From assembly GCF_020731355.1 (NCBI RefSeq), contig NZ_JAJFZK010000002.1, forward strand, positions 62,001-126,000: a DNA stretch of 64,000 nt, given 5' to 3'. Positions 1-64,000 of the stretch are shown one piece after another. The notes under the pieces were generated by a model. The model did no database searches. It worked only from the letters and a program-made list of their open reading frames with translations, and was not told the origin of the DNA. A program made the position numbers and the translations under genes. This DNA is from Bacillus sp. REN16 (GTDB lineage: Bacteria; Bacillota; Bacilli; Bacillales; Bacillaceae_L). How positions within the stretch are numbered: position 1 is the first letter of the stretch; every line of letters starts with the position of its first letter.

Positions 1-1
1 T

Positions 2-349
2 GTTGACCGCGTTCTCACAAAACGCGAGATTCAAAATGCGGTATTAACCGGGATTCAATTGGATAAACTCGCCGAAAAAGGCTTACTCGAAGAGCCATTA
101 CTATCAACCATTAAGGTAGATGAAGGACTTTACGGCGTTGATGAAATCCTTGCGTTTTCAATTGTAAACGTGTACGGATCAATCGGCTTTACGAATTACG
201 GATATATTGATAAGAAAAAACCAGGTATCTTGGAGCGTTTAAACGACAAATCAACTGGCGAATGCCACACGTTTTTAGATGATATTGTCGGAGCAATCGC
301 AGCAGCAGCATCAAGCCGATTAGCGCATAGGGCAGCAAACACGAATTAA
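2..349 (+). CDS. pgpA: Phosphatidylglycerophosphatase A family protein (YutG/LtrC-like), 5' end outside window
   Basis: The reading frame is open from base 2 and ends at the TAA at 347-349, giving about 115 C-terminal residues of a protein usually near 165. The N-terminus lies to the left of the window. The segments LTKREIQNAVLTGIQLD, YGVDEILAFS and GYIDKKKPGILERLND match the PgpA/YutG family, and the FLDDIVGA segment near the end is a conserved acidic motif of that family. Family members dephosphorylate phosphatidylglycerol phosphate in E. coli; the Bacillus homologues (YutG, LtrC in Listeria) are assigned by similarity only. The gene ends in a strong intrinsic terminator. In B. subtilis yutG sits next to yutF, as here. 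Confidence 0.85.
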   Translation, partial: VDRVLTKREIQNAVLTGIQLDKLAEKGLLEEPLLSTIKVDEGLYGVDEILAFSIVNVYGSIGFTNYGYIDKKKPGILERLNDKSTGECHTFLDDIVGAIAAAASSRLAHRAANTN

Positions 350-355
350 ATGACG

Positions 356-390
356 AAAGGACCAAATCATATGTGAATTGGTCCTTTTTT
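356..390 (+). terminator. Intrinsic terminator of the pgpA-family gene
   Basis: Arms AAAGGACCAA (356-365) and TTGGTCCTTT (378-387) are perfectly complementary and are followed by a T run on the plus strand. Confidence 0.85.
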
Positions 391-450
391 AATTGGTTAA
401 AAATGATATACTTAATTTACAAACTATTCCGTCAGAGGTGTGTAAGTACG

Positions 451-660
451 ATGGACTTATTTTTAAAAGTTATGGGCCTTTTCTTTTTTGTAATTGCAAC
501 CTTCATTACTTTTCCAATGCAAAAAGAATTTAAAAATCATGACGGTCAAGTTCTACAAAGAGCACTGGTAAATCGTTGGACGCGACGCCTTAAAACGTCA
601 ATACTTTTATATTTGATTGGTGGGATTTGTTCTATAGTCGGGATTATTTTGTCCATATAA
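451..660 (+). CDS. Small two-helix membrane protein of unknown function
   Basis: I chose the ATG at 451 because AGAGGTG lies about nine bases upstream; an in-frame ATG further upstream (near 403) would add residues with no visible ribosome binding site. The product is 69 residues with a hydrophobic N-terminal helix (VMGLFFFVIATFITFP), a basic and polar middle (NRWTRRLKTS) and a second C-terminal helix (LLYLIGGICSIVGIILSI). I do not recognise the family. It stands alone between two terminators and runs convergently into yutF, so it needs its own promoter in 391-440. No function is proposed. Confidence 0.6.
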   Translation: MDLFLKVMGLFFFVIATFITFPMQKEFKNHDGQVLQRALVNRWTRRLKTSILLYLIGGICSIVGIILSI

Positions 661-687
661 AAAAAACGCTAATGAGCGTTTTTTTAT
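659..687. terminator. Bidirectional terminator between the small membrane gene and yutF
   Basis: AAAAAACGCT, loop AATG, AGCGTTTTTTT. There are T runs in both directions, and the yutF stop codon lies inside it. Confidence 0.85.
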
Positions 688-1454
688 ATTCGTTCCATCC
701 ATTCTTTTAAGCTGTTAATTGCATAGGTTGGCTGACGGTCATACCCTTTTAAAAGCTCAGCCGTGGTTACACCTGTATGAACAAGAAGTGTATCAATACC
801 TGCGTTCATTCCGGCCATGATATCTGTGTCATAATAATCACCGACCATGATTGTATCTTCTTTTGCAATACCTAATTTCTTTTGGGCTTGTTCCATGATC
901 ACTTTTTCTGGCTTTCCGATAAAAATCGGTTGAACGGTAGTTGAAACAGTTACAACTGAAGTGAGCGATCCATTTCCTGGTAAAAACCCTCTTTCAGTTG
1001 GAATTGAAATATCACCATTTGTTGAAATAAACGTTGCGCCGTTTCGGACAGCTAGACATGCTAGTGCAAATTTTTCATAAGAAACAGAGCGGTCAATTCC
1101 AACCACAACAAAATCTGGATTTTCTTCTCGAATGGTAAAGCCTTTTTCGTGTAATGCTTGGCGAATCCCTTCTTCCCCAATCACATAAACAGTGTCACCC
1201 TTATTTAGGTCATACATATAATTTGCTGTTGCTTGGCTTGTTGTGAACACTTGATCTTCCGTACACGCAATATCGAAATCGCGAAGCTTTGCTGCTACCT
1301 GTGCCGGTGTTCTTGAAGAATTATTTGTAACAAATAAATATGGGATTTGTTTTTCATTTAGGGCATTTACGAAATCACATGCATCATTAATGCGCTCAGT
1401 ACCAAGATACATTGTGCCATCAAGGTCAATTAAATATCCTTTATATGTTTTCAC
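684..1454 (-). CDS. yutF: HAD-superfamily subfamily IIA sugar/nucleotide phosphatase (YutF, NagD-like)
   Basis: The product is about 256 residues. HAD motif I is DLDGTMY near residue 9, with the nucleophilic Asp and acid/base Asp. VTNNSSRTP is the subfamily IIA motif II region, a conserved lysine lies in the FIGKPEK segment, and motif III is MVGDYYDTDIMAG. The start is the GTG at 1454: AAAAGGTGAT lies about seven bases upstream, and the resulting MKTYKGYLIDLDG matches YutF as I remember it. The in-frame GTG at 1466 is part of the ribosome binding site. Family members hydrolyse small phosphate esters; the physiological substrate is not known. It is convergent with the small membrane gene and is preceded by the 145-bp repeat at 1478-1622. 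Confidence 0.9.
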   Translation of the reverse strand: MKTYKGYLIDLDGTMYLGTERINDACDFVNALNEKQIPYLFVTNNSSRTPAQVAAKLRDFDIACTEDQVFTTSQATANYMYDLNKGDTVYVIGEEGIRQALHEKGFTIREENPDFVVVGIDRSVSYEKFALACLAVRNGATFISTNGDISIPTERGFLPGNGSLTSVVTVSTTVQPIFIGKPEKVIMEQAQKKLGIAKEDTIMVGDYYDTDIMAGMNAGIDTLLVHTGVTTAELLKGYDRQPTYAINSLKEWMERI

Positions 1455-1477
1455 TAGTTCAATCACCTTTTAGATGA

Positions 1478-1622
1478 TGTTCAAAAAGTGCGGTGAATAT
1501 GACGCATCGAATTTCTGTGTTGGCTTGCTTTTCCGTTCCTCACGTATTAACTGCATACGCTCCGGTACTCAAAGCTGCACCGCCTTGAAATTCTTGGTCC
1601 TCTTCATCCTCCTTTTTGAACA
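1478..1622. repeat. 145-bp MITE-like intergenic element with 11-bp perfect terminal inverted repeats
   Basis: The sequence begins TGTTCAAAAAG (1478-1488) and ends CTTTTTGAACA (1612-1622), exact inverted repeats. Internal segments GAATTTC and GAAATTC are also inverted with respect to each other. No open frame spans it and no target-site duplication is visible. It fills most of the gap between yutE and yutF. I recall similar sequences scattered between genes in Bacillaceae, but only one copy is in this window. Confidence 0.6.
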
Positions 1623-1631
1623 CGTATTTTA

Positions 1632-2069
1632 TTAATTTTTAAACGCAGAAACAGGTCCTAGTTCGTTTTCAAGATAGGATCTAACAGCTGCCGGAAAGCT
1701 TTTTAGACTTTCTTTATTTTTTTGAAAGCTCAACATTAATTCCTCATGGTTGATTTCAAGATAATCTTGAACAATTACTTTACGGAAACGAATGATTTCC
1801 TTTAGGTCATTTGCAGCTTGTGTGGAAACCACTTTCTCGTCTTCAAGAATATCAATGATATCCTCATAGCTCCCTGGGTCACGCATAATAAAGCCATCAA
1901 TCATTGAATTGCCTACATCTAATATCGATTCAATTAAAAGTTGTGAAATGCGCTCTAATGCTTTCTTTTCAAGCGTGCTTGTCCAATTTTTTTCCACTTC
2001 TAGTAAGGCCAAATTTTCTTCGTAAAAAAGAAGGGTCTTCTCAATCTTTTCTCGGTCAACAAAATACAC
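1632..2069 (-). CDS. yutE: DUF86 / HepT-like domain protein (YutE)
   Basis: The product is 145 residues and starts at GTG 2069, with AAGGTGAT upstream. It is all-helical in character, and DVGNSMIDGFIMRDPGSYEDIIDIL is typical of the DUF86 (HepT-like) fold. HepT toxins carry an R-x4-6-H-x-Y ribonuclease motif. The corresponding stretch here reads FRKVIVQDYL, with Gln where the His would be, so ribonuclease activity is doubtful. No MNT-type nucleotidyltransferase antitoxin gene is adjacent. The conserved C-terminus ENELGPVSAFKN fits the Bacillus YutE group. It is a single gene on the minus strand with no known role. Confidence 0.8.
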   Translation of the reverse strand: MYFVDREKIEKTLLFYEENLALLEVEKNWTSTLEKKALERISQLLIESILDVGNSMIDGFIMRDPGSYEDIIDILEDEKVVSTQAANDLKEIIRFRKVIVQDYLEINHEELMLSFQKNKESLKSFPAAVRSYLENELGPVSAFKN

Positions 2070-2237
2070 AGTATCACCTTCTATTTATAATCATTACACT
2101 TTCACTTTAATTCCACATATTATTTTACCATAAAGTTCGTAATCATTCATGGAACCATTACTTAATAATACGTTTTCTATTTGGTTTACCTTTGTTATGA
2201 TAATGTAAACCAACTGTTTATTAAAGGAGAATCCATT

Positions 2238-2504
2238 ATGTCTGAACGTTTTTTCTTATATGATGATACGATTGACACACAAACACGATTTGTAAGCTTT
2301 ATGGGTGAAAACCAGCGATATGATTTAGCAATCCTAAAATCTGACCGTTATTATGGAAAGCTTGTTGTCTTAAATATTTTGAGTAATCGGTTTGCCATTA
2401 TCGGCAGAGACGATCTTGATGAGCCCGGTTATATTGAACATGCCTATCAACTATCAGAGGAAGAAGCCGAGGAGTTACGTTCATTTCTGTATGAAATTGT
2501 CTGA
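2238..2504 (+). CDS. DUF3055 family small protein
   Basis: The ATG at 2238 follows AAAGGAG with eight-base spacing; an upstream in-frame start at 2181 has no binding site. The product is 88 residues. FLYDDTIDTQTRFVSF near the N-terminus and the acidic C-terminal helix SEEEAEELRSFLYEIV agree with DUF3055 as I remember it. It is a soluble protein with no catalytic motif I can identify. The gene is divergent from yutE and followed by another small plus-strand gene 55 bases later. Confidence 0.7.
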   Translation: MSERFFLYDDTIDTQTRFVSFMGENQRYDLAILKSDRYYGKLVVLNILSNRFAIIGRDDLDEPGYIEHAYQLSEEEAEELRSFLYEIV

Positions 2505-2559
2505 CATATTTGTGTAATTCTGCGAAAACACTATGAGTAAGAAGTGAGGTGTTTTACAG

Positions 2560-2820
2560 GTGGCCAAAAAAGATAAAAAAGAAATAAAGTATACCGATTT
2601 TTCAACGGTGGAGTCTATGAAGGACTTAACCTTTGAGGAATTTCCTGAGGGCCCTGCGGGTGCGCCTCGTGGGGAGGAAACACCTGTCCAGAATAAGAGC
2701 ACACCATGGAAAAAGGGGCAGGAATATTATACACCGTATAATTATGAATTTAAGTCCCTGCATGAAGACTTACCACGGCAATTCCCAGGTGCTCACCATA
2801 CCCATGATGAAGATGACTAA
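2560..2820 (+). CDS. Conserved small cytosolic protein of bacilli, function unknown
   Basis: The start is the GTG at 2560, about eight bases after GTGAGGTG. The 86-residue product is very polar: a lysine-rich start (AKKDKKEIKYTDF), an acidic middle (LTFEEFPEGP), Gly/Pro-rich segments and a histidine/aspartate tail (GAHHTHDEDD). I recall similar proteins annotated only as cytosolic protein in Bacillus and Geobacillus. It lacks a signal peptide and membrane helices and looks partly disordered. It shares a bidirectional terminator with yutD. Confidence 0.65.
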   Translation: MAKKDKKEIKYTDFSTVESMKDLTFEEFPEGPAGAPRGEETPVQNKSTPWKKGQEYYTPYNYEFKSLHEDLPRQFPGAHHTHDEDD

Positions 2821-2835
2821 ATTTATTAGTGCACG

Positions 2836-2872
2836 TAAAAAGTACAGGCGATCACTTACGCCTGTACTTTAT
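2836..2872. terminator. Bidirectional terminator between the cytosolic-protein gene and yutD
   Basis: AAAGTACAGGCG (2839-2850) pairs with CGCCTGTACTTT (2859-2870), with T-rich flanks on both strands. The last codons of yutD lie in one arm. Confidence 0.85.
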
Positions 2873-3143
2873 TTTTAACCTTTTTTAGAACAAAATAGGC
2901 ACAACCGAAATTACAATACTCGTATAAATACTCGGAAAGGGTACTGATTTTAGTATCAAAGGATGCTTTTTGATTTTTATCATCAAAAAATCCTTTTAAA
3001 CGAAGCTGTTCATATCCCCAGTCTCCGACAATATAATCATATTTCGCAAGGATGTCACTATATCTTGCCCGAAAGGCTTCTTCATTATATCCATCTTTTT
3101 GCTCGTCGACAAGCTCATATGTACTGTTATTAATGGTAATCAT
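2856..3143 (-). CDS. yutD: YutD-like domain protein (DUF1027)
   Basis: The ATG at 3143 is chosen because GAGGTG ends six bases upstream; the longer frame would start on that GTG itself. The 95-residue protein contains YDYIVGDWGYEQLRLKGFF and the conserved C-terminal core FDTKISTLSEYLYEYCNFGC, characteristic of the YutD family of Firmicutes. There is no signal peptide or known catalytic motif, and the biological role is unknown. Its place between yutE and a YhcN-type lipoprotein gene agrees with the B. subtilis order. Confidence 0.88.
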   Translation of the reverse strand: MITINNSTYELVDEQKDGYNEEAFRARYSDILAKYDYIVGDWGYEQLRLKGFFDDKNQKASFDTKISTLSEYLYEYCNFGCAYFVLKKVKNKVQA

Positions 3144-3254
3144 TTTATTCACCTCGTACCCCTTACTATATTTCCATTATAGCCAATCCACCCATCAATT
3201 ACTATGCGAATTTTTTGCTGAAATGGTCAACCTACAACTGAGGGGGTGTCAAAT

Positions 3255-4019
3255 TTGAAGAAATACACAATCATTTCAGGATTAATCGCCTTAACGGCCT
3301 TAACAGGCTGTGGTGCATCTGACGACAATCATGCAGGAGTTTATCATGAAAGTGGAAATACAATAAATCGCATTGACCAGAATGAGCTTTATAATGCAAA
3401 TGGCGTTAAGAACAATGGCAAGGAAATGACGAACTTTGGCTATGTTCGTCACCAAAAGAATCCAGTACCCGGAAGAGCAAATGTATACAGTAATCTTCCA
3501 GCGATGGATCGGGAAAAAGTGGCAGATTTGATTAGCAAAATCTGCACAACTATTCCAAATGTCAACGATGTTGGGACACTTGTTACAGACGAAGAGGTCC
3601 TTGTTGCCTATAAGACCGATTCTAAGGATCGTAATTTAACGGCTGACCAAGTTAAACGTGCTGCTCTTTCAGTGGTTCCAAGGTTTTTCCATGTCTATGT
3701 TTCGGATGATCCAGATATGATGAAACAAATTGAGCGTTTCGGCACACTTGATTCGGACAGCCGAAATGTCGACCAAATCATTACATCAACCATCCAGCAA
3801 ATGATTAAATCTCCGCAAGGTTATAAGGTAAGTGATGGAGAAAATGAAAATGGGGAAATGGAAGGCGGATTAAACCCTGAATATGAACGAAAAGCTAGGG
3901 AAAATCAGGATTTCCTCAAAAACCCAAGTACCGGCAATGATGGAGAAAATCAACGCGATACTGGAATACAACAAAAACGTGAACAAGGAAAAGATTTATT
4001 GAGAAAAGGAACTCAATAA
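3255..4019 (+). CDS. YhcN/YlaJ family sporulation lipoprotein (YutC-like)
   Basis: The start is the TTG at 3255, since AGGGGGTG lies six bases before it. The product begins MKKYTIISGLIALTALTGCG, a signal peptide with lipobox LTGC. The mature 235 or so residues contain the YhcN/YlaJ domain (MDREKVADLISKICTTIPNVNDVGTLVTDEEVLVAY), and the C-terminal third is low-complexity, rich in Asn, Glu, Gln and Lys. Proteins of this family are found in the spore inner membrane or forespore. Directly after the stop codon lies the 52-bp tandem repeat array. Confidence 0.85.
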   Translation: MKKYTIISGLIALTALTGCGASDDNHAGVYHESGNTINRIDQNELYNANGVKNNGKEMTNFGYVRHQKNPVPGRANVYSNLPAMDREKVADLISKICTTIPNVNDVGTLVTDEEVLVAYKTDSKDRNLTADQVKRAALSVVPRFFHVYVSDDPDMMKQIERFGTLDSDSRNVDQIITSTIQQMIKSPQGYKVSDGENENGEMEGGLNPEYERKARENQDFLKNPSTGNDGENQRDTGIQQKREQGKDLLRKGTQ

Positions 4020-4380
4020 ATTGATGAAGGACATTTACAACTGATTCTTGATCGGATTGTCCTTCATTGCCTAGATGAAGGACTTTACCACATGAAATCA
4101 TGGGCGGAATGTCTCTCATAGCCTTGATGAAGGACATTCCCTATTGAAATCTTGCCCGGATTGTCCTTCATAGCCTTGATGAAGGACTTTCCCTACTGAA
4201 ATCTTGATCGAATTGTCCTTCATAGCCTTGATGAGGGACTTTCACACATGGAATCTTACGCGGAATGTCCTTCATAGCCTTGATGAGGGACTTTCACACA
4301 TGGAATCTTACGCGGAATGTCCTTCATAGCCTTGATGAGGGACTTTCACACATGGAATCTTACGCGGAATGTCCTTCTTA
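4018..4380. repeat. Tandem array of seven 52-bp hairpin-forming units
   Basis: Units start near 4018, 4069, 4121, 4173, 4225, 4277 and 4329. The last three are almost identical; earlier ones have diverged. A typical unit reads GATGAAGGACATT, a ~25-base middle, then AATGTCCTTCAT, so it can fold into a hairpin with arms of about ten bases; unit 2 (4069) is the poorest. The period of 52 is not a multiple of three, so the array is not a protein repeat. It fills the gap between two convergent genes. Confidence 0.9.
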
Positions 4381-4393
4381 ACAAAAAGACATT

Positions 4394-4421
4394 AAAAAAA
4401 GGGGGTACTCCCCCTTTTTTA
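4394..4421. terminator. Intrinsic terminator of lipA
   Basis: A7, GGGGG, TACT, CCCCC, T6. It works in both directions and overlaps the lipA stop codon. Confidence 0.9.
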
Positions 4422-5318
4422 TGCTTCCTTAAGTTGCTGATTTGCTTTTGCCGCATTTACTTGCTCGTCTGCATGGTAAGAAGAACGTACAAGCGGACCG
4501 GCTTCACAATGGCTGAAGCCTTTACTTAATGCAATCTCCTTTAATTCAGCAAACTCGTCTGGATGCCAGTATTTTTGAACTTTTAAATGCTTCTTAGTTG
4601 GTTGTAGGTATTGACCAATTGTCATGATATCCACGTTATTTGCACGAAGGTCATCCATTGTCTCAATGATTTCTTCCTTCGTTTCACCTAGCCCAATCAT
4701 AATACTGGATTTTGTTGGGATATCTGGATACATTTCTTTTCCGCGACGTAAGAATTCGAGTGAACGCTCATATTTTGCTCTCGCACGAACTCGGTCAGAT
4801 AAACGGCGAACCGTTTCGATATTATGGTTTAGTATATCAGGCTTTGCATCCATTAGCGTTTTTAAGTTTTCGTATACCCCACCTAAGTCAGATGGTAATA
4901 CCTCAACAGAAGTAAATGGACTCTTTCTGCGAATTGCACGGACGGTCTCGGCAAATACCGCTGCCCCTCCGTCTTTTAAATCATCACGTGCAACCATTGT
5001 AATAACGACATGCTTTAATCCCATTGTAGCAACAGAATCAGCTATACGCTCTGGTTCTGCCCAATCTAATTCATTTGGAAGTCCTGTCTTAACCGCACAA
5101 AAACGGCACGCACGCGTACACGTATCACCAAGAATCATAAATGTTGCTGTCTTTCGAACAGCCCAACATTCATGTATATTAGGACATTTTGCTTCCTCAC
5201 AAACGGTATGTAATTGCTTTTCTCTCATCATTTTCTTTAAGCCTGTGTAGCTTTCGTTCGTATTAAGTTTTATTTTTAGCCATTCGGGCTTTCTAAGATA
5301 TTCCTCTTTGTTAGACAT
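4419..5318 (-). CDS. lipA: Lipoyl synthase
   Basis: Radical-SAM enzyme that inserts two sulfurs into protein-bound octanoate to make lipoyl cofactors for pyruvate and 2-oxoglutarate dehydrogenases and GcvH. The 299-residue product has the auxiliary cluster ligands [12 protein letters not shown] (C-x4-C-x5-C) near residue 40 and the radical-SAM motif CTRACRFC (C-x3-C-x2-C) near residue 67, both complete. The C-terminal serine that ligates the auxiliary cluster is in LVRSSYHAD. The start is ATG 5318. Its substrate gcvH is in this window (27241-27624). It is divergent from lytH. Confidence 0.96.
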
Positions 5319-5543
5319 ACTTTATCACTCCATTGCAAAGGCTATCCCTATTATACTCCTAAAGTAACTAAGAATCCAAGGGATTAGCATAATTGCGTTT
5401 TTAAAGTGCTTCCAACAATTAGTTATTATGAAAATAAAATGATTTAACAAACTAACAAGGAAGAGAACTTTATGGATAGCAATTTATCGACTTTTTAGTG
5501 AATATAGATGTTGTTTACATTTTTAGGAAGGAGATTTTCGTAC

Positions 5544-6536
5544 GTGAATAAAAAACTTGGAATAGCCATTGTTATTTGTTTATTTTTCACCGGATTCCCG
5601 TTATCGACGAGTGCAGCAGAAACTCAGCAAAATGACTTGCAGGAGCGAATGAATCTATATGCTAAAATGGAAACGGTAACTCAGATTCCTTGGTACTATT
5701 ACGCGGCAATTGATCAATATGAAAGAAGTATTCGTCGTGCCCGAAAGGATATCCCAAAGGAAACTGGATTAATTGGAATTTACATAAAGCCCGAGGTATG
5801 GGTCGGTGCTTTAAATCCAAATTTAAATGATACAAACCCTTATAGTATTCAGCTTTTTGGAGGTATTGGTCTCGATGGCAATGGAGATGGTGTTGCTGAT
5901 CAGACAAATGACGAGGATATCTTATTCACAATGTCAGAACAGATTTTAGCGTACGGAACAGACCCTGATAATTTTAAAATCGGCTTATGGAACTATTACA
6001 AACGCGATAAATCCGTTTCCCTTGTTATGGGAATTGCAAAAATCTACTCAACTTATGGAACCCTGGATCTTGATAAACATGCCTTTCCGGTGCCGCTAGG
6101 CTATAATCACAGCTACAAAAATACTTGGGGAGATGCCCGTGGCTGGGGGGGCCGAAGAATGCATGAGGGCACGGATATTTTTGCTAGCTATGGTACTCCG
6201 GTTCGTGCAACTTCATATGGTGTAATTGAAATGAAGGGTTGGAACCGATTTGGCGGGTGGCGAATCGGAATCCGTGATGTCAATAATACGTACCACTACT
6301 TTGCACACTTAAACGGATTTGCAAAGGATATTGCAATCGGGCAAGTGGTTGAGCCGGGAACTATCATTGGCTCAGTGGGTAGTTCTGGATATGGTCCTCC
6401 GGGAACAGCAGGGAAATTCCCTCCCCATCTCCATTATGGAATGTATAAGGACAATGGGTACACTGAATGGTCCTTTGATCCATACCCGCATTTACGTGCA
6501 TGGGAAAGAGCGGAACGAAAATCAAGAAAAAGATGA
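5544..6536 (+). CDS. lytH: L-Ala-D-Glu endopeptidase of spore cortex (LytH), M23 family
   Basis: The start is the GTG at 5544, with AGGAAGGAG about ten bases upstream; the product is 330 residues. The signal peptide is MNKKLGIAIVICLFFTGFPL, with cleavage probable after STSAA. The C-terminal M23 domain has zinc ligands in RRMHEGTDIF (H-x3-D) and HLHYG (H-x-H). The long middle region is specific to the LytH/YunA group. In B. subtilis LytH trims cortex side chains to single L-alanine and is made in the mother cell under sigma K. I did not find a convincing sigma K promoter. The gene ends before a hairpin at 6542-6573. Confidence 0.9.
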   Translation: MNKKLGIAIVICLFFTGFPLSTSAAETQQNDLQERMNLYAKMETVTQIPWYYYAAIDQYERSIRRARKDIPKETGLIGIYIKPEVWVGALNPNLNDTNPYSIQLFGGIGLDGNGDGVADQTNDEDILFTMSEQILAYGTDPDNFKIGLWNYYKRDKSVSLVMGIAKIYSTYGTLDLDKHAFPVPLGYNHSYKNTWGDARGWGGRRMHEGTDIFASYGTPVRATSYGVIEMKGWNRFGGWRIGIRDVNNTYHYFAHLNGFAKDIAIGQVVEPGTIIGSVGSSGYGPPGTAGKFPPHLHYGMYKDNGYTEWSFDPYPHLRAWERAERKSRKR

Positions 6537-6541
6537 TATGT

Positions 6542-6573
6542 AAAAGGCTGCGGTATCTACACCACAGCCTTTG
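6542..6573. terminator. Hairpin after lytH
   Basis: AAAGGCTGCGGT pairs with ACCACAGCCTTT with one mismatch and a short loop. The T run is short, so this is a moderate call. Confidence 0.6.
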
Positions 6574-6605
6574 TCCGTTCTATTTTTTGACCCTCTTTTT
6601 ATCAT

Positions 6606-6722
6606 CTACTCCACTTGTTTTGCCTGTTTGGCCTTTTTAACAGCATATGCGAGACTTGCTGCCAAGCCACCCCATAAAACGATCATACCAATAACCATCA
6701 TAGTAATTGCGCCACCCGTCAT
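6606..6722 (-). CDS. metS: MetS-type small subunit of NSS methionine/alanine importer
   Basis: This is a 38-residue single-helix protein. Translation from ATG 6722 gives MTGGAITMMVIGMIVLWGG, then LAASLAYAVKKAKQAKQVE. It has one transmembrane helix and a positively charged tail, typical of MetS, the small partner of MetP described in Corynebacterium glutamicum. Its ATG overlaps the TGA of the upstream transporter gene (ATGA), and GGGGGT lies just upstream, so translation is probably coupled. Confidence 0.85.
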   Translation of the reverse strand: MTGGAITMMVIGMIVLWGGLAASLAYAVKKAKQAKQVE

Positions 6723-8260
6723 AGTCCTACCCCCTTGTCGTTGCTAGAAGAATAGTTTTCTTCTAACGTTGCACGACTCCACTTTTTAAGTGAAAACACA
6801 ATTCCGAGTACAATTACTCCAATAGCAATAAATACACCTGGGAAGAGGATAAATGAAGTTGCATAGCCCTCATAGTTTCCAGATTCAAAATCGAATGTTT
6901 GTAGGATATTTTGCTTGAAAAGGTCAAACATCATATACCCTAATACGATTGGTGTTACAATTCCCAGACAGAATTTCCACCATCCGCCGGCACGCATATC
7001 TGAAACTGCATTCGCATGAGCTTGTAATGGATTCATTTGCCTGAAGACCCATGCAATTAGAATAACTTCAACTAATCCTGCAACCGCGATACCAAATTGG
7101 TTGATGAAGTAGTCAACAACATCTAGGAAGTATAAGCCTCCATTTGTTGAATAAAGAATTGAAATAAGCGATGCTAAACCAGCACCATATAGCACAGCTT
7201 TGTTACGAGTAAGCTTAAATTTATCTTGAACTGCTGCGATAAATACCTCACAGATAGAGATAAGTGATGTTAATCCAGCAAATACTAATGATAAGAAGAA
7301 GAGTGCTCCGAAAAATTCACCAAATGGCATTTGGTTAATAATTTGTGGAAACACTGCAAACGCAAGTCCTACACCAGCAGTTGCAACTTCGTCTACTGGT
7401 ACTCCAGCTTGAGTCGCCATAAAGCCTAATGCAGCGAATACACCAATACCCGCTAATAATTCAAATCCTGAGTTTGCAAAACCAGTAATAAATGCGTTGT
7501 TCACGACATCGGACTTCTTTGGTAAATAACTTGCATAAGTAATCATAATTGCAAAACCAATTGATAAACTAAAGAAAATATGTCCGTATGCTGCAACCCA
7601 TACCTTACCGTCCATAATTGCATCCCAGTTTGGTTGGAAGAAGGAATTTAAGCCTGCGCCCGCTCCTTCTAATGTAACGGCACGAATAACGATAATTGTA
7701 AAGATAACCAATAATGCTGGGATAAAGATTCTATTTGCTTTTTCAATACCTTTTTTAACACCTTTAAATAATATAAATAGTGTAATTGCCCAAACCACAA
7801 CTAGCGGACCGAAAACCCCAAGCACTGGTGCCCCAACATCTCCGGGCGTTTCAGCTAAATGTAAATATTTAGAGAAGAGGAACCCCCCTGTATCTTCGCC
7901 CCATGCCTTATTAAACGAAAAGAACGTATAAGAAATTGCCCAAGCAATAATTACCGCATAATAAGTGGCAATAACAAATGAAATAAATACCTGCCACCAA
8001 CCTAGCCACTCCATTTTTTTATTTAATCGGAAAAATGACAGTGGTGCTGATCCTCTAAACTTTTGGCCAATCGTGAATTCAAGAATTAGGATTGGTATTC
8101 CGGCCGTTAAGATGGCAAAAAGGTATGGAAGAAAGAATGCTCCTCCTCCATTTTCATAAGCAACATATGGAAACCTCCATATATTACCCAGTCCTACCGC
8201 GGAACCGATGGCTGCTAGAACAAAGCCTGCCCGCGTTCCCCACTGTGGACGATTCTCCAT
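6719..8260 (-). CDS. metP: Sodium-dependent NSS family transporter, MetP-type (methionine/alanine uptake)
   Basis: The start is the ATG at 8260, with GGGAGG upstream; a longer frame to 8314 lacks a binding site. The 513-residue protein starts MENRPQWGTRAGFVLAAIG, and SAVGLGNIWRFPY is the sodium- and substrate-binding TM1 signature of the NSS (SLC6) family. About twelve membrane helices are visible. The coupled metS gene downstream points to the MetP branch, which takes up methionine and alanine with sodium. A near-consensus sigma A promoter precedes it. It is separated from the metNIQ ABC importer, so the genome has two candidate methionine uptake systems. Confidence 0.88.
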   Translation of the reverse strand: MENRPQWGTRAGFVLAAIGSAVGLGNIWRFPYVAYENGGGAFFLPYLFAILTAGIPILILEFTIGQKFRGSAPLSFFRLNKKMEWLGWWQVFISFVIATYYAVIIAWAISYTFFSFNKAWGEDTGGFLFSKYLHLAETPGDVGAPVLGVFGPLVVVWAITLFILFKGVKKGIEKANRIFIPALLVIFTIIVIRAVTLEGAGAGLNSFFQPNWDAIMDGKVWVAAYGHIFFSLSIGFAIMITYASYLPKKSDVVNNAFITGFANSGFELLAGIGVFAALGFMATQAGVPVDEVATAGVGLAFAVFPQIINQMPFGEFFGALFFLSLVFAGLTSLISICEVFIAAVQDKFKLTRNKAVLYGAGLASLISILYSTNGGLYFLDVVDYFINQFGIAVAGLVEVILIAWVFRQMNPLQAHANAVSDMRAGGWWKFCLGIVTPIVLGYMMFDLFKQNILQTFDFESGNYEGYATSFILFPGVFIAIGVIVLGIVFSLKKWSRATLEENYSSSNDKGVGL

Positions 8261-8370
8261 AAATAAACCTCCCTTTTTCCACTTTAGTCTATTAACGCGA
8301 TAGTCCTTTAGCACTAGACTGAAGATGGAAAGTTTTTTAAATTCAGATTATTGTCTATAATCTATCTATT

Positions 8371-8399
8371 AGTATAGCCAGTCTTTACTGACGTGTCAA
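8371..8399 (-). promoter_or_regulatory. Sigma A promoter of metP-metS
   Basis: On the minus strand TTGACA (8399-8394), a 17-base spacer, then TATACT (8376-8371). The 110-base leader to the ATG shows no S-box motif. Confidence 0.8.
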
Positions 8400-8430
8400 A
8401 AGGTTATTTTAAAATTAGAATTACTTTTTA

Positions 8431-8464
8431 TAAAAAAAAGACAAAGGTTCTATTTCCCCTGTCT
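8431..8464 (-). terminator. Terminator of the NhaC-family gene
   Basis: On the minus strand GACAGGGG pairs with CCTTTGTC (two G-T pairs), followed by eight T. It separates the antiporter gene from metP-metS. Confidence 0.75.
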
Positions 8465-8511
8465 CATAACATAGTATTTACATTCGCTTATTAAAATTTT
8501 GGATAGTATTT

Positions 8512-10095
8512 TTAAGCCTTTTCTCTGTTTTTCGTTGTGATTACAAAAATAGTAAATAAGACCAAAGTAGTCAGCAAACCTAATAATGTACTTTCTGTTA
8601 AACCTAGTACTACATAACCCATTGCTGCAAAAATAGCCGAGAAAATGGCATACGGCAGCTGTGTAATCACATGATCAATTAGGTGGCTTCCAGCACCTGT
8701 CGAAGAAAGAATCGTTGTATCTGAAATTGGCGAACAATGATCTCCAAATACAGATCCCGCTAAGACAGAAGCAAGAGCAGGCAGCATTAAAGTAAGGTCT
8801 GAAGCTGCTGCGATATCCCCTGCGATTGGAAGCATCATTCCGAAAGTTCCCCAAGATGTTCCTGTAGCAAACGCCATAATACCCGCTACAACAAATAGGA
8901 TGACAGGTAAAAATGCAATATTTAAGTTTGATTTTTCAACAATTCCCGCTAAATATTTTCCAGTTTCAATTTGCCCAATTAAGTCAACAATCACCCATGC
9001 AAATATTAAAATATAAACAGCTGGAAGCATTGATTTAATCCCCTCGATGATTCCTTGCGGAAGAAGATTTAAGCTTACTGCATTCTTTGCATAGACTTGA
9101 ACTAGAAACAATCCTAAAGTAACAATAATGCCAAGTAATCCACCATATAATAGGGATCCAGTTACGTCCGTGTTTTCCAACACACTAATGATCGTGACAT
9201 TACCTTCTGATGCTTTATAGCCTGTCCAAAATAAGGCACCAACTGTACCAACAACTAGTGCTATGATTGGCCAAACTAAATCACCAACAGACCCTTTTCC
9301 GCTTTGAGGCAATTCTTGTTTTAACTCACCTAGCACTGGCTTTTCGGGATCAACTAGCACTCCCGTTTCCACTGCACGATTTTCATGTACTCTCATATTT
9401 CCGATATTAATATTAAAAACTGCAACAGCAATCACCATTAACATAGCTGATACAACATATAAATTCATAGGAATAATTTGTATAAAAGCGGATAACGGCG
9501 AATACTCAGTAATGCCATGTGTTACTAAGATTGGTGCAATAATTGCAATAATGTATGCACCCCAGCTTGAAATTGGTGAAACAACACAAATTGGAGCAGA
9601 TGTCGAATCGATTATATAAGCCAGTTTCGCACGGGAAACCTTATTGCGATCTGTAATTGGTCTGCTAACCTGTCCAACAGCCAACGCATTAAAATAATCA
9701 TCAATAAAAATAATAATCCCCAAAACAGCAGCTAACAACTGTGCGCCTGTTCTTGTTTTTACCCTTTTCCCGGCCCATTCTCCAAAGGCACGACTTCCTC
9801 CAGAGATGGAAATGAAAGCTGTGATAATTCCTAATAGGAATAAAAAGAAGATAATATATACATTCCATGTATTTAGTGCCCCTTCTGAAACAAAGACTGC
9901 TTTAAAGCTATTCCAAATGGTAAGAGCTATGTTTTCTAGCCAGGCACCGATTCCATCATTTAGTAATACATTTCCGTGTAAAACAACTGCCGCCGTTACG
10001 ATTCCGACTCCAAGTGAAAGCAGAACTCTGCGGGTTAAGACCACCATAAGAAGGGCAATGATTGGCGGGATGATTGAATAAATAGTTCCAGACAT
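8512..10095 (-). CDS. NhaC-family Na+/H+ antiporter-like membrane protein
   Basis: The ATG at 10095 follows GGAGGAAC; the product is 527 residues and begins MSGTIYSIIPPIIALL. About twelve to thirteen hydrophobic segments are present. FIDDYFNALAVGQVSRPITD, ICVVSPISSWGAY and SVFGDHCSPISDTTILSS are conserved in the NhaC antiporter superfamily, where acidic residues in the membrane bind cation. Some NhaC-like proteins carry organic anions or amino acids instead, so the substrate is open. It has its own terminators on both sides. Confidence 0.82.
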   Translation of the reverse strand: MSGTIYSIIPPIIALLMVVLTRRVLLSLGVGIVTAAVVLHGNVLLNDGIGAWLENIALTIWNSFKAVFVSEGALNTWNVYIIFFLFLLGIITAFISISGGSRAFGEWAGKRVKTRTGAQLLAAVLGIIIFIDDYFNALAVGQVSRPITDRNKVSRAKLAYIIDSTSAPICVVSPISSWGAYIIAIIAPILVTHGITEYSPLSAFIQIIPMNLYVVSAMLMVIAVAVFNINIGNMRVHENRAVETGVLVDPEKPVLGELKQELPQSGKGSVGDLVWPIIALVVGTVGALFWTGYKASEGNVTIISVLENTDVTGSLLYGGLLGIIVTLGLFLVQVYAKNAVSLNLLPQGIIEGIKSMLPAVYILIFAWVIVDLIGQIETGKYLAGIVEKSNLNIAFLPVILFVVAGIMAFATGTSWGTFGMMLPIAGDIAAASDLTLMLPALASVLAGSVFGDHCSPISDTTILSSTGAGSHLIDHVITQLPYAIFSAIFAAMGYVVLGLTESTLLGLLTTLVLFTIFVITTKNREKA

Positions 10096-10171
10096 GATGT
10101 GTTCCTCCAGTATTGATTTTTCATGAAAGACCAACCTTATATGATAAAAGAAGTTACTCTTTTCTTATAAA

Positions 10172-10212
10172 TAAAAAAGAGAGTAATGATAGAAAAAAAT
10201 CATCATTACTCA
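10172..10212 (-). terminator. Terminator of yunB
   Basis: On the minus strand GAGTAATGA and TCATTACTC form a stem around a T-rich loop, followed by CTTTTTT. Confidence 0.8.
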
Positions 10213-10292
10213 CTGTATACATTTTTAGATTTCCTTTTGTAGTATAATTTATAACACTCTATAAAACAACTATTTTAGTATAGTATTTTTCG

Positions 10293-11051
10293 TTAGTCTG
10301 TTGGGAACTCAATCGAAGGTGACGATTCACTTCCATTATTATAAAACTCAGGAACATCGTGCAAAATGTTTTGATTAATAACAGGAACAATCGTTTCGAT
10401 TTCTATTTCTCCTGTTGTAAATGGTAAAATAACCTGCATCGTTACTGTGGCTAGTACATTGTATTGAAACCATCCATTGTTAATTCCCCACTCGTCAATT
10501 CTTCCTTGCGGGGTCGTTTCCCCAAATCCGACCATATGGAAGCGTATCGGAATTTCTGGACCTAAGTTCCCTAAGATGGAGTTATTTGTTGCCTCCCCAA
10601 GGGGCACCTTAAAGACAAATCCTGTTTGCCCAGTTGCATTATCTTTTTCAATTTCTAAATCGGGGTATTCAAGTTTATTAATTTCTCCTTCATTTACATA
10701 CTTTAAGTATTTCTCAATATTACTTAACGTGTTTGTTGCCATTTTATTGACAATCTGAGTATTGTAGCTGATTACCTTACCATTTTCATCCGTTTGTACA
10801 AAGCTTAAATCCTCTTGGATTAATTCTTCCTCATTTATTTGTTGGTTAATTGCACTTTTAATAACATTAGCAGCAATTCTCTTTGTTTCGTTTTCAGCAT
10901 ATGCCATAAGTGCAGGCTCAATCGCCTTATTCACAATAAATACGCCGATCAACGTCGAGAAGATAAAAAAGACAATTGTTAGTAAAAAGACGTAACGAAA
11001 TGGCAAGGGCCCTTTCCTTCTTGGTTGTAGGCGACGTCTGAATTTTGCCAA
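10293..11051 (-). CDS. yunB: Sporulation protein YunB
   Basis: The 252-residue protein starts at TTG 11051, the only start near the strong GGGGGGAT site. Residues 1-18 are basic, followed by one membrane helix (YVFLLTIVFFIFSTLIGVFIV). The rest is probably outside the membrane, including PIRFHMVGFGETTPQGRID and a C-terminal domain ending in INQNILHDVPEFY. This matches YunB, a sigma E-dependent protein reported to be needed for normal sporulation in B. subtilis, biochemistry unknown. The ribosome binding site lies in one arm of a perfect palindrome (11058-11098). Confidence 0.88.
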   Translation of the reverse strand: MAKFRRRLQPRRKGPLPFRYVFLLTIVFFIFSTLIGVFIVNKAIEPALMAYAENETKRIAANVIKSAINQQINEEELIQEDLSFVQTDENGKVISYNTQIVNKMATNTLSNIEKYLKYVNEGEINKLEYPDLEIEKDNATGQTGFVFKVPLGEATNNSILGNLGPEIPIRFHMVGFGETTPQGRIDEWGINNGWFQYNVLATVTMQVILPFTTGEIEIETIVPVINQNILHDVPEFYNNGSESSPSIEFPTD

Positions 11052-11057
11052 ATGAAA

Positions 11058-11098
11058 ATCCCCCCTTACATGCTAATTGTATGCAAGTAAGGGGGGAT
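11058..11098 (-). promoter_or_regulatory. Palindrome hiding the yunB ribosome binding site
   Basis: ATCCCCCCTTAC (11058-11069) and GTAAGGGGGGAT (11087-11098) are perfect 12-base inverted repeats. TGC and GCA extend the stem past single bulged A residues. In the yunB mRNA the 3' arm contains the GGGGGGAU Shine-Dalgarno, directly before UUUUCA and the UUG start. The hairpin could block initiation or act as a weak terminator for transcription from yunC. Confidence 0.65.
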
Positions 11099-11246
11099 GT
11101 ACGATAACTATTTATAGAACATAAGGATCAAAGACTAAGAAGGCAATTTACTGATGTCTTCGTCTTTGTGACCCATATCGTGGGGGTCTAAGTTTCGGTG
11201 GTGACAGTCCTTTTTATATTATAAACCTTCTGTGAGGTCCTGTGTA

Positions 11247-11549
11247 TTAGATCATTTTTAATAAGGCGTCTTTGCCCTTCATTCCGATTTTGATGCCACG
11301 GTTCTCGGCTTCGTATGTGATTGATTCAAGAGGGGCATCCAGTAATTGCTCGATTGTACGAACACCAACTGCCCTACCAGCAATAATGCCACGTTCTTTT
11401 AGTTTTTCATTTAGTAGTGCAACATCAAGAGCTCCACACATAATGTAGCCATTTTCATTTGTGACTGCCATAAAATTTGTCTTTGGTAGTTTAACGGTAA
11501 TGGCTGTAAATTGATGATTATCAATTAATATTGGTGTCATTGTGACCAT
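11247..11549 (-). CDS. yunC: DUF1805 protein YunC
   Basis: The start is the ATG at 11549, ten bases after AAAGGAG; the upstream in-frame GTG is too close to that site. The 100-residue protein contains TAITVKLPKTNFMAVTNENG, GYIMCGALDVALLNEKLKER and AGRAVGVRTIEQLLDAPL, the hallmark of YunC/DUF1805, a small alpha/beta protein. The conserved Cys in IMCGALD is present. The function is unknown. It lies between yunD and yunB as in B. subtilis. Bases 11100-11246 downstream hold no gene I can support. Confidence 0.9.
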   Translation of the reverse strand: MVTMTPILIDNHQFTAITVKLPKTNFMAVTNENGYIMCGALDVALLNEKLKERGIIAGRAVGVRTIEQLLDAPLESITYEAENRGIKIGMKGKDALLKMI

Positions 11550-11659
11550 TCCTAGCACACTCCTTTCCTTACTAAGTTATGTGTCTGGAAAGAAAATTGT
11601 GTTAGAAATGGGTACTTGCCATGGACCTATCTTTAGCGTATATCTTTAGACTAGGAGTC

Positions 11660-13063
11660 TTATATCGTTTTACCGATTGATTTTATTTTTTTTGCTAAAA
11701 GGTCCCTTAAGAATTCTGGCATATAATATTTTTTATCCTTGGAATCCCGTATAGCAGGAAAAAGGGATCCGAAAGTAAACATATCAATGGTCGCGATTGA
11801 ATACGTTTTATCTGGATCAAGCTCTTCACCATTTATTTTGATATCCGTGATATGGACCAGTCCATCCGATAGCTTAGTTGTTTCAATCTCAATTCCGTCA
11901 TACACCATTTTGCCCATAACCTCTCCACGGAAGCCTAGGCCTTTGATTCTTAGTTTTTCCATTTCCTCCGTGTTGGATTGTAAAATGATTTCTTTCAATT
12001 CATCACCTTTTATCCGAACCTTGCAAGGGTTAATTGGATGCGGGCAAATTCGATGCAGGTCTTCTCGGGTTACTTTTCCAGCTGGAAGCGAATCAAGCAA
12101 CAGCCCCGCATTCACCATCGATATGTCGCCACCACACCATTCACGGAGCACCTCCGCTAAAAGCATAGAAAAAGAGGTTTTTGCAAACCAATCACTTATG
12201 AGTGGTTCATCTATTTCTGCAATAATATCGTTTTTTAATAGTTGTTTACTTTCCAATAAGTACTGTGAAAGGATTTCATTCGTTTCTTTGCTCTCAGGAA
12301 GTGATTTAGTTAGGATTACATTTGCTGTACTTTCGATTAGCTTTTTTTGATTTGAATCGATTTTAAGAGTAACATGTCCAATGTAATTCCCATACTTTTG
12401 CGCACAGCATAACAATGTATTGTTTATTCTTTTTCCTTGTTCTAACAGGTGATGGGTGTGCCCGCCAAGGAGAACGTCCACTTCTGGAAAATCTCTAGCA
12501 ATTTGTTCGTCCTCATTAATTCCTAAATGGGACATTAATAATATCATATCTGTTTTATCTTTTATTTCTTCAAGTGTTTCCCTTAATACAGCAAGTGCAT
12601 CTTTGATATTCCACCCAAGAAGCTTATACAATCCAATATAATGAACTGTTAAACCAATGATTCCAATTTTAAAACCACTTGGCAATACGTAAATATCATA
12701 GGGCCAAGCCCAGCTTGGCAGCTTTCCATTTTGGTCAAAAAGATTGGCAAGCAACACCTTAAATTCAGCTTCTTTATATAAGGAATCAAGATATTCATAG
12801 GACATCGTAATCCCTTCATTGTTTCCAATTGTTGCATAATCATATTGCAGCTGGTTTAAAAGTTTAACATTCGTTTTTCCATAGGAAGCTTCTGAAATCG
12901 GGTGAAAACGATCAATATGGTCACCGATATCAAGTAACAGCATTTCTTCCTTGTTTTGTTGGTGGAGCTGTCTCATCTCCGTTATATATTTTGTGATTTT
13001 AGGCCAACGATCAAAATGGCTATGGAGATCGTTTGTATGATAAATATGTACTGTTTCAATCAT
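11660..13063 (-). CDS. yunD: Metallophosphoesterase / 5'-nucleotidase family protein YunD
   Basis: The 467-residue protein starts at ATG 13063 after GGAGGTG. The N-terminal metallophosphatase domain (about 1-270) has the metal ligand motifs HTNDLHSH near residue 9, DIGDHID near 45, GNNE near 78, a central MSHLG and GGHTHH near 200. The C-terminal 5'-nucleotidase domain runs from about 300, with VNAGLLLDSLPAGKVT and the substrate region GLGFRGEV. No signal peptide is present, so unlike typical UshA-type 5'-nucleotidases it should be cytoplasmic. The substrate is unproven. Confidence 0.9.
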   Translation of the reverse strand: MIETVHIYHTNDLHSHFDRWPKITKYITEMRQLHQQNKEEMLLLDIGDHIDRFHPISEASYGKTNVKLLNQLQYDYATIGNNEGITMSYEYLDSLYKEAEFKVLLANLFDQNGKLPSWAWPYDIYVLPSGFKIGIIGLTVHYIGLYKLLGWNIKDALAVLRETLEEIKDKTDMILLMSHLGINEDEQIARDFPEVDVLLGGHTHHLLEQGKRINNTLLCCAQKYGNYIGHVTLKIDSNQKKLIESTANVILTKSLPESKETNEILSQYLLESKQLLKNDIIAEIDEPLISDWFAKTSFSMLLAEVLREWCGGDISMVNAGLLLDSLPAGKVTREDLHRICPHPINPCKVRIKGDELKEIILQSNTEEMEKLRIKGLGFRGEVMGKMVYDGIEIETTKLSDGLVHITDIKINGEELDPDKTYSIATIDMFTFGSLFPAIRDSKDKKYYMPEFLRDLLAKKIKSIGKTI

Positions 13064-13096
13064 CTCTTCACCTCCAATACAAAACCTCGTTAAGGA

Positions 13097-13945
13097 TTAA
13101 CTAAAAAAGTCTAATTGCCGTGGGGCAAGACCTTTATATTCGATTCCAAGCATGTCGATAAATTGCTTCGCATTGTCTGCAGCATCTCCACCAGAGTTAT
13201 TATTGAATAATACATAGATGGTTTCACTTTCTTGACCCAGCATATGGATATGGTTGATCCATTCTTCTAGCTCTTTCTTATTATACTTATATAAGTACCT
13301 GACATCACGCCAATTGCCTTCGTTTGGTTTCGTCCATCCATGAACATTGCGCCCATGAAATCGTACAAGTGTTTTATTTTGGTCAGTTGGATGAAGGACC
13401 ATTGGTATGGAACCAGAGCCAGCCTGTGGTTCGTCGCAGATACTGTGAATCCAACCTTCTTGTTCCATAAATAATAAAGTTTGAACTTTCAGTTGTGGTG
13501 AAAACCATGATTGATGGCGAAATTCAAGAGCTACCGGGATATCTTTCATCTGATCCTTGCACCATCTTAAATAGTCTACATTTTCACGTTTACAATCATA
13601 CCACGGTGGAAATTGAAATAAAACCATGGCCAGCTTGTTTGCTTGCTTATACGGTTCAAGTGACAAACGAAATGCATCAAACATATCTTTTCTTGATTCA
13701 AAGGGTATTTCTCCACGCAGATGTCCTGTCATTCCCTGGTAGGCTTTGACAATGAATTGAAAAGAACCAGGTGTATTTCTTACCCATTTTTCTATGTTCC
13801 GTTTTGGTTGAATCGCGTAGAAGGATGTATCCACTTCAACGATTGGAAAATGACCTGCATATTCCTTTAATTTATCTTTTGGCGATGTACCAGCAGCATA
13901 TAGGCTATCATGGTCACCCCAGCCCGTTACACCGATGTAAATCAT
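13097..13945 (-). CDS. yunF: DUF72 family TIM-barrel protein YunF
   Basis: The start is the ATG at 13945, following GGAGGTGAAACC; the frame is open further upstream without a binding site. The 282-residue product begins MIYIGVTGWGDHDSLY, and EVDTSFYAIQ, FQFIVKAYQGMTGH, VALEFRHQSWF and LVRFHGRN are conserved blocks of DUF72, a TIM-barrel family related to xylose-isomerase-like enzymes. The enzymatic activity is unknown. In B. subtilis yunE lies between yunD and yunF; it is missing here and yunF follows yunD directly, 33 bases apart. Confidence 0.9.
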   Translation of the reverse strand: MIYIGVTGWGDHDSLYAAGTSPKDKLKEYAGHFPIVEVDTSFYAIQPKRNIEKWVRNTPGSFQFIVKAYQGMTGHLRGEIPFESRKDMFDAFRLSLEPYKQANKLAMVLFQFPPWYDCKRENVDYLRWCKDQMKDIPVALEFRHQSWFSPQLKVQTLLFMEQEGWIHSICDEPQAGSGSIPMVLHPTDQNKTLVRFHGRNVHGWTKPNEGNWRDVRYLYKYNKKELEEWINHIHMLGQESETIYVLFNNNSGGDAADNAKQFIDMLGIEYKGLAPRQLDFFS

Positions 13946-14050
13946 GGTTTCACCTCCATTACTCTTATATATATTATTCATTTTAACACTTAGGGGAAGG
14001 TTTTTAATACATAACGCTTCACTTTTGGGATGATTACCTTTTATAGCAAA

Positions 14051-14087
14051 AATCAAAAACAAGGCAAGGGTTTCCCCTTGCCTTGTA
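14051..14087 (-). terminator. Terminator of the suf operon
   Basis: ACAAGGCAAGGG (14059-14070) pairs with the complementary arm ending at 14086. On the minus strand it is followed by a TTTTTGATTTTT tract. Confidence 0.88.
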
Positions 14088-14111
14088 AATCAACATTTTT
14101 AATTGTTGGTA

Positions 14112-15509
14112 TTAACCAATAGAACCTTCCATCTCGAACTTTATGAGTCTGTTCATCTCAACAGCGTATTCCATTGGAAGCTCTTTTGTAAATGGCTCGA
14201 TAAAGCCCATTACGATCATTTCAGTTGCTTCTTGTTGAGAAATACCACGGCTCATTAGATAGAATAATTGTTCTTCAGATACTTTTGATACCTTTGCTTC
14301 GTGCTCTAATGAAATATTGTCATTTAGGATTTCATTGTATGGAATTGTATCAGATGTTGACTGATTATCCATGATTAATGTATCACATTCAATATTTGAG
14401 CGAGCACCATCAGCTCTACGGCCAAAGTGTACAATTCCACGGTATGTTACTTTACCACCATGTTTTGAAATTGATTTCGAAACGATTGAAGATGTTGTAT
14501 TTGGTGCAAGGTGAGTCATTTTCGCACCTGCATCCTGGTGTTGACCTTTACCAGCGATTGCGATAGAAAGTGTCATACCACGAGCACCTTCACCTTTAAG
14601 GATACATGCTGGGTATTTCATTGTTAACTTAGAACCGATGTTACCATCAACCCATTCCATTGTTCCATTTTCTTCAACAACAGTACGTTTTGTAACTAAG
14701 TTGTAAACATTGTTAGCCCAGTTTTGGATGGTTGTATAACGGCAATACGCATCCTTTTTAACAATAATCTCAACTACCGCACTGTGAAGTGAGTTTGTTG
14801 TATAAACAGGAGCTGTACATCCTTCAACATAGTGTACACTTGCACCTTCATCAACAATAATTAATGTACGCTCGAATTGTCCCATGTTTTCAGAGTTGAT
14901 ACGGAAATATGCTTGCAGTGGTGTATCAACCTTGATGCCAGGTGGTACATAGATGAATGATCCACCAGACCAAACAGCTGAGTTCAATGCTGCGAACTTG
15001 TTATCGGTTGGAGGAATTACCTTTGCCCAGTGCTCACGGAAAATGTCTTCATTTTCTTTAAGAGCTGAATCTGTATCTTTAAATACAATTCCAAGTGCTT
15101 CAAGGTCTTCCTTCATGTTGTGGTAAACAACCTCTGATTCGTACTGAGCAGAAACACCAGCAAGGTATTTTTGTTCAGCTTCAGGAATACCTAATTTATC
15201 GAAAGTAGCCTTAATTTCTTCAGGTACTTCATCCCAAGACTTTTCAGATTTCTCAGATGGTTTTACGTAATACGTAATTTCATCAAAGTTTAAGCTGTTT
15301 AAGTCTCCGCCCCATTGTGGCATTGGCATTTTATAGAAATGCTCTAAAGACTTAAGACGGAAATCTAACATCCATTGTGGTTCTTCTTTCATTCGAGAGA
15401 TTTCTTCAACAATCTCTTTTGTTAAACCACGTTCTGAACGGAAGATTGAAACGTCTTTATCTGCAAAGCCATATTTATAATCGCCGATTTCAGGCATTTT
15501 CTTTGCCAT
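14112..15509 (-). CDS. sufB: Fe-S cluster scaffold protein SufB
   Basis: SufB forms the SufBC2D (or SufB2C2) scaffold on which Fe-S clusters are assembled. The 465-residue protein has the right-handed beta-helix core of the SufBD family and the N-terminal element [19 protein letters not shown]. The invariant Cys region [16 protein letters not shown] and the C-terminal [22 protein letters not shown] are intact. It is the last gene of the five-gene suf operon, and its start (ATG 15509) follows GGAGTG. Confidence 0.95.
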
Positions 15510-15542
15510 AATACATTCACTCCATTCTTATTTGAGAGAGTT

Positions 15543-18494
<2,952 letters not shown>

Positions 18495-18511
18495 AATAAT
18501 CCTCCTAACGC

Positions 18512-19297
18512 TTACGCTTCTTGATCTACAGTTTCATCTTCAATTCCTAGTTCTTGCTTGATCCAATCGTATCCTTCTGCTTCCAGACGTTGTGCAAGCT
18601 CTGGTCCGCCAGATTTAACAACACGTCCTTGCATCATAACGTGTACTTTATCTGGTGTAATATAGTTAAGTAAGCGTTGGTAGTGAGTGATGATTAAGCA
18701 ACCAAACTCTTCTCCGCGCATTTCATTAATTCCTTTTGAAACTACCTTTAATGCATCAATATCAAGTCCAGAGTCAATCTCATCAAGGATTGCAATCTTC
18801 GGCTGAATCATCATTAATTGTAGAATTTCATTACGCTTCTTTTCCCCGCCTGAGAAGCCTTCGTTAAGATAACGTTGAGCCATGTCAGGATCCATTTCTA
18901 AATAGTCCATATTTTTGTCCATTGTACGGATGAACTTCATTAGTGAGATTTCATCGCCTTCTTCACGTCGTGCATTAATTGCAGATCGAAGGAATTCAGC
19001 ATTTGTAACACCACTAATTTCACTTGGATATTGCATTGCTAGGAAAAGACCAGCGCGTGCACGCTCATCAACTTCCATTTCTAATACATCTTCACCATCT
19101 AAAGTAACGCTACCACTTGTAACCTCATATTTAGGATGACCCATGATTGCAGATGATAATGTTGATTTACCTGTACCATTCGGTCCCATGATTGCGTGAA
19201 TTTCTCCGCCTTTTATTTCAAGATTTACTCCTTTTAAAATCTCCTTGCCTTCAATTTCGACATGAAGATCCTTAACAACTAAAGTTGATCCTGCCAT
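18512..19297 (-). CDS. sufC: ABC-type ATPase SufC of the Fe-S scaffold
   Basis: The ATG at 19297 is preceded by GGAGGTAG; the product is 261 residues beginning MAGSTLVVKDLHVEIEGKEIL. Walker A is GPNGTGKST near residue 37, the signature motif is FSGGEKKRNE, Walker B is KIAILDEIDSGLD, and the switch His is in LIITHYQ. SufC ATP hydrolysis drives changes in the SufB-SufD core. It is the first gene of the operon sufC-sufD-sufS-sufU-sufB, with the promoter and palindromes at 19336-19453. Confidence 0.95.
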   Translation of the reverse strand: MAGSTLVVKDLHVEIEGKEILKGVNLEIKGGEIHAIMGPNGTGKSTLSSAIMGHPKYEVTSGSVTLDGEDVLEMEVDERARAGLFLAMQYPSEISGVTNAEFLRSAINARREEGDEISLMKFIRTMDKNMDYLEMDPDMAQRYLNEGFSGGEKKRNEILQLMMIQPKIAILDEIDSGLDIDALKVVSKGINEMRGEEFGCLIITHYQRLLNYITPDKVHVMMQGRVVKSGGPELAQRLEAEGYDWIKQELGIEDETVDQEA

Positions 19298-19335
19298 AAC
19301 TACTACCTCCATTAGACAAAAAATATTTTGTATAG

Positions 19336-19356
19336 TTTTGACAAATAAAGTCAAAA
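19336..19356 (-). promoter_or_regulatory. Palindrome in the suf leader
   Basis: TTTTGAC, seven-base loop, GTCAAAA: a perfect 7+7 inverted repeat between the promoter and sufC, about 40 bases before the ATG. It could be an operator or an mRNA hairpin. Confidence 0.5.
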
Positions 19357-19383
19357 CTCTATTCTCATTTTATTCTCATTACA

Positions 19384-19412
19384 ATCTTATAACAAATTCA
19401 AAGTGATATCAA
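19384..19412 (-). promoter_or_regulatory. Sigma A promoter of the suf operon
   Basis: On the minus strand TTGATA (19412-19407), a 17-base spacer and TAAGAT (19389-19384). Directly upstream of the -35 lie inverted repeats CACATTGCT (19419-19427) and AGCAATGTG (19445-19453), 17 bases apart. Bases 19454-19664 further upstream show no gene; they are AT-rich. Confidence 0.65.
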
Positions 19413-19664
19413 CCTTTACACATTGCTAATCAGATTACATTTTCAGCAATGTGCAGATTGATTATTTACTGTGAATTTCGATCAAATTTTGAGAATGATG
19501 AAAAGTGATAAACTGGGTGTTTTTTCTTAAACCTTGTCCATAACTAAGATAACACAAATAAATGAGATATGTAAGGTACAGGGGTTATGCATGTGCTTTA
19601 AGCCTTAGCTCTCGGTTTATTTTTCACATATTGGGTTAATTCATTCTATAATGTAGTGTCCATG

Positions 19665-19695
19665 ATAAAAACCCAGCGTTGCAGCACTGGGTTTC
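19665..19695 (-). terminator. Minus-strand terminator after a possible small gene
   Basis: AAACCCAG and CTGGGTTT form a stem followed on the minus strand by TTTTTATC. It lies 18 bases after the stop codon of the 50-codon frame at 19714-19866. Confidence 0.75.
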
Positions 19696-19713
19696 ATAAA
19701 ACGAATTTTCTAT

Positions 19714-19866
19714 TTAAATATTAATTCTTCGATCAATTTGAGCGCCTATTATTCTGCCCTGCTTATACTCTTGTTCACGGTTTTTCTCGACCCGTAAACG
19801 CTCCTTAAACTTTCGACAGTAATCCTCATAGCCAATTCCATGTGCCTGGTGCATTGCCTTTTCCAT
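19714..19866 (-). CDS. Possible small charged protein, or the 3' remnant of a gene
   Basis: The frame encodes 50 residues starting MEKAMHQAHGIGYEDYCRKF and ending GAQIDRRINI, rich in Lys, Arg and Glu, and is followed at once by a terminator. Protein-like sequence (NRIRLNYTGE) continues upstream of the ATG in the same frame to a TGA near 19900. An AAGGGA site lies further upstream near 19910, so a non-ATG start or a frameshifted older gene is possible. I do not recognise the family. Bases 19867-20085 hold no other supportable gene. Confidence 0.4.
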   Translation of the reverse strand: MEKAMHQAHGIGYEDYCRKFKERLRVEKNREQEYKQGRIIGAQIDRRINI

Positions 19867-20084
19867 TTCGCCCGTATAATTTAAACGGATTCGATTGATA
19901 ATGAATCAATCCCTTCAATTTAATTAACTCATTTCAATGGTAGCACCATCTGCATTTTGCCTCAATGACGGGATTTCTCAATATTCTAAGCTACCTATTC
20001 TTATTTCCCTGTATGGGTAATAAAAAGAACATGAGGTATACAATTAAGACAGTTTCCTCAGATTTCCTCGCAAATATTCAAGAA

Positions 20085-20116
20085 TTGAAAAGAAGCTTAC
20101 CATTTGGCAAGCTTCT
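20085..20116 (-). terminator. Terminator of metNIQ
   Basis: GAAGCTT and AAGCTTC arms with additional pairing near the loop, followed on the minus strand by TTTTC, right after the metQ stop. Confidence 0.8.
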
Positions 20117-20122
20117 TTCTTC

Positions 20123-20965
20123 TTACTTCACTGTAGTAACAGCACCAGCATATTTTTCTTCAATAAACTTTTGAATTTCTTCAGATTTTAATACTTCAAC
20201 TAAAGCCTTAATTTCTTCGCGGTCTTCATCACCCTTGTTAACAACAATTAAGTTTGCAGGAACTACATCATCACCTTCAAAAGCAATTCCTTCCTCCGCA
20301 ATATTCACTCCACCCTCAAGAGCGTAGTTCGTGTTAATAACAACCGCATCACCTTCACCATTTTCAAATGAAGTAGCAAGTAGTTTTGCTTCTATTAAAG
20401 TAGAGAAGTCAAGATTTTTTGGGTTTTCAACGATATCTTCCACTCTTGCTTGGTCACCAACACCCTCTTTGAGCTTGATAACACCTTCTTTTTCAAAAAT
20501 CGGTAAAATACGGCCATGATCACTAAATGAATTGCTCATGATAATCTTTGCTCCATCAGGAAGCTCACTTAAACTTTTGTATTTCTTAGAATAAACCCCG
20601 ATCGGTTCTTTGTGAATTTCACCAACACTTACAAAATCAAAATCTGGATTATCCTTTAATTGTAAATCTAAATAGCCTGGTGTTTGGAAGTAGTTTGCAT
20701 CAAGCTCTTTTCCATGCAGGGCTACGTTAGGTAAAATATAGTCTGTAAATACTTCAATTTTCAAGTCAATTCCTTTTTCCTTTAATAAAGGTTTTGCCTC
20801 TTCAAGCACTTCGGCATGAGGAACTGCTGATGCACCAACGACTAGTTCTTTATTTCCTTCAGATTCTTTAGAGTCGCCGCCTTCGTTTGTTTCATCAGTT
20901 GACCCACAAGCAGCCAATGTAAGGGCTAATAATCCAATTAATAATGCTAAAAAAAGTTTTTTCAT
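20123..20965 (-). CDS. metQ: Methionine-binding lipoprotein MetQ (NlpA family)
   Basis: The 280-residue protein starts at ATG 20965 after GGAGGAG. The signal sequence MKKLFLALLIGLLALTLAAC has lipobox LAAC, followed by a Gly/Glu/Ser-rich linker. The NlpA domain includes VGASAVPHAEVLE, NYFQTPGYLD and FVSVGEIHKEPIGVYSKKY. It is the substrate-binding part of the methionine ABC importer, anchored outside the membrane. It is the third gene of the S-box controlled operon metN-metI-metQ. Confidence 0.94.
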   Translation of the reverse strand: MKKLFLALLIGLLALTLAACGSTDETNEGGDSKESEGNKELVVGASAVPHAEVLEEAKPLLKEKGIDLKIEVFTDYILPNVALHGKELDANYFQTPGYLDLQLKDNPDFDFVSVGEIHKEPIGVYSKKYKSLSELPDGAKIIMSNSFSDHGRILPIFEKEGVIKLKEGVGDQARVEDIVENPKNLDFSTLIEAKLLATSFENGEGDAVVINTNYALEGGVNIAEEGIAFEGDDVVPANLIVVNKGDEDREEIKALVEVLKSEEIQKFIEEKYAGAVTTVK

Positions 20966-20979
20966 TTTTGCTCCTCCTG

Positions 20980-21684
20980 TTATCTCTTGTCTGTATGTTT
21001 TGTAAAATAATCACCAATAAATTGAATGATAAATACCAAAATTAGTATCGCGACAGTCGCAATAAATGTAATAATCGGCTTGCCACCTTGGAATCCATAT
21101 AAGTATGCAAAATGCCCTAAACCACCGGCACCGATAACACCAGCCATAGCAGTGAAGCCAACTAATGAAATCGCCGTTACAGTAATCCCTGATATTAATG
21201 CCGGTAACGACTCTGGAATTAATACCTTATAAATGATTGTTGAGTTTTTCGCTCCCATTGAATGAGATGCCTCGATAACACCTTTATCAATTTCACGCAA
21301 AGCAATTTCAACCATTCTCGCATAAAATGGTGCAGACCCAATAATAAGGGAAGGTAACGCAGCATTTGGCCCTAACATTGAGCCCATTACAATTCTTGTA
21401 AAAGGTATCAATAATACAATTAATATAATAAATGGAATTGAACGAAAAATATTAACAAGTGCAGATACAATTCGATTGATCACCGAATTTTCCCAGGCGT
21501 TTCCTTTGTCCGTTAAGAAGAGAACCAGTCCTAAAAATAAACCGATGATAAAAGTTGCAAGCACTGAAATAGCAGTCATATATAAGGTTTCTAATGTTGC
21601 CTCCCAGAGATTCCCCCAGTTTAAAGCCTGATAATCATTCACCTGTTTTTCCCATTTAAGTAGTTCTTGAAATTGTTCAAGCAT
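20980..21684 (-). CDS. metI: Methionine ABC transporter permease (MetI; called MetP in B. subtilis)
   Basis: The ATG at 21684 is seven bases after GAGGTGAT; the in-frame TTG at 21690 is less well placed. The product is 234 residues with five to six membrane helices. The binding-protein-dependent permease (EAA) loop is ALREIDKGVIEASHSMGAKNS. It overlaps the end of metN by eight bases, so translation is likely coupled. It works with MetN and MetQ to import methionine. Confidence 0.93.
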   Translation of the reverse strand: MLEQFQELLKWEKQVNDYQALNWGNLWEATLETLYMTAISVLATFIIGLFLGLVLFLTDKGNAWENSVINRIVSALVNIFRSIPFIILIVLLIPFTRIVMGSMLGPNAALPSLIIGSAPFYARMVEIALREIDKGVIEASHSMGAKNSTIIYKVLIPESLPALISGITVTAISLVGFTAMAGVIGAGGLGHFAYLYGFQGGKPIITFIATVAILILVFIIQFIGDYFTKHTDKR

Positions 21685-22702
21685 TTTCAATCACCTCGGC
21701 TTCTACTCGTTGGAGTCGAATAAATTCAATGGCTGAAGTGATTTCCTCAACATCACCAGTAAGATGGATAAACAATGTTCCATATGATCCATTTTGGGTT
21801 TGCGAGATCTTACCTTGTAAAATATTCACTTCTACATTGAAGTCCCTGATTAGTCGGGTGATTAAAGGCTTTTCAGCATCCTCCCCGATAAAAGTAAGCT
21901 GAACGACTTTTCCATCTGGGAAATGATCAAGTAAATGCTCAATCGTTTCTTTCGTTTCCTCAGGATCTGATACCTGTTGTACAAAACTTTTAGTAATGTT
22001 TGCCTGAGGCTTCTTGAATACATCAAGTACTAGCCCTTGCTCGACAATTTTGCCACTTTCCATCACGGCAACACGGTGACAGATTTTACGAATAACATGC
22101 ATTTCATGTGTAATTAATACAATCGTTAATCCTAATCGTTCATTGATGTCAACAAGCAAGTCCAAAATAGAGTCCGTTGTTTGCGGGTCTAGTGCAGACG
22201 TTGCCTCATCACAAAGTAATACCTTTGGGTTATTAGCAAGTGCTCGTGCTATGCCCACCCTCTGCTTTTGACCGCCACTTAGCTGTGAAGGATAAGCATC
22301 TTCTCTTCCTTCCAGACCAACTAACTTAATTAGCTCTGTAACTCGTGCTTCCCGTTTCGCCCTTGGAACTTTTGCAATTTCTAGCGGAAACGAAATATTT
22401 TCTTTAACTGTTCGCGACCATAAAAGGTTGAAGTGCTGAAAAATCATGCTAATTTCTTGACGGGCGTCACGTAATTCTTTTCCTTTAATGGTTGTAATAT
22501 CATGACCAGCTACCGAAATTGTTCCATCCGTAGGTGTTTCAAGTCCATTCAGCAAACGAATGAGCGAGCTTTTACCGGCACCACTGTAACCGATGATTCC
22601 AAAAATTTCACCTTCATTGATTTCTAAATCAACGTCCTGAACAGCAGTAACAGAATTTGTTTTTGTTTTATATATCTTCTTTACATTTTTTAGAGTTATC
22701 AC
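21677..22702 (-). CDS. metN: Methionine ABC transporter ATP-binding protein MetN
   Basis: The start is the GTG at 22702, about seven bases after AGAAGGTG; the frame extends further into the repeat upstream but without reason. The product is 341 residues. Walker A is GYSGAGKSS, the signature is LSGGQKQRVGIARAL, and Walker B is VLLCDEATSALD. The C-terminal ~90 residues form the NIL/ACT-like domain that binds methionine and inhibits transport in E. coli MetN. The 5' leader carries an S-box riboswitch and, after its terminator, the structured repeat at 22730-22844. Confidence 0.94.
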   Translation of the reverse strand: MITLKNVKKIYKTKTNSVTAVQDVDLEINEGEIFGIIGYSGAGKSSLIRLLNGLETPTDGTISVAGHDITTIKGKELRDARQEISMIFQHFNLLWSRTVKENISFPLEIAKVPRAKREARVTELIKLVGLEGREDAYPSQLSGGQKQRVGIARALANNPKVLLCDEATSALDPQTTDSILDLLVDINERLGLTIVLITHEMHVIRKICHRVAVMESGKIVEQGLVLDVFKKPQANITKSFVQQVSDPEETKETIEHLLDHFPDGKVVQLTFIGEDAEKPLITRLIRDFNVEVNILQGKISQTQNGSYGTLFIHLTGDVEEITSAIEFIRLQRVEAEVIENA

Positions 22703-22729
22703 GTTTTCACACCTTCTATCCTCAGAAAT

Positions 22730-22844
22730 GCGCAAGGCGCCTGCCTATCGGTGACAAGCATAAGACGAGCGCTGACAGAAGGTGTATTTTACCTTCCGAA
22801 GCGATTGGCTTATGACCTCGAACCGATGGGCATGGAGCTAGACA
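22730..22844. repeat. Structured interspersed repeat, copy A
   Basis: It runs from GCGCAAGG to GGAGCTAGACA and is the relative of 53238-53354. Predicted stems on either strand: TGCCTATCGGT (22742-22752) with ACCGATGGGCA (22822-22832); CATAAG (22759-22764) with CTTATG (22809-22814); CGCT (22770-22773) with AGCG (22800-22803); GAAGGT (22778-22783) with ACCTTC (22791-22796) around a seven-base loop. It lies between the S-box terminator and the metN start. Confidence 0.85.
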
Positions 22845-22914
22845 TCTTAAAAAGAAAACTATGCTTAGTTTGTGCGATATAGTAAATAAATAAAGCTATT
22901 AAGGGCTATTAATT

Positions 22915-23079
22915 GAAAAAGCCTTTCTGCAATTAGGAGCAGAAAGGCACAATATCGTAATCCTTCCTCTCATTTTCCAAAGCTTTGCTTTGTGTGAATT
23001 GGCACCTTTTCAACTAATTGTTGACGGTTGCTGGGTTTCATCGGGCACATCCCTCCACCACTCTAAATAAGAGTTATCA
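22915..23079 (-). ncRNA. SAM-I (S-box) riboswitch of metNIQ
   Basis: On the minus strand the region has the S-box core: an ACTCTTAT P1 arm, AGAGTGGTGGAGGGA, GATGAAACCCAGCAACC, the GGTGCCAATTC region, and the closing ATGAGAG arm. It ends in an intrinsic terminator (22915-22949) with arms GCCTTTCTGC and GCAGAAAGGC and a T run. When SAM is bound the terminator should form and switch off the importer. Bases 22845-22914 downstream hold no other recognised element, and 23080-23188 between the riboswitch and metY show nothing further. Confidence 0.93.
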
Positions 23080-23188
23080 AGTTTATTTACTTTTAATATC
23101 GTACTAAAACAACACGAGAGTTATCTTATCATCTGTCTAATAAGGTGTCAATGAAAAAGTTGTGACTACATTTCTAATTTTAAATCAA

Positions 23189-24511
23189 TTAAACAGTTGG
23201 AAGAGGTAAAACTGAGCTTGTTCCATTTGCTGCTTTGATGGCTTGCTCCAGATCCTCTAAAATATCTTCAATATTTTCAATTCCAACAGATAAGCGAACT
23301 AAATCTTCCGTAACCCCAGATAGTTTTAAATCTTCTGGGCTTAATTGTTGGTGTGTTGTACTAGCTGGGTGAATGATTAAGCTCTTCGCGTCCCCAACGT
23401 TTGCAACGTGTGACCAGAGCTCAACACTATTTATTAATTTCTCACCAGCTTCTCTTCCACCCTGGATACCGAATATAATGACTGAGCCTGCACCCTTTGG
23501 CAGATATTTATCAGCTAATTGTTTGTGAGGGTGATTGTCTTCACCAGGATACAATACCCATTCAACTCCAGGATGATCTTTAAGATAAGAAACAACTTTT
23601 TTCGTGTTTGCAATATGTTCCTTCATACGAACGTGTAATGTTTCAAGACCTAGGTTAAATTGGAATGAATTAAATGGGCTCAAAGCTGGCCCTAAATCAC
23701 GAAGAAGTTGAACTCTTGCTTTGATGATAAAGGCAACAGGCCCTAATGCATCCGCAAAAACTAAATCATGGTAGCTTGGATCTGGTGTTGTAAATCCAGG
23801 GAATTTTGGAGAATTCCAATCAAATTTACCGCCATCAACAATTATTCCACCCATTGTTGTTCCGTTTCCAAGTAACCATTTTGTAGCAGAATGGACGACA
23901 ATGTCGGCACCATGCTCAATTGGTCTACATAGGTAAGGTGTTGCAAATGTGTTATCAATAATTAATGGAATTCCGGCTTCATGGGCAATTTTTGCTACAG
24001 CTTCAATATCTAGTATATCTAAGCTTGGGTTTCCGATTGTTTCAGCAAAGATTGCCTTTGTATTCGGAGTAATTGCTTGACGGAAGTTTTCCGGATTATT
24101 TGGCTCTACTAAGTGCGCTTTAATTCCATATTTTGGAAGTGTGTTGGCGAATAGGTTGTATGTTCCACCATAAAGTGTGGAAGCAGATACAATCTCATCA
24201 CCTGCACCCGCAATATTTAGAATAGCAGTCGTAATTGCAGCCATACCACTTGATACAGCTAATGCTCCAACTCCGCCTTCTAGCTGGGCTACTCTTTCTT
24301 CAAAAACAGTTGTAGTTGGGTTATGGATACGAGTATAAATATAACCATTTTCTTTTAACCCAAATAGATTTGCAGCATGTTCTGTTGTATTGAATTTAAA
24401 AGCATTTGATTGATAGATTGGTACTGCTCTTGCCCCTGTTACTGGATCTGCCTCTAGACCACCATGAACCGCGATTGTTTCTGGTCGATAGTTCTTTTGT
24501 TTCTCACTCAT
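23189..24511 (-). CDS. metY: O-acetylhomoserine sulfhydrylase (MetY-type, Cys/Met metabolism PLP enzyme)
   Basis: The 440-residue protein begins MSEKQKNYRPETIAVHGG. PLP-binding lysine lies in VVHSATKWLLGNGTTMGG near residue 213, IIDNTFATPYLCRPIEHGAD holds the ring-stacking Asp, and YIYTRIHNPT and LEGGVGALAVSSGMAA are family motifs. The length of about 440 fits O-acetylhomoserine aminocarboxypropyltransferases rather than the ~380-residue cystathionine enzymes. It makes homocysteine from O-acetylhomoserine and sulfide. It has its own S-box riboswitch. Confidence 0.92.
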   Translation of the reverse strand: MSEKQKNYRPETIAVHGGLEADPVTGARAVPIYQSNAFKFNTTEHAANLFGLKENGYIYTRIHNPTTTVFEERVAQLEGGVGALAVSSGMAAITTAILNIAGAGDEIVSASTLYGGTYNLFANTLPKYGIKAHLVEPNNPENFRQAITPNTKAIFAETIGNPSLDILDIEAVAKIAHEAGIPLIIDNTFATPYLCRPIEHGADIVVHSATKWLLGNGTTMGGIIVDGGKFDWNSPKFPGFTTPDPSYHDLVFADALGPVAFIIKARVQLLRDLGPALSPFNSFQFNLGLETLHVRMKEHIANTKKVVSYLKDHPGVEWVLYPGEDNHPHKQLADKYLPKGAGSVIIFGIQGGREAGEKLINSVELWSHVANVGDAKSLIIHPASTTHQQLSPEDLKLSGVTEDLVRLSVGIENIEDILEDLEQAIKAANGTSSVLPLPTV

Positions 24512-24537
24512 TTGAATCTCTCCCTTATTTTATATAA

Positions 24538-24683
24538 TTAAAAACCCTCTTCAATAAGAAGAGGGTGTATGTACAGTTTCTCTTCTTATCTCTCAGACAT
24601 ATGTCTGATGGATTTAGCACCGTGTAAATTAACCGGTTGCCGGGCTTCATAGGGCCATTCCCTCCGCCACTCTTGATAAGAGT
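24538..24683 (-). ncRNA. SAM-I (S-box) riboswitch of metY
   Basis: On the minus strand TCTTATC, AAGAGTGGCGGAGGGA, CTATGAAGCCCGGCAACC, CACGGTGCTAAATCC and the closing GATAAGA give the complete S-box order. The P4-like hairpin is CAGACATATGTCTG. The terminator ACCCTCTTC / GAAGAGGGT with T run (24538-24566) ends it. Bases 24684-24872 up to the MFS gene hold nothing I can name. Confidence 0.93.
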
Positions 24684-24872
24684 AATATGAAATTTTGATA
24701 CTTTAATAAGTTAATATTATGCTAACTCTTTTTTAAATATAAGTCAACAGGAATTTTTAGAAAAAAAGAGCAATTTAAAATTCCTTGTTTTTTCTATATT
24801 TTTGACGCCGGAATCGAATATTTTCAACAAATTTCGTATGTCTACTCCTTTTTTCCCGGGAAATATGACATT

Positions 24873-26150
24873 TTATGATGTTTTGGCTAGGGCTTTTTCC
24901 TCGTCACGAAAAGATTTCCTACTGAAAACAAGAAGGAAATAAAGAGATCCAATTAAATAGAGGACGGATGTAATAGTAAAGACATATGCATAACCCCAAT
25001 AAGCCCCGTTCATCATCACAATCGAGGTCGATACCGGTCCCATTAATGCCCAACCTAATGAAAATACCATTTGATTAACTGAGTTTGCTAGACCTTTCAT
25101 CGAATCATTCACTCGCCCCATAACAAGCGACGCTTGGATGGGGTTACCCGCATTCATAAGTGCTTGCCTAAATAAAAAGGCAATCGCAGCAATGTAAAGA
25201 TTCTCGGTATACCCTGTAAGTAAAAGGAATGGAAGTGATGACAGCTGCAAATAAACCACTGCTCGAACCTCTCCCACCTTACTAACAATGTAGGGACCTA
25301 TTATCATTGCAACTGCTGTTGCAGCTTGCCCCAACGAAAGGATTATTCCGATTATCGTATTACTAGCCAGAAAGCGATCTGCAAAATACAGATTCAGGTA
25401 AGGAATAACTAACCCAGAACCAAATCCAATGATCATTTGTGCAAAAGCAAACATGGCAATTAGTTTAATTTGCGATTTATTTGCTTTTAATTTTTGGCCA
25501 AGCGATTCTATTTTTTTAATTTCCGGTTGTTTTCTGCGTAGTTCATTCATTTTAAAGATGGGTAAGATTCCAGCAACATAGATAATTGTCGCAATTAAAA
25601 GGGTTATTCTTACACTCCAGAGTCCACTCAAATGAAATATAATTTGGAATGCGTCAGATAATGCCCCACCTGCAATATTTCCAACTACCTGTGCAACCAT
25701 CATGATGGCAGAATGGAAACTAAAGAGATGAACCCTTTGTTTAGCAGTCGAGTTTTCCGCTAACCATGGAACACCGGAAACTTGGATAAAGGCCGTTGAC
25801 AATCCTGTTAAAAAGGCAGTTGCGACTAGTAGCTGCTCGGCATCTAATATGCTTCTAGCAAAGAAGGCGATTGTTGAAACTGCAAGACCAAGAATCATCA
25901 CTTTCTTCCTGCCAAATTTATCACTCATAAGACCTGCGGGTACTAGAATAATCGCTGATGCTAGAGCAGTCATGGCAATGATGGTTCCGTTTGTTTGCTC
26001 TGAATAGCCTAGTTCTCGTACATAGAAGTTATACATGATGGTGAACATCCCCATGCCTAACTGTGTAAAAATAGTCGTTAAAATAAATAGTTTAATATTT
26101 TGATTGTATGATTTATATTGTGATTTCCACCCAGTAACTATGCTGCTCAT
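24873..26150 (-). CDS. MFS transporter, probable drug or metabolite exporter
   Basis: The 425-residue protein starts at ATG 26150 after CAGGAGCG. It has twelve hydrophobic segments. The loop 2-3 motif DKFGRKKVMILG is the standard MFS signature, and a central basic cytoplasmic loop (RRKQPEIKKIESLGQKLKANK) divides the two halves. The substrate cannot be told from sequence. It is monocistronic, with metY upstream separated by a riboswitch on the same strand. Confidence 0.82.
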   Translation of the reverse strand: MSSIVTGWKSQYKSYNQNIKLFILTTIFTQLGMGMFTIMYNFYVRELGYSEQTNGTIIAMTALASAIILVPAGLMSDKFGRKKVMILGLAVSTIAFFARSILDAEQLLVATAFLTGLSTAFIQVSGVPWLAENSTAKQRVHLFSFHSAIMMVAQVVGNIAGGALSDAFQIIFHLSGLWSVRITLLIATIIYVAGILPIFKMNELRRKQPEIKKIESLGQKLKANKSQIKLIAMFAFAQMIIGFGSGLVIPYLNLYFADRFLASNTIIGIILSLGQAATAVAMIIGPYIVSKVGEVRAVVYLQLSSLPFLLLTGYTENLYIAAIAFLFRQALMNAGNPIQASLVMGRVNDSMKGLANSVNQMVFSLGWALMGPVSTSIVMMNGAYWGYAYVFTITSVLYLIGSLYFLLVFSRKSFRDEEKALAKTS

Positions 26151-26217
26151 ATACGCTCCTGATATATTCGATATTTCGACTCCCTAAACATCATACAACT
26201 TTTCACAAAAATTGCAA

Positions 26218-26246
26218 TAAAAAAACAACGCTATGGGTGCGTTGTT
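26218..26246 (-). terminator. Terminator of yusF-yusE
   Basis: ACAACGC (26225-26231) pairs with GCGTTGT (26239-26245), followed by a T run on the minus strand. Confidence 0.85.
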
Positions 26247-26550
26247 AGTTCTTTGATAGGAGTTCAAGCAAATATGGAACCGAGTGGAAAGCGTAGTATT
26301 TTTTTGCCGCTATCCCGTCTTTCACATGCATCAAACAAGGGACACTCTCGATTTGCCATTCCAATGCTTTTTGAGGAAGATAATTGAGGTCACTTTTTCC
26401 AATGGTTATGTTAGGAAGAAGTTCATCTACCACCGTGATCATTTTCGATGCCACTTGGCAGGTTCCGCACATAGGAGTGTATAAGTAAAGCCAAAACTCA
26501 TCCTGGTAGGCGAGTTGGGCATTAATTTCGTGTTCATTCCATTCTTTCAT
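26245..26550 (-). CDS. yusE: Thioredoxin-like protein YusE
   Basis: The 101-residue protein has the redox motif CGTC (in YTPMCGTCQVA, near residue 28) and the thioredoxin cis-proline in ESVPCLMHV near residue 69. There is no signal peptide, so it is cytoplasmic. It lies about 80 bases after the yusF stop on the same strand and may be cotranscribed. The electron partner is unknown. Confidence 0.85.
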   Translation of the reverse strand: MKEWNEHEINAQLAYQDEFWLYLYTPMCGTCQVASKMITVVDELLPNITIGKSDLNYLPQKALEWQIESVPCLMHVKDGIAAKKYYAFHSVPYLLELLSKN

Positions 26551-26630
26551 GATTACTACAACCTTTATATTCTTATTGCTTTCTATTGTATCATGTTCTT
26601 AGGTAAAACATGTGATTCATGCTTAAGTTA

Positions 26631-26984
26631 CTACAATAAAAATTCAGCGTGAACATCAATATTTGCTGATAGAAGTACGGTTGCAATATGCTGTTCAGGT
26701 GCTGTCGCAACCTCACGATATGTCTTATCGATAAACAAATGCCGTGCTTCAGGAAATTCGCGTTTAAATTGTTTTCTTAGCTTATCACCCGCATTGTCAG
26801 CATCCACTAAAATAAAAACATCTTTATTAAATAAATGTTCGATTAATTCATCAAGTCTTGAGATGCTAATCGTTCCGTTTGTACAAATGATTTCTACCGG
26901 TTCATTCACAACCGTTTCAACCTTTTTTTTGTCTGTTCTCCCCTCAACAATGATTACTTTTTCTATATCGTCAAAAGCCACCAT
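26631..26984 (-). CDS. yusF: Toprim domain protein YusF
   Basis: The 117-residue protein is little more than one Toprim domain: IVEGRTDKKKVE supplies the catalytic Glu near residue 14 and ILVDADNAGDKLRKQF the DxD near 60. Small Toprim proteins of this kind are related to the RNase M5 and OLD families; no substrate is known for YusF. It starts at ATG 26984 with AAGGTG upstream. YusF and YusE adjacent to gcvH is the B. subtilis order. Confidence 0.88.
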   Translation of the reverse strand: MVAFDDIEKVIIVEGRTDKKKVETVVNEPVEIICTNGTISISRLDELIEHLFNKDVFILVDADNAGDKLRKQFKREFPEARHLFIDKTYREVATAPEQHIATVLLSANIDVHAEFLL

Positions 26985-27108
26985 TTCATCACCTTATCTC
27001 AAGTGTACATTTTTGTGCCTATATATCACTCTATTCGATGTGTACAACTGCTTTTCCTTTATTTTATAGCTAGAATTAAGGTTTGGTGAATTATTTACGC
27101 AGCCAGGT

Positions 27109-27140
27109 AAAAAAAGGCAGTGGAAAAATCACCACTGCCA
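27109..27140 (-). terminator. Second terminator below gcvH
   Basis: GGCAGTGG (27116-27123) and CCACTGCC (27132-27139) with a T7 tract on the minus strand. It backs up the terminator at 27188-27234. Confidence 0.8.
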
Positions 27141-27187
27141 CGCCATTTATCCTTATTTTTATAGTGTCCTAAACATGCGAATCTAAT

Positions 27188-27234
27188 CAAAAAAGAACCA
27201 TGAATAAGGAACCCGCCCTACCATGATTCTTTTG
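27188..27234 (-). terminator. Terminator of gcvH
   Basis: AAAGAACCATG (27192-27202) and CATGATTCTTT (27222-27232) pair with one wobble; TTTTTT follows on the minus strand. Confidence 0.75.
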
Positions 27235-27240
27235 AAGAAA

Positions 27241-27624
27241 TTAGTCTTCTTTGATCATTTCCTCATACTGTTCAGCTGTCATTAGGTTTTCTACCTCTCC
27301 TGCATTAGCTGGTTCGATAACAACCATCCACGCTTTTTCATATGGAGATTCGTTTACAAATTCTGGACTGTCATCAAGATCTTCGTTAATCTCAACAATT
27401 TTACCGCTGATTGGTGCATATAGCTCAGATACAGTTTTAACAGACTCTACACTTCCGAATGGCTCGTCTGCTTTGATTTCGTCGCCAACCTCTGGAAGTT
27501 CGACGAATACGATATCACCTAATTCGGATTGTGCGAAATCTGTAATCCCGATACGTACTTTGTCCCCTTCGACTTTCACCCATTCATGTTCTTCAGAATA
27601 ACGTAGTTCTTTAGGTGTGCTCAT
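27241..27624 (-). CDS. gcvH: Glycine cleavage system H protein
   Basis: The 127-residue lipoyl-domain protein has its lipoylated lysine in [17 protein letters not shown] near residue 63. It shuttles the aminomethyl group in glycine cleavage; in B. subtilis GcvH is also the obligate carrier from which LipL moves lipoate to other dehydrogenases. Its other partners (gcvT, gcvPA, gcvPB) are not in this window, while the lipoate-forming lipA is. It starts at ATG 27624 after GGAGGGTA. Confidence 0.96.
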
Positions 27625-27735
27625 TTTGTACCCTCCATTAATTCGATTTTATGAAATTTTTGTGGTCCACTTTGATGAGTTATCTCAGGCAAAGTGTTTT
27701 ATGTAAAAGTCCTTTTTAAGGTCTTCCATCCGATG

Positions 27736-28095
27736 TTATTTTACCCAAGCTTCTTCAAACTTCACTTCATTAAATCCTACCGTTACCTTGTTACCATCTG
27801 TTGTGAGTGGGCGCTTAATTAGCATTCCATCAGATGCAAGTAGTTCAAGTAATTCATCCTCAGACGCGGAAGCCATTTTATCCTTCAACCCAAGTTCGCG
27901 GTATTTTTGTCCACTAGTATTAAAGAATTTCTTTAATTCCAATCCGCTGGTTTGATACAGTTCTTTTAATTGCTCTTTTGAAGGTGGGTTTTCTACAATA
28001 TGTACTTCATTAAAATCAACCTGATGCTCCTCTAACCATTTTTTCGCTTTTCGACAGGTTCCGCATTTTGGATACCAATAAAATGTTAATGCCAT
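27736..28095 (-). CDS. yusI: ArsC/Spx-family protein YusI
   Basis: The 119-residue protein has the N-terminal redox pair in WYPKCGTCRKAKKWLEEH (CGTC near residue 11) and the C-terminal block GMLIKRPLTTDGNKVTVGF shared by arsenate reductase-like proteins. It lacks the RNA-polymerase contact features that I could use to call it Spx, so it is named only by similarity to YusI. Start ATG 28095 follows AAGGTGGTGAG. Confidence 0.85.
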   Translation of the reverse strand: MALTFYWYPKCGTCRKAKKWLEEHQVDFNEVHIVENPPSKEQLKELYQTSGLELKKFFNTSGQKYRELGLKDKMASASEDELLELLASDGMLIKRPLTTDGNKVTVGFNEVKFEEAWVK

Positions 28096-28227
28096 ATTCT
28101 CACCACCTTACAACCATATCTAACAAGAATATTTTAACATATTAGATTTTGAATTTAAAATGATTCAGTATACCAATGATTAATTTCGACTTATTTCAAG
28201 TTTCTCCTTCAAAGAAAAGAAAAAAAC

Positions 28228-28258
28228 GAAAGAAAAGCCCCTCGTAAAAAGGAGCTTC
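28228..28258 (-). terminator. Terminator of the fadNAE operon
   Basis: AAGCCCCT and AGGAGCTT arms with one mismatch; the minus strand continues CTTTTCTTTCG. It follows the fadE stop. Confidence 0.65.
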
Positions 28259-28272
28259 TTCTGATTAATTGA

Positions 28273-30057
28273 TTACACAGTGTATTTTTCAGCATCAATT
28301 AGAGTTGCTGCGATTTCACGTTTCTTCACGATCACATTTACTGGAGTAAAGCGGGTCAGTTTGCGCAAAGCAGATGTCATCATTCGCAATACATCACCTT
28401 CTTCTGTTGCAACAAGGGTCTCTTTTGCATGTGCTTCAATTTCATTGAAAGCTTCTTGAACAAATACTTGTGTGTACAGGATCTTTTGCTGATTCTTAGC
28501 TTCGCCTGATTTATTGATTGCTTTTTCAGTACGAAGAAGGACTGATTCCATCGCATAAATATTGGCTGCGATATCTGCAATATTTGCAAGGATTTCTTGT
28601 TCTTTCTCAAGTTTTGGACCAAATTTCTGTGCAGCAAGTCCTGCAATCATTAATCCTATCTTCTTCGCATTTCGAACTAGGTATTTCTCTTGCTCAAGAA
28701 CACCTTTGCCTACTTCCTCAGGCATAAGCATCATAAGTTCCTCTTGAAGTTGTGTTGCTTTCTCAAGCAAAGGTAATTCTCCCTTCAATGCCTTACGCAG
28801 GAATGTTCCAGGAACTAATAGGCGGTTGATTTCATTTGTTCCTTCGAAAATTCGGTTAATACGTGAATCACGGTATGCTCTCTCGATTTCATACTCTTGC
28901 ATAAATCCATATCCACCGTGGATTTGAACACCTTCATCAACGACATAATCTAATACTTCCGTATTAAAAAACTTATTAATTGAGCACTCAATTGCATATT
29001 CAGCAATAGATTTTGCCACTTCCTTACCATTTTTCACTTCTTCTTCTGATAGTTGGCCCATTCGGTCTTCGAAATAACCAACTGTACGGTACACGCTTGA
29101 TTCAGCAGCATAGATCTTTGAAGCCATGTTCGCCAATTTCTCTTGGATTAATCCAAATTTGGATATTGGGGTTTTGAACTGCTGACGTTGGTTTGCATAT
29201 TTTACCGCAAGTTCGAATGCACTCTTAGCTCCACCAACCGCACCTACACCCAGTTTATAGCGGCCAATGTTTAAAATGTTAAATGCAATCACATGACCTC
29301 TGCCAACTTCACCTAAAAGGTTTTCGACTGGAACGTGTGCATCCTCAAGAATTAATGTACGTGTTGAAGAGCTCTTAATTCCCATTTTCTTTTCTTCTGC
29401 ACCAGTAGATACTCCTGGATACTCCCGCTCAACAATAAATGCGGTGAATTTATCGCCATCAATTTTTGCATATACAACAAATACATCTGCAAAACCAGCG
29501 TTTGTAATCCATTGCTTTTCACCATTTAGGACATACTGAGTTCCTTCTGCATTTAATTTAGCAGTCGTTTTTGCACCAAGTGCATCAGAACCTGAACCTG
29601 GCTCTGTTAACGCATATGCTGCAAGCAGCTCACCTGTTGCTAATTTAGGAAGGTATTTTTGTTTTTGTTCTTCGTTACCAAACAGAACAATCGGAAGAGA
29701 GCCAATTCCAACATGTGCGCCGTGTGAAATGGAGAATCCCCCTGCTCTTGCCATTTTTTCCGCAATTAATGCTGAGCTTACTTTGTCTAGTCCTAGACCA
29801 CCATACTCTTCTGGCACGTCTACTCCTAAAAGTCCAAGATCTCCTGCACTTTTTAATAATTTGACAGAACGATCAAACTCGTGATTTTCAAGATGCTCTA
29901 CTTGTGGAAGAACCTCATTTGCTACGTAATCCTCCGTAGTTTTTGCTATCATTTTATGTTCATCAGTGTAATCTTCCGGTGTAAAAACACGGTCTGCTTC
30001 AAGATCCTCAATTAAAAAGCCCCCACCTAAAACGACTTTATCAGTTGCATTTGACAT
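28273..30057 (-). CDS. fadE: Acyl-CoA dehydrogenase FadE
   Basis: The 594-residue flavoprotein is the long form found in Gram-positive fad operons. [15 protein letters not shown] and [17 protein letters not shown] are FAD/substrate motifs near residues 145-185, [22 protein letters not shown] is the C-terminal FAD motif, and [13 protein letters not shown] holds the region of the catalytic Glu. A C-terminal extension of about 170 residues follows. It makes trans-2-enoyl-CoA in the first step of beta-oxidation. It is the last gene of fadN-fadA-fadE. Confidence 0.93.
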
Positions 30058-30114
30058 ATTATTTCCCCCTAATGATTTATTCTGAGGCTAACCTGGATGG
30101 TTAGCCGATATGTT

Positions 30115-31293
30115 TTACGCTAATAATTCAAATACTCCGGCAGCTCCCATTCCGCCACCGATACACATTGTGACAACACCAAACTGTACATTGCGTCGTT
30201 TCATTTCATGCATTAATGTAAGTGTTAATTTTGCTCCTGTACATCCAAGTGGATGTCCTAATGCAATTGCACCGCCATTTACATTTACTTTCTCTTCATC
30301 AAGACCAAGCTCACGAATAACTTGAAGTGATTGCGATGCAAAGGCCTCATTTAATTCAAATAATCCAATATCAGATAGCTCAAGACCAGCCATTTTAAGT
30401 GCTTTCGGAATAGCTGCTACTGGACCGATTCCCATGACTTCAGGCGGTACGCCTTGCACTGCGAACGACCTAAATTTCACGAATGGCGTTAAGCCTAAGC
30501 TAGTTGCTTTTTCACGGTCCATGACCATTACTGCTGCTGCACCGTCACTTGTTTGTGACGCATTTCCTGCGGTAACTGAACCAGTTACTGAGAAAGCAGG
30601 TCTTAATTTTGCTAATACTTCAAGATTTGTTTCTTCACGCACACCTTCATCCTGTGAGAACAGGATTTGCTTTTCGACTAATTTATTGTTTGCACCAACA
30701 TGACGAAGGGTGACATCAACAGGTACAATCTCATCTGCAAACTTTCCTGCTTTAATTGCAGCTGCTGCTTTTTGATGACTTCTTACCGCAAAAGCATCTT
30801 GGTCTTCACGGCTAACACCATACTTTACTGCAACTTGCTCGGCTGTATGGCCCATTCCCATATAATATTCAGGTGCTGTTTCTGCAAGTTTGGCGTTTGG
30901 ACGAACCACATGTCCCATCATTGGGACCAGACTCATAGATTCAGCTCCACCCGCAATGGCAGTATCAGAGTGGCCAAGCATTATTTTTTCGGATGCATAG
31001 GCAATCGATTGAAGGCCAGAAGAACAATAACGATTTACTGTAATTGCCGGAACTGTATGAGATAGTCCTGCTAACGCACCAATATTTCGTGCCATATTTA
31101 AGCCTTGTTCAGCCTCAGGCATTGCACAGCCGATGATTAAATCATCGATATTCCCATCATAATTCCCCGCACGCTTTAACGTTTCTTTGACAACTAACGC
31201 TCCTAAATCATCTGGTCTTACATTTGCAAGTGTCCCTTTTTTCGCTTTTCCAATTGGGGTTCTAGCTCCGGCAACGATGACTGCTTCTCTCAA
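30115..31293 (-). CDS. fadA: 3-ketoacyl-CoA thiolase FadA
   Basis: The 392-residue thiolase starts at TTG 31293 after AGGAGGGA. The nucleophilic Cys is in [15 protein letters not shown] near residue 90, the HGH-type motif [17 protein letters not shown] near 350 carries the catalytic His, and the second Cys is in [11 protein letters not shown] near 380. It cleaves 3-ketoacyl-CoA to acetyl-CoA in the last beta-oxidation step. The gap to fadE is 57 bases. Confidence 0.95.
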
Positions 31294-31349
31294 ATATATT
31301 CCCTCCTAACTTTTTATCAGGCAAGAGATTGAAGGTATCAATCTCCTTT

Positions 31350-33734
31350 TTAGTTACGTAATGGTTTTCCTTTTACAAGCATATGTTGCATTCTTTGCTG
31401 TGTCTTTGGTTCACCAACAAGGCTTAGGAATGCTTCACGCTCTAACTCTAGTAAGTATTGCTCATCTACCTCTGTACCGTATGGAACATTTCCTCCCGCA
31501 ATAACCCATGCAAGCTTTTTCGCAATCTTAAGGTCGTGTTCTGAAATATAGCCAGAATACTTCATTGCTTGAGCACCTAGCAGTAATGTTGCATAGCCAG
31601 TTTCGCCAACTACAGGTACCTTCTTCCTTACCGGTGCTTTATACCCTTGTGCAGACAAAGCCAATACAGATTGTTTTGCATCATGGATTAGATGATCACC
31701 ATTAAAGCTTATACCGTCTTCTTTCGTTAAGAAGTTATTGGTGCGCGCTTCTTCAGCTGATGTTGAGACCTTTGCCATTGCAATTGTTTCGAATACTTTA
31801 TTTGCGACATTTTGAAGATTAACCTCGACACCTGCCGGCATTCCCCCAAGATGGTTGAGATAAAGTTCTTTGTTACCGCCACCGCCAGGGATAACACCAA
31901 CACCTACTTCAACTAGCCCCATGTACGTTTCGCTTGATGCTTGAACCTTAGCTGCCGGTAAACAGATTTCTGCACCCCCGCCTAGGGCCATTCCAAACGG
32001 TGCGACTACCACAGGTTTTTCACTGTATTTGATATTCATCATCGCTTGTTGAAAATTGCGTACGACTAGGTCAATGTCATAGAAATTATCATCCTGCGCT
32101 TCCATTAAAATCATCGCAAGGTTTGCACCGACACAGAAGTTTTTCGCTTGGTTTCCGATAACTAGACCTTTATAATTTTTTGCTACTTCTTCAAGCGAGG
32201 AATTGATCATCTGAATAATATCGAAACCGATTGCATTATTTGGAGACGTGAATTCCAACAATGCAACCTCATCACCTAAATCTATTAAACTAGCTCCACT
32301 ATTTTTCTTAATGACGCCATTTGTTTCTTTTAATGTTTTAATATGAATGTTCTTCGGATTTACTTTAGCAGCTTTGTATTCCCCATTTTGATAATAGGAC
32401 AAAGCGCCATTTTCTTTTTTGTAAAAAGAAGTATTTCCGTTTGCAAGCATTTCTTTAATCCACGCTGGTACTTCAACACCTTCTGCTTCCATCCTTTTCA
32501 CAGAATGTTCAAGTCCGATCGCATCCCACATTTCAAATGGGCCTAATTGCCAACCGAAGCCCCACTTCATTGCCTCATCAATGGCAACAATGTCATCTGC
32601 AATTTCACCTAGCAGATTTGCTGAATAGATGAGTGTTGGACTTGTTATGTTCCATAAAAGCTTTCCAGCTCGATCTTCCGCATATAAGAGGGTTCTTAGC
32701 TTATTCGCTGTACCTTTTACTTGCTTGATGGATGCCGTAACTGGAGTTTGGAGCTTCTTACGCTCTTGGTATTTAAGTGTTTCAGGGTTTAATTCCAGGA
32801 TATCCTTGCCTTTTTTTAAGAAGAAGCCTTGGCCGGATTTACTCCCTAGCCATCCTTTTTCCTGCATTTTCTTCATAAAGCCAGGGACATTGAAAACCTC
32901 TTGTTCATCGCCTTCAACTTGCTCATAAACATTGTTTGCAACGTGTATAAATGTATCTAGCCCTACAACATCCAGAGTACGGAAGGTGGCACTCTTTGGC
33001 CGGCCAATCATTGGACCTGTAACTGAATCCACTTCACCAATGCTATATCCACCTTTAAGCATTTCACGAACAGTCACAAGCAATCCATATGTTCCAATTC
33101 GGTTTGCAATGAAATTAGGTGTATCCTTCGCTTCAACGACACCTTTACCAAGTACGTCCTCACCAAAAGATTTCATAAATGAAAGTACTTCTGGGCTTGT
33201 GTTTTTTGTCGGAATCACTTCAAGCAATTTCAAATAACGTGGTGGATTGAAGAAATGTGTTCCTAAAAAGTGCTTTTGAAAATCTTCTGAACGTCCTTCA
33301 GCCATTGCTTCAACTGAAATACCAGACGTATTGGAGCTGACGATGCTGCCTGGCTTTCTTACCTCGTCGATTTGGCTAAATACTTTTTTCTTCACTTCAA
33401 GATTTTCAACAACCACTTCAATAACCCAATCAACATCCGCAAGCTTTTGGAAATCATCTTCAAAGTTCCCAGCTGTGATTAACGCGATGTTTTCCTTTGA
33501 GGTTAAAGGTGCCGGCTTTTGTTTTAGCAGCTTTTGGACCGCTAAGTTGCTCAAACGATTTCGAACTTCTTTATCTTCAAGTGTAAGCCCTTTCCTTTTT
33601 TCTGATTCTAAAAGTTCACGAGGAACAATATCTAATAGTAAGGTAGGTATTCCGATGTTTGCTAAATGTGCAGCAATACCTGAGCCCATAACCCCCGAAC
33701 CAAGAACTGCAGCTCTTTTAATGCTTTGGATCAT
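31350..33734 (-). CDS. fadN: 3-hydroxyacyl-CoA dehydrogenase / enoyl-CoA hydratase FadN
   Basis: The 794-residue bifunctional protein has an N-terminal NAD-binding Rossmann fold (AAVLGSGVMGSGIAAHLAN), and GTHFFNPPRYLKLLEVIP is the dehydrogenase signature near residue 155. The dehydrogenase C-domain is followed, from about residue 480, by a crotonase domain (FCVGANLAMILMEAQ and GGGAEICLPAAKV). This domain order is that of B. subtilis FadN. It hydrates enoyl-CoA and oxidises hydroxyacyl-CoA. It starts at ATG 33734 after GGGGGAAAC and is first in its operon, with promoter and FadR operator upstream. Confidence 0.94.
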   Translation of the reverse strand: MIQSIKRAAVLGSGVMGSGIAAHLANIGIPTLLLDIVPRELLESEKRKGLTLEDKEVRNRLSNLAVQKLLKQKPAPLTSKENIALITAGNFEDDFQKLADVDWVIEVVVENLEVKKKVFSQIDEVRKPGSIVSSNTSGISVEAMAEGRSEDFQKHFLGTHFFNPPRYLKLLEVIPTKNTSPEVLSFMKSFGEDVLGKGVVEAKDTPNFIANRIGTYGLLVTVREMLKGGYSIGEVDSVTGPMIGRPKSATFRTLDVVGLDTFIHVANNVYEQVEGDEQEVFNVPGFMKKMQEKGWLGSKSGQGFFLKKGKDILELNPETLKYQERKKLQTPVTASIKQVKGTANKLRTLLYAEDRAGKLLWNITSPTLIYSANLLGEIADDIVAIDEAMKWGFGWQLGPFEMWDAIGLEHSVKRMEAEGVEVPAWIKEMLANGNTSFYKKENGALSYYQNGEYKAAKVNPKNIHIKTLKETNGVIKKNSGASLIDLGDEVALLEFTSPNNAIGFDIIQMINSSLEEVAKNYKGLVIGNQAKNFCVGANLAMILMEAQDDNFYDIDLVVRNFQQAMMNIKYSEKPVVVAPFGMALGGGAEICLPAAKVQASSETYMGLVEVGVGVIPGGGGNKELYLNHLGGMPAGVEVNLQNVANKVFETIAMAKVSTSAEEARTNNFLTKEDGISFNGDHLIHDAKQSVLALSAQGYKAPVRKKVPVVGETGYATLLLGAQAMKYSGYISEHDLKIAKKLAWVIAGGNVPYGTEVDEQYLLELEREAFLSLVGEPKTQQRMQHMLVKGKPLRN

Positions 33735-33760
33735 TCACAGTTTCCCCCTTTGACTCGATT

Positions 33761-33778
33761 TGAATGAACACTCATTCA
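33761..33778 (-). promoter_or_regulatory. FadR operator of fadNAE
   Basis: TGAATGAACACTCATTCA is a palindrome matching the B. subtilis FadR box (TGAATGAnTAnTCATTCA) at nearly all positions. It lies just downstream of the predicted start point, where repressor would block transcription until long-chain acyl-CoA releases it. Confidence 0.85.
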
Positions 33779-33792
33779 TTTTCCCTTCAAAA

Positions 33793-33821
33793 AAAATATC
33801 CCTACTTCAATTTCAATCCAA
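33793..33821 (-). promoter_or_regulatory. Sigma A promoter of fadNAE
   Basis: On the minus strand TTGGAT (33821-33816), 17 bases, TATTTT (33798-33793). The FadR palindrome lies about 15 bases downstream of the -10. Confidence 0.6.
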
Positions 33822-33978
33822 GGATTTTGAATATCTAAAAGAATGAGTTCCTTTATATCTAAATATAAAACAATATTTAAATTTTCGCAATATATTCAAG
33901 AAACAATTTTTGTTTTTCTTTTTAATTTGAATGTAAGTAAGGGAATCAGGTGATTCTATGAATGGAGGTGACAATCGA

Positions 33979-34128
33979 ATGGCTAAAGTTGATAAAAACC
34001 CATCTAAACGTGCTGTTAGTGCAGCAAGCGTAAAAGGAAATGCAGGACCTGATTCCAGAGCAAAGTTTGGGAAAACCGGGTCCACAAACCAACAATACGG
34101 GGCGCATAATACGGGCGGAGAAGAATAA
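33979..34128 (+). CDS. yuzL: YuzL family small protein
   Basis: The 49-residue protein from ATG 33979, ten bases after GGAGGTGA, begins MAKVDKNPSKRAVSAASVKG and ends QQYGAHNTGGEE. It is basic and Gly/Asn-rich like a small acid-soluble spore protein. It fits YuzL, which in B. subtilis lies beside the fad and yus genes as here. It has its own terminator. The role in spores is unproven. Confidence 0.8.
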   Translation: MAKVDKNPSKRAVSAASVKGNAGPDSRAKFGKTGSTNQQYGAHNTGGEE

Positions 34129-34130
34129 CG

Positions 34131-34162
34131 AAAAGGGGGCTGTTGATGTACAGCCCCCTTTC
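34131..34162. terminator. Bidirectional terminator between yuzL and fadM
   Basis: AAAGGGGGCTGT (34132-34143) pairs perfectly with ACAGCCCCCTTT (34150-34161). Confidence 0.88.
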
Positions 34163-34166
34163 ATAT

Positions 34167-35084
34167 TTACTTCCCAAATACACCTTTTAAAACGAATGCT
34201 ACATTTGCTGGACGTTCTGCAAGACGTCTCATGAAATAACCATACCAGTCCGTTCCATATGGTACATACACACGCATCGTATAGCCTTCTTTTACAAGCT
34301 CCTCATGGCGTTCTGTACGAATTCCGTAAAGCATTTGGAACTCAAATTGGTCATGGCCGATATTATGCTCCTTCACTAATTCCTTCGTATATTGAATCAT
34401 TGCCTCATCATGTGAAGCAACTGCTGTATAGTTTCCATTTAACAAATGCATCTTTATGATTTTCTTAAAATTATCGTCGACATCCTTCTTCTCTGGGAAT
34501 GCCACTTCAGGAGACTCCTTATAGGCACCCTTGACGAGGCGAAGATTCGGATTATAATCATTAAGGTCCTCAATATCCTTCACAGTACGATATAAATAAG
34601 CTTGAATGACCGTTCCTACATTATCGTAGTTTTTTCGGAGCTCTTTAAAGATCTCGATTGTCTTCTCGCACCTACTATAATCCTCCATATCAATGGTAAC
34701 GAAGACATTATTTTCTTTTGCAGCATCAAGTATTCTGCGCATATTACTCATTACTACCTCATCCGAAATATCCAAGCCCATTGAGGTCATTTTTAGAGAA
34801 AGCTGCGCATTCAATTTTTCTCGACCAATTGCTTTAATTGCCTCAATCGATCCGTCAGCCATCAGATTAGCTTCTGCTACACTATCAACAAATTCTCCAA
34901 GGTAATCAATGGTTACAGCAAGGCCCTTTGCATTAAGCTCTTTAATTTTTTTCAGGGCTAACTCAATGGTTTCCCCGGCAACAAATCTTGCTGCACCGAA
35001 GCGTAATCCATATTTTCTCGCCATTTTTGTAAACGCTTTATTTTTCGATAAAAATAAAAAGAAATTTCGTAAAACTTGTTCCAT
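34167..35084 (-). CDS. fadM: Proline dehydrogenase (FadM/YusM, PRODH family)
   Basis: The start is the ATG at 35084 with GAGGGGGAAC upstream; a longer frame to 35120 has no site. The 305-residue protein is a PRODH TIM barrel: FVTIDMEDYSRC, IQAYLYRT and LRLVKGAYKESPEVAF give the flavin and substrate loops, and FEFQMLYGIR and VYVPYGTDWYGYFMRRLAERP are the C-terminal signature. It oxidises proline to pyrroline-5-carboxylate. No P5C dehydrogenase gene is adjacent. In B. subtilis the equivalent gene is called fadM (yusM) for its location. Confidence 0.92.
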   Translation of the reverse strand: MEQVLRNFFLFLSKNKAFTKMARKYGLRFGAARFVAGETIELALKKIKELNAKGLAVTIDYLGEFVDSVAEANLMADGSIEAIKAIGREKLNAQLSLKMTSMGLDISDEVVMSNMRRILDAAKENNVFVTIDMEDYSRCEKTIEIFKELRKNYDNVGTVIQAYLYRTVKDIEDLNDYNPNLRLVKGAYKESPEVAFPEKKDVDDNFKKIIKMHLLNGNYTAVASHDEAMIQYTKELVKEHNIGHDQFEFQMLYGIRTERHEELVKEGYTMRVYVPYGTDWYGYFMRRLAERPANVAFVLKGVFGK

Positions 35085-35301
35085 GCCAAGTTCCCCCTCG
35101 AAACGTACTCTAGTTGACATTCTACTAATCTCTCAAATTCACATATAGTTTATCATGTTTATTTTACATTGAATATACATCTGAAAAATTTTATTAAACG
35201 TTTACATTTTGTAATCTATCTATATTTTCAATATATGCATTGCATACAAAAACGTTTTGTTGGCAACCTAATATTGAAAAAACGTAAAAGGAGGCTTTTA
35301 T

Positions 35302-35604
35302 ATGCAGCAACAGCAAGCTTTTTATACACCAAAAGGAGCTCAAATGGCTGAAGCACCTGCGGTTATTACATCAAAGGATTTGTTGTATTTAACCGATATG
35401 TTGTCCTGGAACCTTTTAGCATTAAAAAAGGCACATTTCTTTGCAAGTCAATGCCAGATGGCCGAAATTTCACAGGCCATCGAAAAATCATGTCAAATGC
35501 ACCAACGCCACTATCAGCAAATTTTAAATCATATGGAAAAGCATACTGGGCAGCAGCCGCAACAACCTGGTCAAAGCCAAATTCAAAGCCAGCAAATGCA
35601 ATAA
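35302..35604 (+). CDS. Small spore coat protein, CotF-like, first of a pair
   Basis: The 100-residue protein starts at ATG 35302 after AAAGGAGG. SKDLLYLTDMLSWNLLALKKAHFFASQC and SQAIEKSCQMHQRHYQQIL form a helical CotF-like core. The C-terminal tail is rich in Gln and Pro (GQQPQQPGQSQIQSQQMQ). It is followed 17 bases later by a second CotF-like gene. Mother-cell expression is expected, but I could not place a sigma E or K promoter with confidence in 35121-35290. Confidence 0.75.
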   Translation: MQQQQAFYTPKGAQMAEAPAVITSKDLLYLTDMLSWNLLALKKAHFFASQCQMAEISQAIEKSCQMHQRHYQQILNHMEKHTGQQPQQPGQSQIQSQQMQ

Positions 35605-35620
35605 AAAAGGGGGTTACATA

Positions 35621-35998
35621 ATGAATCAACCAATGAACCAACAGATGAATCAGCAGATGAATCAAAACCAAAACCAAGTAAAAAATCCTAAAACCACTGT
35701 GCCAAAAACGCCGCAAATGAATGATCGCGACTTTATCAACGATATGCTGGCAACAGAAAAATACATGACAGCAGCATATAGCACTGCCTTAAATGAAATG
35801 AGTCATGACGGGCTATATGAGGATATCCGTTCCATTTTTAATGAAACGCAGGATTGTCAACGAGAGCTCTATAATCTCATGTTTAAAAATGGCTGGTATA
35901 AGCTTGAAGAAGCAGAAACACAAAAGGTTCAACAAAAACTACAACAGTTTTATAACTATACAACAACACAATTTCCAAACCATAATACTATTCAGTAG
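35621..35998 (+). CDS. Spore coat protein, CotF family (YusN-like)
   Basis: The 125-residue protein has an N-terminal Asn/Gln/Met-rich repeat tract (MNQPMNQQMNQQMNQNQNQ) and a CotF core: MNDRDFINDMLATEKYMTAAY, then ETQDCQRELYNLMFKNGWY, conserved at the end of CotF domains. It forms a two-gene operon with 35302-35604. B. subtilis has a CotF-like gene (yusN) in this position between the fad genes and yusV. Confidence 0.82.
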   Translation: MNQPMNQQMNQQMNQNQNQVKNPKTTVPKTPQMNDRDFINDMLATEKYMTAAYSTALNEMSHDGLYEDIRSIFNETQDCQRELYNLMFKNGWYKLEEAETQKVQQKLQQFYNYTTTQFPNHNTIQ

Positions 35999-36039
35999 AA
36001 AAAAAGAGATGAAGCCCTTTATAGGTGCCTCATCTCTTA
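35999..36039. terminator. Bidirectional terminator after the coat operon
   Basis: AAGAGATGAAGC (36004-36015) pairs with GCCTCATCTCTT (36027-36038) with one mismatch. It serves the coat genes and the minus-strand siderophore locus. Confidence 0.8.
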
Positions 36040-36285
36040 TTTCGTTCTTGAACGATGTTCTTCATTCAATTTCTTGATTTCTGTTATGATTTCCTTGATA
36101 CCTTCTTTGGCATCCGGATATGTTTCGTTCCAATGCTTAGCAAGTGGTGGCATTGATTTTGAAATATGCATGTAAAGCGACCAAAGCTTTACTTTTTCCT
36201 TTAATTCAGGTGAACTTTCACCAAGTAAAAGCTCTGTGTACTTCTCTAGCAATCCATCAACTTGTTTTTCTATTTTTTGATTCAT
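36037..36285 (-). CDS. yusU: DUF2573 family protein (YusU-like)
   Basis: The 82-residue helical protein contains LLEKYTELLLGESSPELKEKVKLWSLY and MPPLAKHWNETYPDAKEGIKE, which match DUF2573 (B. subtilis YusU) as I remember it. It overlaps the end of the FhuF-like gene by 29 bases, so it belongs to the same transcript. Its partner or activity is unknown. In B. subtilis yusU also precedes yusV, which supports a link with iron uptake. Confidence 0.68.
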   Translation of the reverse strand: MNQKIEKQVDGLLEKYTELLLGESSPELKEKVKLWSLYMHISKSMPPLAKHWNETYPDAKEGIKEIITEIKKLNEEHRSRTK

Positions 36286-37063
36286 CTTTCTTATCTCCCA
36301 TTTTGCAATTTAGCGGGCATGTTTTGCAGCGGTCCCCAGTACTCGTTGTCTTATAGTAAAGACAGCATGTTTTCCTTGTTCGGATGTTTTGGTCATATTC
36401 TGGACGATATACCTTAACACCAAAATAGCGTGTTAACGGGTTGAAGGCAATCGGCCCAAACAGTTCCCCTTCCGCTTTCTTTATTAGGAACTCAAAGTCT
36501 TCCTCGATGATTTTTCGTTTATCATCGAACTTTGGTTTGGCTAAAACAGATTCATAGAGCCAATACACATAAATTGCAATGTTTTCCCAAAGAACCTTTT
36601 TCGATAGGCCCGAATGTTTTGTAAGTGTTAGTAAGACTTCGTGGATATGATCATGAAAAATGGCGTGAACCGTCTCAGCTCTCCATTGCTCCCGAGAATC
36701 AGAAGGTGCAGGTACTGTTTGAAGGTCGGAAAAATAGAACTTCGGATTCCAATACCAGATTTTCTCCTCGTCGCTTGTTTCTAATGAAATATTAGATAAT
36801 GAGACATTTAATCGTTTATTTAAAATTGTCATTGCAAACAAATTCAGGACCGCAAAAAAGCCATAACGTTTCATGAACATGGATGCCGCGACTCGTTTAT
36901 CCGGTGCTGAAATTTTTTGTCCGATATTCTTTATATATTGCTTTATTTTTTCATCCTCAAAAAGCTCTATCACTGGACTTGATAGATTTGATTTAAATCT
37001 CTTGTCACTAAAACGAAATTCCTTTAATTGTTCGATTTCACTTTCCAAAAGGAAATTAGACAT
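36257..37063 (-). CDS. FhuF-like ferric siderophore reductase with C-terminal 2Fe-2S motif
   Basis: The ATG at 37063 is seven bases after TAGGAG; another ATG lies one codon upstream. The 268-residue protein ends in CC, eleven residues, C, two residues, CPL (in KTCCLYYKTTSTGDRCKTCPL), the 2Fe-2S ligand pattern of E. coli FhuF and the Bacillus ferric-siderophore reductase FchR. The N-terminal part resembles the IucA/IucC C-terminal and FhuF region. It would reduce Fe3+ from imported siderophore in the cytoplasm. It lies directly after the transporter ATPase gene. Confidence 0.82.
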   Translation of the reverse strand: MSNFLLESEIEQLKEFRFSDKRFKSNLSSPVIELFEDEKIKQYIKNIGQKISAPDKRVAASMFMKRYGFFAVLNLFAMTILNKRLNVSLSNISLETSDEEKIWYWNPKFYFSDLQTVPAPSDSREQWRAETVHAIFHDHIHEVLLTLTKHSGLSKKVLWENIAIYVYWLYESVLAKPKFDDKRKIIEEDFEFLIKKAEGELFGPIAFNPLTRYFGVKVYRPEYDQNIRTRKTCCLYYKTTSTGDRCKTCPLNCKMGDKKDESKNRKTS

Positions 37064-37087
37064 CATTATACTCCTACCTTACTTTAT

Positions 37088-37208
37088 CAAATGCGCCATG
37101 GCGTATTTGCGCCCAGATTTTTTCGAGCATGCTCGAAAAGTTTCCTTTGAAAATCTGTGGCATCCGCCGGAGGCTTAAACTTTATTCAGCTGCTGCTGAA
37201 TAAAGTTT
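37088..37208. repeat. Chain of palindromes between yusV and the reductase gene
   Basis: Three palindromes follow one another: GCGCCATGGCGT near 37093; the 20-base perfect palindrome TTTTCGAGCATGCTCGAAAA (37120-37139) inside AGATTTT/AAAATCT arms (37115-37121, 37150-37156); and AAACTTTATTCAGC (37177-37190) against GCTGAATAAAGTTT (37195-37208). The last one overlaps the final codons of yusV. It is probably an interspersed repeat, but only one copy is here. Confidence 0.65.
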
Positions 37209-37996
37209 ATACGTCTTCCCTTGCCGTGCGGGATGCATAAAGGTGTTCCAAACAACGGATCAACTGCTATTTCACACTTCATCCCAAACACATCCTTTAC
37301 AAGGCTTTCATTCACGACAAGTTCAGGTCTGCCCTGACCATAGATTTGTTTGTCTTTAATCGCTACAATATGATGAGCATAGCGACATGCCAAGTTTAAA
37401 TCATGTAAAACCATGACGATGGTTCGTTTTTCAGTTTCATTTAGTTCGAATAACAGGTCGAGAATCTCGATTTGATGTGTCATATCAAGATAAGTAGTTG
37501 GTTCATCAAGCAAAATAATATCAGTTTGCTGCGCAAGTGTCATCGCAATCCAGGCACGCTGGCGTTGACCACCTGAAAGCGAATCGACAGTTCTTTCGGC
37601 GAAATCCGTCATATTGGTAGCCTTAAGTGCATGATTGACTTTTGCTTCATCTTCTTCCGTCCATTGCTTAAGCCAGTTTTGGTAAGGGTAACGTCCTTGT
37701 TTGACCAGTTGGAGGACGGTCAAGCCCTCAGGAGCTGTTGGTCCTTGAGGAAGAATGGCAAGCTTTCTCGCTACTTCCTTTGTCGGAAGCTTTGCGATGC
37801 TCTCCCCTTCAAGGAGAATCGCTCCTTGTTTAGGCTTCAGTAACCTTGCTAAAGAACGAAGCAAAGTTGACTTGCCACATCCATTCCCACCAATGAAAAC
37901 AGTAATTTCACCCTTTGGAATTTCCAGATGTAAGTCATCGATGATAATGGAGTCCCCATATGATAATGTTAAGCCTTCTGTTTCCAAAGCATTCAT
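37175..37996 (-). CDS. yusV: Siderophore ABC transporter ATP-binding protein YusV
   Basis: The ATG at 37996 follows GGGGGCG; the product is 273 residues. Walker A is GGNGCGKST near residue 37, the signature [15 protein letters not shown], Walker [13 protein letters not shown] and the switch His MVLHDLN. This is the FecE/FhuC class. In B. subtilis YusV powers both the bacillibactin (FeuABC) and schizokinen/arthrobactin (YfiYZ-YfhA) importers from a distant locus; here the gene is joined to its permeases. The last eight residues (IQQQLNKV) are encoded by a palindromic repeat and are probably recent. Confidence 0.9.
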
Positions 37997-38051
37997 CAAG
38001 ACGCCCCCTTTCATAATGCCGTATTACAAGTAACTGCCTCATTTCCAGTTT

Positions 38052-39110
38052 CTAGCTATTTCGACTCTTATAGAGTAAATAGATAAAATAAGGTGCTCCG
38101 ATTGCTGCTGTAAATACCCCTGCCGGAACTTCCGTTGGTGAAAATACAGTTCTGCCGATTAAATCCGCTAGCATCACAAGAATTCCTCCTAAAAGAGCGG
38201 CAGTTGGCAGCAGTGCCCCAAAGGCAGAACCAACTAACCTGCGTGCCATATGCGGTGCCATCAATCCAACGAAACCTATCCCACCTGCAAAGGCTACTGC
38301 ACTACCTGTTAATGCTGTACTAACAAGCAATAACAAGAATCTTTGCTTCTGTACAGCACTTCCAACTCCAGTTGCAAGTTCTTCTCCTAGCTCCTGAATA
38401 TTTAAGTTCCGTGCAAGCATAAAGCAAATCATCAATAGAATAATGACAACAGGGCTTAGTATCTGTACATTTGCCCATGTTGACCCATTTACAGTTCCGG
38501 TAATCCAAATATTTGCCTGACTTGCTTGATAAATCGGTCCCATTATCATAAATGTTGTTGTTAATGCTTGTGTGAGGGCTGAAACACCAATTCCTATTAA
38601 TACAAGGCGAATAGGTGAAACACCATTTTTCCAAGCTAATATATATACTAAAAAAGCAATAACAGTTGCACCAATAAATGCAGCGACTGGCATCCATTTA
38701 ATACTAACCGTTAGCGCATTACTTGAATTTGAGAAAAAGGCTAAAAAGGCAACTACCGCAACAGATGCACCGCCTGTAATCCCTAAGATATCTGGTGATG
38801 CTAGTGGATTTCGAATAATTCCTTGCAGAATACTTCCTGCAGCCGCAAGCGCCATTCCTACTAAAAAGGCAATAATAATTCGTGGTAAACGAAACGATGT
38901 AACAACCAATTGCTCCATTCGTGTACCATATCCAAATAACGTTTTTAAAACAGTTACGGGGTCTATTTTCATTTCTCCAAGCCCTGTACTAACCAAAAAT
39001 AAGACTGCTACTACTGCGACTAGAATTATAATCGTGGCAAGTGCTTTATTATCTATTAAAAAAGAGATTGTTCCCTTTTTTCCGTACCGAAAGGCCCTAT
39101 ATTTATTCAT
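38052..39110 (-). CDS. yfhA: Iron-siderophore permease of the FecCD family (YfhA-like)
   Basis: The 352-residue protein has nine to ten membrane helices with FecCD signatures: RLPRIIIAFLVGMALAAAGS, IIRNPLASPDILGITGGAS and FVGLMAPHMARRLVG. It starts at ATG 39110, overlapping the stop of the other permease gene by four bases (ATGA). With YfiZ it forms the heterodimeric channel energised by YusV. Confidence 0.9.
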   Translation of the reverse strand: MNKYRAFRYGKKGTISFLIDNKALATIIILVAVVAVLFLVSTGLGEMKIDPVTVLKTLFGYGTRMEQLVVTSFRLPRIIIAFLVGMALAAAGSILQGIIRNPLASPDILGITGGASVAVVAFLAFFSNSSNALTVSIKWMPVAAFIGATVIAFLVYILAWKNGVSPIRLVLIGIGVSALTQALTTTFMIMGPIYQASQANIWITGTVNGSTWANVQILSPVVIILLMICFMLARNLNIQELGEELATGVGSAVQKQRFLLLLVSTALTGSAVAFAGGIGFVGLMAPHMARRLVGSAFGALLPTAALLGGILVMLADLIGRTVFSPTEVPAGVFTAAIGAPYFIYLLYKSRNS

Positions 39111-40111
39111 GCTTTACGAAACCCCTTTCTTGCCACATAAATAAAGAAAGGTGTTCCAATTAATGCAGTCATCACACCTACTGGTACTTCTTCAGGCATC
39201 ACAATATACCGAGCTGAAATATCGGCTAAGAGTAGTAAAGTGCCGCCTAGTATCCCGCAAAATGGAAGGATCCAACGATGATCAATGCCAACTAAGCTTC
39301 TCGCAAGATGAGGAATGACAATCCCGATAAACCCAATTGGTCCTGCCACGGAAACCGCCCCTCCGGCTAGTAGGATGATTGTAATCGCTGTAAAAAGCTT
39401 AACTGTACCTGTCCTTTGCCCGAGTCCTTTCGCTACATCCTCCCCCATCGAAAGGATATTAATTTTATTGGCTAATAGAAGTGAAGCGACCCATGCAATT
39501 CCCAAATAGGGGAGAACACTCGTTAGCATTTCAAGCTTTCTTCCCTGGATTGAACCTGCAAGCCAGAATAATACTTGGTCGAGTGCCATCTCATCAACGA
39601 CAAGTAAGCCTTGAGTAAAGGAGGAAAACATGGCAGCCATTGCGGCTCCTGCTAAGGTTAACTTCATCGGGGTGAGACCCTCGCGCCCAAGTGACCCGAT
39701 GAAATAAACAATAAATGCTGCAATTGCAGCACCTAAAAAAGCTACCCAGGTAAAGGCTTGTAAGGAATTAATCGAGAAAATGGAAACCGCAGCAACAATA
39801 AAAAAACCTGCCCCTGCATTAACACCAAAAATTCCTGGAGATGCTAAAGGATTTTTCGTTAAAGCTTGCATAAGGGCTCCTGCTATTCCCAAGCTTGCAC
39901 CAACGGACGCTGCAATTAGAGCACGCGGTAATCGAATGGTTTCAATAATGATATGTTCGTTTGAGCCATTATAGGCAGTGAATGTTTCGTAAGCCATTCT
40001 CCATGAGGTATCTGTGTATCCATAAACAATGCTTGCACACATAGATAAAAATAATACAAAAATTCCAATAATAAGTCCTGCAAATTTAGCTTGATTCGTT
40101 TTTAAAACCAT
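39107..40111 (-). CDS. yfiZ: Iron-siderophore permease of the FecCD family (YfiZ-like)
   Basis: The 334-residue protein has FecCD motifs RLPRALIAASVGASLGIAGAL, LTKNPLASPGIFGVNAGAG and GFIGIVIPHLARSLVG, and about nine membrane helices. It is the first gene of the minus-strand siderophore operon and starts at ATG 40111 after AAGGAGTAAT. It is divergent from the binding-protein gene, with a shared Fur-controlled region. Confidence 0.9.
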   Translation of the reverse strand: MVLKTNQAKFAGLIIGIFVLFLSMCASIVYGYTDTSWRMAYETFTAYNGSNEHIIIETIRLPRALIAASVGASLGIAGALMQALTKNPLASPGIFGVNAGAGFFIVAAVSIFSINSLQAFTWVAFLGAAIAAFIVYFIGSLGREGLTPMKLTLAGAAMAAMFSSFTQGLLVVDEMALDQVLFWLAGSIQGRKLEMLTSVLPYLGIAWVASLLLANKINILSMGEDVAKGLGQRTGTVKLFTAITIILLAGGAVSVAGPIGFIGIVIPHLARSLVGIDHRWILPFCGILGGTLLLLADISARYIVMPEEVPVGVMTALIGTPFFIYVARKGFRKA

Positions 40112-40208
40112 TATGTTTATTACTCCTTGAATATATAAGGTTAAACATGTTTATGTTAGTATTAGGTATTTTTAGTGAAAATTATCAACTTATTTCTCTT
40201 TTAGTCTA

Positions 40209-40313
40209 TTGGAAATGAGAATGGTTGTCAATGGAGTGAAAATCATTCTCATTTTTGTATTGACTTAAGATTCAAATCAATTTATTATTTTAACTAAATG
40301 AAAATCATTATCA
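40209..40313. promoter_or_regulatory. Divergent yfiZ/yfiY promoters with three Fur boxes
   Basis: Plus strand: TTGACT (40260-40265), 17 bases, TATTAT (40283-40288) for yfiY. Minus strand: TTGACA (40231-40226), 17 bases, then TAGACT for yfiZ. Three 7-1-7 Fur sites are visible: TGAGAATGGTTGTCA (40216-40230), TGAAAATCATTCTCA (40237-40251) and TGAAAATCATTATCA (40299-40313). The first two sites are 21 bases apart and cover the yfiZ -35; the third covers the yfiY start region. Confidence 0.85.
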
Positions 40314-40331
40314 ATTATAGGAGGTTACAAA

Positions 40332-41303
40332 ATGAATATTAGAAAGAAGATTTATCTTGGATTTCTCACGCTAGCTATTGCTACACTTGTATTGGCTGCT
40401 TGTGGAGCTGCAGACAACACAGACAAAAATGAGGCAGTTGAAAATTCAAATACATACACGATTGAGCATGCAATGGGTACAACACCTATTAACAAGGATC
40501 CGAAAAAAATTGTTGTTTTAACAAACGAAGGAACAGAGGCTTTATTAGCAATGGGAGTTAAACCTGTTGGAGCGGTTCGTTCATGGATTGGGGACCCTTG
40601 GTATGATCATATCGAGGACCAAATGGAGGGCGTAGAAGTTGTAGGTGAGGAAAGTAATGTCAACATCGAGGCAATCGCTGCTCTCGAACCGGACCTCATT
40701 ATCGGCAATAAAATGCGCCAAGAAAATATTTATGAGCAATTAAAAGCGATTGCCCCAACTGTTTTTGCAGAAGATTTACGTGGGGATTGGCAAAAGAACT
40801 TTACCCTCTATTCAAAAGCAATCAATAAGGAAGAAGAAGGTAAAAAGGTTCTTGCTGACTTTGAAGACCATGTAAATAAAGTGAAAGAGAACATTAATAC
40901 CGATACTGCAGTATCAGTTGTCCGTTTTATGGAAGGGAGAACTCGAATCTATTACACAGATAGCTTTTCTGGTGTCATTTTTGATAAATTAGGCTTAAAG
41001 CGTCCTGAACAACAGGTTGAATTATTTGCTCAAGACGAAAACGATCAATTTGCACGCGAAGTCGACCAAGAGAAAATTCCTTTAATGGATGGAGACGTTA
41101 TTTTCTACTTCACCTATGAAACAGGAACTGGTGAAGCAACAAAGGTTGAGGAAGAATGGATCAACAATCCATTATGGAAAGGGTTAACTGCTGTAAAGGA
41201 TGGCAATGTTCACAAAGTAAGTGATCCCATTTGGAATACAGCTGGTGGCGTCCTAGCAGCAAACCTTATGCTTGATGATATTGAAAAATACTTAGCAAAA
41301 TAA
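40332..41303 (+). CDS. yfiY: Siderophore-binding lipoprotein (YfiY-like)
   Basis: The 323-residue protein starts at ATG 40332 after AGGAGG. The signal sequence ends in the lipobox LAAC near residue 21. The helical-backbone binding fold is shown by PKKIVVLTNEGTEALLAMGVKPVGAV, AIAALEPDLIIGNKM and the C-terminal PIWNTAGGVLAANLMLDDI. The likely ligand, by relation to YfiY, is a hydroxamate-citrate siderophore of the schizokinen type; this is inference. It is the receptor for YfiZ-YfhA-YusV. Confidence 0.9.
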   Translation: MNIRKKIYLGFLTLAIATLVLAACGAADNTDKNEAVENSNTYTIEHAMGTTPINKDPKKIVVLTNEGTEALLAMGVKPVGAVRSWIGDPWYDHIEDQMEGVEVVGEESNVNIEAIAALEPDLIIGNKMRQENIYEQLKAIAPTVFAEDLRGDWQKNFTLYSKAINKEEEGKKVLADFEDHVNKVKENINTDTAVSVVRFMEGRTRIYYTDSFSGVIFDKLGLKRPEQQVELFAQDENDQFAREVDQEKIPLMDGDVIFYFTYETGTGEATKVEEEWINNPLWKGLTAVKDGNVHKVSDPIWNTAGGVLAANLMLDDIEKYLAK

Positions 41304-41305
41304 AT

Positions 41306-41338
41306 TTTAGCTCCCGCCAATAATGGTGGGAGCTTTTC
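41306..41338. terminator. Bidirectional terminator between yfiY and the oxidoreductase gene
   Basis: AGCTCCCGCCA and TGGTGGGAGCT arms around a short ATAA loop, with T-rich flanks on both strands. Confidence 0.85.
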
Positions 41339-41342
41339 ATTT

Positions 41343-42296
41343 CTACTCTTTATTTCGGAGTTTTTCCAGAATAGTCTGTGCCTCATATCCATCAGTAAAT
41401 GTATACAAACGGCTTTCTTTGCCAGTAATTGCAAGTGCAAGTTGATCAATGAGTGTTGAAGTTTCTTCCTTTTCACTCTCAATTGGATGAATTTCCTCTC
41501 CAAGCTTTCCGCCTTCAAGCCTGCCCCAATCTACTAATGACAGGGTACCTTTTGTCCCATATGCTGTATATGTAATTCGCTCATCTCCAGCAATTTGACT
41601 CATTCCATTGATTAAAAATGGTGTTCGATCTGCGAGCTCTAACGTAGCAATCACTCCCGTTTCGCACTTAATAGTGTCTTCAGGCAGCTCCAACCGGCTA
41701 TGCAGATGTGATAAGGAACCAAAAATACGTTGTGTTAATTGGATAAAATGAACCCCGACCTCCAGAACAAAGCCACCTTGTTCACGACCTGCCACCCAAT
41801 CATTCTGCTGCCATTGGCGTGGCCAATTTGGGAAAATCATGGAAAGTTCAAGTTTACGTAAATCTCCTATGTATCCTTCTTTTATCAAACGATCTAAGGT
41901 ATTAACTGGGCTACTATAGTTCAGCGGGAAATTCATAGCATGGATAATTCCCGCTTGCTCCGCTTTATCTTTCATCTCCTTGGCTTCTTCAATTGAGTTT
42001 GCCAAAGGTTTTTCACATAACACATGGATTCCTTTTTCAATGACATCCAATGTCACACAATGATGATATTTTGGTGGCACAGCCACATAGACCAGGTCCA
42101 ATTTCTCGTTTTCGAGCATGTCCTTGTGATGGTCATACCAATTGATTCCACCAAGCTTGTCCGCCATCATTGCTGCACGCTCTTTATTTGTATCAACGAC
42201 TGCGGTCACAATTGTTTTATTATTTGCATTAAAACCTTGAATGAGCCTTTCCCCAATTGCCCCAAGGCCGATAACTCCTACCCTTATATGTTTCAT
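41343..42296 (-). CDS. Gfo/Idh/MocA family NAD(P)-dependent oxidoreductase
   Basis: The ATG at 42296 follows GAGGAGATC; the product is 317 residues. The N-terminal Rossmann fold has VGVIGLGAIGERLIQGF, and VLCEKPLANSIEEA near residue 95 is the EKP motif with catalytic Lys. The C-terminal alpha/beta domain includes EVGVHFIQLTQRIFG with the conserved His. The substrate is probably a sugar or cyclitol derivative; nothing nearby narrows it. Confidence 0.85.
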   Translation of the reverse strand: MKHIRVGVIGLGAIGERLIQGFNANNKTIVTAVVDTNKERAAMMADKLGGINWYDHHKDMLENEKLDLVYVAVPPKYHHCVTLDVIEKGIHVLCEKPLANSIEEAKEMKDKAEQAGIIHAMNFPLNYSSPVNTLDRLIKEGYIGDLRKLELSMIFPNWPRQWQQNDWVAGREQGGFVLEVGVHFIQLTQRIFGSLSHLHSRLELPEDTIKCETGVIATLELADRTPFLINGMSQIAGDERITYTAYGTKGTLSLVDWGRLEGGKLGEEIHPIESEKEETSTLIDQLALAITGKESRLYTFTDGYEAQTILEKLRNKE

Positions 42297-42375
42297 TAGC
42301 GATCTCCTCCTCATTTCCCATTATAATTCTGGATAGTATAGCAGTCTATGTCGACTTCATAAAATATTCCCTCCT

Positions 42376-42535
42376 GAATTGCGCTATTCTCAGTATGAAT
42401 CGCGCTTTATTTTCAATAATTGCGCTTTAATTGGTATGAATTGCGTCTTATTTTCATTAATTGCGCTTTAATTGGTATGAATTGCGTCTTATTTTCATTA
42501 ATTGCGCTTTAGTCGGTATGAATTGCGCTTTAGCA
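42376..42535. repeat. GCGC-core phased repeat, array 1 (eight half-units)
   Basis: AATTGCG-type cores begin at 42377, 42398, 42418, 42439, 42459, 42480, 42500 and 42521, spacing alternately 21 and 20 bases. Consecutive half-units read AATTGCGCTTTAATTGGTAT and AATTGCGTCTTATTTTCATT, so the larger unit is 41 bp. It is the same family, in reverse orientation, as 58799-58872 and 60016-60134. Confidence 0.88.
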
Positions 42536-42566
42536 AAAATCCCCCATCCACATGGGATGGGGGATT
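42534..42566 (-). terminator. Terminator of the SDR gene
   Basis: ATCCCCCATCC (42539-42549) pairs with GGATGGGGGAT (42555-42565), followed by TTTTT on the minus strand. The repeat array begins immediately beyond it. Confidence 0.88.
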
Positions 42567-42573
42567 CCAATTC

Positions 42574-43329
42574 TTATACAAAAGACTTTATATCATATAC
42601 ATGACCATTAATTAATTCTTGGTTAGTTATTAGATCGAGGACTACACCCGCAACAAAGTCAGGTGATCGTAGCATCCCCTTCTCGTTGAATTCAATGAAT
42701 TGTTCAACCTCTGTGAAATCCTCTTTCTTTGTTTTTCGGATCACTTCTTGCATTTCCGTATCCATGACACCAGGTGAAAATGAAATCATGCTTACTGGAT
42801 GTTCAGCTGTTTCCTGTTCAAAACCAACTGATTTTGTGAACATATCGATACCGGCTTTAGACGAAGAGTATGCAGACCAACCATATCTAGCGCGGTTAGC
42901 GGCACCCGATGAGATATTCACAATCACCTTTTTAGTAGCAAATGATGCGGTATGGCGAATAAAATATGTACTTAACAGCATCGGTGCCAACAGATTAACA
43001 TGAATATTTTCTGTTAGTTCCCTAGGACCTGCCTTCCCAATCGGCTTAATTGGATCAATCGTTCCGGCATTATTCACTAAGTAAATTCCTTCCGCATTTG
43101 AAAAGTCAATCGATGAAAAAATTCGTTCCATCACTTTTTCAATTTCTTCTGTTTTCTGAAGATCACAAGAAAAATAATAAAGATTAATCCCTTTTTCAAA
43201 CGCGATTTCTTTTAATTCATTGTTCTGTTTTCTTGAGATACAAAATAAAGTATGATTATTGTCCAAAATTTGTTTTACTATGGATTCTCCCAATCCCTTA
43301 GATGTTCCAGTTATAATAAAATATTTCAA
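42574..43329 (-). CDS. Short-chain dehydrogenase, YueD/benzil reductase-like
   Basis: The start is most likely the TTG at 43329, eight bases after TAGGAG (product MKYFIITGTSKGLGES, 251 residues); a GTG three codons upstream is too close. The cofactor motif is TGTSKGLG, NNAG is near residue 90, and the catalytic Ser and Tyr-x3-Lys are in NISSGAANRARYGWSAYSSSK. SPGVMDTEMQ and the whole C-terminus resemble B. subtilis YueD, which reduces benzil to (S)-benzoin in vitro. The natural substrate is unknown. Confidence 0.85.
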   Translation of the reverse strand: MKYFIITGTSKGLGESIVKQILDNNHTLFCISRKQNNELKEIAFEKGINLYYFSCDLQKTEEIEKVMERIFSSIDFSNAEGIYLVNNAGTIDPIKPIGKAGPRELTENIHVNLLAPMLLSTYFIRHTASFATKKVIVNISSGAANRARYGWSAYSSSKAGIDMFTKSVGFEQETAEHPVSMISFSPGVMDTEMQEVIRKTKKEDFTEVEQFIEFNEKGMLRSPDFVAGVVLDLITNQELINGHVYDIKSFV

Positions 43330-43439
43330 ATAAGACACTCCTACCCGACATTATCTTTCCTACTGCATACCCAAAGTATATCATACCCCTGAAAATATAA
43401 TACCAATTCTTAACCCAAACAAATTATCCTGTTAAACCT

Positions 43440-44522
43440 CTATTGAATAATACCAGTCTCGGTGAGTATCACTTCTGCATGAACCGCTATTTTGATATTC
43501 GGATAATCAAGCTTCCATTTTTCAAAATCGAGACCTCGCACCGAATGTCTAGCGATATAACCAATCCCAACTGGGTCAATATTTTCATTTTGAAAAAGCT
43601 TTAACATTTCTTCGGATTTTTCTTCAATTGTGTGCTCTAGTTCATCGGTTATCTGTTGTATAATTTTTGAATTGGTTTTTGCCCCGGAATACTCACTTAA
43701 CATCCCTTTAAACTTAATTGTAATGTTTATCTTTGGATCTCCATGAACTTCTTCAACCTTTATTTTTCGATTTGTTTGGATGCGCTTAATGGATGCATAT
43801 TCATCTGTTCCCTTTAATCGGATTGTGTAAGACCCTTCACCGTAATTTTGCACCATCGCCTTAAAAAAGAATAAATCTGATTCATCAATTTTGGAGACCA
43901 TTTTTCCGTGTTTAAACAGTCCAAGCCCCGTAATCTCCATTTTATCTGAATCCAATTTTAACATAGGCAGAAACGGATCCATCCCTTCCATATAATGACG
44001 ATACATAAAGGTATGAAGGTCAGTCTTTGGCATATCTCGTTGTTTGATATTATGTTGTAACATGATTGATAGGTATTCTCCCGTACCTCTGTTGCCTAAA
44101 CTTTTTTTAAGTACGTCATATGTCTTTCCTTCTATAATGGCTAAATTAATTCTCGTCCCGATACTTGGATCCCGTTGAAGCGCGTCAATATACCGTAAAA
44201 TACCTTGTTTTGCCAGCTCATCCTCGTACAGAACGACTCGTATCGCACCTGTTACCAATGGGTCTGCAGATTTCTTTTGCAATACATTAATAATTTCTTT
44301 AGCTAATACAGATTCACCGGTGAAGTTTGCGTTGTCGATACTCTTATCTGCATTAAAAACGGGGATAACAGCTGTTCCTTTAATTTTTTGACCTTCCGCT
44401 CGATCGTATCCCAAAGCTGCCACTATATTAACCTCATCAATAATTTCTTCTGAAACCCTACCATAAATGATTGTTACGACTACAATGGCGCAAAGTGCAA
44501 ATCCTGTAAGAAACTTTTTCAT
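43440..44522 (-). CDS. gerC: Ger(x)C family germinant receptor C subunit lacking the lipobox cysteine
   Basis: The 360-residue protein has the Ger(x)C fold: IIDEVNIVAALGYDRAEG, a middle domain and the C-terminal block KSEEMLKLFQNENIDPVGIGYIARHS. The N-terminus is hydrophobic (FLTGFALCAIVVVTIIYG), but where the family has a lipobox (LTGCW) this protein reads IYGRVSEEI with no Cys. A Cys at position 11 lies inside the hydrophobic stretch. So it may be a transmembrane-anchored version. It overlaps the permease gene by four bases (ATGA). Confidence 0.87.
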   Translation of the reverse strand: MKKFLTGFALCAIVVVTIIYGRVSEEIIDEVNIVAALGYDRAEGQKIKGTAVIPVFNADKSIDNANFTGESVLAKEIINVLQKKSADPLVTGAIRVVLYEDELAKQGILRYIDALQRDPSIGTRINLAIIEGKTYDVLKKSLGNRGTGEYLSIMLQHNIKQRDMPKTDLHTFMYRHYMEGMDPFLPMLKLDSDKMEITGLGLFKHGKMVSKIDESDLFFFKAMVQNYGEGSYTIRLKGTDEYASIKRIQTNRKIKVEEVHGDPKINITIKFKGMLSEYSGAKTNSKIIQQITDELEHTIEEKSEEMLKLFQNENIDPVGIGYIARHSVRGLDFEKWKLDYPNIKIAVHAEVILTETGIIQ

Positions 44523-45607
44523 TTTTTCTCCCTCAATTTTCGAATGACCAGTGTTATGACGAAGAGGATCGGAATATATGCAAACACAAAATAGAAACCA
44601 AAATTCGCCAAGTAATTACTCAGTAGATCTATTTGATGACGTGTACTAAAGAGACTGCTAGCAATCAAAACAAACGGTAAAATCAACAAGACTGCTTTTC
44701 GTTGTTGGATCGAAAACAGTTTTTTGACGCCTCTACTGGCCCCCCATACGGCGATACACATATTTGGCAGAATCACAAGAAACCACGATGCGATTCCTAC
44801 ATATTCGAAGCGTTCTACGAATGGCATAATGATACTTTTAAACATCGATAAAGTTGCCCAAATCATTCGGTCAATTTGGTCTGCGCTAAAATACATGATC
44901 GCAGTTAGTGCAGCAATAAGGTATAAAATTGTGGTCGCTAAAATGCCAAGATGGGCCCATTTTTGGGATCTTTCTGGATGTTTAATAAATGGATAAAAGA
45001 TCAACAGCGTCTCAAATCCCAATATACTCAAGGTCATATCCTTTGCAGATTTTCCAATTTCCAACAATGAATGATTCAGGATAGGTACCAAATTTCTCAC
45101 ATGTGCATATTCCAAAGGAAAAAAAACCAATAGAAGTATATACACAGGAAGGACAATACTAAAAAAACTAATCCCAGCTACAGTTCGAAAACCACCTAAA
45201 ATGATATAGTAAATAAGGGCGATCGTAAAAAAACCAAAAACCCAACTATTAAATTCGGGAAACATCCATACCTGAATGACCTCAATATAGGTACGTAGGA
45301 CAGTTACCGCTAATGTCGTTAGGTAAACAATAAATACGAGACTTAAAAAACCACCTATCCACTTGCCAAAAATTTCTTTATGAACGTCGACGATGTCTCC
45401 TTTTGAATGATTTAAAATTTTATACATCATCCACACAACGATGTGTACTGCAACTCCTGCTAGAATGACGGAAATCCAACTGTCATACCCTGCTGATTTT
45501 GCAATAATCCGTTGGAAACCGAGGATTCCGACCCCTACTTGCATGGAATGAATTAAGAAAAATACCAAATAAGGAGATACTAAAAATGATTCTTTGATTC
45601 TTTCCAT
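44519..45607 (-). CDS. gerB: Germinant receptor B subunit (GerAB family, APC-type permease)
   Basis: The 362-residue protein has about ten membrane helices. Motifs include VGVGILGFQRIIAKSAGYDSWISV in the first helices, and SLFVIYL and MFPEFNSWVFG segments typical of GerAB. It should bind the germinant within the membrane. It is the second gene of gerA-gerB-gerC and starts at ATG 45607 after AAGGAGTTG. Confidence 0.87.
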   Translation of the reverse strand: MERIKESFLVSPYLVFFLIHSMQVGVGILGFQRIIAKSAGYDSWISVILAGVAVHIVVWMMYKILNHSKGDIVDVHKEIFGKWIGGFLSLVFIVYLTTLAVTVLRTYIEVIQVWMFPEFNSWVFGFFTIALIYYIILGGFRTVAGISFFSIVLPVYILLLVFFPLEYAHVRNLVPILNHSLLEIGKSAKDMTLSILGFETLLIFYPFIKHPERSQKWAHLGILATTILYLIAALTAIMYFSADQIDRMIWATLSMFKSIIMPFVERFEYVGIASWFLVILPNMCIAVWGASRGVKKLFSIQQRKAVLLILPFVLIASSLFSTRHQIDLLSNYLANFGFYFVFAYIPILFVITLVIRKLREKK

Positions 45608-45628
45608 CGCTGCAACTCCTTGGATTAT

Positions 45629-47113
45629 CTACTCATCAATATCTTTTTTCTCCCTCGCCTTTTTAGCGTTAAAACGGTTTGTATCTGCCGGACGAACAAA
45701 AATCGGACGCTTGGATAGCAATGAATATGGCATCCGAACAAATGCATCTCTTAAATCACTTACCCGCAATGGGTAGATTGGTTCCAAAAATGGCCTGCCT
45801 AAGGATGTTAATCGAATTAAATGTGTCAAAAGAAAACAGAAACATAATACAATTCCTACTAATCCCCATAGCTGAGCTAAAAGAAGGAAAGGAAAACGAA
45901 TAAGGCGGATTGTGTTACCCATTGTATACACAGGTGTTGTAAATGATGCTAGTGCTGCAAGTGCAATCATAATGAGTAATACATTACTCGTAAGGCCTGC
46001 TTCAACAGATGCTGTTCCAATTACGATACCTCCCACGATACCGATTGTTTGGCCAACCTTGGCAGGCAGTCTTGCTCCTGCCTCACGAAGCAGTTCAATT
46101 GTTATTTCCAGAAATATGGCTTCTAGAATCGGCGGCAACGGAACTTCCCGTCTTGAGATTACCAAGGTGGCTAACAGATCCCTAGGGATTAATTCATGAT
46201 GATAGGTAAGAACGGCAACATATATTGGCGTTATTAAGATCGAAAAAATAACGGCGAAAAGGCGAAGCATTCGAACAAATGATGCAATATACCAATTCAT
46301 GAAATAATCTTCAAACGATGAAAAAAACTCGACAAGGGTAGTAGGTGTGATCAATGCATGGGGTGATCCCTCAGATATCACAACGACCTTTCCCTCTACT
46401 AATACTGAAGCCGCTCTGTCAGGACGCTCCGTTTCAAGCAACTGTGGAAAAGGCGAGTTCTGATTATCAGCAATAATTTGAGCAATAAAGGAACTGTCAC
46501 TTATTTGATCGAATTCAATATCACTAATCCGCTGCATCACTGTTTGGACATTTTCCGGCTCGACGATGTCTTCTATGTAAAGAATGGCCACCTTTGTTCT
46601 CGTGACTTTTCCAACGGTTAATTCCTTAACTCGTAGTTCCGGCACAGGCAGTCGCTTTCGAAGCAAATTGATATTCGTATCGAGTGATTCAACAAATGCC
46701 TCTTTTGGTCCATTAACACTAAATTCGGTTAATGGGGGGCTCACTGATCTTTTTTCAAATTTCACTGCATCTACAAGTGCACAATAGCTGTCATGTTTGT
46801 GAAATTGAATCATGATACTGCCTTGTAAGAGCTTATCCTCTATTTCATTATTCTTGTTTGTAATGACAATCTCTTTATTCGGAAGAATTCCTTTAAGATC
46901 CCGTATGGAATGGATTTTCGCATATAGCAAATAAGGCAAAATTTGCTCATTGAGGGTTTGAGTATCAATAATATTGCGCTGATAACAAATCCAAAATGGG
47001 CGAATGGCTTGGTTATTAAAATGACAAATAAAGTCCGCTGATTTACGGAAGGTTTGATAGGTTTCCTCAGTTAATCGTGGTTTTTTATGCTCTTTTTTAA
47101 ACCAATTTGCCAT
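45629..47113 (-). CDS. gerA: Germinant receptor A subunit (GerAA family)
   Basis: The 494-residue protein has a soluble N-terminal domain of about 270 residues and a C-terminal domain with five to six helices. Family motifs are FPQLLETERPDRAASVLVEGKVVVISEGSPHA and REVPLPPILEAIFLEITIELLREAG followed by RLPAKVGQTIGIVGG. It is the first gene of operon 1, with AGAAGGAGAT upstream. A subunits form a nutrient-gated ion channel in the spore inner membrane. I could not place a sigma G promoter with confidence. Confidence 0.9.
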   Translation of the reverse strand: MANWFKKEHKKPRLTEETYQTFRKSADFICHFNNQAIRPFWICYQRNIIDTQTLNEQILPYLLYAKIHSIRDLKGILPNKEIVITNKNNEIEDKLLQGSIMIQFHKHDSYCALVDAVKFEKRSVSPPLTEFSVNGPKEAFVESLDTNINLLRKRLPVPELRVKELTVGKVTRTKVAILYIEDIVEPENVQTVMQRISDIEFDQISDSSFIAQIIADNQNSPFPQLLETERPDRAASVLVEGKVVVISEGSPHALITPTTLVEFFSSFEDYFMNWYIASFVRMLRLFAVIFSILITPIYVAVLTYHHELIPRDLLATLVISRREVPLPPILEAIFLEITIELLREAGARLPAKVGQTIGIVGGIVIGTASVEAGLTSNVLLIMIALAALASFTTPVYTMGNTIRLIRFPFLLLAQLWGLVGIVLCFCFLLTHLIRLTSLGRPFLEPIYPLRVSDLRDAFVRMPYSLLSKRPIFVRPADTNRFNAKKAREKKDIDE

Positions 47114-47292
47114 AATAATCTCCTTCTTATTTCCACATTGTCACTTTTCCCTTTAAGTTAGTTATTCCATGAAATGGTTGGAAATTATGCATAGATTTTC
47201 TACTTACCAAGAAATTATTGGAATGAAATTAAAGCATGAAAGAAGGCTGCGGGCAAGATACTAAAGAAAAAGTGTATGTTGAGGTGATATGG

Positions 47293-48666
47293 ATGTGGAA
47301 TAAAAAAAGAGCTGCTATTCTGGCGTTGGTCATTACAATTGGAATAACGCTTTTCGTTTCTTTATCTTTCTTTACGAATGAGGATAAGGCAAGTCCAAAA
47401 TCGTTTTCTTCTCCAAACAGTCCCTTACAAATAGGAAATGAATCGATTGATACGTCTCCTCAAATTATGAATGTGGACTCGATTAAACTATATAATAATG
47501 TTCAAAAAAAATTAGACAAACATGAAGAAATTGATGTGATTGATCATAACGGCAAAGACAAAAGCCATTATCATCATCACCAGGTCATTGTAGATTTTAA
47601 AAACCATTTAACACAAGCTGAAATTAAACAAATAGAAAAAGATATCGAAGGAAAGCTCCTACGGAAGCTTGATTCCTCCTATATTTTTGAATCAGACAAC
47701 TTAAAAACACCTGAAATGATTTCGTATTTCGAAAAAAACAAAAATGTGGAATTTGCCGAGCCAAATTATCTGTTAATGCAAAACCAACAACACCCAAATG
47801 ACCTCTTATATAATGATTTTCAATGGAATTTGAGGATGATTGATTCGGAAAATGGCTGGGGAATTACTCAAGGTTCAGACAAGGTAAAAATCGCAATCGT
47901 TGATACTGGGGTGGACCTTGATCATCCTGACCTCGTTAACCGAATTACAGATGGCTATAACATTCTTAAAGACAATAATGTTCCTGATGATGACAATGGG
48001 CATGGTACACATGTCGCCGGGATTATTGCTTCCCAAACAAACAATTACGAAGGAACGGCAGGTATCACATGGTTTAACCCAATTATGCCTGTTAAAGTAA
48101 TGGGCTCTGATGGTTATGGATCCACCTTTGACATTGCGCGTGGAATCATTTGGGCAACCGATCATGGGGCAGATGTCATCAATCTTAGTCTTGGTAATTA
48201 CCAAGGATCAAAGATGTTAAAACAAGCAGTTGATTATGCATACAGACATGATGTTGTAATGGTTGCAGCATCAGGAAATGATAATTCAAGCCAGCCAAGT
48301 TTTCCATCTGCATATCCACAAGTATTAAGTGTGGCCGCAGTTGATTTAAACGGGGACAAAGCCGATTTTTCGAATTATGGAGATTATATCGATGTATCAG
48401 CACCAGGTGTGACGATACCAAGCACTTATATTGATGAACAATATGCTGCTTTATCAGGGACGTCGATGGCAGCACCACATGTTGCCGCTCTTGCCGGTTT
48501 AATGCGCTCTATCAACCCAAACCTTTCAAATAAAGACATTATGGATATAATCAAACGAACGAGTTTGGACCTTGGGAAAACAGGGAAGGATATTTATTTT
48601 GGGGAAGGACTTATTGATATTGTCCAGGCATTAAATCAAGCAAAGCAAGGAACGGCTTCTAAGTAA
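47293..48666 (+). CDS. Subtilisin-family serine protease (S8) with propeptide
   Basis: The ATG at 47293 follows TTGAGGTGAT; the product is 457 residues. It has an N-terminal hydrophobic helix (AAILALVITIGITLFVSLSFF), a histidine-rich stretch HYHHHQVIVDF, and an I9-type prodomain to about residue 165. The catalytic triad is Asp in AIVDTGVDLDHPDL, His in NGHGTHVAGIIAS and Ser in LSGTSMAAPHVAALAG, all intact; the oxyanion Asn is in AASGNDN. It is secreted or anchored. It has its own terminator and is unrelated in strand to the ger operon. Confidence 0.92.
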   Translation: MWNKKRAAILALVITIGITLFVSLSFFTNEDKASPKSFSSPNSPLQIGNESIDTSPQIMNVDSIKLYNNVQKKLDKHEEIDVIDHNGKDKSHYHHHQVIVDFKNHLTQAEIKQIEKDIEGKLLRKLDSSYIFESDNLKTPEMISYFEKNKNVEFAEPNYLLMQNQQHPNDLLYNDFQWNLRMIDSENGWGITQGSDKVKIAIVDTGVDLDHPDLVNRITDGYNILKDNNVPDDDNGHGTHVAGIIASQTNNYEGTAGITWFNPIMPVKVMGSDGYGSTFDIARGIIWATDHGADVINLSLGNYQGSKMLKQAVDYAYRHDVVMVAASGNDNSSQPSFPSAYPQVLSVAAVDLNGDKADFSNYGDYIDVSAPGVTIPSTYIDEQYAALSGTSMAAPHVAALAGLMRSINPNLSNKDIMDIIKRTSLDLGKTGKDIYFGEGLIDIVQALNQAKQGTASK

Positions 48667-48692
48667 AAAAGTGGGCAGCTCCCACTTTTTTA
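48665..48692 (+). terminator. Terminator of the subtilisin-like gene
   Basis: AAAAAAGTGGG, CAGCT, CCCACTTTTTT directly after the stop codon. Confidence 0.9.
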
Positions 48693-48778
48693 TTTTCCAA
48701 TTCATATTCCATTTGAATCTGGAAAGGATAAAAATGAAATTGGCAAAAATGTAGATTTCGTTGATAGGAGGAAGGAAA

Positions 48779-50473
48779 TTGGCTAATACTGGAACTCTAC
48801 AACGAAGCGAATATCGTCTCATTATCATCGCATTTTTACTTATCGTCCTTTTTGTTTCTCCTTATTTTATTCTTGGAGAGAATGCTCATTTACGAGTGCA
48901 CGACAATTTGGATTCGAATCTTGCCTGGTATAGAGTTTTAGCCCAAAGCAATCAAATACTTGGAGCGGTTGATGCAACCATCCCTCAAATTATAAATGGA
49001 CATCTCGGAAGGGGTGCCTTTGGTACGGAATTTAGTGGGATTGTTTGGCTGCATATCTTTTTTCCACCAATGGTCGCTTATGGATTAAGCCAATTGATCA
49101 CACGGATCTTCGCGTTTCTCGGAATGTACTTGTTATTAAAAAAACATTTTCTTCCGCATAATGAATGGTCTTGGATTCGTGTCGGAGTTTCATTAGCTTT
49201 TGCACTGACACCTTTTTGGCCCTCAGGAATGCTGAGTACGCTTGGAATGCCGTTGGCACTATGGGCACTGCTGAATATCCGCGCGGGTGAGAAGTCATGG
49301 CTGAACTGGTTAACACTGACCTTACTTCCACTCTATTCAAGTATCGTTCTTGGTTTTTTCTTTTTTATAAGCGCGATGGGGATCTTTTGGTTCGTTGATT
49401 GTGTACGCGGAAAGGGCTGGAATCTTCGCTTTTTATGGGCACTTCTTTATTTCACCTTGATTTTTATGGTGGTTGAATACCGACTTGTGTACTCCTTTCT
49501 GTTTATGGATGAACCAAATAGTCGTGATGAATATTTTCATGCTCGCTTATCATTCCTGCGTGCCTTACGACTTACATTAAAAAATTATGTAATGGGTCAC
49601 ACCCATGTAATGAGTGTTCATGGCTTAATTATTTTGCCTGTCAGCTTACTAGCCCTTAATATTGTAATTGTAAAGAAAAAGTGGAAACAAGAGAAGGCCT
49701 TTCTCTTTCTACATATTCTAAATGCCGTTTTGTCGATTTGGTATGCTTTTTGGTTTTATAAAGGCTGGTTACCTATAACAGAACGGTTTCATTTTTTAAA
49801 TACGTTTAATTTTGCAAGGTACCATTTTCTTAGGCCAATGGTGTTATATGTGTTATTTGCTATTTCCTTAAAAATCTTATGGGAGTACAGGAGAGGCTGG
49901 AAGCGATTTAGTATATTGTTCCTGGCTGCACAATTAATGGTTGTTGCCTCGTTTAATGAAGAAATCATCTATAAAACGAAGCCATCCTTTCAGCAGTTTT
50001 TTGCCGAAAAACAGTTTAAAGATATCGAAACCTATATCGGATTGCCACAAGAGGAGTACCGTGTTGCTAGTATTGGCCTCCATCCTGCTATCGCACAATT
50101 TAACGGATTTTACACTCTTGACACCTACAATAATTTTTATCCCCTTACCTATAAGTATCAGTTTCGTGAAATTATCGCGAAGGAATTGAGGAAGGATAAA
50201 AAACTACGACGATACTTCGATGAATGGGGTGGCCGCTGTTACATCTTTTTAGATGAGCTTGGCAAACACTATATGTTCAAAAAGACCTCAAAAAAACAAA
50301 TTAAAAAAATGGAACTGAATACACAAGCTTTTTACGATATGGGTGGACGCTATATTTTATCATCCTTACCTATCAAAAATGCAGCGAAAAATAATCTCGA
50401 ACTCGAGCAAACCTTCGATTCACCAGAATCGGCATGGAAGATTTACTTATATCGAGTATCACTTTCCCAATAA
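48779..50473 (+). CDS. DUF6044 (YkoS-like) polytopic membrane protein
   Basis: The start is the TTG at 48779, four bases after AGGAGGAAGG. The 564-residue protein has about ten to twelve membrane helices (from LIIIAFLLIVLFVSPYFIL to MVLYVLFAISLKILW), an early extracytoplasmic segment DNLDSNLAWYRVLAQ and a C-terminal soluble domain. This resembles B. subtilis YkoS, which lies next to the YkoT glycosyltransferase. A lipid-linked glycosyltransferase or flippase-like role is inferred from its neighbours. Confidence 0.72.
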   Translation: MANTGTLQRSEYRLIIIAFLLIVLFVSPYFILGENAHLRVHDNLDSNLAWYRVLAQSNQILGAVDATIPQIINGHLGRGAFGTEFSGIVWLHIFFPPMVAYGLSQLITRIFAFLGMYLLLKKHFLPHNEWSWIRVGVSLAFALTPFWPSGMLSTLGMPLALWALLNIRAGEKSWLNWLTLTLLPLYSSIVLGFFFFISAMGIFWFVDCVRGKGWNLRFLWALLYFTLIFMVVEYRLVYSFLFMDEPNSRDEYFHARLSFLRALRLTLKNYVMGHTHVMSVHGLIILPVSLLALNIVIVKKKWKQEKAFLFLHILNAVLSIWYAFWFYKGWLPITERFHFLNTFNFARYHFLRPMVLYVLFAISLKILWEYRRGWKRFSILFLAAQLMVVASFNEEIIYKTKPSFQQFFAEKQFKDIETYIGLPQEEYRVASIGLHPAIAQFNGFYTLDTYNNFYPLTYKYQFREIIAKELRKDKKLRRYFDEWGGRCYIFLDELGKHYMFKKTSKKQIKKMELNTQAFYDMGGRYILSSLPIKNAAKNNLELEQTFDSPESAWKIYLYRVSLSQ

Positions 50474-50493
50474 AATGTCTGGGGGGATTCAAC

Positions 50494-51525
50494 ATGAATG
50501 CACCAACACTAACCATCGTCGTCCCTTGCTACAATGAAGAAGAAGTGCTTCCGGAAACGTTGAAGCAGCTTCGAACCCTTTTAGATGAGCTAATAACAGA
50601 CAATCTCGTTTCCGAAAAAAGCAGACTCTTGTTTGTAGATGATGGCAGCAAGGATCAAACTTGGTCCATTATTTATAAGAGAGGACTTGAAGATCATAAG
50701 ATTAAAGGGCTAAAGCTTGCGCGAAATGTAGGCCATCAAAACGCATTACTAGCTGGACTATTTGCGGCAAAACGCGGTTCTGATTGTCTTGTAACAATCG
50801 ATGCAGATTTGCAGGATGATATTTCGGTCATTCGCGAATTTCTGAATCGTCATTCTGAAGGATATGATGTCGTATATGGTGTCCGAAAAGAACGAAACAC
50901 TGATACCCTTTTTAAAAAACATACCGCACAAGGCTTTTATAAATTGATGCAGTTCATGGGTGTGAACCTCGTTTATAATCATGCTGATTACCGGTTAATG
51001 AGTAAACGGGCAGTTGAAGCACTGGAACAATTTGATGAGAGCAATCTCTTTTTACGCGGGGTTGTTCCGCTTGTAGGTTTTCAGTCGGCACCTGTATTTT
51101 ATGATCGTAAGGAACGTATGGCCGGAGAGACTAAATACCCATTACGGAAAATGCTTTCGTTTGCCCTTGATGGAATTACATCCTTTAGTGTGACACCGAT
51201 TCGCTTCATTTCTTTGATCGGGTTACTCTCCTTTCTTGTTAGCCTACTATTTGGAGGATACTTTTTATACTTAAAATTTAGTGGACAAACGCAAACAGGT
51301 TGGACTTCAATGATTACATCAATTTGGTTAATTGGTGGGCTGCAATTGATTGCATTGGGGTTTATCGGTGAGTATATCGGGAAGATTTATAAAGAGACGA
51401 AGCGACGGCCAAAGTATGTTGTCGATATTGATACCTTTAATCTTGCGGTTCCGGGGGAACAGCCTTTTGCCCAGGAAGAGGGTGAACTTTCGATTGATTA
51501 CAGCCCACTTTCCGAAACCAACTGA
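50494..51525 (+). CDS. Family 2 glycosyltransferase, polyprenyl-phosphate type (GtrB/YkoT-like)
   Basis: The ATG at 50494 follows GGGGGGAT; the frame is open 60 bases further upstream inside the previous gene. The 343-residue protein has the GT-A fold: LTIVVPCYNEEEVLPETL, LLFVDDGSKDQTW, ARNVGHQNALLAGL and the metal-binding DADLQDD. Two C-terminal helices (FISLIGLLSFLVSLLFGGYFL and MITSIWLIGGLQLIALGFIGEYIG) anchor it. It should load undecaprenyl phosphate with a sugar. The gene lies 20 bases after the DUF6044 gene and overlaps the next gene. Confidence 0.9.
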   Translation: MNAPTLTIVVPCYNEEEVLPETLKQLRTLLDELITDNLVSEKSRLLFVDDGSKDQTWSIIYKRGLEDHKIKGLKLARNVGHQNALLAGLFAAKRGSDCLVTIDADLQDDISVIREFLNRHSEGYDVVYGVRKERNTDTLFKKHTAQGFYKLMQFMGVNLVYNHADYRLMSKRAVEALEQFDESNLFLRGVVPLVGFQSAPVFYDRKERMAGETKYPLRKMLSFALDGITSFSVTPIRFISLIGLLSFLVSLLFGGYFLYLKFSGQTQTGWTSMITSIWLIGGLQLIALGFIGEYIGKIYKETKRRPKYVVDIDTFNLAVPGEQPFAQEEGELSIDYSPLSETN

Positions 51526-51907
51526 CACATTTTTCCGGTTTTTACTTATAGGATTAGTGAACACACTTGTTGGACTTTCAAGTATATTTTTGCTGCTGCA
51601 TGCGGTCGGTCTCTCCTATTGGCTATCGACTTTTCTTGGTAATGCGATCGGTGCGACTGTCAGTTATGTGTTGAATAGACAGTTTACCTTTAGTAGTAAG
51701 GTCTCAGCAGGGAGAAGTATTCCTTTGTTTGTTGTAGTGATTTTAGGCAGTTATTTTCTTGCTTTTTCTATAAGTAAAATGGCAGCAGATTGGGTTTTGA
51801 CGGAATACACAAATGGGTTTGCCGTTTTACTTGGGACTGTCCTTTATACAATTATGAACTATCTCGGACAGAAATATATTGTGTTTCCACACAAAAAAGC
51901 ACTTTGA
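51494..51907 (+). CDS. GtrA-family membrane protein (sugar-lipid flippase candidate)
   Basis: The start is the TTG at 51494, six bases after GAGGGTGAAC; it lies inside the end of the glycosyltransferase gene (32-base overlap). The 137-residue protein begins MITAHFPKPTDTFFRFLLIG and has four helices with LVNTLVGLSSIFLLL, NAIGATVSYVLNRQFTF and MNYLGQKYIVF, all GtrA-family. It would flip the sugar-lipid made by the preceding enzyme. The three genes form one cassette. Confidence 0.85.
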   Translation: MITAHFPKPTDTFFRFLLIGLVNTLVGLSSIFLLLHAVGLSYWLSTFLGNAIGATVSYVLNRQFTFSSKVSAGRSIPLFVVVILGSYFLAFSISKMAADWVLTEYTNGFAVLLGTVLYTIMNYLGQKYIVFPHKKAL

Positions 51908-51923
51908 TCAAGTGCTTTTTTTC
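51892..51923. terminator. Bidirectional terminator between the glycosylation cassette and the carboxypeptidase gene
   Basis: AAAAAAGCACTT, short loop, AAGTGCTTTTTTT. Confidence 0.88.
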
Positions 51924-53083
51924 ATGTTTTTTATTGTTTTTTGAAGGTAGACAATGCCTACACCCAAAAATACGAACATAAGAATTGCTGGTATATGATT
52001 CTTTTTAGCAAGGTCAACCGGATTTATTTCAGCACGTGTTCCCTCTAGTTCCTTCGGAATATCCATTTTGAGCTGAGTCGACGCAAGCTTTCGACCATCA
52101 TCTCCAAGTACTCGAAGAACTCCTTGGTCATTCATTGTCACCTGAACCGATTCATTTTTCTTAAGTGTGTATTTAAGTGGTTTGTTCAAATGATAGCTTT
52201 CATTCTGTTCACCGAAAAACTTCTCGTTTGTGGCTACCTCTGCCACCTCAAAATTGTCAAAGCCATAGTCTAATAGGGCAACTGTATCCTCATATGCATA
52301 TTCATTGCGATCTGCTTTTAAAACAATGGCAATCAAAGACAACTCCCCTTGTTCAGCAGAGGTTGAAAGGGTGTAACGCGATTCTTGAACAAAACCGGTC
52401 TTCCCGCCAGTAATCCCTTCATATGGGATTTCACCCCTTAGCAACAGATGGTGGCTAAAAAGGGTTGTATCCCATGATTCCCCATCCCATGCCAATTCCT
52501 TCGTTCCAAAAATCTCACGGAAAATAGGATTCTTTAACGCATATTTCGTTATTAACGCAAGATCATTTGCGGTTGTGTAGTGGTTTTCATCAAAGAGTCC
52601 ATGTGGATTTGTAAAATGAGTTTGTTCCACACCAATTTTTTCTTTTAAATATTGATTAAGCGATTTTGCAAATGACCGGGTATTCCCATTCAGATGCTCC
52701 GCAATCGCAACCCCGGCATCGTTTCCTGAATTAATCAATAAGCCTTGAATCAAATGTTTTAACGTGACCTGTTCCCCCTCTTCCAGGTAAACACGTGTAC
52801 CTTCCGTTTCATAGGCTTTTGCACTTACCGAAACGACATCATCTAAATTTCCATTTTCTATCGCATATATAGCAGTTGCCATTTTCGTTAAACTTGCCGG
52901 ATACAATTGTGTATGACTATTTTTCTCATATAGAACGGAACCAGTATTCGCATCTAATAAAATGACTGCTTCACTCTTAATCGCAGGTGCTCCGTTTGTT
53001 TTAGCACTCTCTGCAAAAGCTTTAAAAGGTGCAAGTGAAGTCATCAGAAATACTAGAATCAAACCTAAACAAAGCTGCTTCAT
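51908..53083 (-). CDS. D-alanyl-D-alanine carboxypeptidase (DacF/DacA type, S11)
   Basis: The ATG at 53083 follows GGGAGAAGTG; the product is 391 residues. Signal peptide MKQLCLGLILVFLMTSLAPF with cleavage after AFA. Penicillin-binding motifs: PASLTKMAT (S-x2-K) near residue 65, INSGNDAG (S-x-N) near 120, GGKTGF (K-T-G) near 225, and the S11 C-terminal beta domain (PBP5_C) follows. The tail IPAILMFVFLGVGIVYLQ is a membrane anchor. It trims pentapeptides in peptidoglycan. Whether it is the vegetative or the sporulation enzyme cannot be told. Confidence 0.92.
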   Translation of the reverse strand: MKQLCLGLILVFLMTSLAPFKAFAESAKTNGAPAIKSEAVILLDANTGSVLYEKNSHTQLYPASLTKMATAIYAIENGNLDDVVSVSAKAYETEGTRVYLEEGEQVTLKHLIQGLLINSGNDAGVAIAEHLNGNTRSFAKSLNQYLKEKIGVEQTHFTNPHGLFDENHYTTANDLALITKYALKNPIFREIFGTKELAWDGESWDTTLFSHHLLLRGEIPYEGITGGKTGFVQESRYTLSTSAEQGELSLIAIVLKADRNEYAYEDTVALLDYGFDNFEVAEVATNEKFFGEQNESYHLNKPLKYTLKKNESVQVTMNDQGVLRVLGDDGRKLASTQLKMDIPKELEGTRAEINPVDLAKKNHIPAILMFVFLGVGIVYLQKTIKNMKKST

Positions 53084-53099
53084 TTCACTTCTCCCTTTG

Positions 53100-53178
53100 G
53101 CACACAGGGACCCGCTCCCTTGTCCCATCCATATTTTATATGTTAAGCGGGACAAGACACCTGTCCCCCTCGTCCCAC
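53100..53178. repeat. GGGACA-type inverted-repeat patch upstream of the carboxypeptidase gene
   Basis: Three GGGAC or GTCCC-type motifs: GGGACCCGCTCCCTTGTCCC near 53108-53127, then GCGGGACAAGACACCTGTCCCC near 53150-53171, and CTCGTCCCA. GGGACA and TGTCCC pair as a hairpin. Similar GGGACAAGG...CCTTGTCCC patches are, as I recall, common between genes in Bacillaceae. Confidence 0.5.
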
Positions 53179-53237
53179 GATTTTACAATTACAGATATTC
53201 GTATGTCAAATCAGTTTTGTGACTGACAAAAAGAAAA

Positions 53238-53354
53238 GCGCAAGGTGCCCGTACATCGGCGACAAGCACAAGACAAGCGCTGACAGAAGGCGATGTTTGC
53301 CTTTCAGAAGCGATTGACTTGTGACCTCGAGCCGATGGCACCTGGAGCTAGACA
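53238..53354. repeat. Structured interspersed repeat, copy B
   Basis: The relative of 22730-22844, with the same boundaries GCGCAAGG and GGAGCTAGACA. Stems: AGGTGCC (53243-53249) with GGCACCT (53337-53343); ATCGGC (53255-53260) with GCCGAT (53331-53336); CACAAG (53267-53272) with CTTGTG (53318-53323); CGCT with AGCG; AAGGC (53287-53291) with GCCTT (53299-53303) around a seven-base loop. Three pairs are changed on both sides compared with copy A. Confidence 0.85.
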
Positions 53355-53390
53355 GAAAAAAGACGTTGGCGTTGTTTTGCCAAACGTCTG
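53354..53390 (-). terminator. Terminator of the ASCH gene
   Basis: AGACGTTGGC (53361-53370) pairs with GCCAAACGTCT (53379-53389) with one bulge, followed on the minus strand by TTTTTT. It abuts the structured repeat copy B. Confidence 0.8.
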
Positions 53391-53398
53391 CTTGTTCC

Positions 53399-54112
53399 TT
53401 ATTTATGATAGGTGTATACGGAACTCCATTCGTGGATGATATTTGTTGCCAAAAAGGCTTCTTTCGCATATTTTTCCGCTTTTTTCATGAGTTCTTTTTC
53501 ATCTATCTTTCCCTCATAGTCGGGGTTCACTTTATAAAACATGAAGGTGTTTGCCTCACTTTGACGAAACCGAACAAATGCCACAAAATCCTTCTCTTTA
53601 TAAACGGCATAAAAATAATCGGTTGCCTGTTCAAACAACTCAAACTCGGTCCAATTTCTAACCTTGTATCCTTCCGCTTCCGTTATTGGAACCAGGTGCA
53701 AATCTATGTTAACATCTGTAAAAATGTCTGTAACCTTGAAATGCTCCACTACAATAATAGTATCTTCATTTAGCTCAAACCCGTCATTATACAAAGGCTT
53801 CTCCCAGCTAAAAATATGATCCTCGATAAATTCATCTAAAGTCGAATTCTCACCATTTGCTATTCGTTCTCCCACTTCACCTTGAATTTCACCAAATCGA
53901 ATTTCATAAAAATCGGTAATTTGGATGTTTGCTTTATACTCATTACGCTTAGTAAATACCTGAATGATATCGCCAGCTTCACTTTTTTCCTCGCTTGGCA
54001 ATAAATCATACCAAACCTTTGGAGTACAGGTAACAGTCTTCACACCACGCAGTACTTCTTCTAGCAGTCTTTCATCATATTCATCACGACCCCAAAAGTC
54101 GATTCGTTTCAT
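53399..54112 (-). CDS. ASCH-domain protein with a C-terminal extension
   Basis: The 237-residue protein begins MKRIDFWGRDEYDERLLEEV. The first ~130 residues look like an ASCH fold (GVKTVTCTPKVWYDLLP, then GDIIQVFTKRNEYKANIQITD, with the acidic EFIEDHIFSWEKPL region). ASCH domains resemble PUA domains and are thought to bind RNA or modified nucleosides. The remaining ~100 residues (NIDLHLVPITEAEGYKVRNW onward) I do not recognise. It starts at ATG 54112 and stands alone. Confidence 0.62.
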   Translation of the reverse strand: MKRIDFWGRDEYDERLLEEVLRGVKTVTCTPKVWYDLLPSEEKSEAGDIIQVFTKRNEYKANIQITDFYEIRFGEIQGEVGERIANGENSTLDEFIEDHIFSWEKPLYNDGFELNEDTIIVVEHFKVTDIFTDVNIDLHLVPITEAEGYKVRNWTEFELFEQATDYFYAVYKEKDFVAFVRFRQSEANTFMFYKVNPDYEGKIDEKELMKKAEKYAKEAFLATNIIHEWSSVYTYHK

Positions 54113-54284
54113 TCAAATCACCTCTTCCTACTACTTGAATTATATAATGGATGCTTTGAAATGAACAACAAAAAACTTAGTGGTCATCGTGGTTATTGGC
54201 TAATTTTCCTATTTATAGTCTTCGCATAAAAGTTCGGTTACATCTAATACTACGAATGAAGTACTAAGAATGGAGATGAAGAAA

Positions 54285-54434
54285 TTGGGTAGAATTAAAC
54301 GTGGAAATGCAAATGCACAGCGCAATAATAATGTGAAAAAAGGAAACAGAATCAGTGAAGAACTCGTTGAGTTTGCTTCCTATACAGAGGTAGAAGCAGA
54401 AAAACAAAACGTTCAAAAGAAGAAAAAGAAATAG
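54285..54434 (+). CDS. Small basic protein of unknown function
   Basis: The 49-residue frame starts at TTG 54285, nine bases after GGAG; the ATG at 54276 adjoins GGAG and is less likely. The product begins MGRIKRGNANAQRNNNVKKG, has the acidic segment EELVEFASYTEVEAEKQ and ends in a lysine run. The charge pattern and strong downstream hairpin support a real gene. I do not recognise the family; its size and composition would fit a small spore protein. Confidence 0.5.
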   Translation: MGRIKRGNANAQRNNNVKKGNRISEELVEFASYTEVEAEKQNVQKKKKK

Positions 54435-54438
54435 GCAG

Positions 54439-54465
54439 TTTGGCCAAGGCTGAGCCTTGGCCACT
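54439..54465. terminator. Hairpin between convergent genes
   Basis: TGGCCAAGGC (54441-54450), TGA, GCCTTGGCCA (54454-54463). The stem is very stable but the following T run is weak. Confidence 0.65.
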
Positions 54466-54475
54466 ACTATCTGGC

Positions 54476-54679
54476 TCACCAAAAAATCGTCTGATAAACC
54501 CAATTTGCCATAAAAATAAAAATCCCTGCTCCTATATTAAACCATCCTAAAATCTTACTAACTTTTTGTTCTTTCTTCATATCTGATTTTTTATAAGTCT
54601 TTACATCAAAAATGAGAATCAGAATCCCGGTCGTTATACCAAGGATGACTACGTAATTTAAATATCCGATAAAGATCAT
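54476..54679 (-). CDS. Small two-helix protein of the ger operon (D-subunit type)
   Basis: The ATG at 54679 is five bases after AAAGGAGA; the 67-residue product has two membrane helices (MIFIGYLNYVVILGITTGIL and WFNIGAGIFIFMANWVYQTIFW) with a lysine-rich loop between them. Two-helix proteins of this length are encoded at the 3' end of several germinant receptor operons (D subunits) and modulate germination. Assignment rests on size, topology and location, 25 bases after gerC. Confidence 0.7.
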   Translation of the reverse strand: MIFIGYLNYVVILGITTGILILIFDVKTYKKSDMKKEQKVSKILGWFNIGAGIFIFMANWVYQTIFW

Positions 54680-54704
54680 TTCGGCTCTCCTTTGATTCAT
54701 AAAG

Positions 54705-55937
54705 TTATTTAGCCTTTGTGCCTACTCTTCGAATTTTTGATTTACATTGAATTTCAAATGTCATATCCTTGTAAACCTCACGCCATTTCTCTTTTGTTTG
54801 AATCTGGCTATTCCAATAATCAGGTTGTTTTGCTCGAACATATTCTCCAAAGCCAAAAATATCGGATTCCTTAGCTTGTAATTTTTTAATTAAGTTCGTT
54901 GTTCCTTCTACTACCCCTCGTGAAGCTTCATCTGCGATTATATTGACAATATCCGGATTATCTAGATTTACATCATTACCACCTTCATCAATTAAACCTT
55001 CGTAGTGAATTTTTATGAACACATGAGGTTTTCCATTTCGAATTGTGGTTTTAATGGATGACATTCGCCTGTCTGCCCTTACAATTACTTTCGAGTCAGT
55101 TCCTGGTACATCAACAAACACTTCATACCCGCCTTTTTTTACCCCCATTACGGCCATGAATAAGCCGATTTCAACAGGCTTGATTGTTCCGATCATTTTG
55201 TCATCCTGAAAATAGGATAAACCCGCTATTTGATAATTTTCCTCTTTTTTTGTTTCAAGATATGGGAGGAATGTATCCTGCCCTTTGCTTTGCTGCTTTG
55301 TCCAAAACAATCCGATAAAATCCTCCGGAAACTTTCCCAACCCAACTGCATTTTCGACCATTGCCGATAAATATAATGTCGGTACACGCTCAAGCTTAGG
55401 GATAACCTTCAAAAAATGCATAGCTTCTCCCTTTGAAACCACCATCCAAGCGGTTCTTCTGATTTCAGGGTTTCTTCGTAAATAATCATTAAATCTTGTT
55501 ACCCCGTCCTTCGCAACTTCCTCACTAATCACAATTACCCGAAGATGACCGAAGAAAAGTCGATCAGCAATTTCCTGCTGTAACACCGCAATCGCGTCGT
55601 CAATGGTATGCCCAACAACACTAACAAACCAAGTTGGTTCTTGATCAGCCCCGGCACCGCCGGTTTGAGGTCCTAATGGAATTCTTCCTGGAACTGCAAT
55701 TTGAGCACTTAGTTTAATTAATCCTTCTTTGGGCTTTGGAAATTGGTTGCCTAAACCCGTTATTTGTTCATGTTCTTCTTCCTCTGAATCATTCGCCTTA
55801 TCAATGGATATACCCAAAACTACGGCTCGATGTTCAATATCATCGCTATCCCAGCATCCAGTTAAGAATAGCCCAGGTGCTAAAACGATAAGTAAGGCTT
55901 TTATCCATGTCATCCACCTATGCTTTGACACTACCAC
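54705..55937 (-). CDS. gerC: Ger(x)C family germinant receptor C subunit (lipoprotein)
   Basis: The 410-residue protein starts at GTG 55937, seven bases after AAAGGTG in the end of gerB. The signal ends in the lipobox LTGCWDSDDIEHRAVVLG near residue 28, typical of GerC. Middle signatures are SVVGHTIDDAIAVLQQEIADRLFFGHLRVIVISEEVAKDG and RRNPEIRRTAWMVVSKGEA. Unlike the C subunit at 43440-44522 it has the lipobox. It overlaps gerB by 20 bases. Confidence 0.92.
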   Translation of the reverse strand: MVVSKHRWMTWIKALLIVLAPGLFLTGCWDSDDIEHRAVVLGISIDKANDSEEEEHEQITGLGNQFPKPKEGLIKLSAQIAVPGRIPLGPQTGGAGADQEPTWFVSVVGHTIDDAIAVLQQEIADRLFFGHLRVIVISEEVAKDGVTRFNDYLRRNPEIRRTAWMVVSKGEAMHFLKVIPKLERVPTLYLSAMVENAVGLGKFPEDFIGLFWTKQQSKGQDTFLPYLETKKEENYQIAGLSYFQDDKMIGTIKPVEIGLFMAVMGVKKGGYEVFVDVPGTDSKVIVRADRRMSSIKTTIRNGKPHVFIKIHYEGLIDEGGNDVNLDNPDIVNIIADEASRGVVEGTTNLIKKLQAKESDIFGFGEYVRAKQPDYWNSQIQTKEKWREVYKDMTFEIQCKSKIRRVGTKAK

Positions 55938-57024
55938 TTTTTTTCACCTTTTTCTTTATTAGGTCGACACAAATTAAAAGGGCCGGATAACCAATTGTAA
56001 TGATCAGGCCTAGTCTTCCGAAAATTTGGATCACATCGTATAATTGCAAGATATTTTGCGGAATCATGGCGATAACAAAGACGATTGGCAATATAAAGAA
56101 AGAAAGCATCTTATGATCGCGTAATCCAACCATTTGACTTATGGAGTGAACAGTAAACATATAACTAGATAACAGTGTAGTAAATACAGCAATTACCCAG
56201 ACTGATAAAAATACAACATCTAATCGCTGAAGGATATTTCCAGGAATTGAAGTCGTACGCGCTAGTTCAAGCGTTGGCCATAGCAGATTCAGAATTTCAC
56301 CTGGACCAAATACGGCAACAGTTGCGATGACAATTAAAAGGTATAACCCGCCGGCTATAACCATTCCCCATATACTCGCATTTATCGCTTTTTGCGGATG
56401 GCGCATGAATGGAATAATCATTGTAATAATAAAAGAACCCTGGAATAATGCCGCAATGGTAAAAGCGCCAACTAAATAGTTTCCCGGTTCATTTCCAAGG
56501 ATCGGAAATAAATATAAGGTATTTGCGTTTTTTAAGGATAAAGCAACTACAATCAATGCGGGCGCTAAAACTATCGGCAAATAAAAATTATGTATATAGG
56601 CAAACACATTCATCTCATTTCTTGTAGAAAGTGCAGCTAGTATCAGCATGATAATAACAGTTACCTCTAACGGGGTTTGCTTAAGGATGGCAGTAATAAC
56701 AACTGCTCCAAATTCACGTGATGTTAATCCTGTTAAAACGGCAAAGAAGAGAATGATGACTATGTTTGGGACCTTCCCTAGCCATTTTCCTAAAATATCT
56801 TCACCATATAAAATGATCGATTTCTGTGGATGACGCATTCCTAAAAATGTAATTAATCCAAGTCCGATTGAAGCGATGGCGATACCCGATAAAGTTACAA
56901 AAGGAGCACCTGTATCGGCAGTCCGAACTGCAAAAAGTGGCAGGGCTAATAAGCCCACTCCGATAATTGTGCTAATTAAAATTGTCGTTGCTTGAATCAC
57001 TGTTATCTCTTTTGGATACTCCAC
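55918..57024 (-). CDS. gerB: Germinant receptor B subunit (GerAB family)
   Basis: The GTG at 57024 lies about eight bases after GGGAGGAGGA and gives a 368-residue protein beginning MEYPKEITVIQATTILIST; the frame extends eleven codons upstream. About ten membrane helices, with IIGVGLLALPLFAVRTADTG in the first two. It overlaps gerA by 53 bases. It is the germinant-binding permease-like subunit of operon 2. Confidence 0.9.
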   Translation of the reverse strand: MEYPKEITVIQATTILISTIIGVGLLALPLFAVRTADTGAPFVTLSGIAIASIGLGLITFLGMRHPQKSIILYGEDILGKWLGKVPNIVIILFFAVLTGLTSREFGAVVITAILKQTPLEVTVIIMLILAALSTRNEMNVFAYIHNFYLPIVLAPALIVVALSLKNANTLYLFPILGNEPGNYLVGAFTIAALFQGSFIITMIIPFMRHPQKAINASIWGMVIAGGLYLLIVIATVAVFGPGEILNLLWPTLELARTTSIPGNILQRLDVVFLSVWVIAVFTTLLSSYMFTVHSISQMVGLRDHKMLSFFILPIVFVIAMIPQNILQLYDVIQIFGRLGLIITIGYPALLICVDLIKKKVKKSGSVKA

Positions 57025-58690
57025 TAGGACGTTCCTCCTCCCATTTTTCATTCCCAACCTTGACTGGATCCAATGTGTTTTTCGGCGCCTTTGTAACTTC
57101 CTTCACCTTACCTAAGCGATCGGAGTTTTGTGGATGAAACATGGCAGGCCGTTTCGGCATCCACCAAAAAGGGGATCGAATGACAACATCCTTTAACCCT
57201 TGAAAATTACCCGGCGTAACTGGACTCATATAAGGGACTCCAAAAGATTTTAAAGAAAGCATATGATTAACAATAAAGATAACCCCAATTACCACTCCAT
57301 AAAGTCCAAAAAAAACTGCCATTATTACAATTGGAAATCTTAGCATCCGAAGCGCAAATGCTGCATCATATGCAGGTGTTGCAAAGGAACCGATTGTAGT
57401 CATTGCTATCACCACAACTGTAATTGGACTTGCAATCCCGGCCTCAACCGCTGCTTGCCCAATGACAAGAACTCCTACAATGGAAAGAGCTCCTCCTACC
57501 TGCTTAGGTAATCGGACTGTCGCTTCACGCAATATCTCCATTGCCACTTCCATGACCAATACCTCAATAACAGCTGGAAAGGGAACTCCTGCTCTTCCCC
57601 CCGCCACTGCCACAGCAAATTCGGTTGGAAGCAACTCAGGGTTAAACGAGATAAAGGATACATAGAGTGATGGAAAAATTAATGAAAAAACTAAAGCAAC
57701 CATTCGTGCAAGACGGACAAAGCTACCCATTAGAAATCTGGAAGAGTAGTCCTCCAAGGTTTGATAGAATTGATTAAATACAACCGGAACAATTAGTGCG
57801 AATGGTGATCCATCAACTAGAATTGCAACCCTGCCTTCTAAAATATTACCAACCGTCTTATCAGGTCGTTCTGTACTTTGGATCTGCGGAAAAGGGGACA
57901 TATGGTTATCCTCAATGAATTGTTCAATATACCCAGCATCAAGAATCGCATCAATATCAATTTTTCCTAATCGATTCTTCACCTCTTCCACTAACTCAGT
58001 AGTTGCAATCCCTTCAAGATAACAAATGGCTGTCGTCGATTTTGATATACGACCAATTTCCATTGTTTCAACACGGAAATCAGCCGTCTTTAATCGATTC
58101 CGTAATAACGACACATTTGTCTGCAGCGATTCGATATACCCTTCCCGCGGTCCCAAAATGACCTGTTCTGTTTCAGGTTGGGTAATCGAACGCTTTTCGA
58201 TTTTTTTCACAGTAAATTGAATGCCAGAGCCGACACCATCAATAAGAATAATGGCTTCTCCACCTAATAAAGCACTTATGATTTTTGCCAGATCCGATTC
58301 AATGGTTGTATCATTATGAAACATGGCCTCGTTTATGATGAATTCGACCACATTTTGTTTCGTAAGTTTTTCTAGTTCCGTATGAATCGGGACATACATG
58401 AATGGTTTCATAATTTCATTATTAATGACGTCTGTATCAACGATGCTTGAAAAATATACAATTGCTGCCCGAAATTTACCGTACATTTGAAATTGCCGAC
58501 AAAAGTAATCGACATTTTTCCCTAAAAGATTTTTCAGTGATTCCAGTGTTTTATCGAGGTTTTCTCCTAGTTGATCATTTTGAAGTTCTTCTACCAATTG
58601 ATGTGGAATACTATTTTCTTTTTGTACTGATGCCTCAATTGTTTTATTTGACCTTCGTTTCGGACTCCTCTTAATAGTGGACCACGACAT
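56972..58690 (-). CDS. gerA: Germinant receptor A subunit (GerAA family)
   Basis: The 572-residue protein starts at ATG 58690 after GAGGTAAC. The soluble domain includes REGYIESLQTNVSLLRNRLKT; FPQIQSTERPDKTVGNILEGRVAILVDGSPFALIVP is the junction signature; GRAGVPFPAVIEVLVMEVAMEILREA and RLPKQVGGALSIVGVLVIG are membrane-domain signatures. The C-terminus has a ~60-residue polar tail absent from the A subunit at 45629-47113. Operon 2 is gerA-gerB-gerC plus the small D-type gene. Confidence 0.92.
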   Translation of the reverse strand: MSWSTIKRSPKRRSNKTIEASVQKENSIPHQLVEELQNDQLGENLDKTLESLKNLLGKNVDYFCRQFQMYGKFRAAIVYFSSIVDTDVINNEIMKPFMYVPIHTELEKLTKQNVVEFIINEAMFHNDTTIESDLAKIISALLGGEAIILIDGVGSGIQFTVKKIEKRSITQPETEQVILGPREGYIESLQTNVSLLRNRLKTADFRVETMEIGRISKSTTAICYLEGIATTELVEEVKNRLGKIDIDAILDAGYIEQFIEDNHMSPFPQIQSTERPDKTVGNILEGRVAILVDGSPFALIVPVVFNQFYQTLEDYSSRFLMGSFVRLARMVALVFSLIFPSLYVSFISFNPELLPTEFAVAVAGGRAGVPFPAVIEVLVMEVAMEILREATVRLPKQVGGALSIVGVLVIGQAAVEAGIASPITVVVIAMTTIGSFATPAYDAAFALRMLRFPIVIMAVFFGLYGVVIGVIFIVNHMLSLKSFGVPYMSPVTPGNFQGLKDVVIRSPFWWMPKRPAMFHPQNSDRLGKVKEVTKAPKNTLDPVKVGNEKWEEERPSGVSKRDNSDSSNDNFN

Positions 58691-58798
58691 TGCGTTACCT
58701 CTTTCTTCAAAAGAGACATTTTTTAATATATTCCTCCATAATTGGAAAATTATTCTCCATAAATACCTGGTTCGAATACTGAATGCTGTTGTTTGCTG

Positions 58799-58872
58799 CT
58801 ATCGCGCAATTATCCAGATTAAAGCGCAATTACTCGAAATAAAGCGCATTTACACCAATTTAAAACGCAATC
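58799..58872. repeat. GCGC-core phased repeat, array 2 (four half-units)
   Basis: Cores at 58804, 58824, 58844 and 58865 (the last degenerate, ACGCAAT), spacing 20, 20 and 21 bases, beginning with CTATCGCGCAATTA. It lies between gerA and the NERD gene, which are divergent, about 100 bases from each start. Confidence 0.85.
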
Positions 58873-58976
58873 CCATGGATTGACCATATAAACATATAAA
58901 TTTTTTCTCGAATCTTGCAGGATTTTGATGTTTTTTATTGAATAAATAACCTATTAAATCCGAAGGAGCTAACAAA

Positions 58977-59942
58977 ATGACAAAAGAAAGAAAATTGCCG
59001 AAACAAATTGAACAAATCAAAGCCTTGCGTATACGTCTATCAAAGTCACATCCAAAATATGATCTTGTTGAGGAAGATTTTCGGAAAAGGATGAGTGGAT
59101 ATAAGGGGGAAAGATCGTTAGACTATTATCTAAAGTTTCTTCCCGAAAAAAAATACCGGATTTTAAAAGGACTTCGTCTTCTTGATAATTCAACGAATAC
59201 CCACTTCGAAATAGATAACCTTCTTATCTCAAAATCCCTAATTCTGGACCTTGATGCAAAAAATCATAAAGGTGAGATATATTTTGATTATCAATTTAGC
59301 CAAATGCATCAGACCTATGACAATATAAAAAATACGTATGCTTGTCCTCTTACTCAATTACACCGCCATCAACTACAAATTAAAAGACTGTTACAATTTT
59401 ATAAAATACCAACGATACCAATTGAATCATTGGTTGTATTCACAAATCTTTCTACCACCCTTACTTCATCACTAAATCATCCACATGCACATAAAATAAT
59501 CCACAGTGCCAGTCTTCTTTCGAAAATAGAACAATTTGAGAAAATCTACAGAAAAGAAACCCTTGAGAGTAAACATATTCAAAAATTGACCAAATTGTTG
59601 CTACGCTTAAATACACCATTTGATGGAAATATTCTGGATCGGTTTGGGATTAAAGTTTGTGAACTTTTAAAGGGAGTACACTGTCCTATATGTGAAGCAT
59701 TACCTATGGCAAGAACGCCTCGTAAGTGGAAATGTCTTAAGTGCGGATATTCCTCATTTGATGCGTACCATGACTCCGTTTCACATTATTTTCTTCTAAC
59801 AGGAAACCAAATCACCAATCAAAAACTACGAGATTTTTTACTTCTTCCATCCAGGCATTCAGCTAGAAATATATTAAATTCCTGGAATTTAACACACGAA
59901 GGAAAAACAAAAGGTAGTGTTTATTCTTATCGAGAAGAGTGA
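58977..59942 (+). CDS. NERD-domain nuclease-like protein with C-terminal zinc ribbon
   Basis: The 321-residue protein starts at ATG 58977 after GAAGGAGC. The nuclease-related domain (about 35-150) shows GYKGERSLDYYLKFL, NTHFEIDNLLISKSLILDLDAKNHKGEIYFD (E-I-D and D-x-K like the catalytic acidic residues and Lys of the PD-(D/E)xK fold). Residues 235-262 form a zinc-binding pair CPICEALP and CLKC. DNA processing is inferred from the fold only. Phased repeats lie on both sides of the gene. Confidence 0.78.
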   Translation: MTKERKLPKQIEQIKALRIRLSKSHPKYDLVEEDFRKRMSGYKGERSLDYYLKFLPEKKYRILKGLRLLDNSTNTHFEIDNLLISKSLILDLDAKNHKGEIYFDYQFSQMHQTYDNIKNTYACPLTQLHRHQLQIKRLLQFYKIPTIPIESLVVFTNLSTTLTSSLNHPHAHKIIHSASLLSKIEQFEKIYRKETLESKHIQKLTKLLLRLNTPFDGNILDRFGIKVCELLKGVHCPICEALPMARTPRKWKCLKCGYSSFDAYHDSVSHYFLLTGNQITNQKLRDFLLLPSRHSARNILNSWNLTHEGKTKGSVYSYREE

Positions 59943-59955
59943 ATTTTTTTCGACG

Positions 59956-59996
59956 CAAAAAGCCCAAGATTGTTGGAAATATCCACTTTCTTGGGT
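59956..59996. terminator. Hairpin after the NERD gene, likely terminator of the hydrolase transcript
   Basis: CCCAAGA (59963-59969) pairs with TCTTGGG (59989-59995). On the minus strand it is followed by CTTTTT, so it suits transcription from the hydrolase gene at 60151-60756, whose 3' untranslated region would contain array 3. Confidence 0.65.
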
Positions 59997-60015
59997 TAAA
60001 AATCTGTTCATATTT

Positions 60016-60134
60016 TGTTATCGCGCATAAATTTAAAATAAAGCGCAATTCCTCAAAACTAATGCGCATTTCTCTTTTGCTATCGCGCAATTATTAAAAA
60101 TAAAGCGCATTTCCAGCAAATTAAAACGCAATTA
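60016..60134. repeat. GCGC-core phased repeat, array 3 (six half-units)
   Basis: Cores at 60023, 60043, 60064, 60085, 60105 and 60126, spacing 20, 21, 21, 20, 21. It is two copies of a 62-bp block, each starting TTGTTATCGCGCA or TTGCTATCGCGCA. Same orientation as array 2, opposite to array 1. Confidence 0.87.
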
Positions 60135-60150
60135 GCCAAAAAAGCCTGAT

Positions 60151-60756
60151 TTAGAAATGTTTTTTATACCATTCTGAAGCTGCTGCGACTTCTGTTCCTG
60201 TTAACATGTGACCATTGTTTTCCCAGTGGATTTCGACGTCTGCATTTGCATTTTGTAAGAGATCTTGAAGGTCAATTGTTTCCTGTGCAGGACAGATTGG
60301 GTCATTTTTACCGGCTGTGATAAAGACTGGTGTGCCCGTAAGTTCCGGTAGTTCAATATCGCGTCTTGGCACCATCGGATGATGGAGGATTGCTCCTTTT
60401 AATGCATTCTTGTAATGGAACATTAAGCTACCAGCAATATTGGCTCCATTTGAATATCCGATTGCTATGATGTTATCTCGATCAAAGGAATATTTCGCTG
60501 CTGCTTCATCAAGAAATTCATTTAATTCTTTTGTTCGATAAATAAGATCCTCCATATCAAAAATCCCTTCAGCTAAACGGCGGAAAAAGCGGGGCATACC
60601 ATTTTCAGATACATTTCCACGAACACTTAATACAGGTGCCTCTTCATCAATATGTGGTGCCAGTGGCAATAAATCAGATTCTGTTCCTCCTGTTCCATGC
60701 AATAACAGAAGTGTTGGTTTTGTTTTATCTTTACCTTCACGGAAAATGTGCTTCAT
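60151..60756 (-). CDS. Alpha/beta hydrolase, phospholipase/carboxylesterase family (MhqD-like)
   Basis: The ATG at 60756 follows GGAGGGAATTACA; the product is 201 residues. The oxyanion HGTGG motif lies near residue 20, the nucleophile Ser is in GYSNG (near 104), the Asp in AGKNDPICP and the His in NNGHMLTG, completing the triad. It resembles B. subtilis MhqD (YodD), a hydrolase induced by quinones. The substrate is unproven. Confidence 0.83.
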   Translation of the reverse strand: MKHIFREGKDKTKPTLLLLHGTGGTESDLLPLAPHIDEEAPVLSVRGNVSENGMPRFFRRLAEGIFDMEDLIYRTKELNEFLDEAAAKYSFDRDNIIAIGYSNGANIAGSLMFHYKNALKGAILHHPMVPRRDIELPELTGTPVFITAGKNDPICPAQETIDLQDLLQNANADVEIHWENNGHMLTGTEVAAASEWYKKHF

Positions 60757-60928
60757 TGTAATTCCCTCCATACAAAAATAATCTTTCTAGTATTTCCTAT
60801 CATATTTAAAAAATAGATTGAAATTAAATATCTTAAGTTCAAGGTAATGTACTATCCCCTTTTTGTCAAATGTCATAAAACAAGGACAAGCCACATATCC
60901 TTTTATATACGTTTTTAGGAGGGGCAGT

Positions 60929-61417
60929 ATGAGTCGAAAATTAATTTTCGTGTTTATTTTACTAGCATTTTTAATAGGATGCACTTCAAATTCGAAGACA
61001 GCGTCAGAACTATACATCACTCTTGATCAGGATCTTTCACAGAAGGACCGGGCTTTGTTAGATAGCTTACAAAGTCATGTGCAAAAATTTATTCAACTAA
61101 ATAATGAACTCGAAATGCTTATAGATGATATGAAAAAAAATGATGAACTTGAGGCTGCCGTTGAAACAATGCAAATTGCAAACGAAGAAGCTATGTACAT
61201 TTTTAACTTAATTGAGCTCGATGATCAGCCAACTAATAAAAGTTTGAATGAACTAAGGAATCAGGTTCAAGCCACAATTGAAAAATATATGAAGGCTATG
61301 AACAAGCAGCTTAAAGGGATTTCAACAGGTGATCCAAAGATGACGGATCAAGCCTATGATGAAATAAAATTAATTAATGAGGAATTTGAAAAATTAGATC
61401 TTTCAATGAAAGGTTAA
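60929..61417 (+). CDS. Small helical lipoprotein of unknown function
   Basis: The ATG at 60929 follows TAGGAGGGGC; the product is 162 residues. MSRKLIFVFILLAFLIGCTS has lipobox FLIGC. The mature part is coiled-coil-like with many Glu, Lys and Leu (LLDSLQSHVQKFIQLNNELEMLIDDMKK), and the end reads LINEEFEKLDLSMKG. I do not recognise the family. It is anchored to the outer face of the membrane and lies 74 bases before the DUF3231 gene on the same strand. Confidence 0.7.
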   Translation: MSRKLIFVFILLAFLIGCTSNSKTASELYITLDQDLSQKDRALLDSLQSHVQKFIQLNNELEMLIDDMKKNDELEAAVETMQIANEEAMYIFNLIELDDQPTNKSLNELRNQVQATIEKYMKAMNKQLKGISTGDPKMTDQAYDEIKLINEEFEKLDLSMKG

Positions 61418-61491
61418 TTGCCTTCATGTTAAGAATAGAAATCAATATTTAACCTATACTACTTTATATGAAGATTTGAGGAGGTGGCCTC

Positions 61492-62499
61492 ATGGAAAAG
61501 AATAATGTTCGCTTATCAAGTGCTGAGATAAGTGGATTATGGACATCTTTTTTGCAGGGTAGTATGACTGTTTGTTTAATAAAATATTTTCTTCATCATC
61601 TAAAGGATGATGAACTTAAACCTATTTTGGACGAGTCCTATCGAATATATAGTGGACAAATGAAAGAAATAAAACGGATTTTTACAGAGGAGAAGATTCC
61701 GATACCCGATGCGTTTGGTGATGAGGATTTGAACCTGTCTGCCCCGCCACTTTTTTACGATCCATTTGGGTTAACTTTTATTTATGCAATGTCTCGAATG
61801 AATATGGTTAATTTTAGCTTCACCACTTCAAATATGGCTAGACAAGATGTTCGATCGTTTTTTTCAAATTGCCTTACAGATGCATTGAATCAATATAATG
61901 AGGCTACACAGCTAATGCTTGAAAAGGGAATTTACGACAGGCCGCCAATGGTCGTCTATCCTACAAAAAATGAGTATATTGAAAAGAATAGCTATTTAAC
62001 GAAGATCATTGGTGAAAAAAGACCTTTAAATGTAATCGAAATTACGGATTTGTTTTTTAATATAGAACGGAATTATTTTGCAATTGTACTTTGTATGGGA
62101 TTTCAACAGGTGGTTCAAGACAAAGAAATCTTAGATTTTATAAAAGAAGGAAGAGAGATTTCTGAGAAACAAATAACTTTTATAAATGATTTATTAAAAG
62201 AGGAGAATCTTATGGGCACCACGTCTATCCCAATGGAGGTGACAGTTTCAACCGCTTCTCCTTTCTCCGACAAACTAATTTTGACTCTATTCCATGCTTT
62301 AAACGGAATTGATATTACTCTGCTTGGCCATGCCCAAGCATTATCGATGAGAACGGATTTAGTTGCATTTTATTCAAAAACAATTGGCGAGATTTTCTTA
62401 TATGCCGCTAAAGGATTTAAAATGCTAGTCGAACGCAGATGGTTACAGGAACCACCCCAAAATCTAGATCGAAGTAAATTAAATAACATTCATAAATAA
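61492..62499 (+). CDS. DUF3231 family protein
   Basis: The 335-residue protein starts at ATG 61492 after GAGGAGGTGGC. Two similar halves (about 1-165 and 175-325) share LSSAEISGLW / LNVIEITDLF starts and AMSRMNMVNFSF- and FHALNGIDITLLG-type helices, as expected for the tandem four-helix architecture of DUF3231. These are common in Bacillus spore formers; the function is unknown. It shares its terminator with the regulator gene. Confidence 0.78.
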   Translation: MEKNNVRLSSAEISGLWTSFLQGSMTVCLIKYFLHHLKDDELKPILDESYRIYSGQMKEIKRIFTEEKIPIPDAFGDEDLNLSAPPLFYDPFGLTFIYAMSRMNMVNFSFTTSNMARQDVRSFFSNCLTDALNQYNEATQLMLEKGIYDRPPMVVYPTKNEYIEKNSYLTKIIGEKRPLNVIEITDLFFNIERNYFAIVLCMGFQQVVQDKEILDFIKEGREISEKQITFINDLLKEENLMGTTSIPMEVTVSTASPFSDKLILTLFHALNGIDITLLGHAQALSMRTDLVAFYSKTIGEIFLYAAKGFKMLVERRWLQEPPQNLDRSKLNNIHK

Positions 62500-62532
62500 A
62501 CGACGGGCAACTGTGAGGCTCGTCGTTTATTT
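62494..62532. terminator. Bidirectional terminator between DUF3231 and the RpiR gene
   Basis: AAATAAACGACGGGC pairs with GCTCGTCGTTTATTT with one mismatch. The stop codons of both genes lie in the stem. Confidence 0.88.
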
Positions 62533-63375
62533 ATGGAAAATTTGAAACCTATCCCACACTTCTTCCAAATCTGTAAGATGTTTTTCTATTTCTTTCCGCT
62601 TCTTTCGACCAACCGCTGTTAATAAAGCATTTACTAAACTTAACGGCGCGACAAAAGAATCTATATAGGATGGCATTTCACTCGGCGAGCAAAGTGTAAT
62701 ATTGGAATAAGGAATCAAAGGAGAAAACATCGTATCTGTGATAGCAATTACATTTGCCCCACGTTCTTTTGCAAAAGAGATTGCATCAATAGTATTTTTC
62801 GTATATCTCGCATAGCTAATTCCTATTACAATATCCCCTTCTGTTATTCGAAATAGCTTTTCGGAAATACCATTTGGGTTTCTTATTAATTCCGTATTTT
62901 GGAATAACAGGTCTAAATAAAATTCCATAAAGAAACCTAGTGAAACCGCACTTCGATTCGCAACAATAAAGATCCTTTTAGCATCGATAATAGCTTGAAC
63001 AGCCTGATGGAATGCTATTATGTCAAATTGATCAGCCATTTTTTGGATTCGGACTATTTCCTCCTGAAACATTTCGTAAACAGCTTTATCCTCCGAATCA
63101 TAAATATCATCAGAGATTTTTAGTCTTTCCACAGTAGTAAGCTGTCTTTTTACAGAATCCTGCATTGCTTTTTGCCATTCGGGATACCCGCTATATCCAA
63201 GAAATGTAGAAAATCGAACAACGGTTGCTTCACTAACCTCTGCCATTTTCGCCAACTGGCCTACTGTAAAAAATGGAACTGATTCTGCATTGTCTAAAAC
63301 ATACTTTGCAATTTTACGTTGGGATTTACTCATTTCTGGTAATTTATTTGTGATGATTTGGTACACTTCTTGCAT
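62527..63375 (-). CDS. RpiR-family transcriptional regulator (HTH-SIS)
   Basis: The 282-residue protein has an N-terminal helix-turn-helix (SKSQRKIAKYVLDNAESVPFFTVGQLAKMAEVSEATVVRF) and a SIS domain from about 120 (AKRIFIVANRSAVSLGFFMEFYLDLLF and SYARYTKNTIDAISFAKERGANVIAITD), which binds a sugar phosphate or related effector. It starts at ATG 63375, only four bases after the stop of the aminotransferase gene, so the two are probably one operon and the regulator may control it. Confidence 0.88.
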   Translation of the reverse strand: MQEVYQIITNKLPEMSKSQRKIAKYVLDNAESVPFFTVGQLAKMAEVSEATVVRFSTFLGYSGYPEWQKAMQDSVKRQLTTVERLKISDDIYDSEDKAVYEMFQEEIVRIQKMADQFDIIAFHQAVQAIIDAKRIFIVANRSAVSLGFFMEFYLDLLFQNTELIRNPNGISEKLFRITEGDIVIGISYARYTKNTIDAISFAKERGANVIAITDTMFSPLIPYSNITLCSPSEMPSYIDSFVAPLSLVNALLTAVGRKKRKEIEKHLTDLEEVWDRFQIFHK

Positions 63376-63379
63376 CTTA

Positions 63380-64000
63380 TTAATCGATTCCTTTCACAAT
63401 CTTAATCGCCCTTTCATGCTTTCTGACAGTTTCCTCGATATCCACTTCAGTATGCACGATGGACAATGAATAGCGATTAAGTGGCTTTGTATAAATTCCA
63501 AGCTTTATTAGCTCATAATCTATTTTTTTACGGAAATCCATATCTGCCTTTACTAAATCACGATAATTTCGTATTTTATGATTGGCATGTACAATATTAA
63601 AAATACTGCCAATTCCAACCGTCTGCATCGGTACCCCATATGAGTGGTATAGTTTTTCAAGGTCAGTACGAAGGTTATTCGTTTTTTGCAGTAATTCCGG
63701 ATACACATTTATCCCTTCAAGTACGTTAATTGTTGCTATTCCCGCTGCTAATACAATTGGATGACCATTATAGGTTCCACTATGAAATAGAACTTGTTCT
63801 TTAAGCGAAGCCTTTCCACCTGCTGATAAAATATCGCCGCCTTTGGACGGGTCCATAATCTCCATGATATCTTGGCGACCACCAACTGCCCCAATCGGAA
63901 AACCACCACCCAATACCTTTCCCAGTGCAGTAAGATCCGGTTTTATTCCATAAATAGATTGTGCTCCCCCAAGCGTTATGCGAAATCCAGTCTTAACTTC
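63380..64000 (-). CDS. Class III aminotransferase (glutamate-1-semialdehyde aminomutase-like), 5' end outside window
   Basis: The open frame runs from the right edge to the stop at 63380, giving 206 C-terminal residues. The PLP lysine is in PDLTALGKVLGGGFPIGAVGG, and HSGTYNGHPIVLAAGIATINVL is the phosphate-binding and dimer motif of class III enzymes. The closest recollection is the GSA-aminomutase-like group often annotated as aspartate aminotransferase family. No partner enzyme is in view, so the substrate is open. It is cotranscribed with the RpiR gene. Confidence 0.88.
   Translation of the reverse strand, partial: EVKTGFRITLGGAQSIYGIKPDLTALGKVLGGGFPIGAVGGRQDIMEIMDPSKGGDILSAGGKASLKEQVLFHSGTYNGHPIVLAAGIATINVLEGINVYPELLQKTNNLRTDLEKLYHSYGVPMQTVGIGSIFNIVHANHKIRNYRDLVKADMDFRKKIDYELIKLGIYTKPLNRYSLSIVHTEVDIEETVRKHERAIKIVKGID

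Follow-up and report, generated by a model that had tools for sequence, protein, structure and literature searches.

The window, that is, the whole stretch of DNA that we analysed, comprises 64,000 nucleotides of the Bacillus sp. REN16 genome. It holds two copies, A and B, of a short structured repeat that we interpret below as mobile, together with the following neighbouring features:

22724..22844, plus strand: copy A of the putative mobile repeat, made up of the previously described 22730-22844 and the 5' box AGAAAT
22845..22857, plus strand: 3' tail and A-rich stretch adjoining copy A (TCTTAAAAAGAAA)
21677..22735, minus strand: ABC-transporter ATPase ORF, its 5' region at copy A
22967..23073, minus strand: SAM riboswitch upstream of the ABC-transporter gene, from an Rfam scan of the window
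53232..53354, plus strand: copy B of the putative mobile repeat, with the anatomy of copy A
53355..53383, no strand assigned: A-tract and stem-loop behind copy B
stem 53383-53366, minus strand: terminator-like site with tail CGTCTTTTTT behind the minus-strand gene 53399-54112, from a consensus scan

Copy A lies antisense between the SAM riboswitch, with its terminator-like site (22948-22921), and the ABC-transporter gene, whose product we take to be MetN-like. The mechanically called start of this ORF overlaps the 5' box of copy A, and the true start is therefore probably nearer 22700. The riboswitch beside copy A has a second SAM riboswitch about 1.5 kb upstream of it (window 24583-24682, minus strand, 88.6 bits). 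Copy B corresponds to a covariance-model match in the REN16 genome (C12:115222-115364). On the minus strand the order at copy B is gene 53399-54112, terminator-like site, T-run, and element; the consensus scan found one such site there versus 0.4 expected.

Both copies are present where a preliminary description of this DNA had placed them, and they align with each other from end to end. Their boundaries are shared, as it had proposed, except that the unit begins about 6 nt earlier than described, at AGAAA[A/T] (22724 and 53232). The design of four stems held up as well: stems 1-4 occur in both copies, each has an apical loop of 7 bases on an apical 6-pair stem, and the three double changes between them (CATAAG/CTTATG to CACAAG/CTTGTG, AAGGT/ACCTT to AAGGC/GCCTT, and CGGT/ACCG to CGGC/GCCG) were confirmed. 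Copy A thus reads as 5' box AGAAAT, terminal stem with a G·A mismatch, stems 1-4, and 3' box GAGCTAGACA. More generally, the short element opens with the box AGAAA[A/T]GCG and a terminal stem in which the G·A mismatch is kept, continues with stems of about 7 and of 6 pairs, followed by the internal loop GACAAG/ACCTCGA and a stem of 13 pairs that contains two purine mismatches, and closes with the apical 6-pair stem, its 7-base loop and the 3' box AGCTAGACA. With respect to the terminal inverted repeats of MITEs, the ends form an imperfect terminal stem (alignment columns 17-28 with 116-127) that is part of the long hairpin.

Is the fold itself maintained by selection? Plus-strand folding of copies A and B was compared with 200 dinucleotide shuffles, none of which matched it (z -6.2 and -5.0). 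The minus strand is also better folded than its shuffles (z -4.4 and -4.2), and therefore folding energy alone cannot pick the strand. The preliminary description had argued for selection from the two copies; selection was borne out, although two copies are insufficient to establish it and it is 35 and then 98 copies that show it. The first alignment (A2) contains 35 REN16 copies aligned on sequence only, with a structure that we defined on a single copy. Of its 1217 cells, 97.0% are paired; 16 of 35 pairs are changed on both sides, 59 cells are changed on both sides versus 10.6 in shuffles, and the score is reached by 0 of 500 shuffles. For the second alignment (A5), 98 matches drawn from 79 named loci were fitted to the model, which favours paired letters; of its 3339 cells 95.8% are paired, and 29 of 35 pairs are changed on both sides. 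Its covariation score is 0.554, versus 0.179 in shuffled controls, which do not preserve relatedness, and at most 0.125 in slid controls, which do; again 0 of 500 shuffles reach the score. Complete exchange of a stem is seen, as in ATCGGC/GCCGAT to AGCCCC/GGGGCT and others. Together with the folding shuffles, the covariation in A2 and A5 rules out chance or a plain repeat. In 7 of the 35 rows of A2 a variant, GGCTAGACC or GGCTTAGACC, removes most of the CATAAG/CTTATG stem, which argues that this stem is not strictly required.

The choice of strand comes from wobble pairs. At one position of the fold the pair is G·U in 25 of 35 REN16 copies and in 62 of 98 others; on the opposite strand it is A·C. 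On the plus strand, A5 has 125 G·T versus 12 A·C cells and A2 has 47 versus 10, with 6 of these A·C cells in stem-breaking variant copies. Because G·U-type pairs outnumber A·C mismatches there, the folded strand is most likely the plus strand, as RNA or single-stranded DNA, and folding of the minus strand is disfavoured by both counts. The original suggestion of RNA or extruded DNA is accordingly narrowed: a single-stranded plus strand, RNA or DNA, is favoured, whereas a cruciform would use both strands.

The element is abundant and widespread. BLAST finds 41 matches in the REN16 genome, copy A itself counted, and the covariance model finds at least 95 at E <=0.001 (150 of 1098 candidates scored). 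Of these 95, 71 score at least 67 bits and the other matches are weak or incomplete; one match repeats another on the reverse strand. Across the order Bacillales, with at most 10 candidates scored per genome, 222 of 299 genomes have matches, which fall in 83 of 116 genera, and 77 genomes have none. An exact 16-base word of the element occurs in at least 117 stretches, mostly in named genera of Bacillales, including Rossellomorea, Cytobacillus, Metabacillus, Siminovitchia, Peribacillus, Neobacillus, Niallia, and Fredinandcohnia. Carriage on plasmids or phages was considered and set aside, as copy A gives no BLAST match among 72,556 plasmids and 50,697 phages; one Anoxybacillus plasmid and one Cytobacillus plasmid do each carry a diverged relative. 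One locus (L082:2552-2776) holds an expanded relative of 225 nt, in which additional hairpins occupy the apical arm and the conserved internal loop; it could be a larger ancestor or a domain variant.

Comparison of orthologous sites indicates that the element moves, since genomes of the same genus lack copy A and four more short copies at such sites. For copy A, a compact site without the element is found in 7 of 8 same-genus genomes, the eighth being too diverged to judge, and AGAAAACTATG of its 3' flank is found in 6 of the 7 unoccupied sites. Unoccupied sites were likewise found among the relatives fetched for the short copies at C2:165599 (six relatives), C2:158971 (four), C23:237941 (four), and C23:255454 (three), and in two relatives for an extended copy of 185 bp at C2:171359. 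Alignments running through the C23:255454 site show it occupied in some relatives and empty in others. Because the unoccupied sites come from relatives that are about 80-88% identical, the ancestral state is one that we infer.

The junctions are asymmetric. A profile of 82 5' flanks and 87 3' flanks gives a fixed 5' end behind an A/T-rich flank of about six bases; the 3' junction is short and variable, with a few free bases and then an A-tract, which is present already in unoccupied sites. Copy A alone looks as if it had a 5-bp AGAAA repeat on both sides. Among the 91 single copies from all loci fetched, however, there is no excess of direct repeats (5-mers, 8 vs 7.0 expected; 4-mers, 21 vs 16.2 expected), and no target-site duplication is detectable. 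Of the 36 REN16 copies caught by the patterns of our script, 15 have a stem-loop that starts on the 3' side within 30 nt, where plain-letter shuffles give 1.6, and 1 has such a stem-loop on the 5' side, where shuffles give 1.2; in 9 of the 36 a T-run follows the 3' stem-loop on the plus strand. Among relatives the signal is weak (7 of 37 copies vs 4.2 shuffled). Read on the minus strand, such targets have the order hairpin, T-run, element. Copies are found in both orientations and in many gene contexts; between tandem genes, antisense outnumbers sense by 26 to 7 (p 0.0013), as judged with crude ORF calls on 52 copies, 30 of them top-scoring in REN16 and 22 from regions that we chose in a genome of the same genus, G302. 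As a separate observation, AAACTANGT occurs 3-4 bases from the 3' box in 10 of 100 single copies, far above background; some of the ten are probably from one genome. It resembles GAAAACTAGATA, a word of the G302 rRNA spacer L392 discussed below.

Does the element belong to a named RNA family? The preliminary description did not know it as one, and for the short form the Rfam comparison agrees: it has no match at gathering score, the scan of the window yields two SAM riboswitches alone, and 22650-22920 at E up to 10 gives three unrelated sub-threshold matches that do not include RF01690. A known Rfam family as the identity of the short form is thus rejected at threshold. An extended form of about 185 bp, by comparison, carries the Bacillaceae-1 RNA (Rfam RF01690) as a 67-nt module on the same strand. 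Of 18 sources scanned, 16 contain RF01690 above its gathering score. Extended copies of the element account for five (L113, L186, L187, L191, L199), and the remainder are further repeat designs with the module, of which two (L181, L196) seem to share the element's end boxes. The motif CACRTCCTGTG occurs 59 times in the REN16 genome; its reversed control occurs 0 times. Other settings of the module are of interest in themselves. A different repeat design (GCCTCCGGCGGATGCC...) carries it at six or more places in REN16 (L184, L188, L189, L194, L197, L198), and yet another holds two inverted modules within about 220 bp (L180:1526-1743; C2:195852-196015), with similar sequences in L182, L183, L185, and L195. 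PMC2864571 lists RF01690 among certain RNAs, as one that is probably not cis-regulatory, and PMC4333381 calls it of unknown function and voices doubt about its strand. Its place on the plus strand of the element in extended copies bears on the doubt expressed in PMC4333381.

The element also forms head-to-tail arrays, in which 76 of 117 junctions have a 4-nt spacer. One array (L250) mixes short and extended units. Its two extended units have a common 5' module yet different 3' halves, which suggests, from these sequences, exchange between array units.

Diverged relatives are found next to rRNA genes. In G302, at sites fetched because the model had matched them, diverged sense relatives scoring 46-56 bits start directly behind the 3' end of 23S at 12 sites and of 16S at 2 sites. 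Of the two 16S-23S spacers fetched, one (L392) has a Bacillaceae-1 RNA between a copy of the short element and 23S; the other (L400) has no Bacillaceae-1 RNA at threshold. In Cytobacillus oceanisediminis a copy of 114.4 bits follows the end of 23S, which was read by eye at a short contig end, and in Anoxybacillus amylolyticus a copy of 33.1 bits lies behind 23S, with further tandem end boxes read by eye. The 62-63-nt 23S-5S spacers of two Priestia megaterium plasmids give no element match, and because of this the element may have entered rRNA operons secondarily. The short 23S-5S spacers of the Priestia plasmid rRNA operons L412 and L413 do contain AAAAGCGTAAGCTTT, which is like the 5' box alone and perhaps represents a remnant or a seed.

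We propose, with a probability of roughly 0.7, that copies A and B are non-autonomous mobile repeats of about 120 bp whose folded plus strand is recognised in trans. In single-stranded form the plus strand folds as a single long hairpin of four stems, its internal loops conserved. According to this proposal, an enzyme acting in trans would recognise the folded strand and the end boxes GAAAAGCG ... AGCTAGACA and join it to A/T-rich DNA flanked by hairpins while that DNA is transiently single-stranded. The Bacillaceae-1 domain is optional and gives the form of about 185 bp, and related copies are found in rRNA spacers. What moves the element? Surveys of RVT_1 and Y1_Tnp across 299 Bacillales genomes identified no mobilising enzyme. 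Our first guess, a tentative one, is a transposase of the HUH (Y1) type that works on single-stranded DNA; an RNA-templated route is a clearly less probable second guess, and we assign the rest of the probability to no particular route. Replication-arm counts of copies in five genomes do not establish a replication-strand bias: they are 32:15, 23:15, 10:10, 9:10, and, for G302, 23:18 after removal of 13 of 61 rows of rRNA type; their origins are unproven, a DnaA motif lying within 4 kb at one of six contig starts, that of G290, a genome with 2 matches that was left out of the counts.

A special case of the proposed mechanism is a REP/RAYT-type system, in which a REP-associated Y1 transposase moves single-stranded copies. 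Y1_Tnp is found in 181 of 222 element-positive versus 41 of 77 element-negative genomes (p 3e-6, uncorrected for kinship), and REN16 itself gives 6 divergent Y1 matches, including one that contains stops, which we take to be RAYT-like. One of the six (L363; G000:C13:29465-29920) has a Bacillaceae-1 element just upstream, the sole such neighbour among 20 Y1 loci scanned. Yet none of 28 Y1 loci from 12 genomes has a copy of the element within 1.5 kb, so adjacency of the RAYT kind was rejected. Among 92 strong-match genomes (best E below about 1e-25, our own cut), 15 have no Y1_Tnp match, including the same-genus genomes G126 and G228, which carry copies. The element is also 3-6 times the length of a REP (20-40 bp in the sources as far as consulted). 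We regard this special case as possible but rather doubtful.

A retroelement would explain other features. In such a SINE-like scheme, a processed rRNA-spacer RNA or a read-through hairpin transcript would be reverse transcribed from T-tract primers, namely the T-run behind minus-strand terminator hairpins; the mobile form would be plus-strand RNA and the rRNA spacers would serve as master copies. The plus-strand fold with its G·U pairs, the fixed 5' end and short, variable 3' junction with A-tract, the T-tract and hairpin targets, and the relatives that follow 16S and 23S in G302, or 23S in C. oceanisediminis and A. amylolyticus, all fit. However, RVT_1 is not associated with the element (113 of 222 element-positive vs 41 of 77 negative genomes) and is missing from 40 of the 92 strong-match genomes, so that a reverse transcriptase link was rejected. 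The A-tract need not be an RNA tail because it is already in unoccupied sites. Apart from C. oceanisediminis (114 bits), the rRNA copies score low (46-56 bits in G302, 33 in Anoxybacillus) against up to 167 for dispersed copies, and the two Priestia megaterium spacers have no match. We consider this route unlikely, and about equally so the idea that the element is a host regulatory or rRNA-processing RNA, multiplied and kept for 3'-end stabilisation, antitermination, or rRNA maturation. Such a function would account for the strongly conserved fold and for copies that immediately follow 16S and 23S rRNA or precede stem-loops. Against it, presence at the same gene varies among relatives, copies occur in both orientations and many gene contexts with antisense commoner, and 77 of 299 genomes have no match. 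Selection on the fold may act on mobility rather than on host function.

How does the element compare with known systems? The consulted parts of PMC3446304 describe bcr1-bcr3 as MITE-like intergenic repeats, two bcr families as having a conserved secondary structure, and bcr copies as present in mRNAs of two strains (84 of 165 and 62 of 155). Like bcr1-bcr18, the element is an intergenic repeat, and it has a conserved secondary structure as two of their families do. On the published descriptions it differs in being found across an order, while bcr1 has been termed, in the accounts consulted, specific to the B. cereus group, and in having no target-site duplication and a module in common with RF01690. 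In REP/BIME systems with RAYTs, the hairpin is recognised and target duplication is not known to occur. The element is like REPs and BIMEs in being a palindromic intergenic repeat, often in arrays, but it is much longer and has complex internal loops, and Y1 genes are not flanked by it. Group IIC introns insert behind the T-run of terminator hairpins. For the element, 3' stem-loops stand well above the shuffled level in REN16 copies and only weakly so in relatives. It is about 120 bp long, has no link to a reverse transcriptase, and matches no intron model in the window, where Rfam finds the two SAM riboswitches and no group II ribozyme core. The relation to Bacillaceae-1 RNA is one of insertion, the 67-nt module lying in the extended element on the same strand; the short element is without it, and the passages on RF01690 in PMC2864571 and PMC4333381 are silent on mobility. 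Bacillus tandem-repeat surveys, in the part of PMC8161180 consulted, deal with classes of 52 nt and 20-21 nt. Our literature search, which included sequence words of the element and covered the main texts of open-licence papers, found no description of it. The kind, small non-autonomous repeats like bcr1, MITEs, or REPs, is already known. What is new is the combination of a single-strand fold, A-tract/stem-loop targets, absence of target duplication, the Bacillaceae-1 module, and rRNA neighbours.

Small repeats are usually dismissed as MITE relics. This element keeps an elaborate single-strand fold through compensatory changes while moving, which would tie its mobility to recognition of the folded strand. 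An orphan Rfam RNA, Bacillaceae-1, gains a genomic setting from it, and the relatives directly behind 16S and 23S could affect rRNA maturation. A more far-reaching idea, which we consider improbable, is that the element is a bacterial analogue of SINEs, a structured rRNA-spacer RNA that would spread at the RNA level across an order of Firmicutes with Bacillaceae-1 as an interchangeable domain. Because its copies are polymorphic, both the mechanism and the effect on the host are directly testable in soil bacilli.
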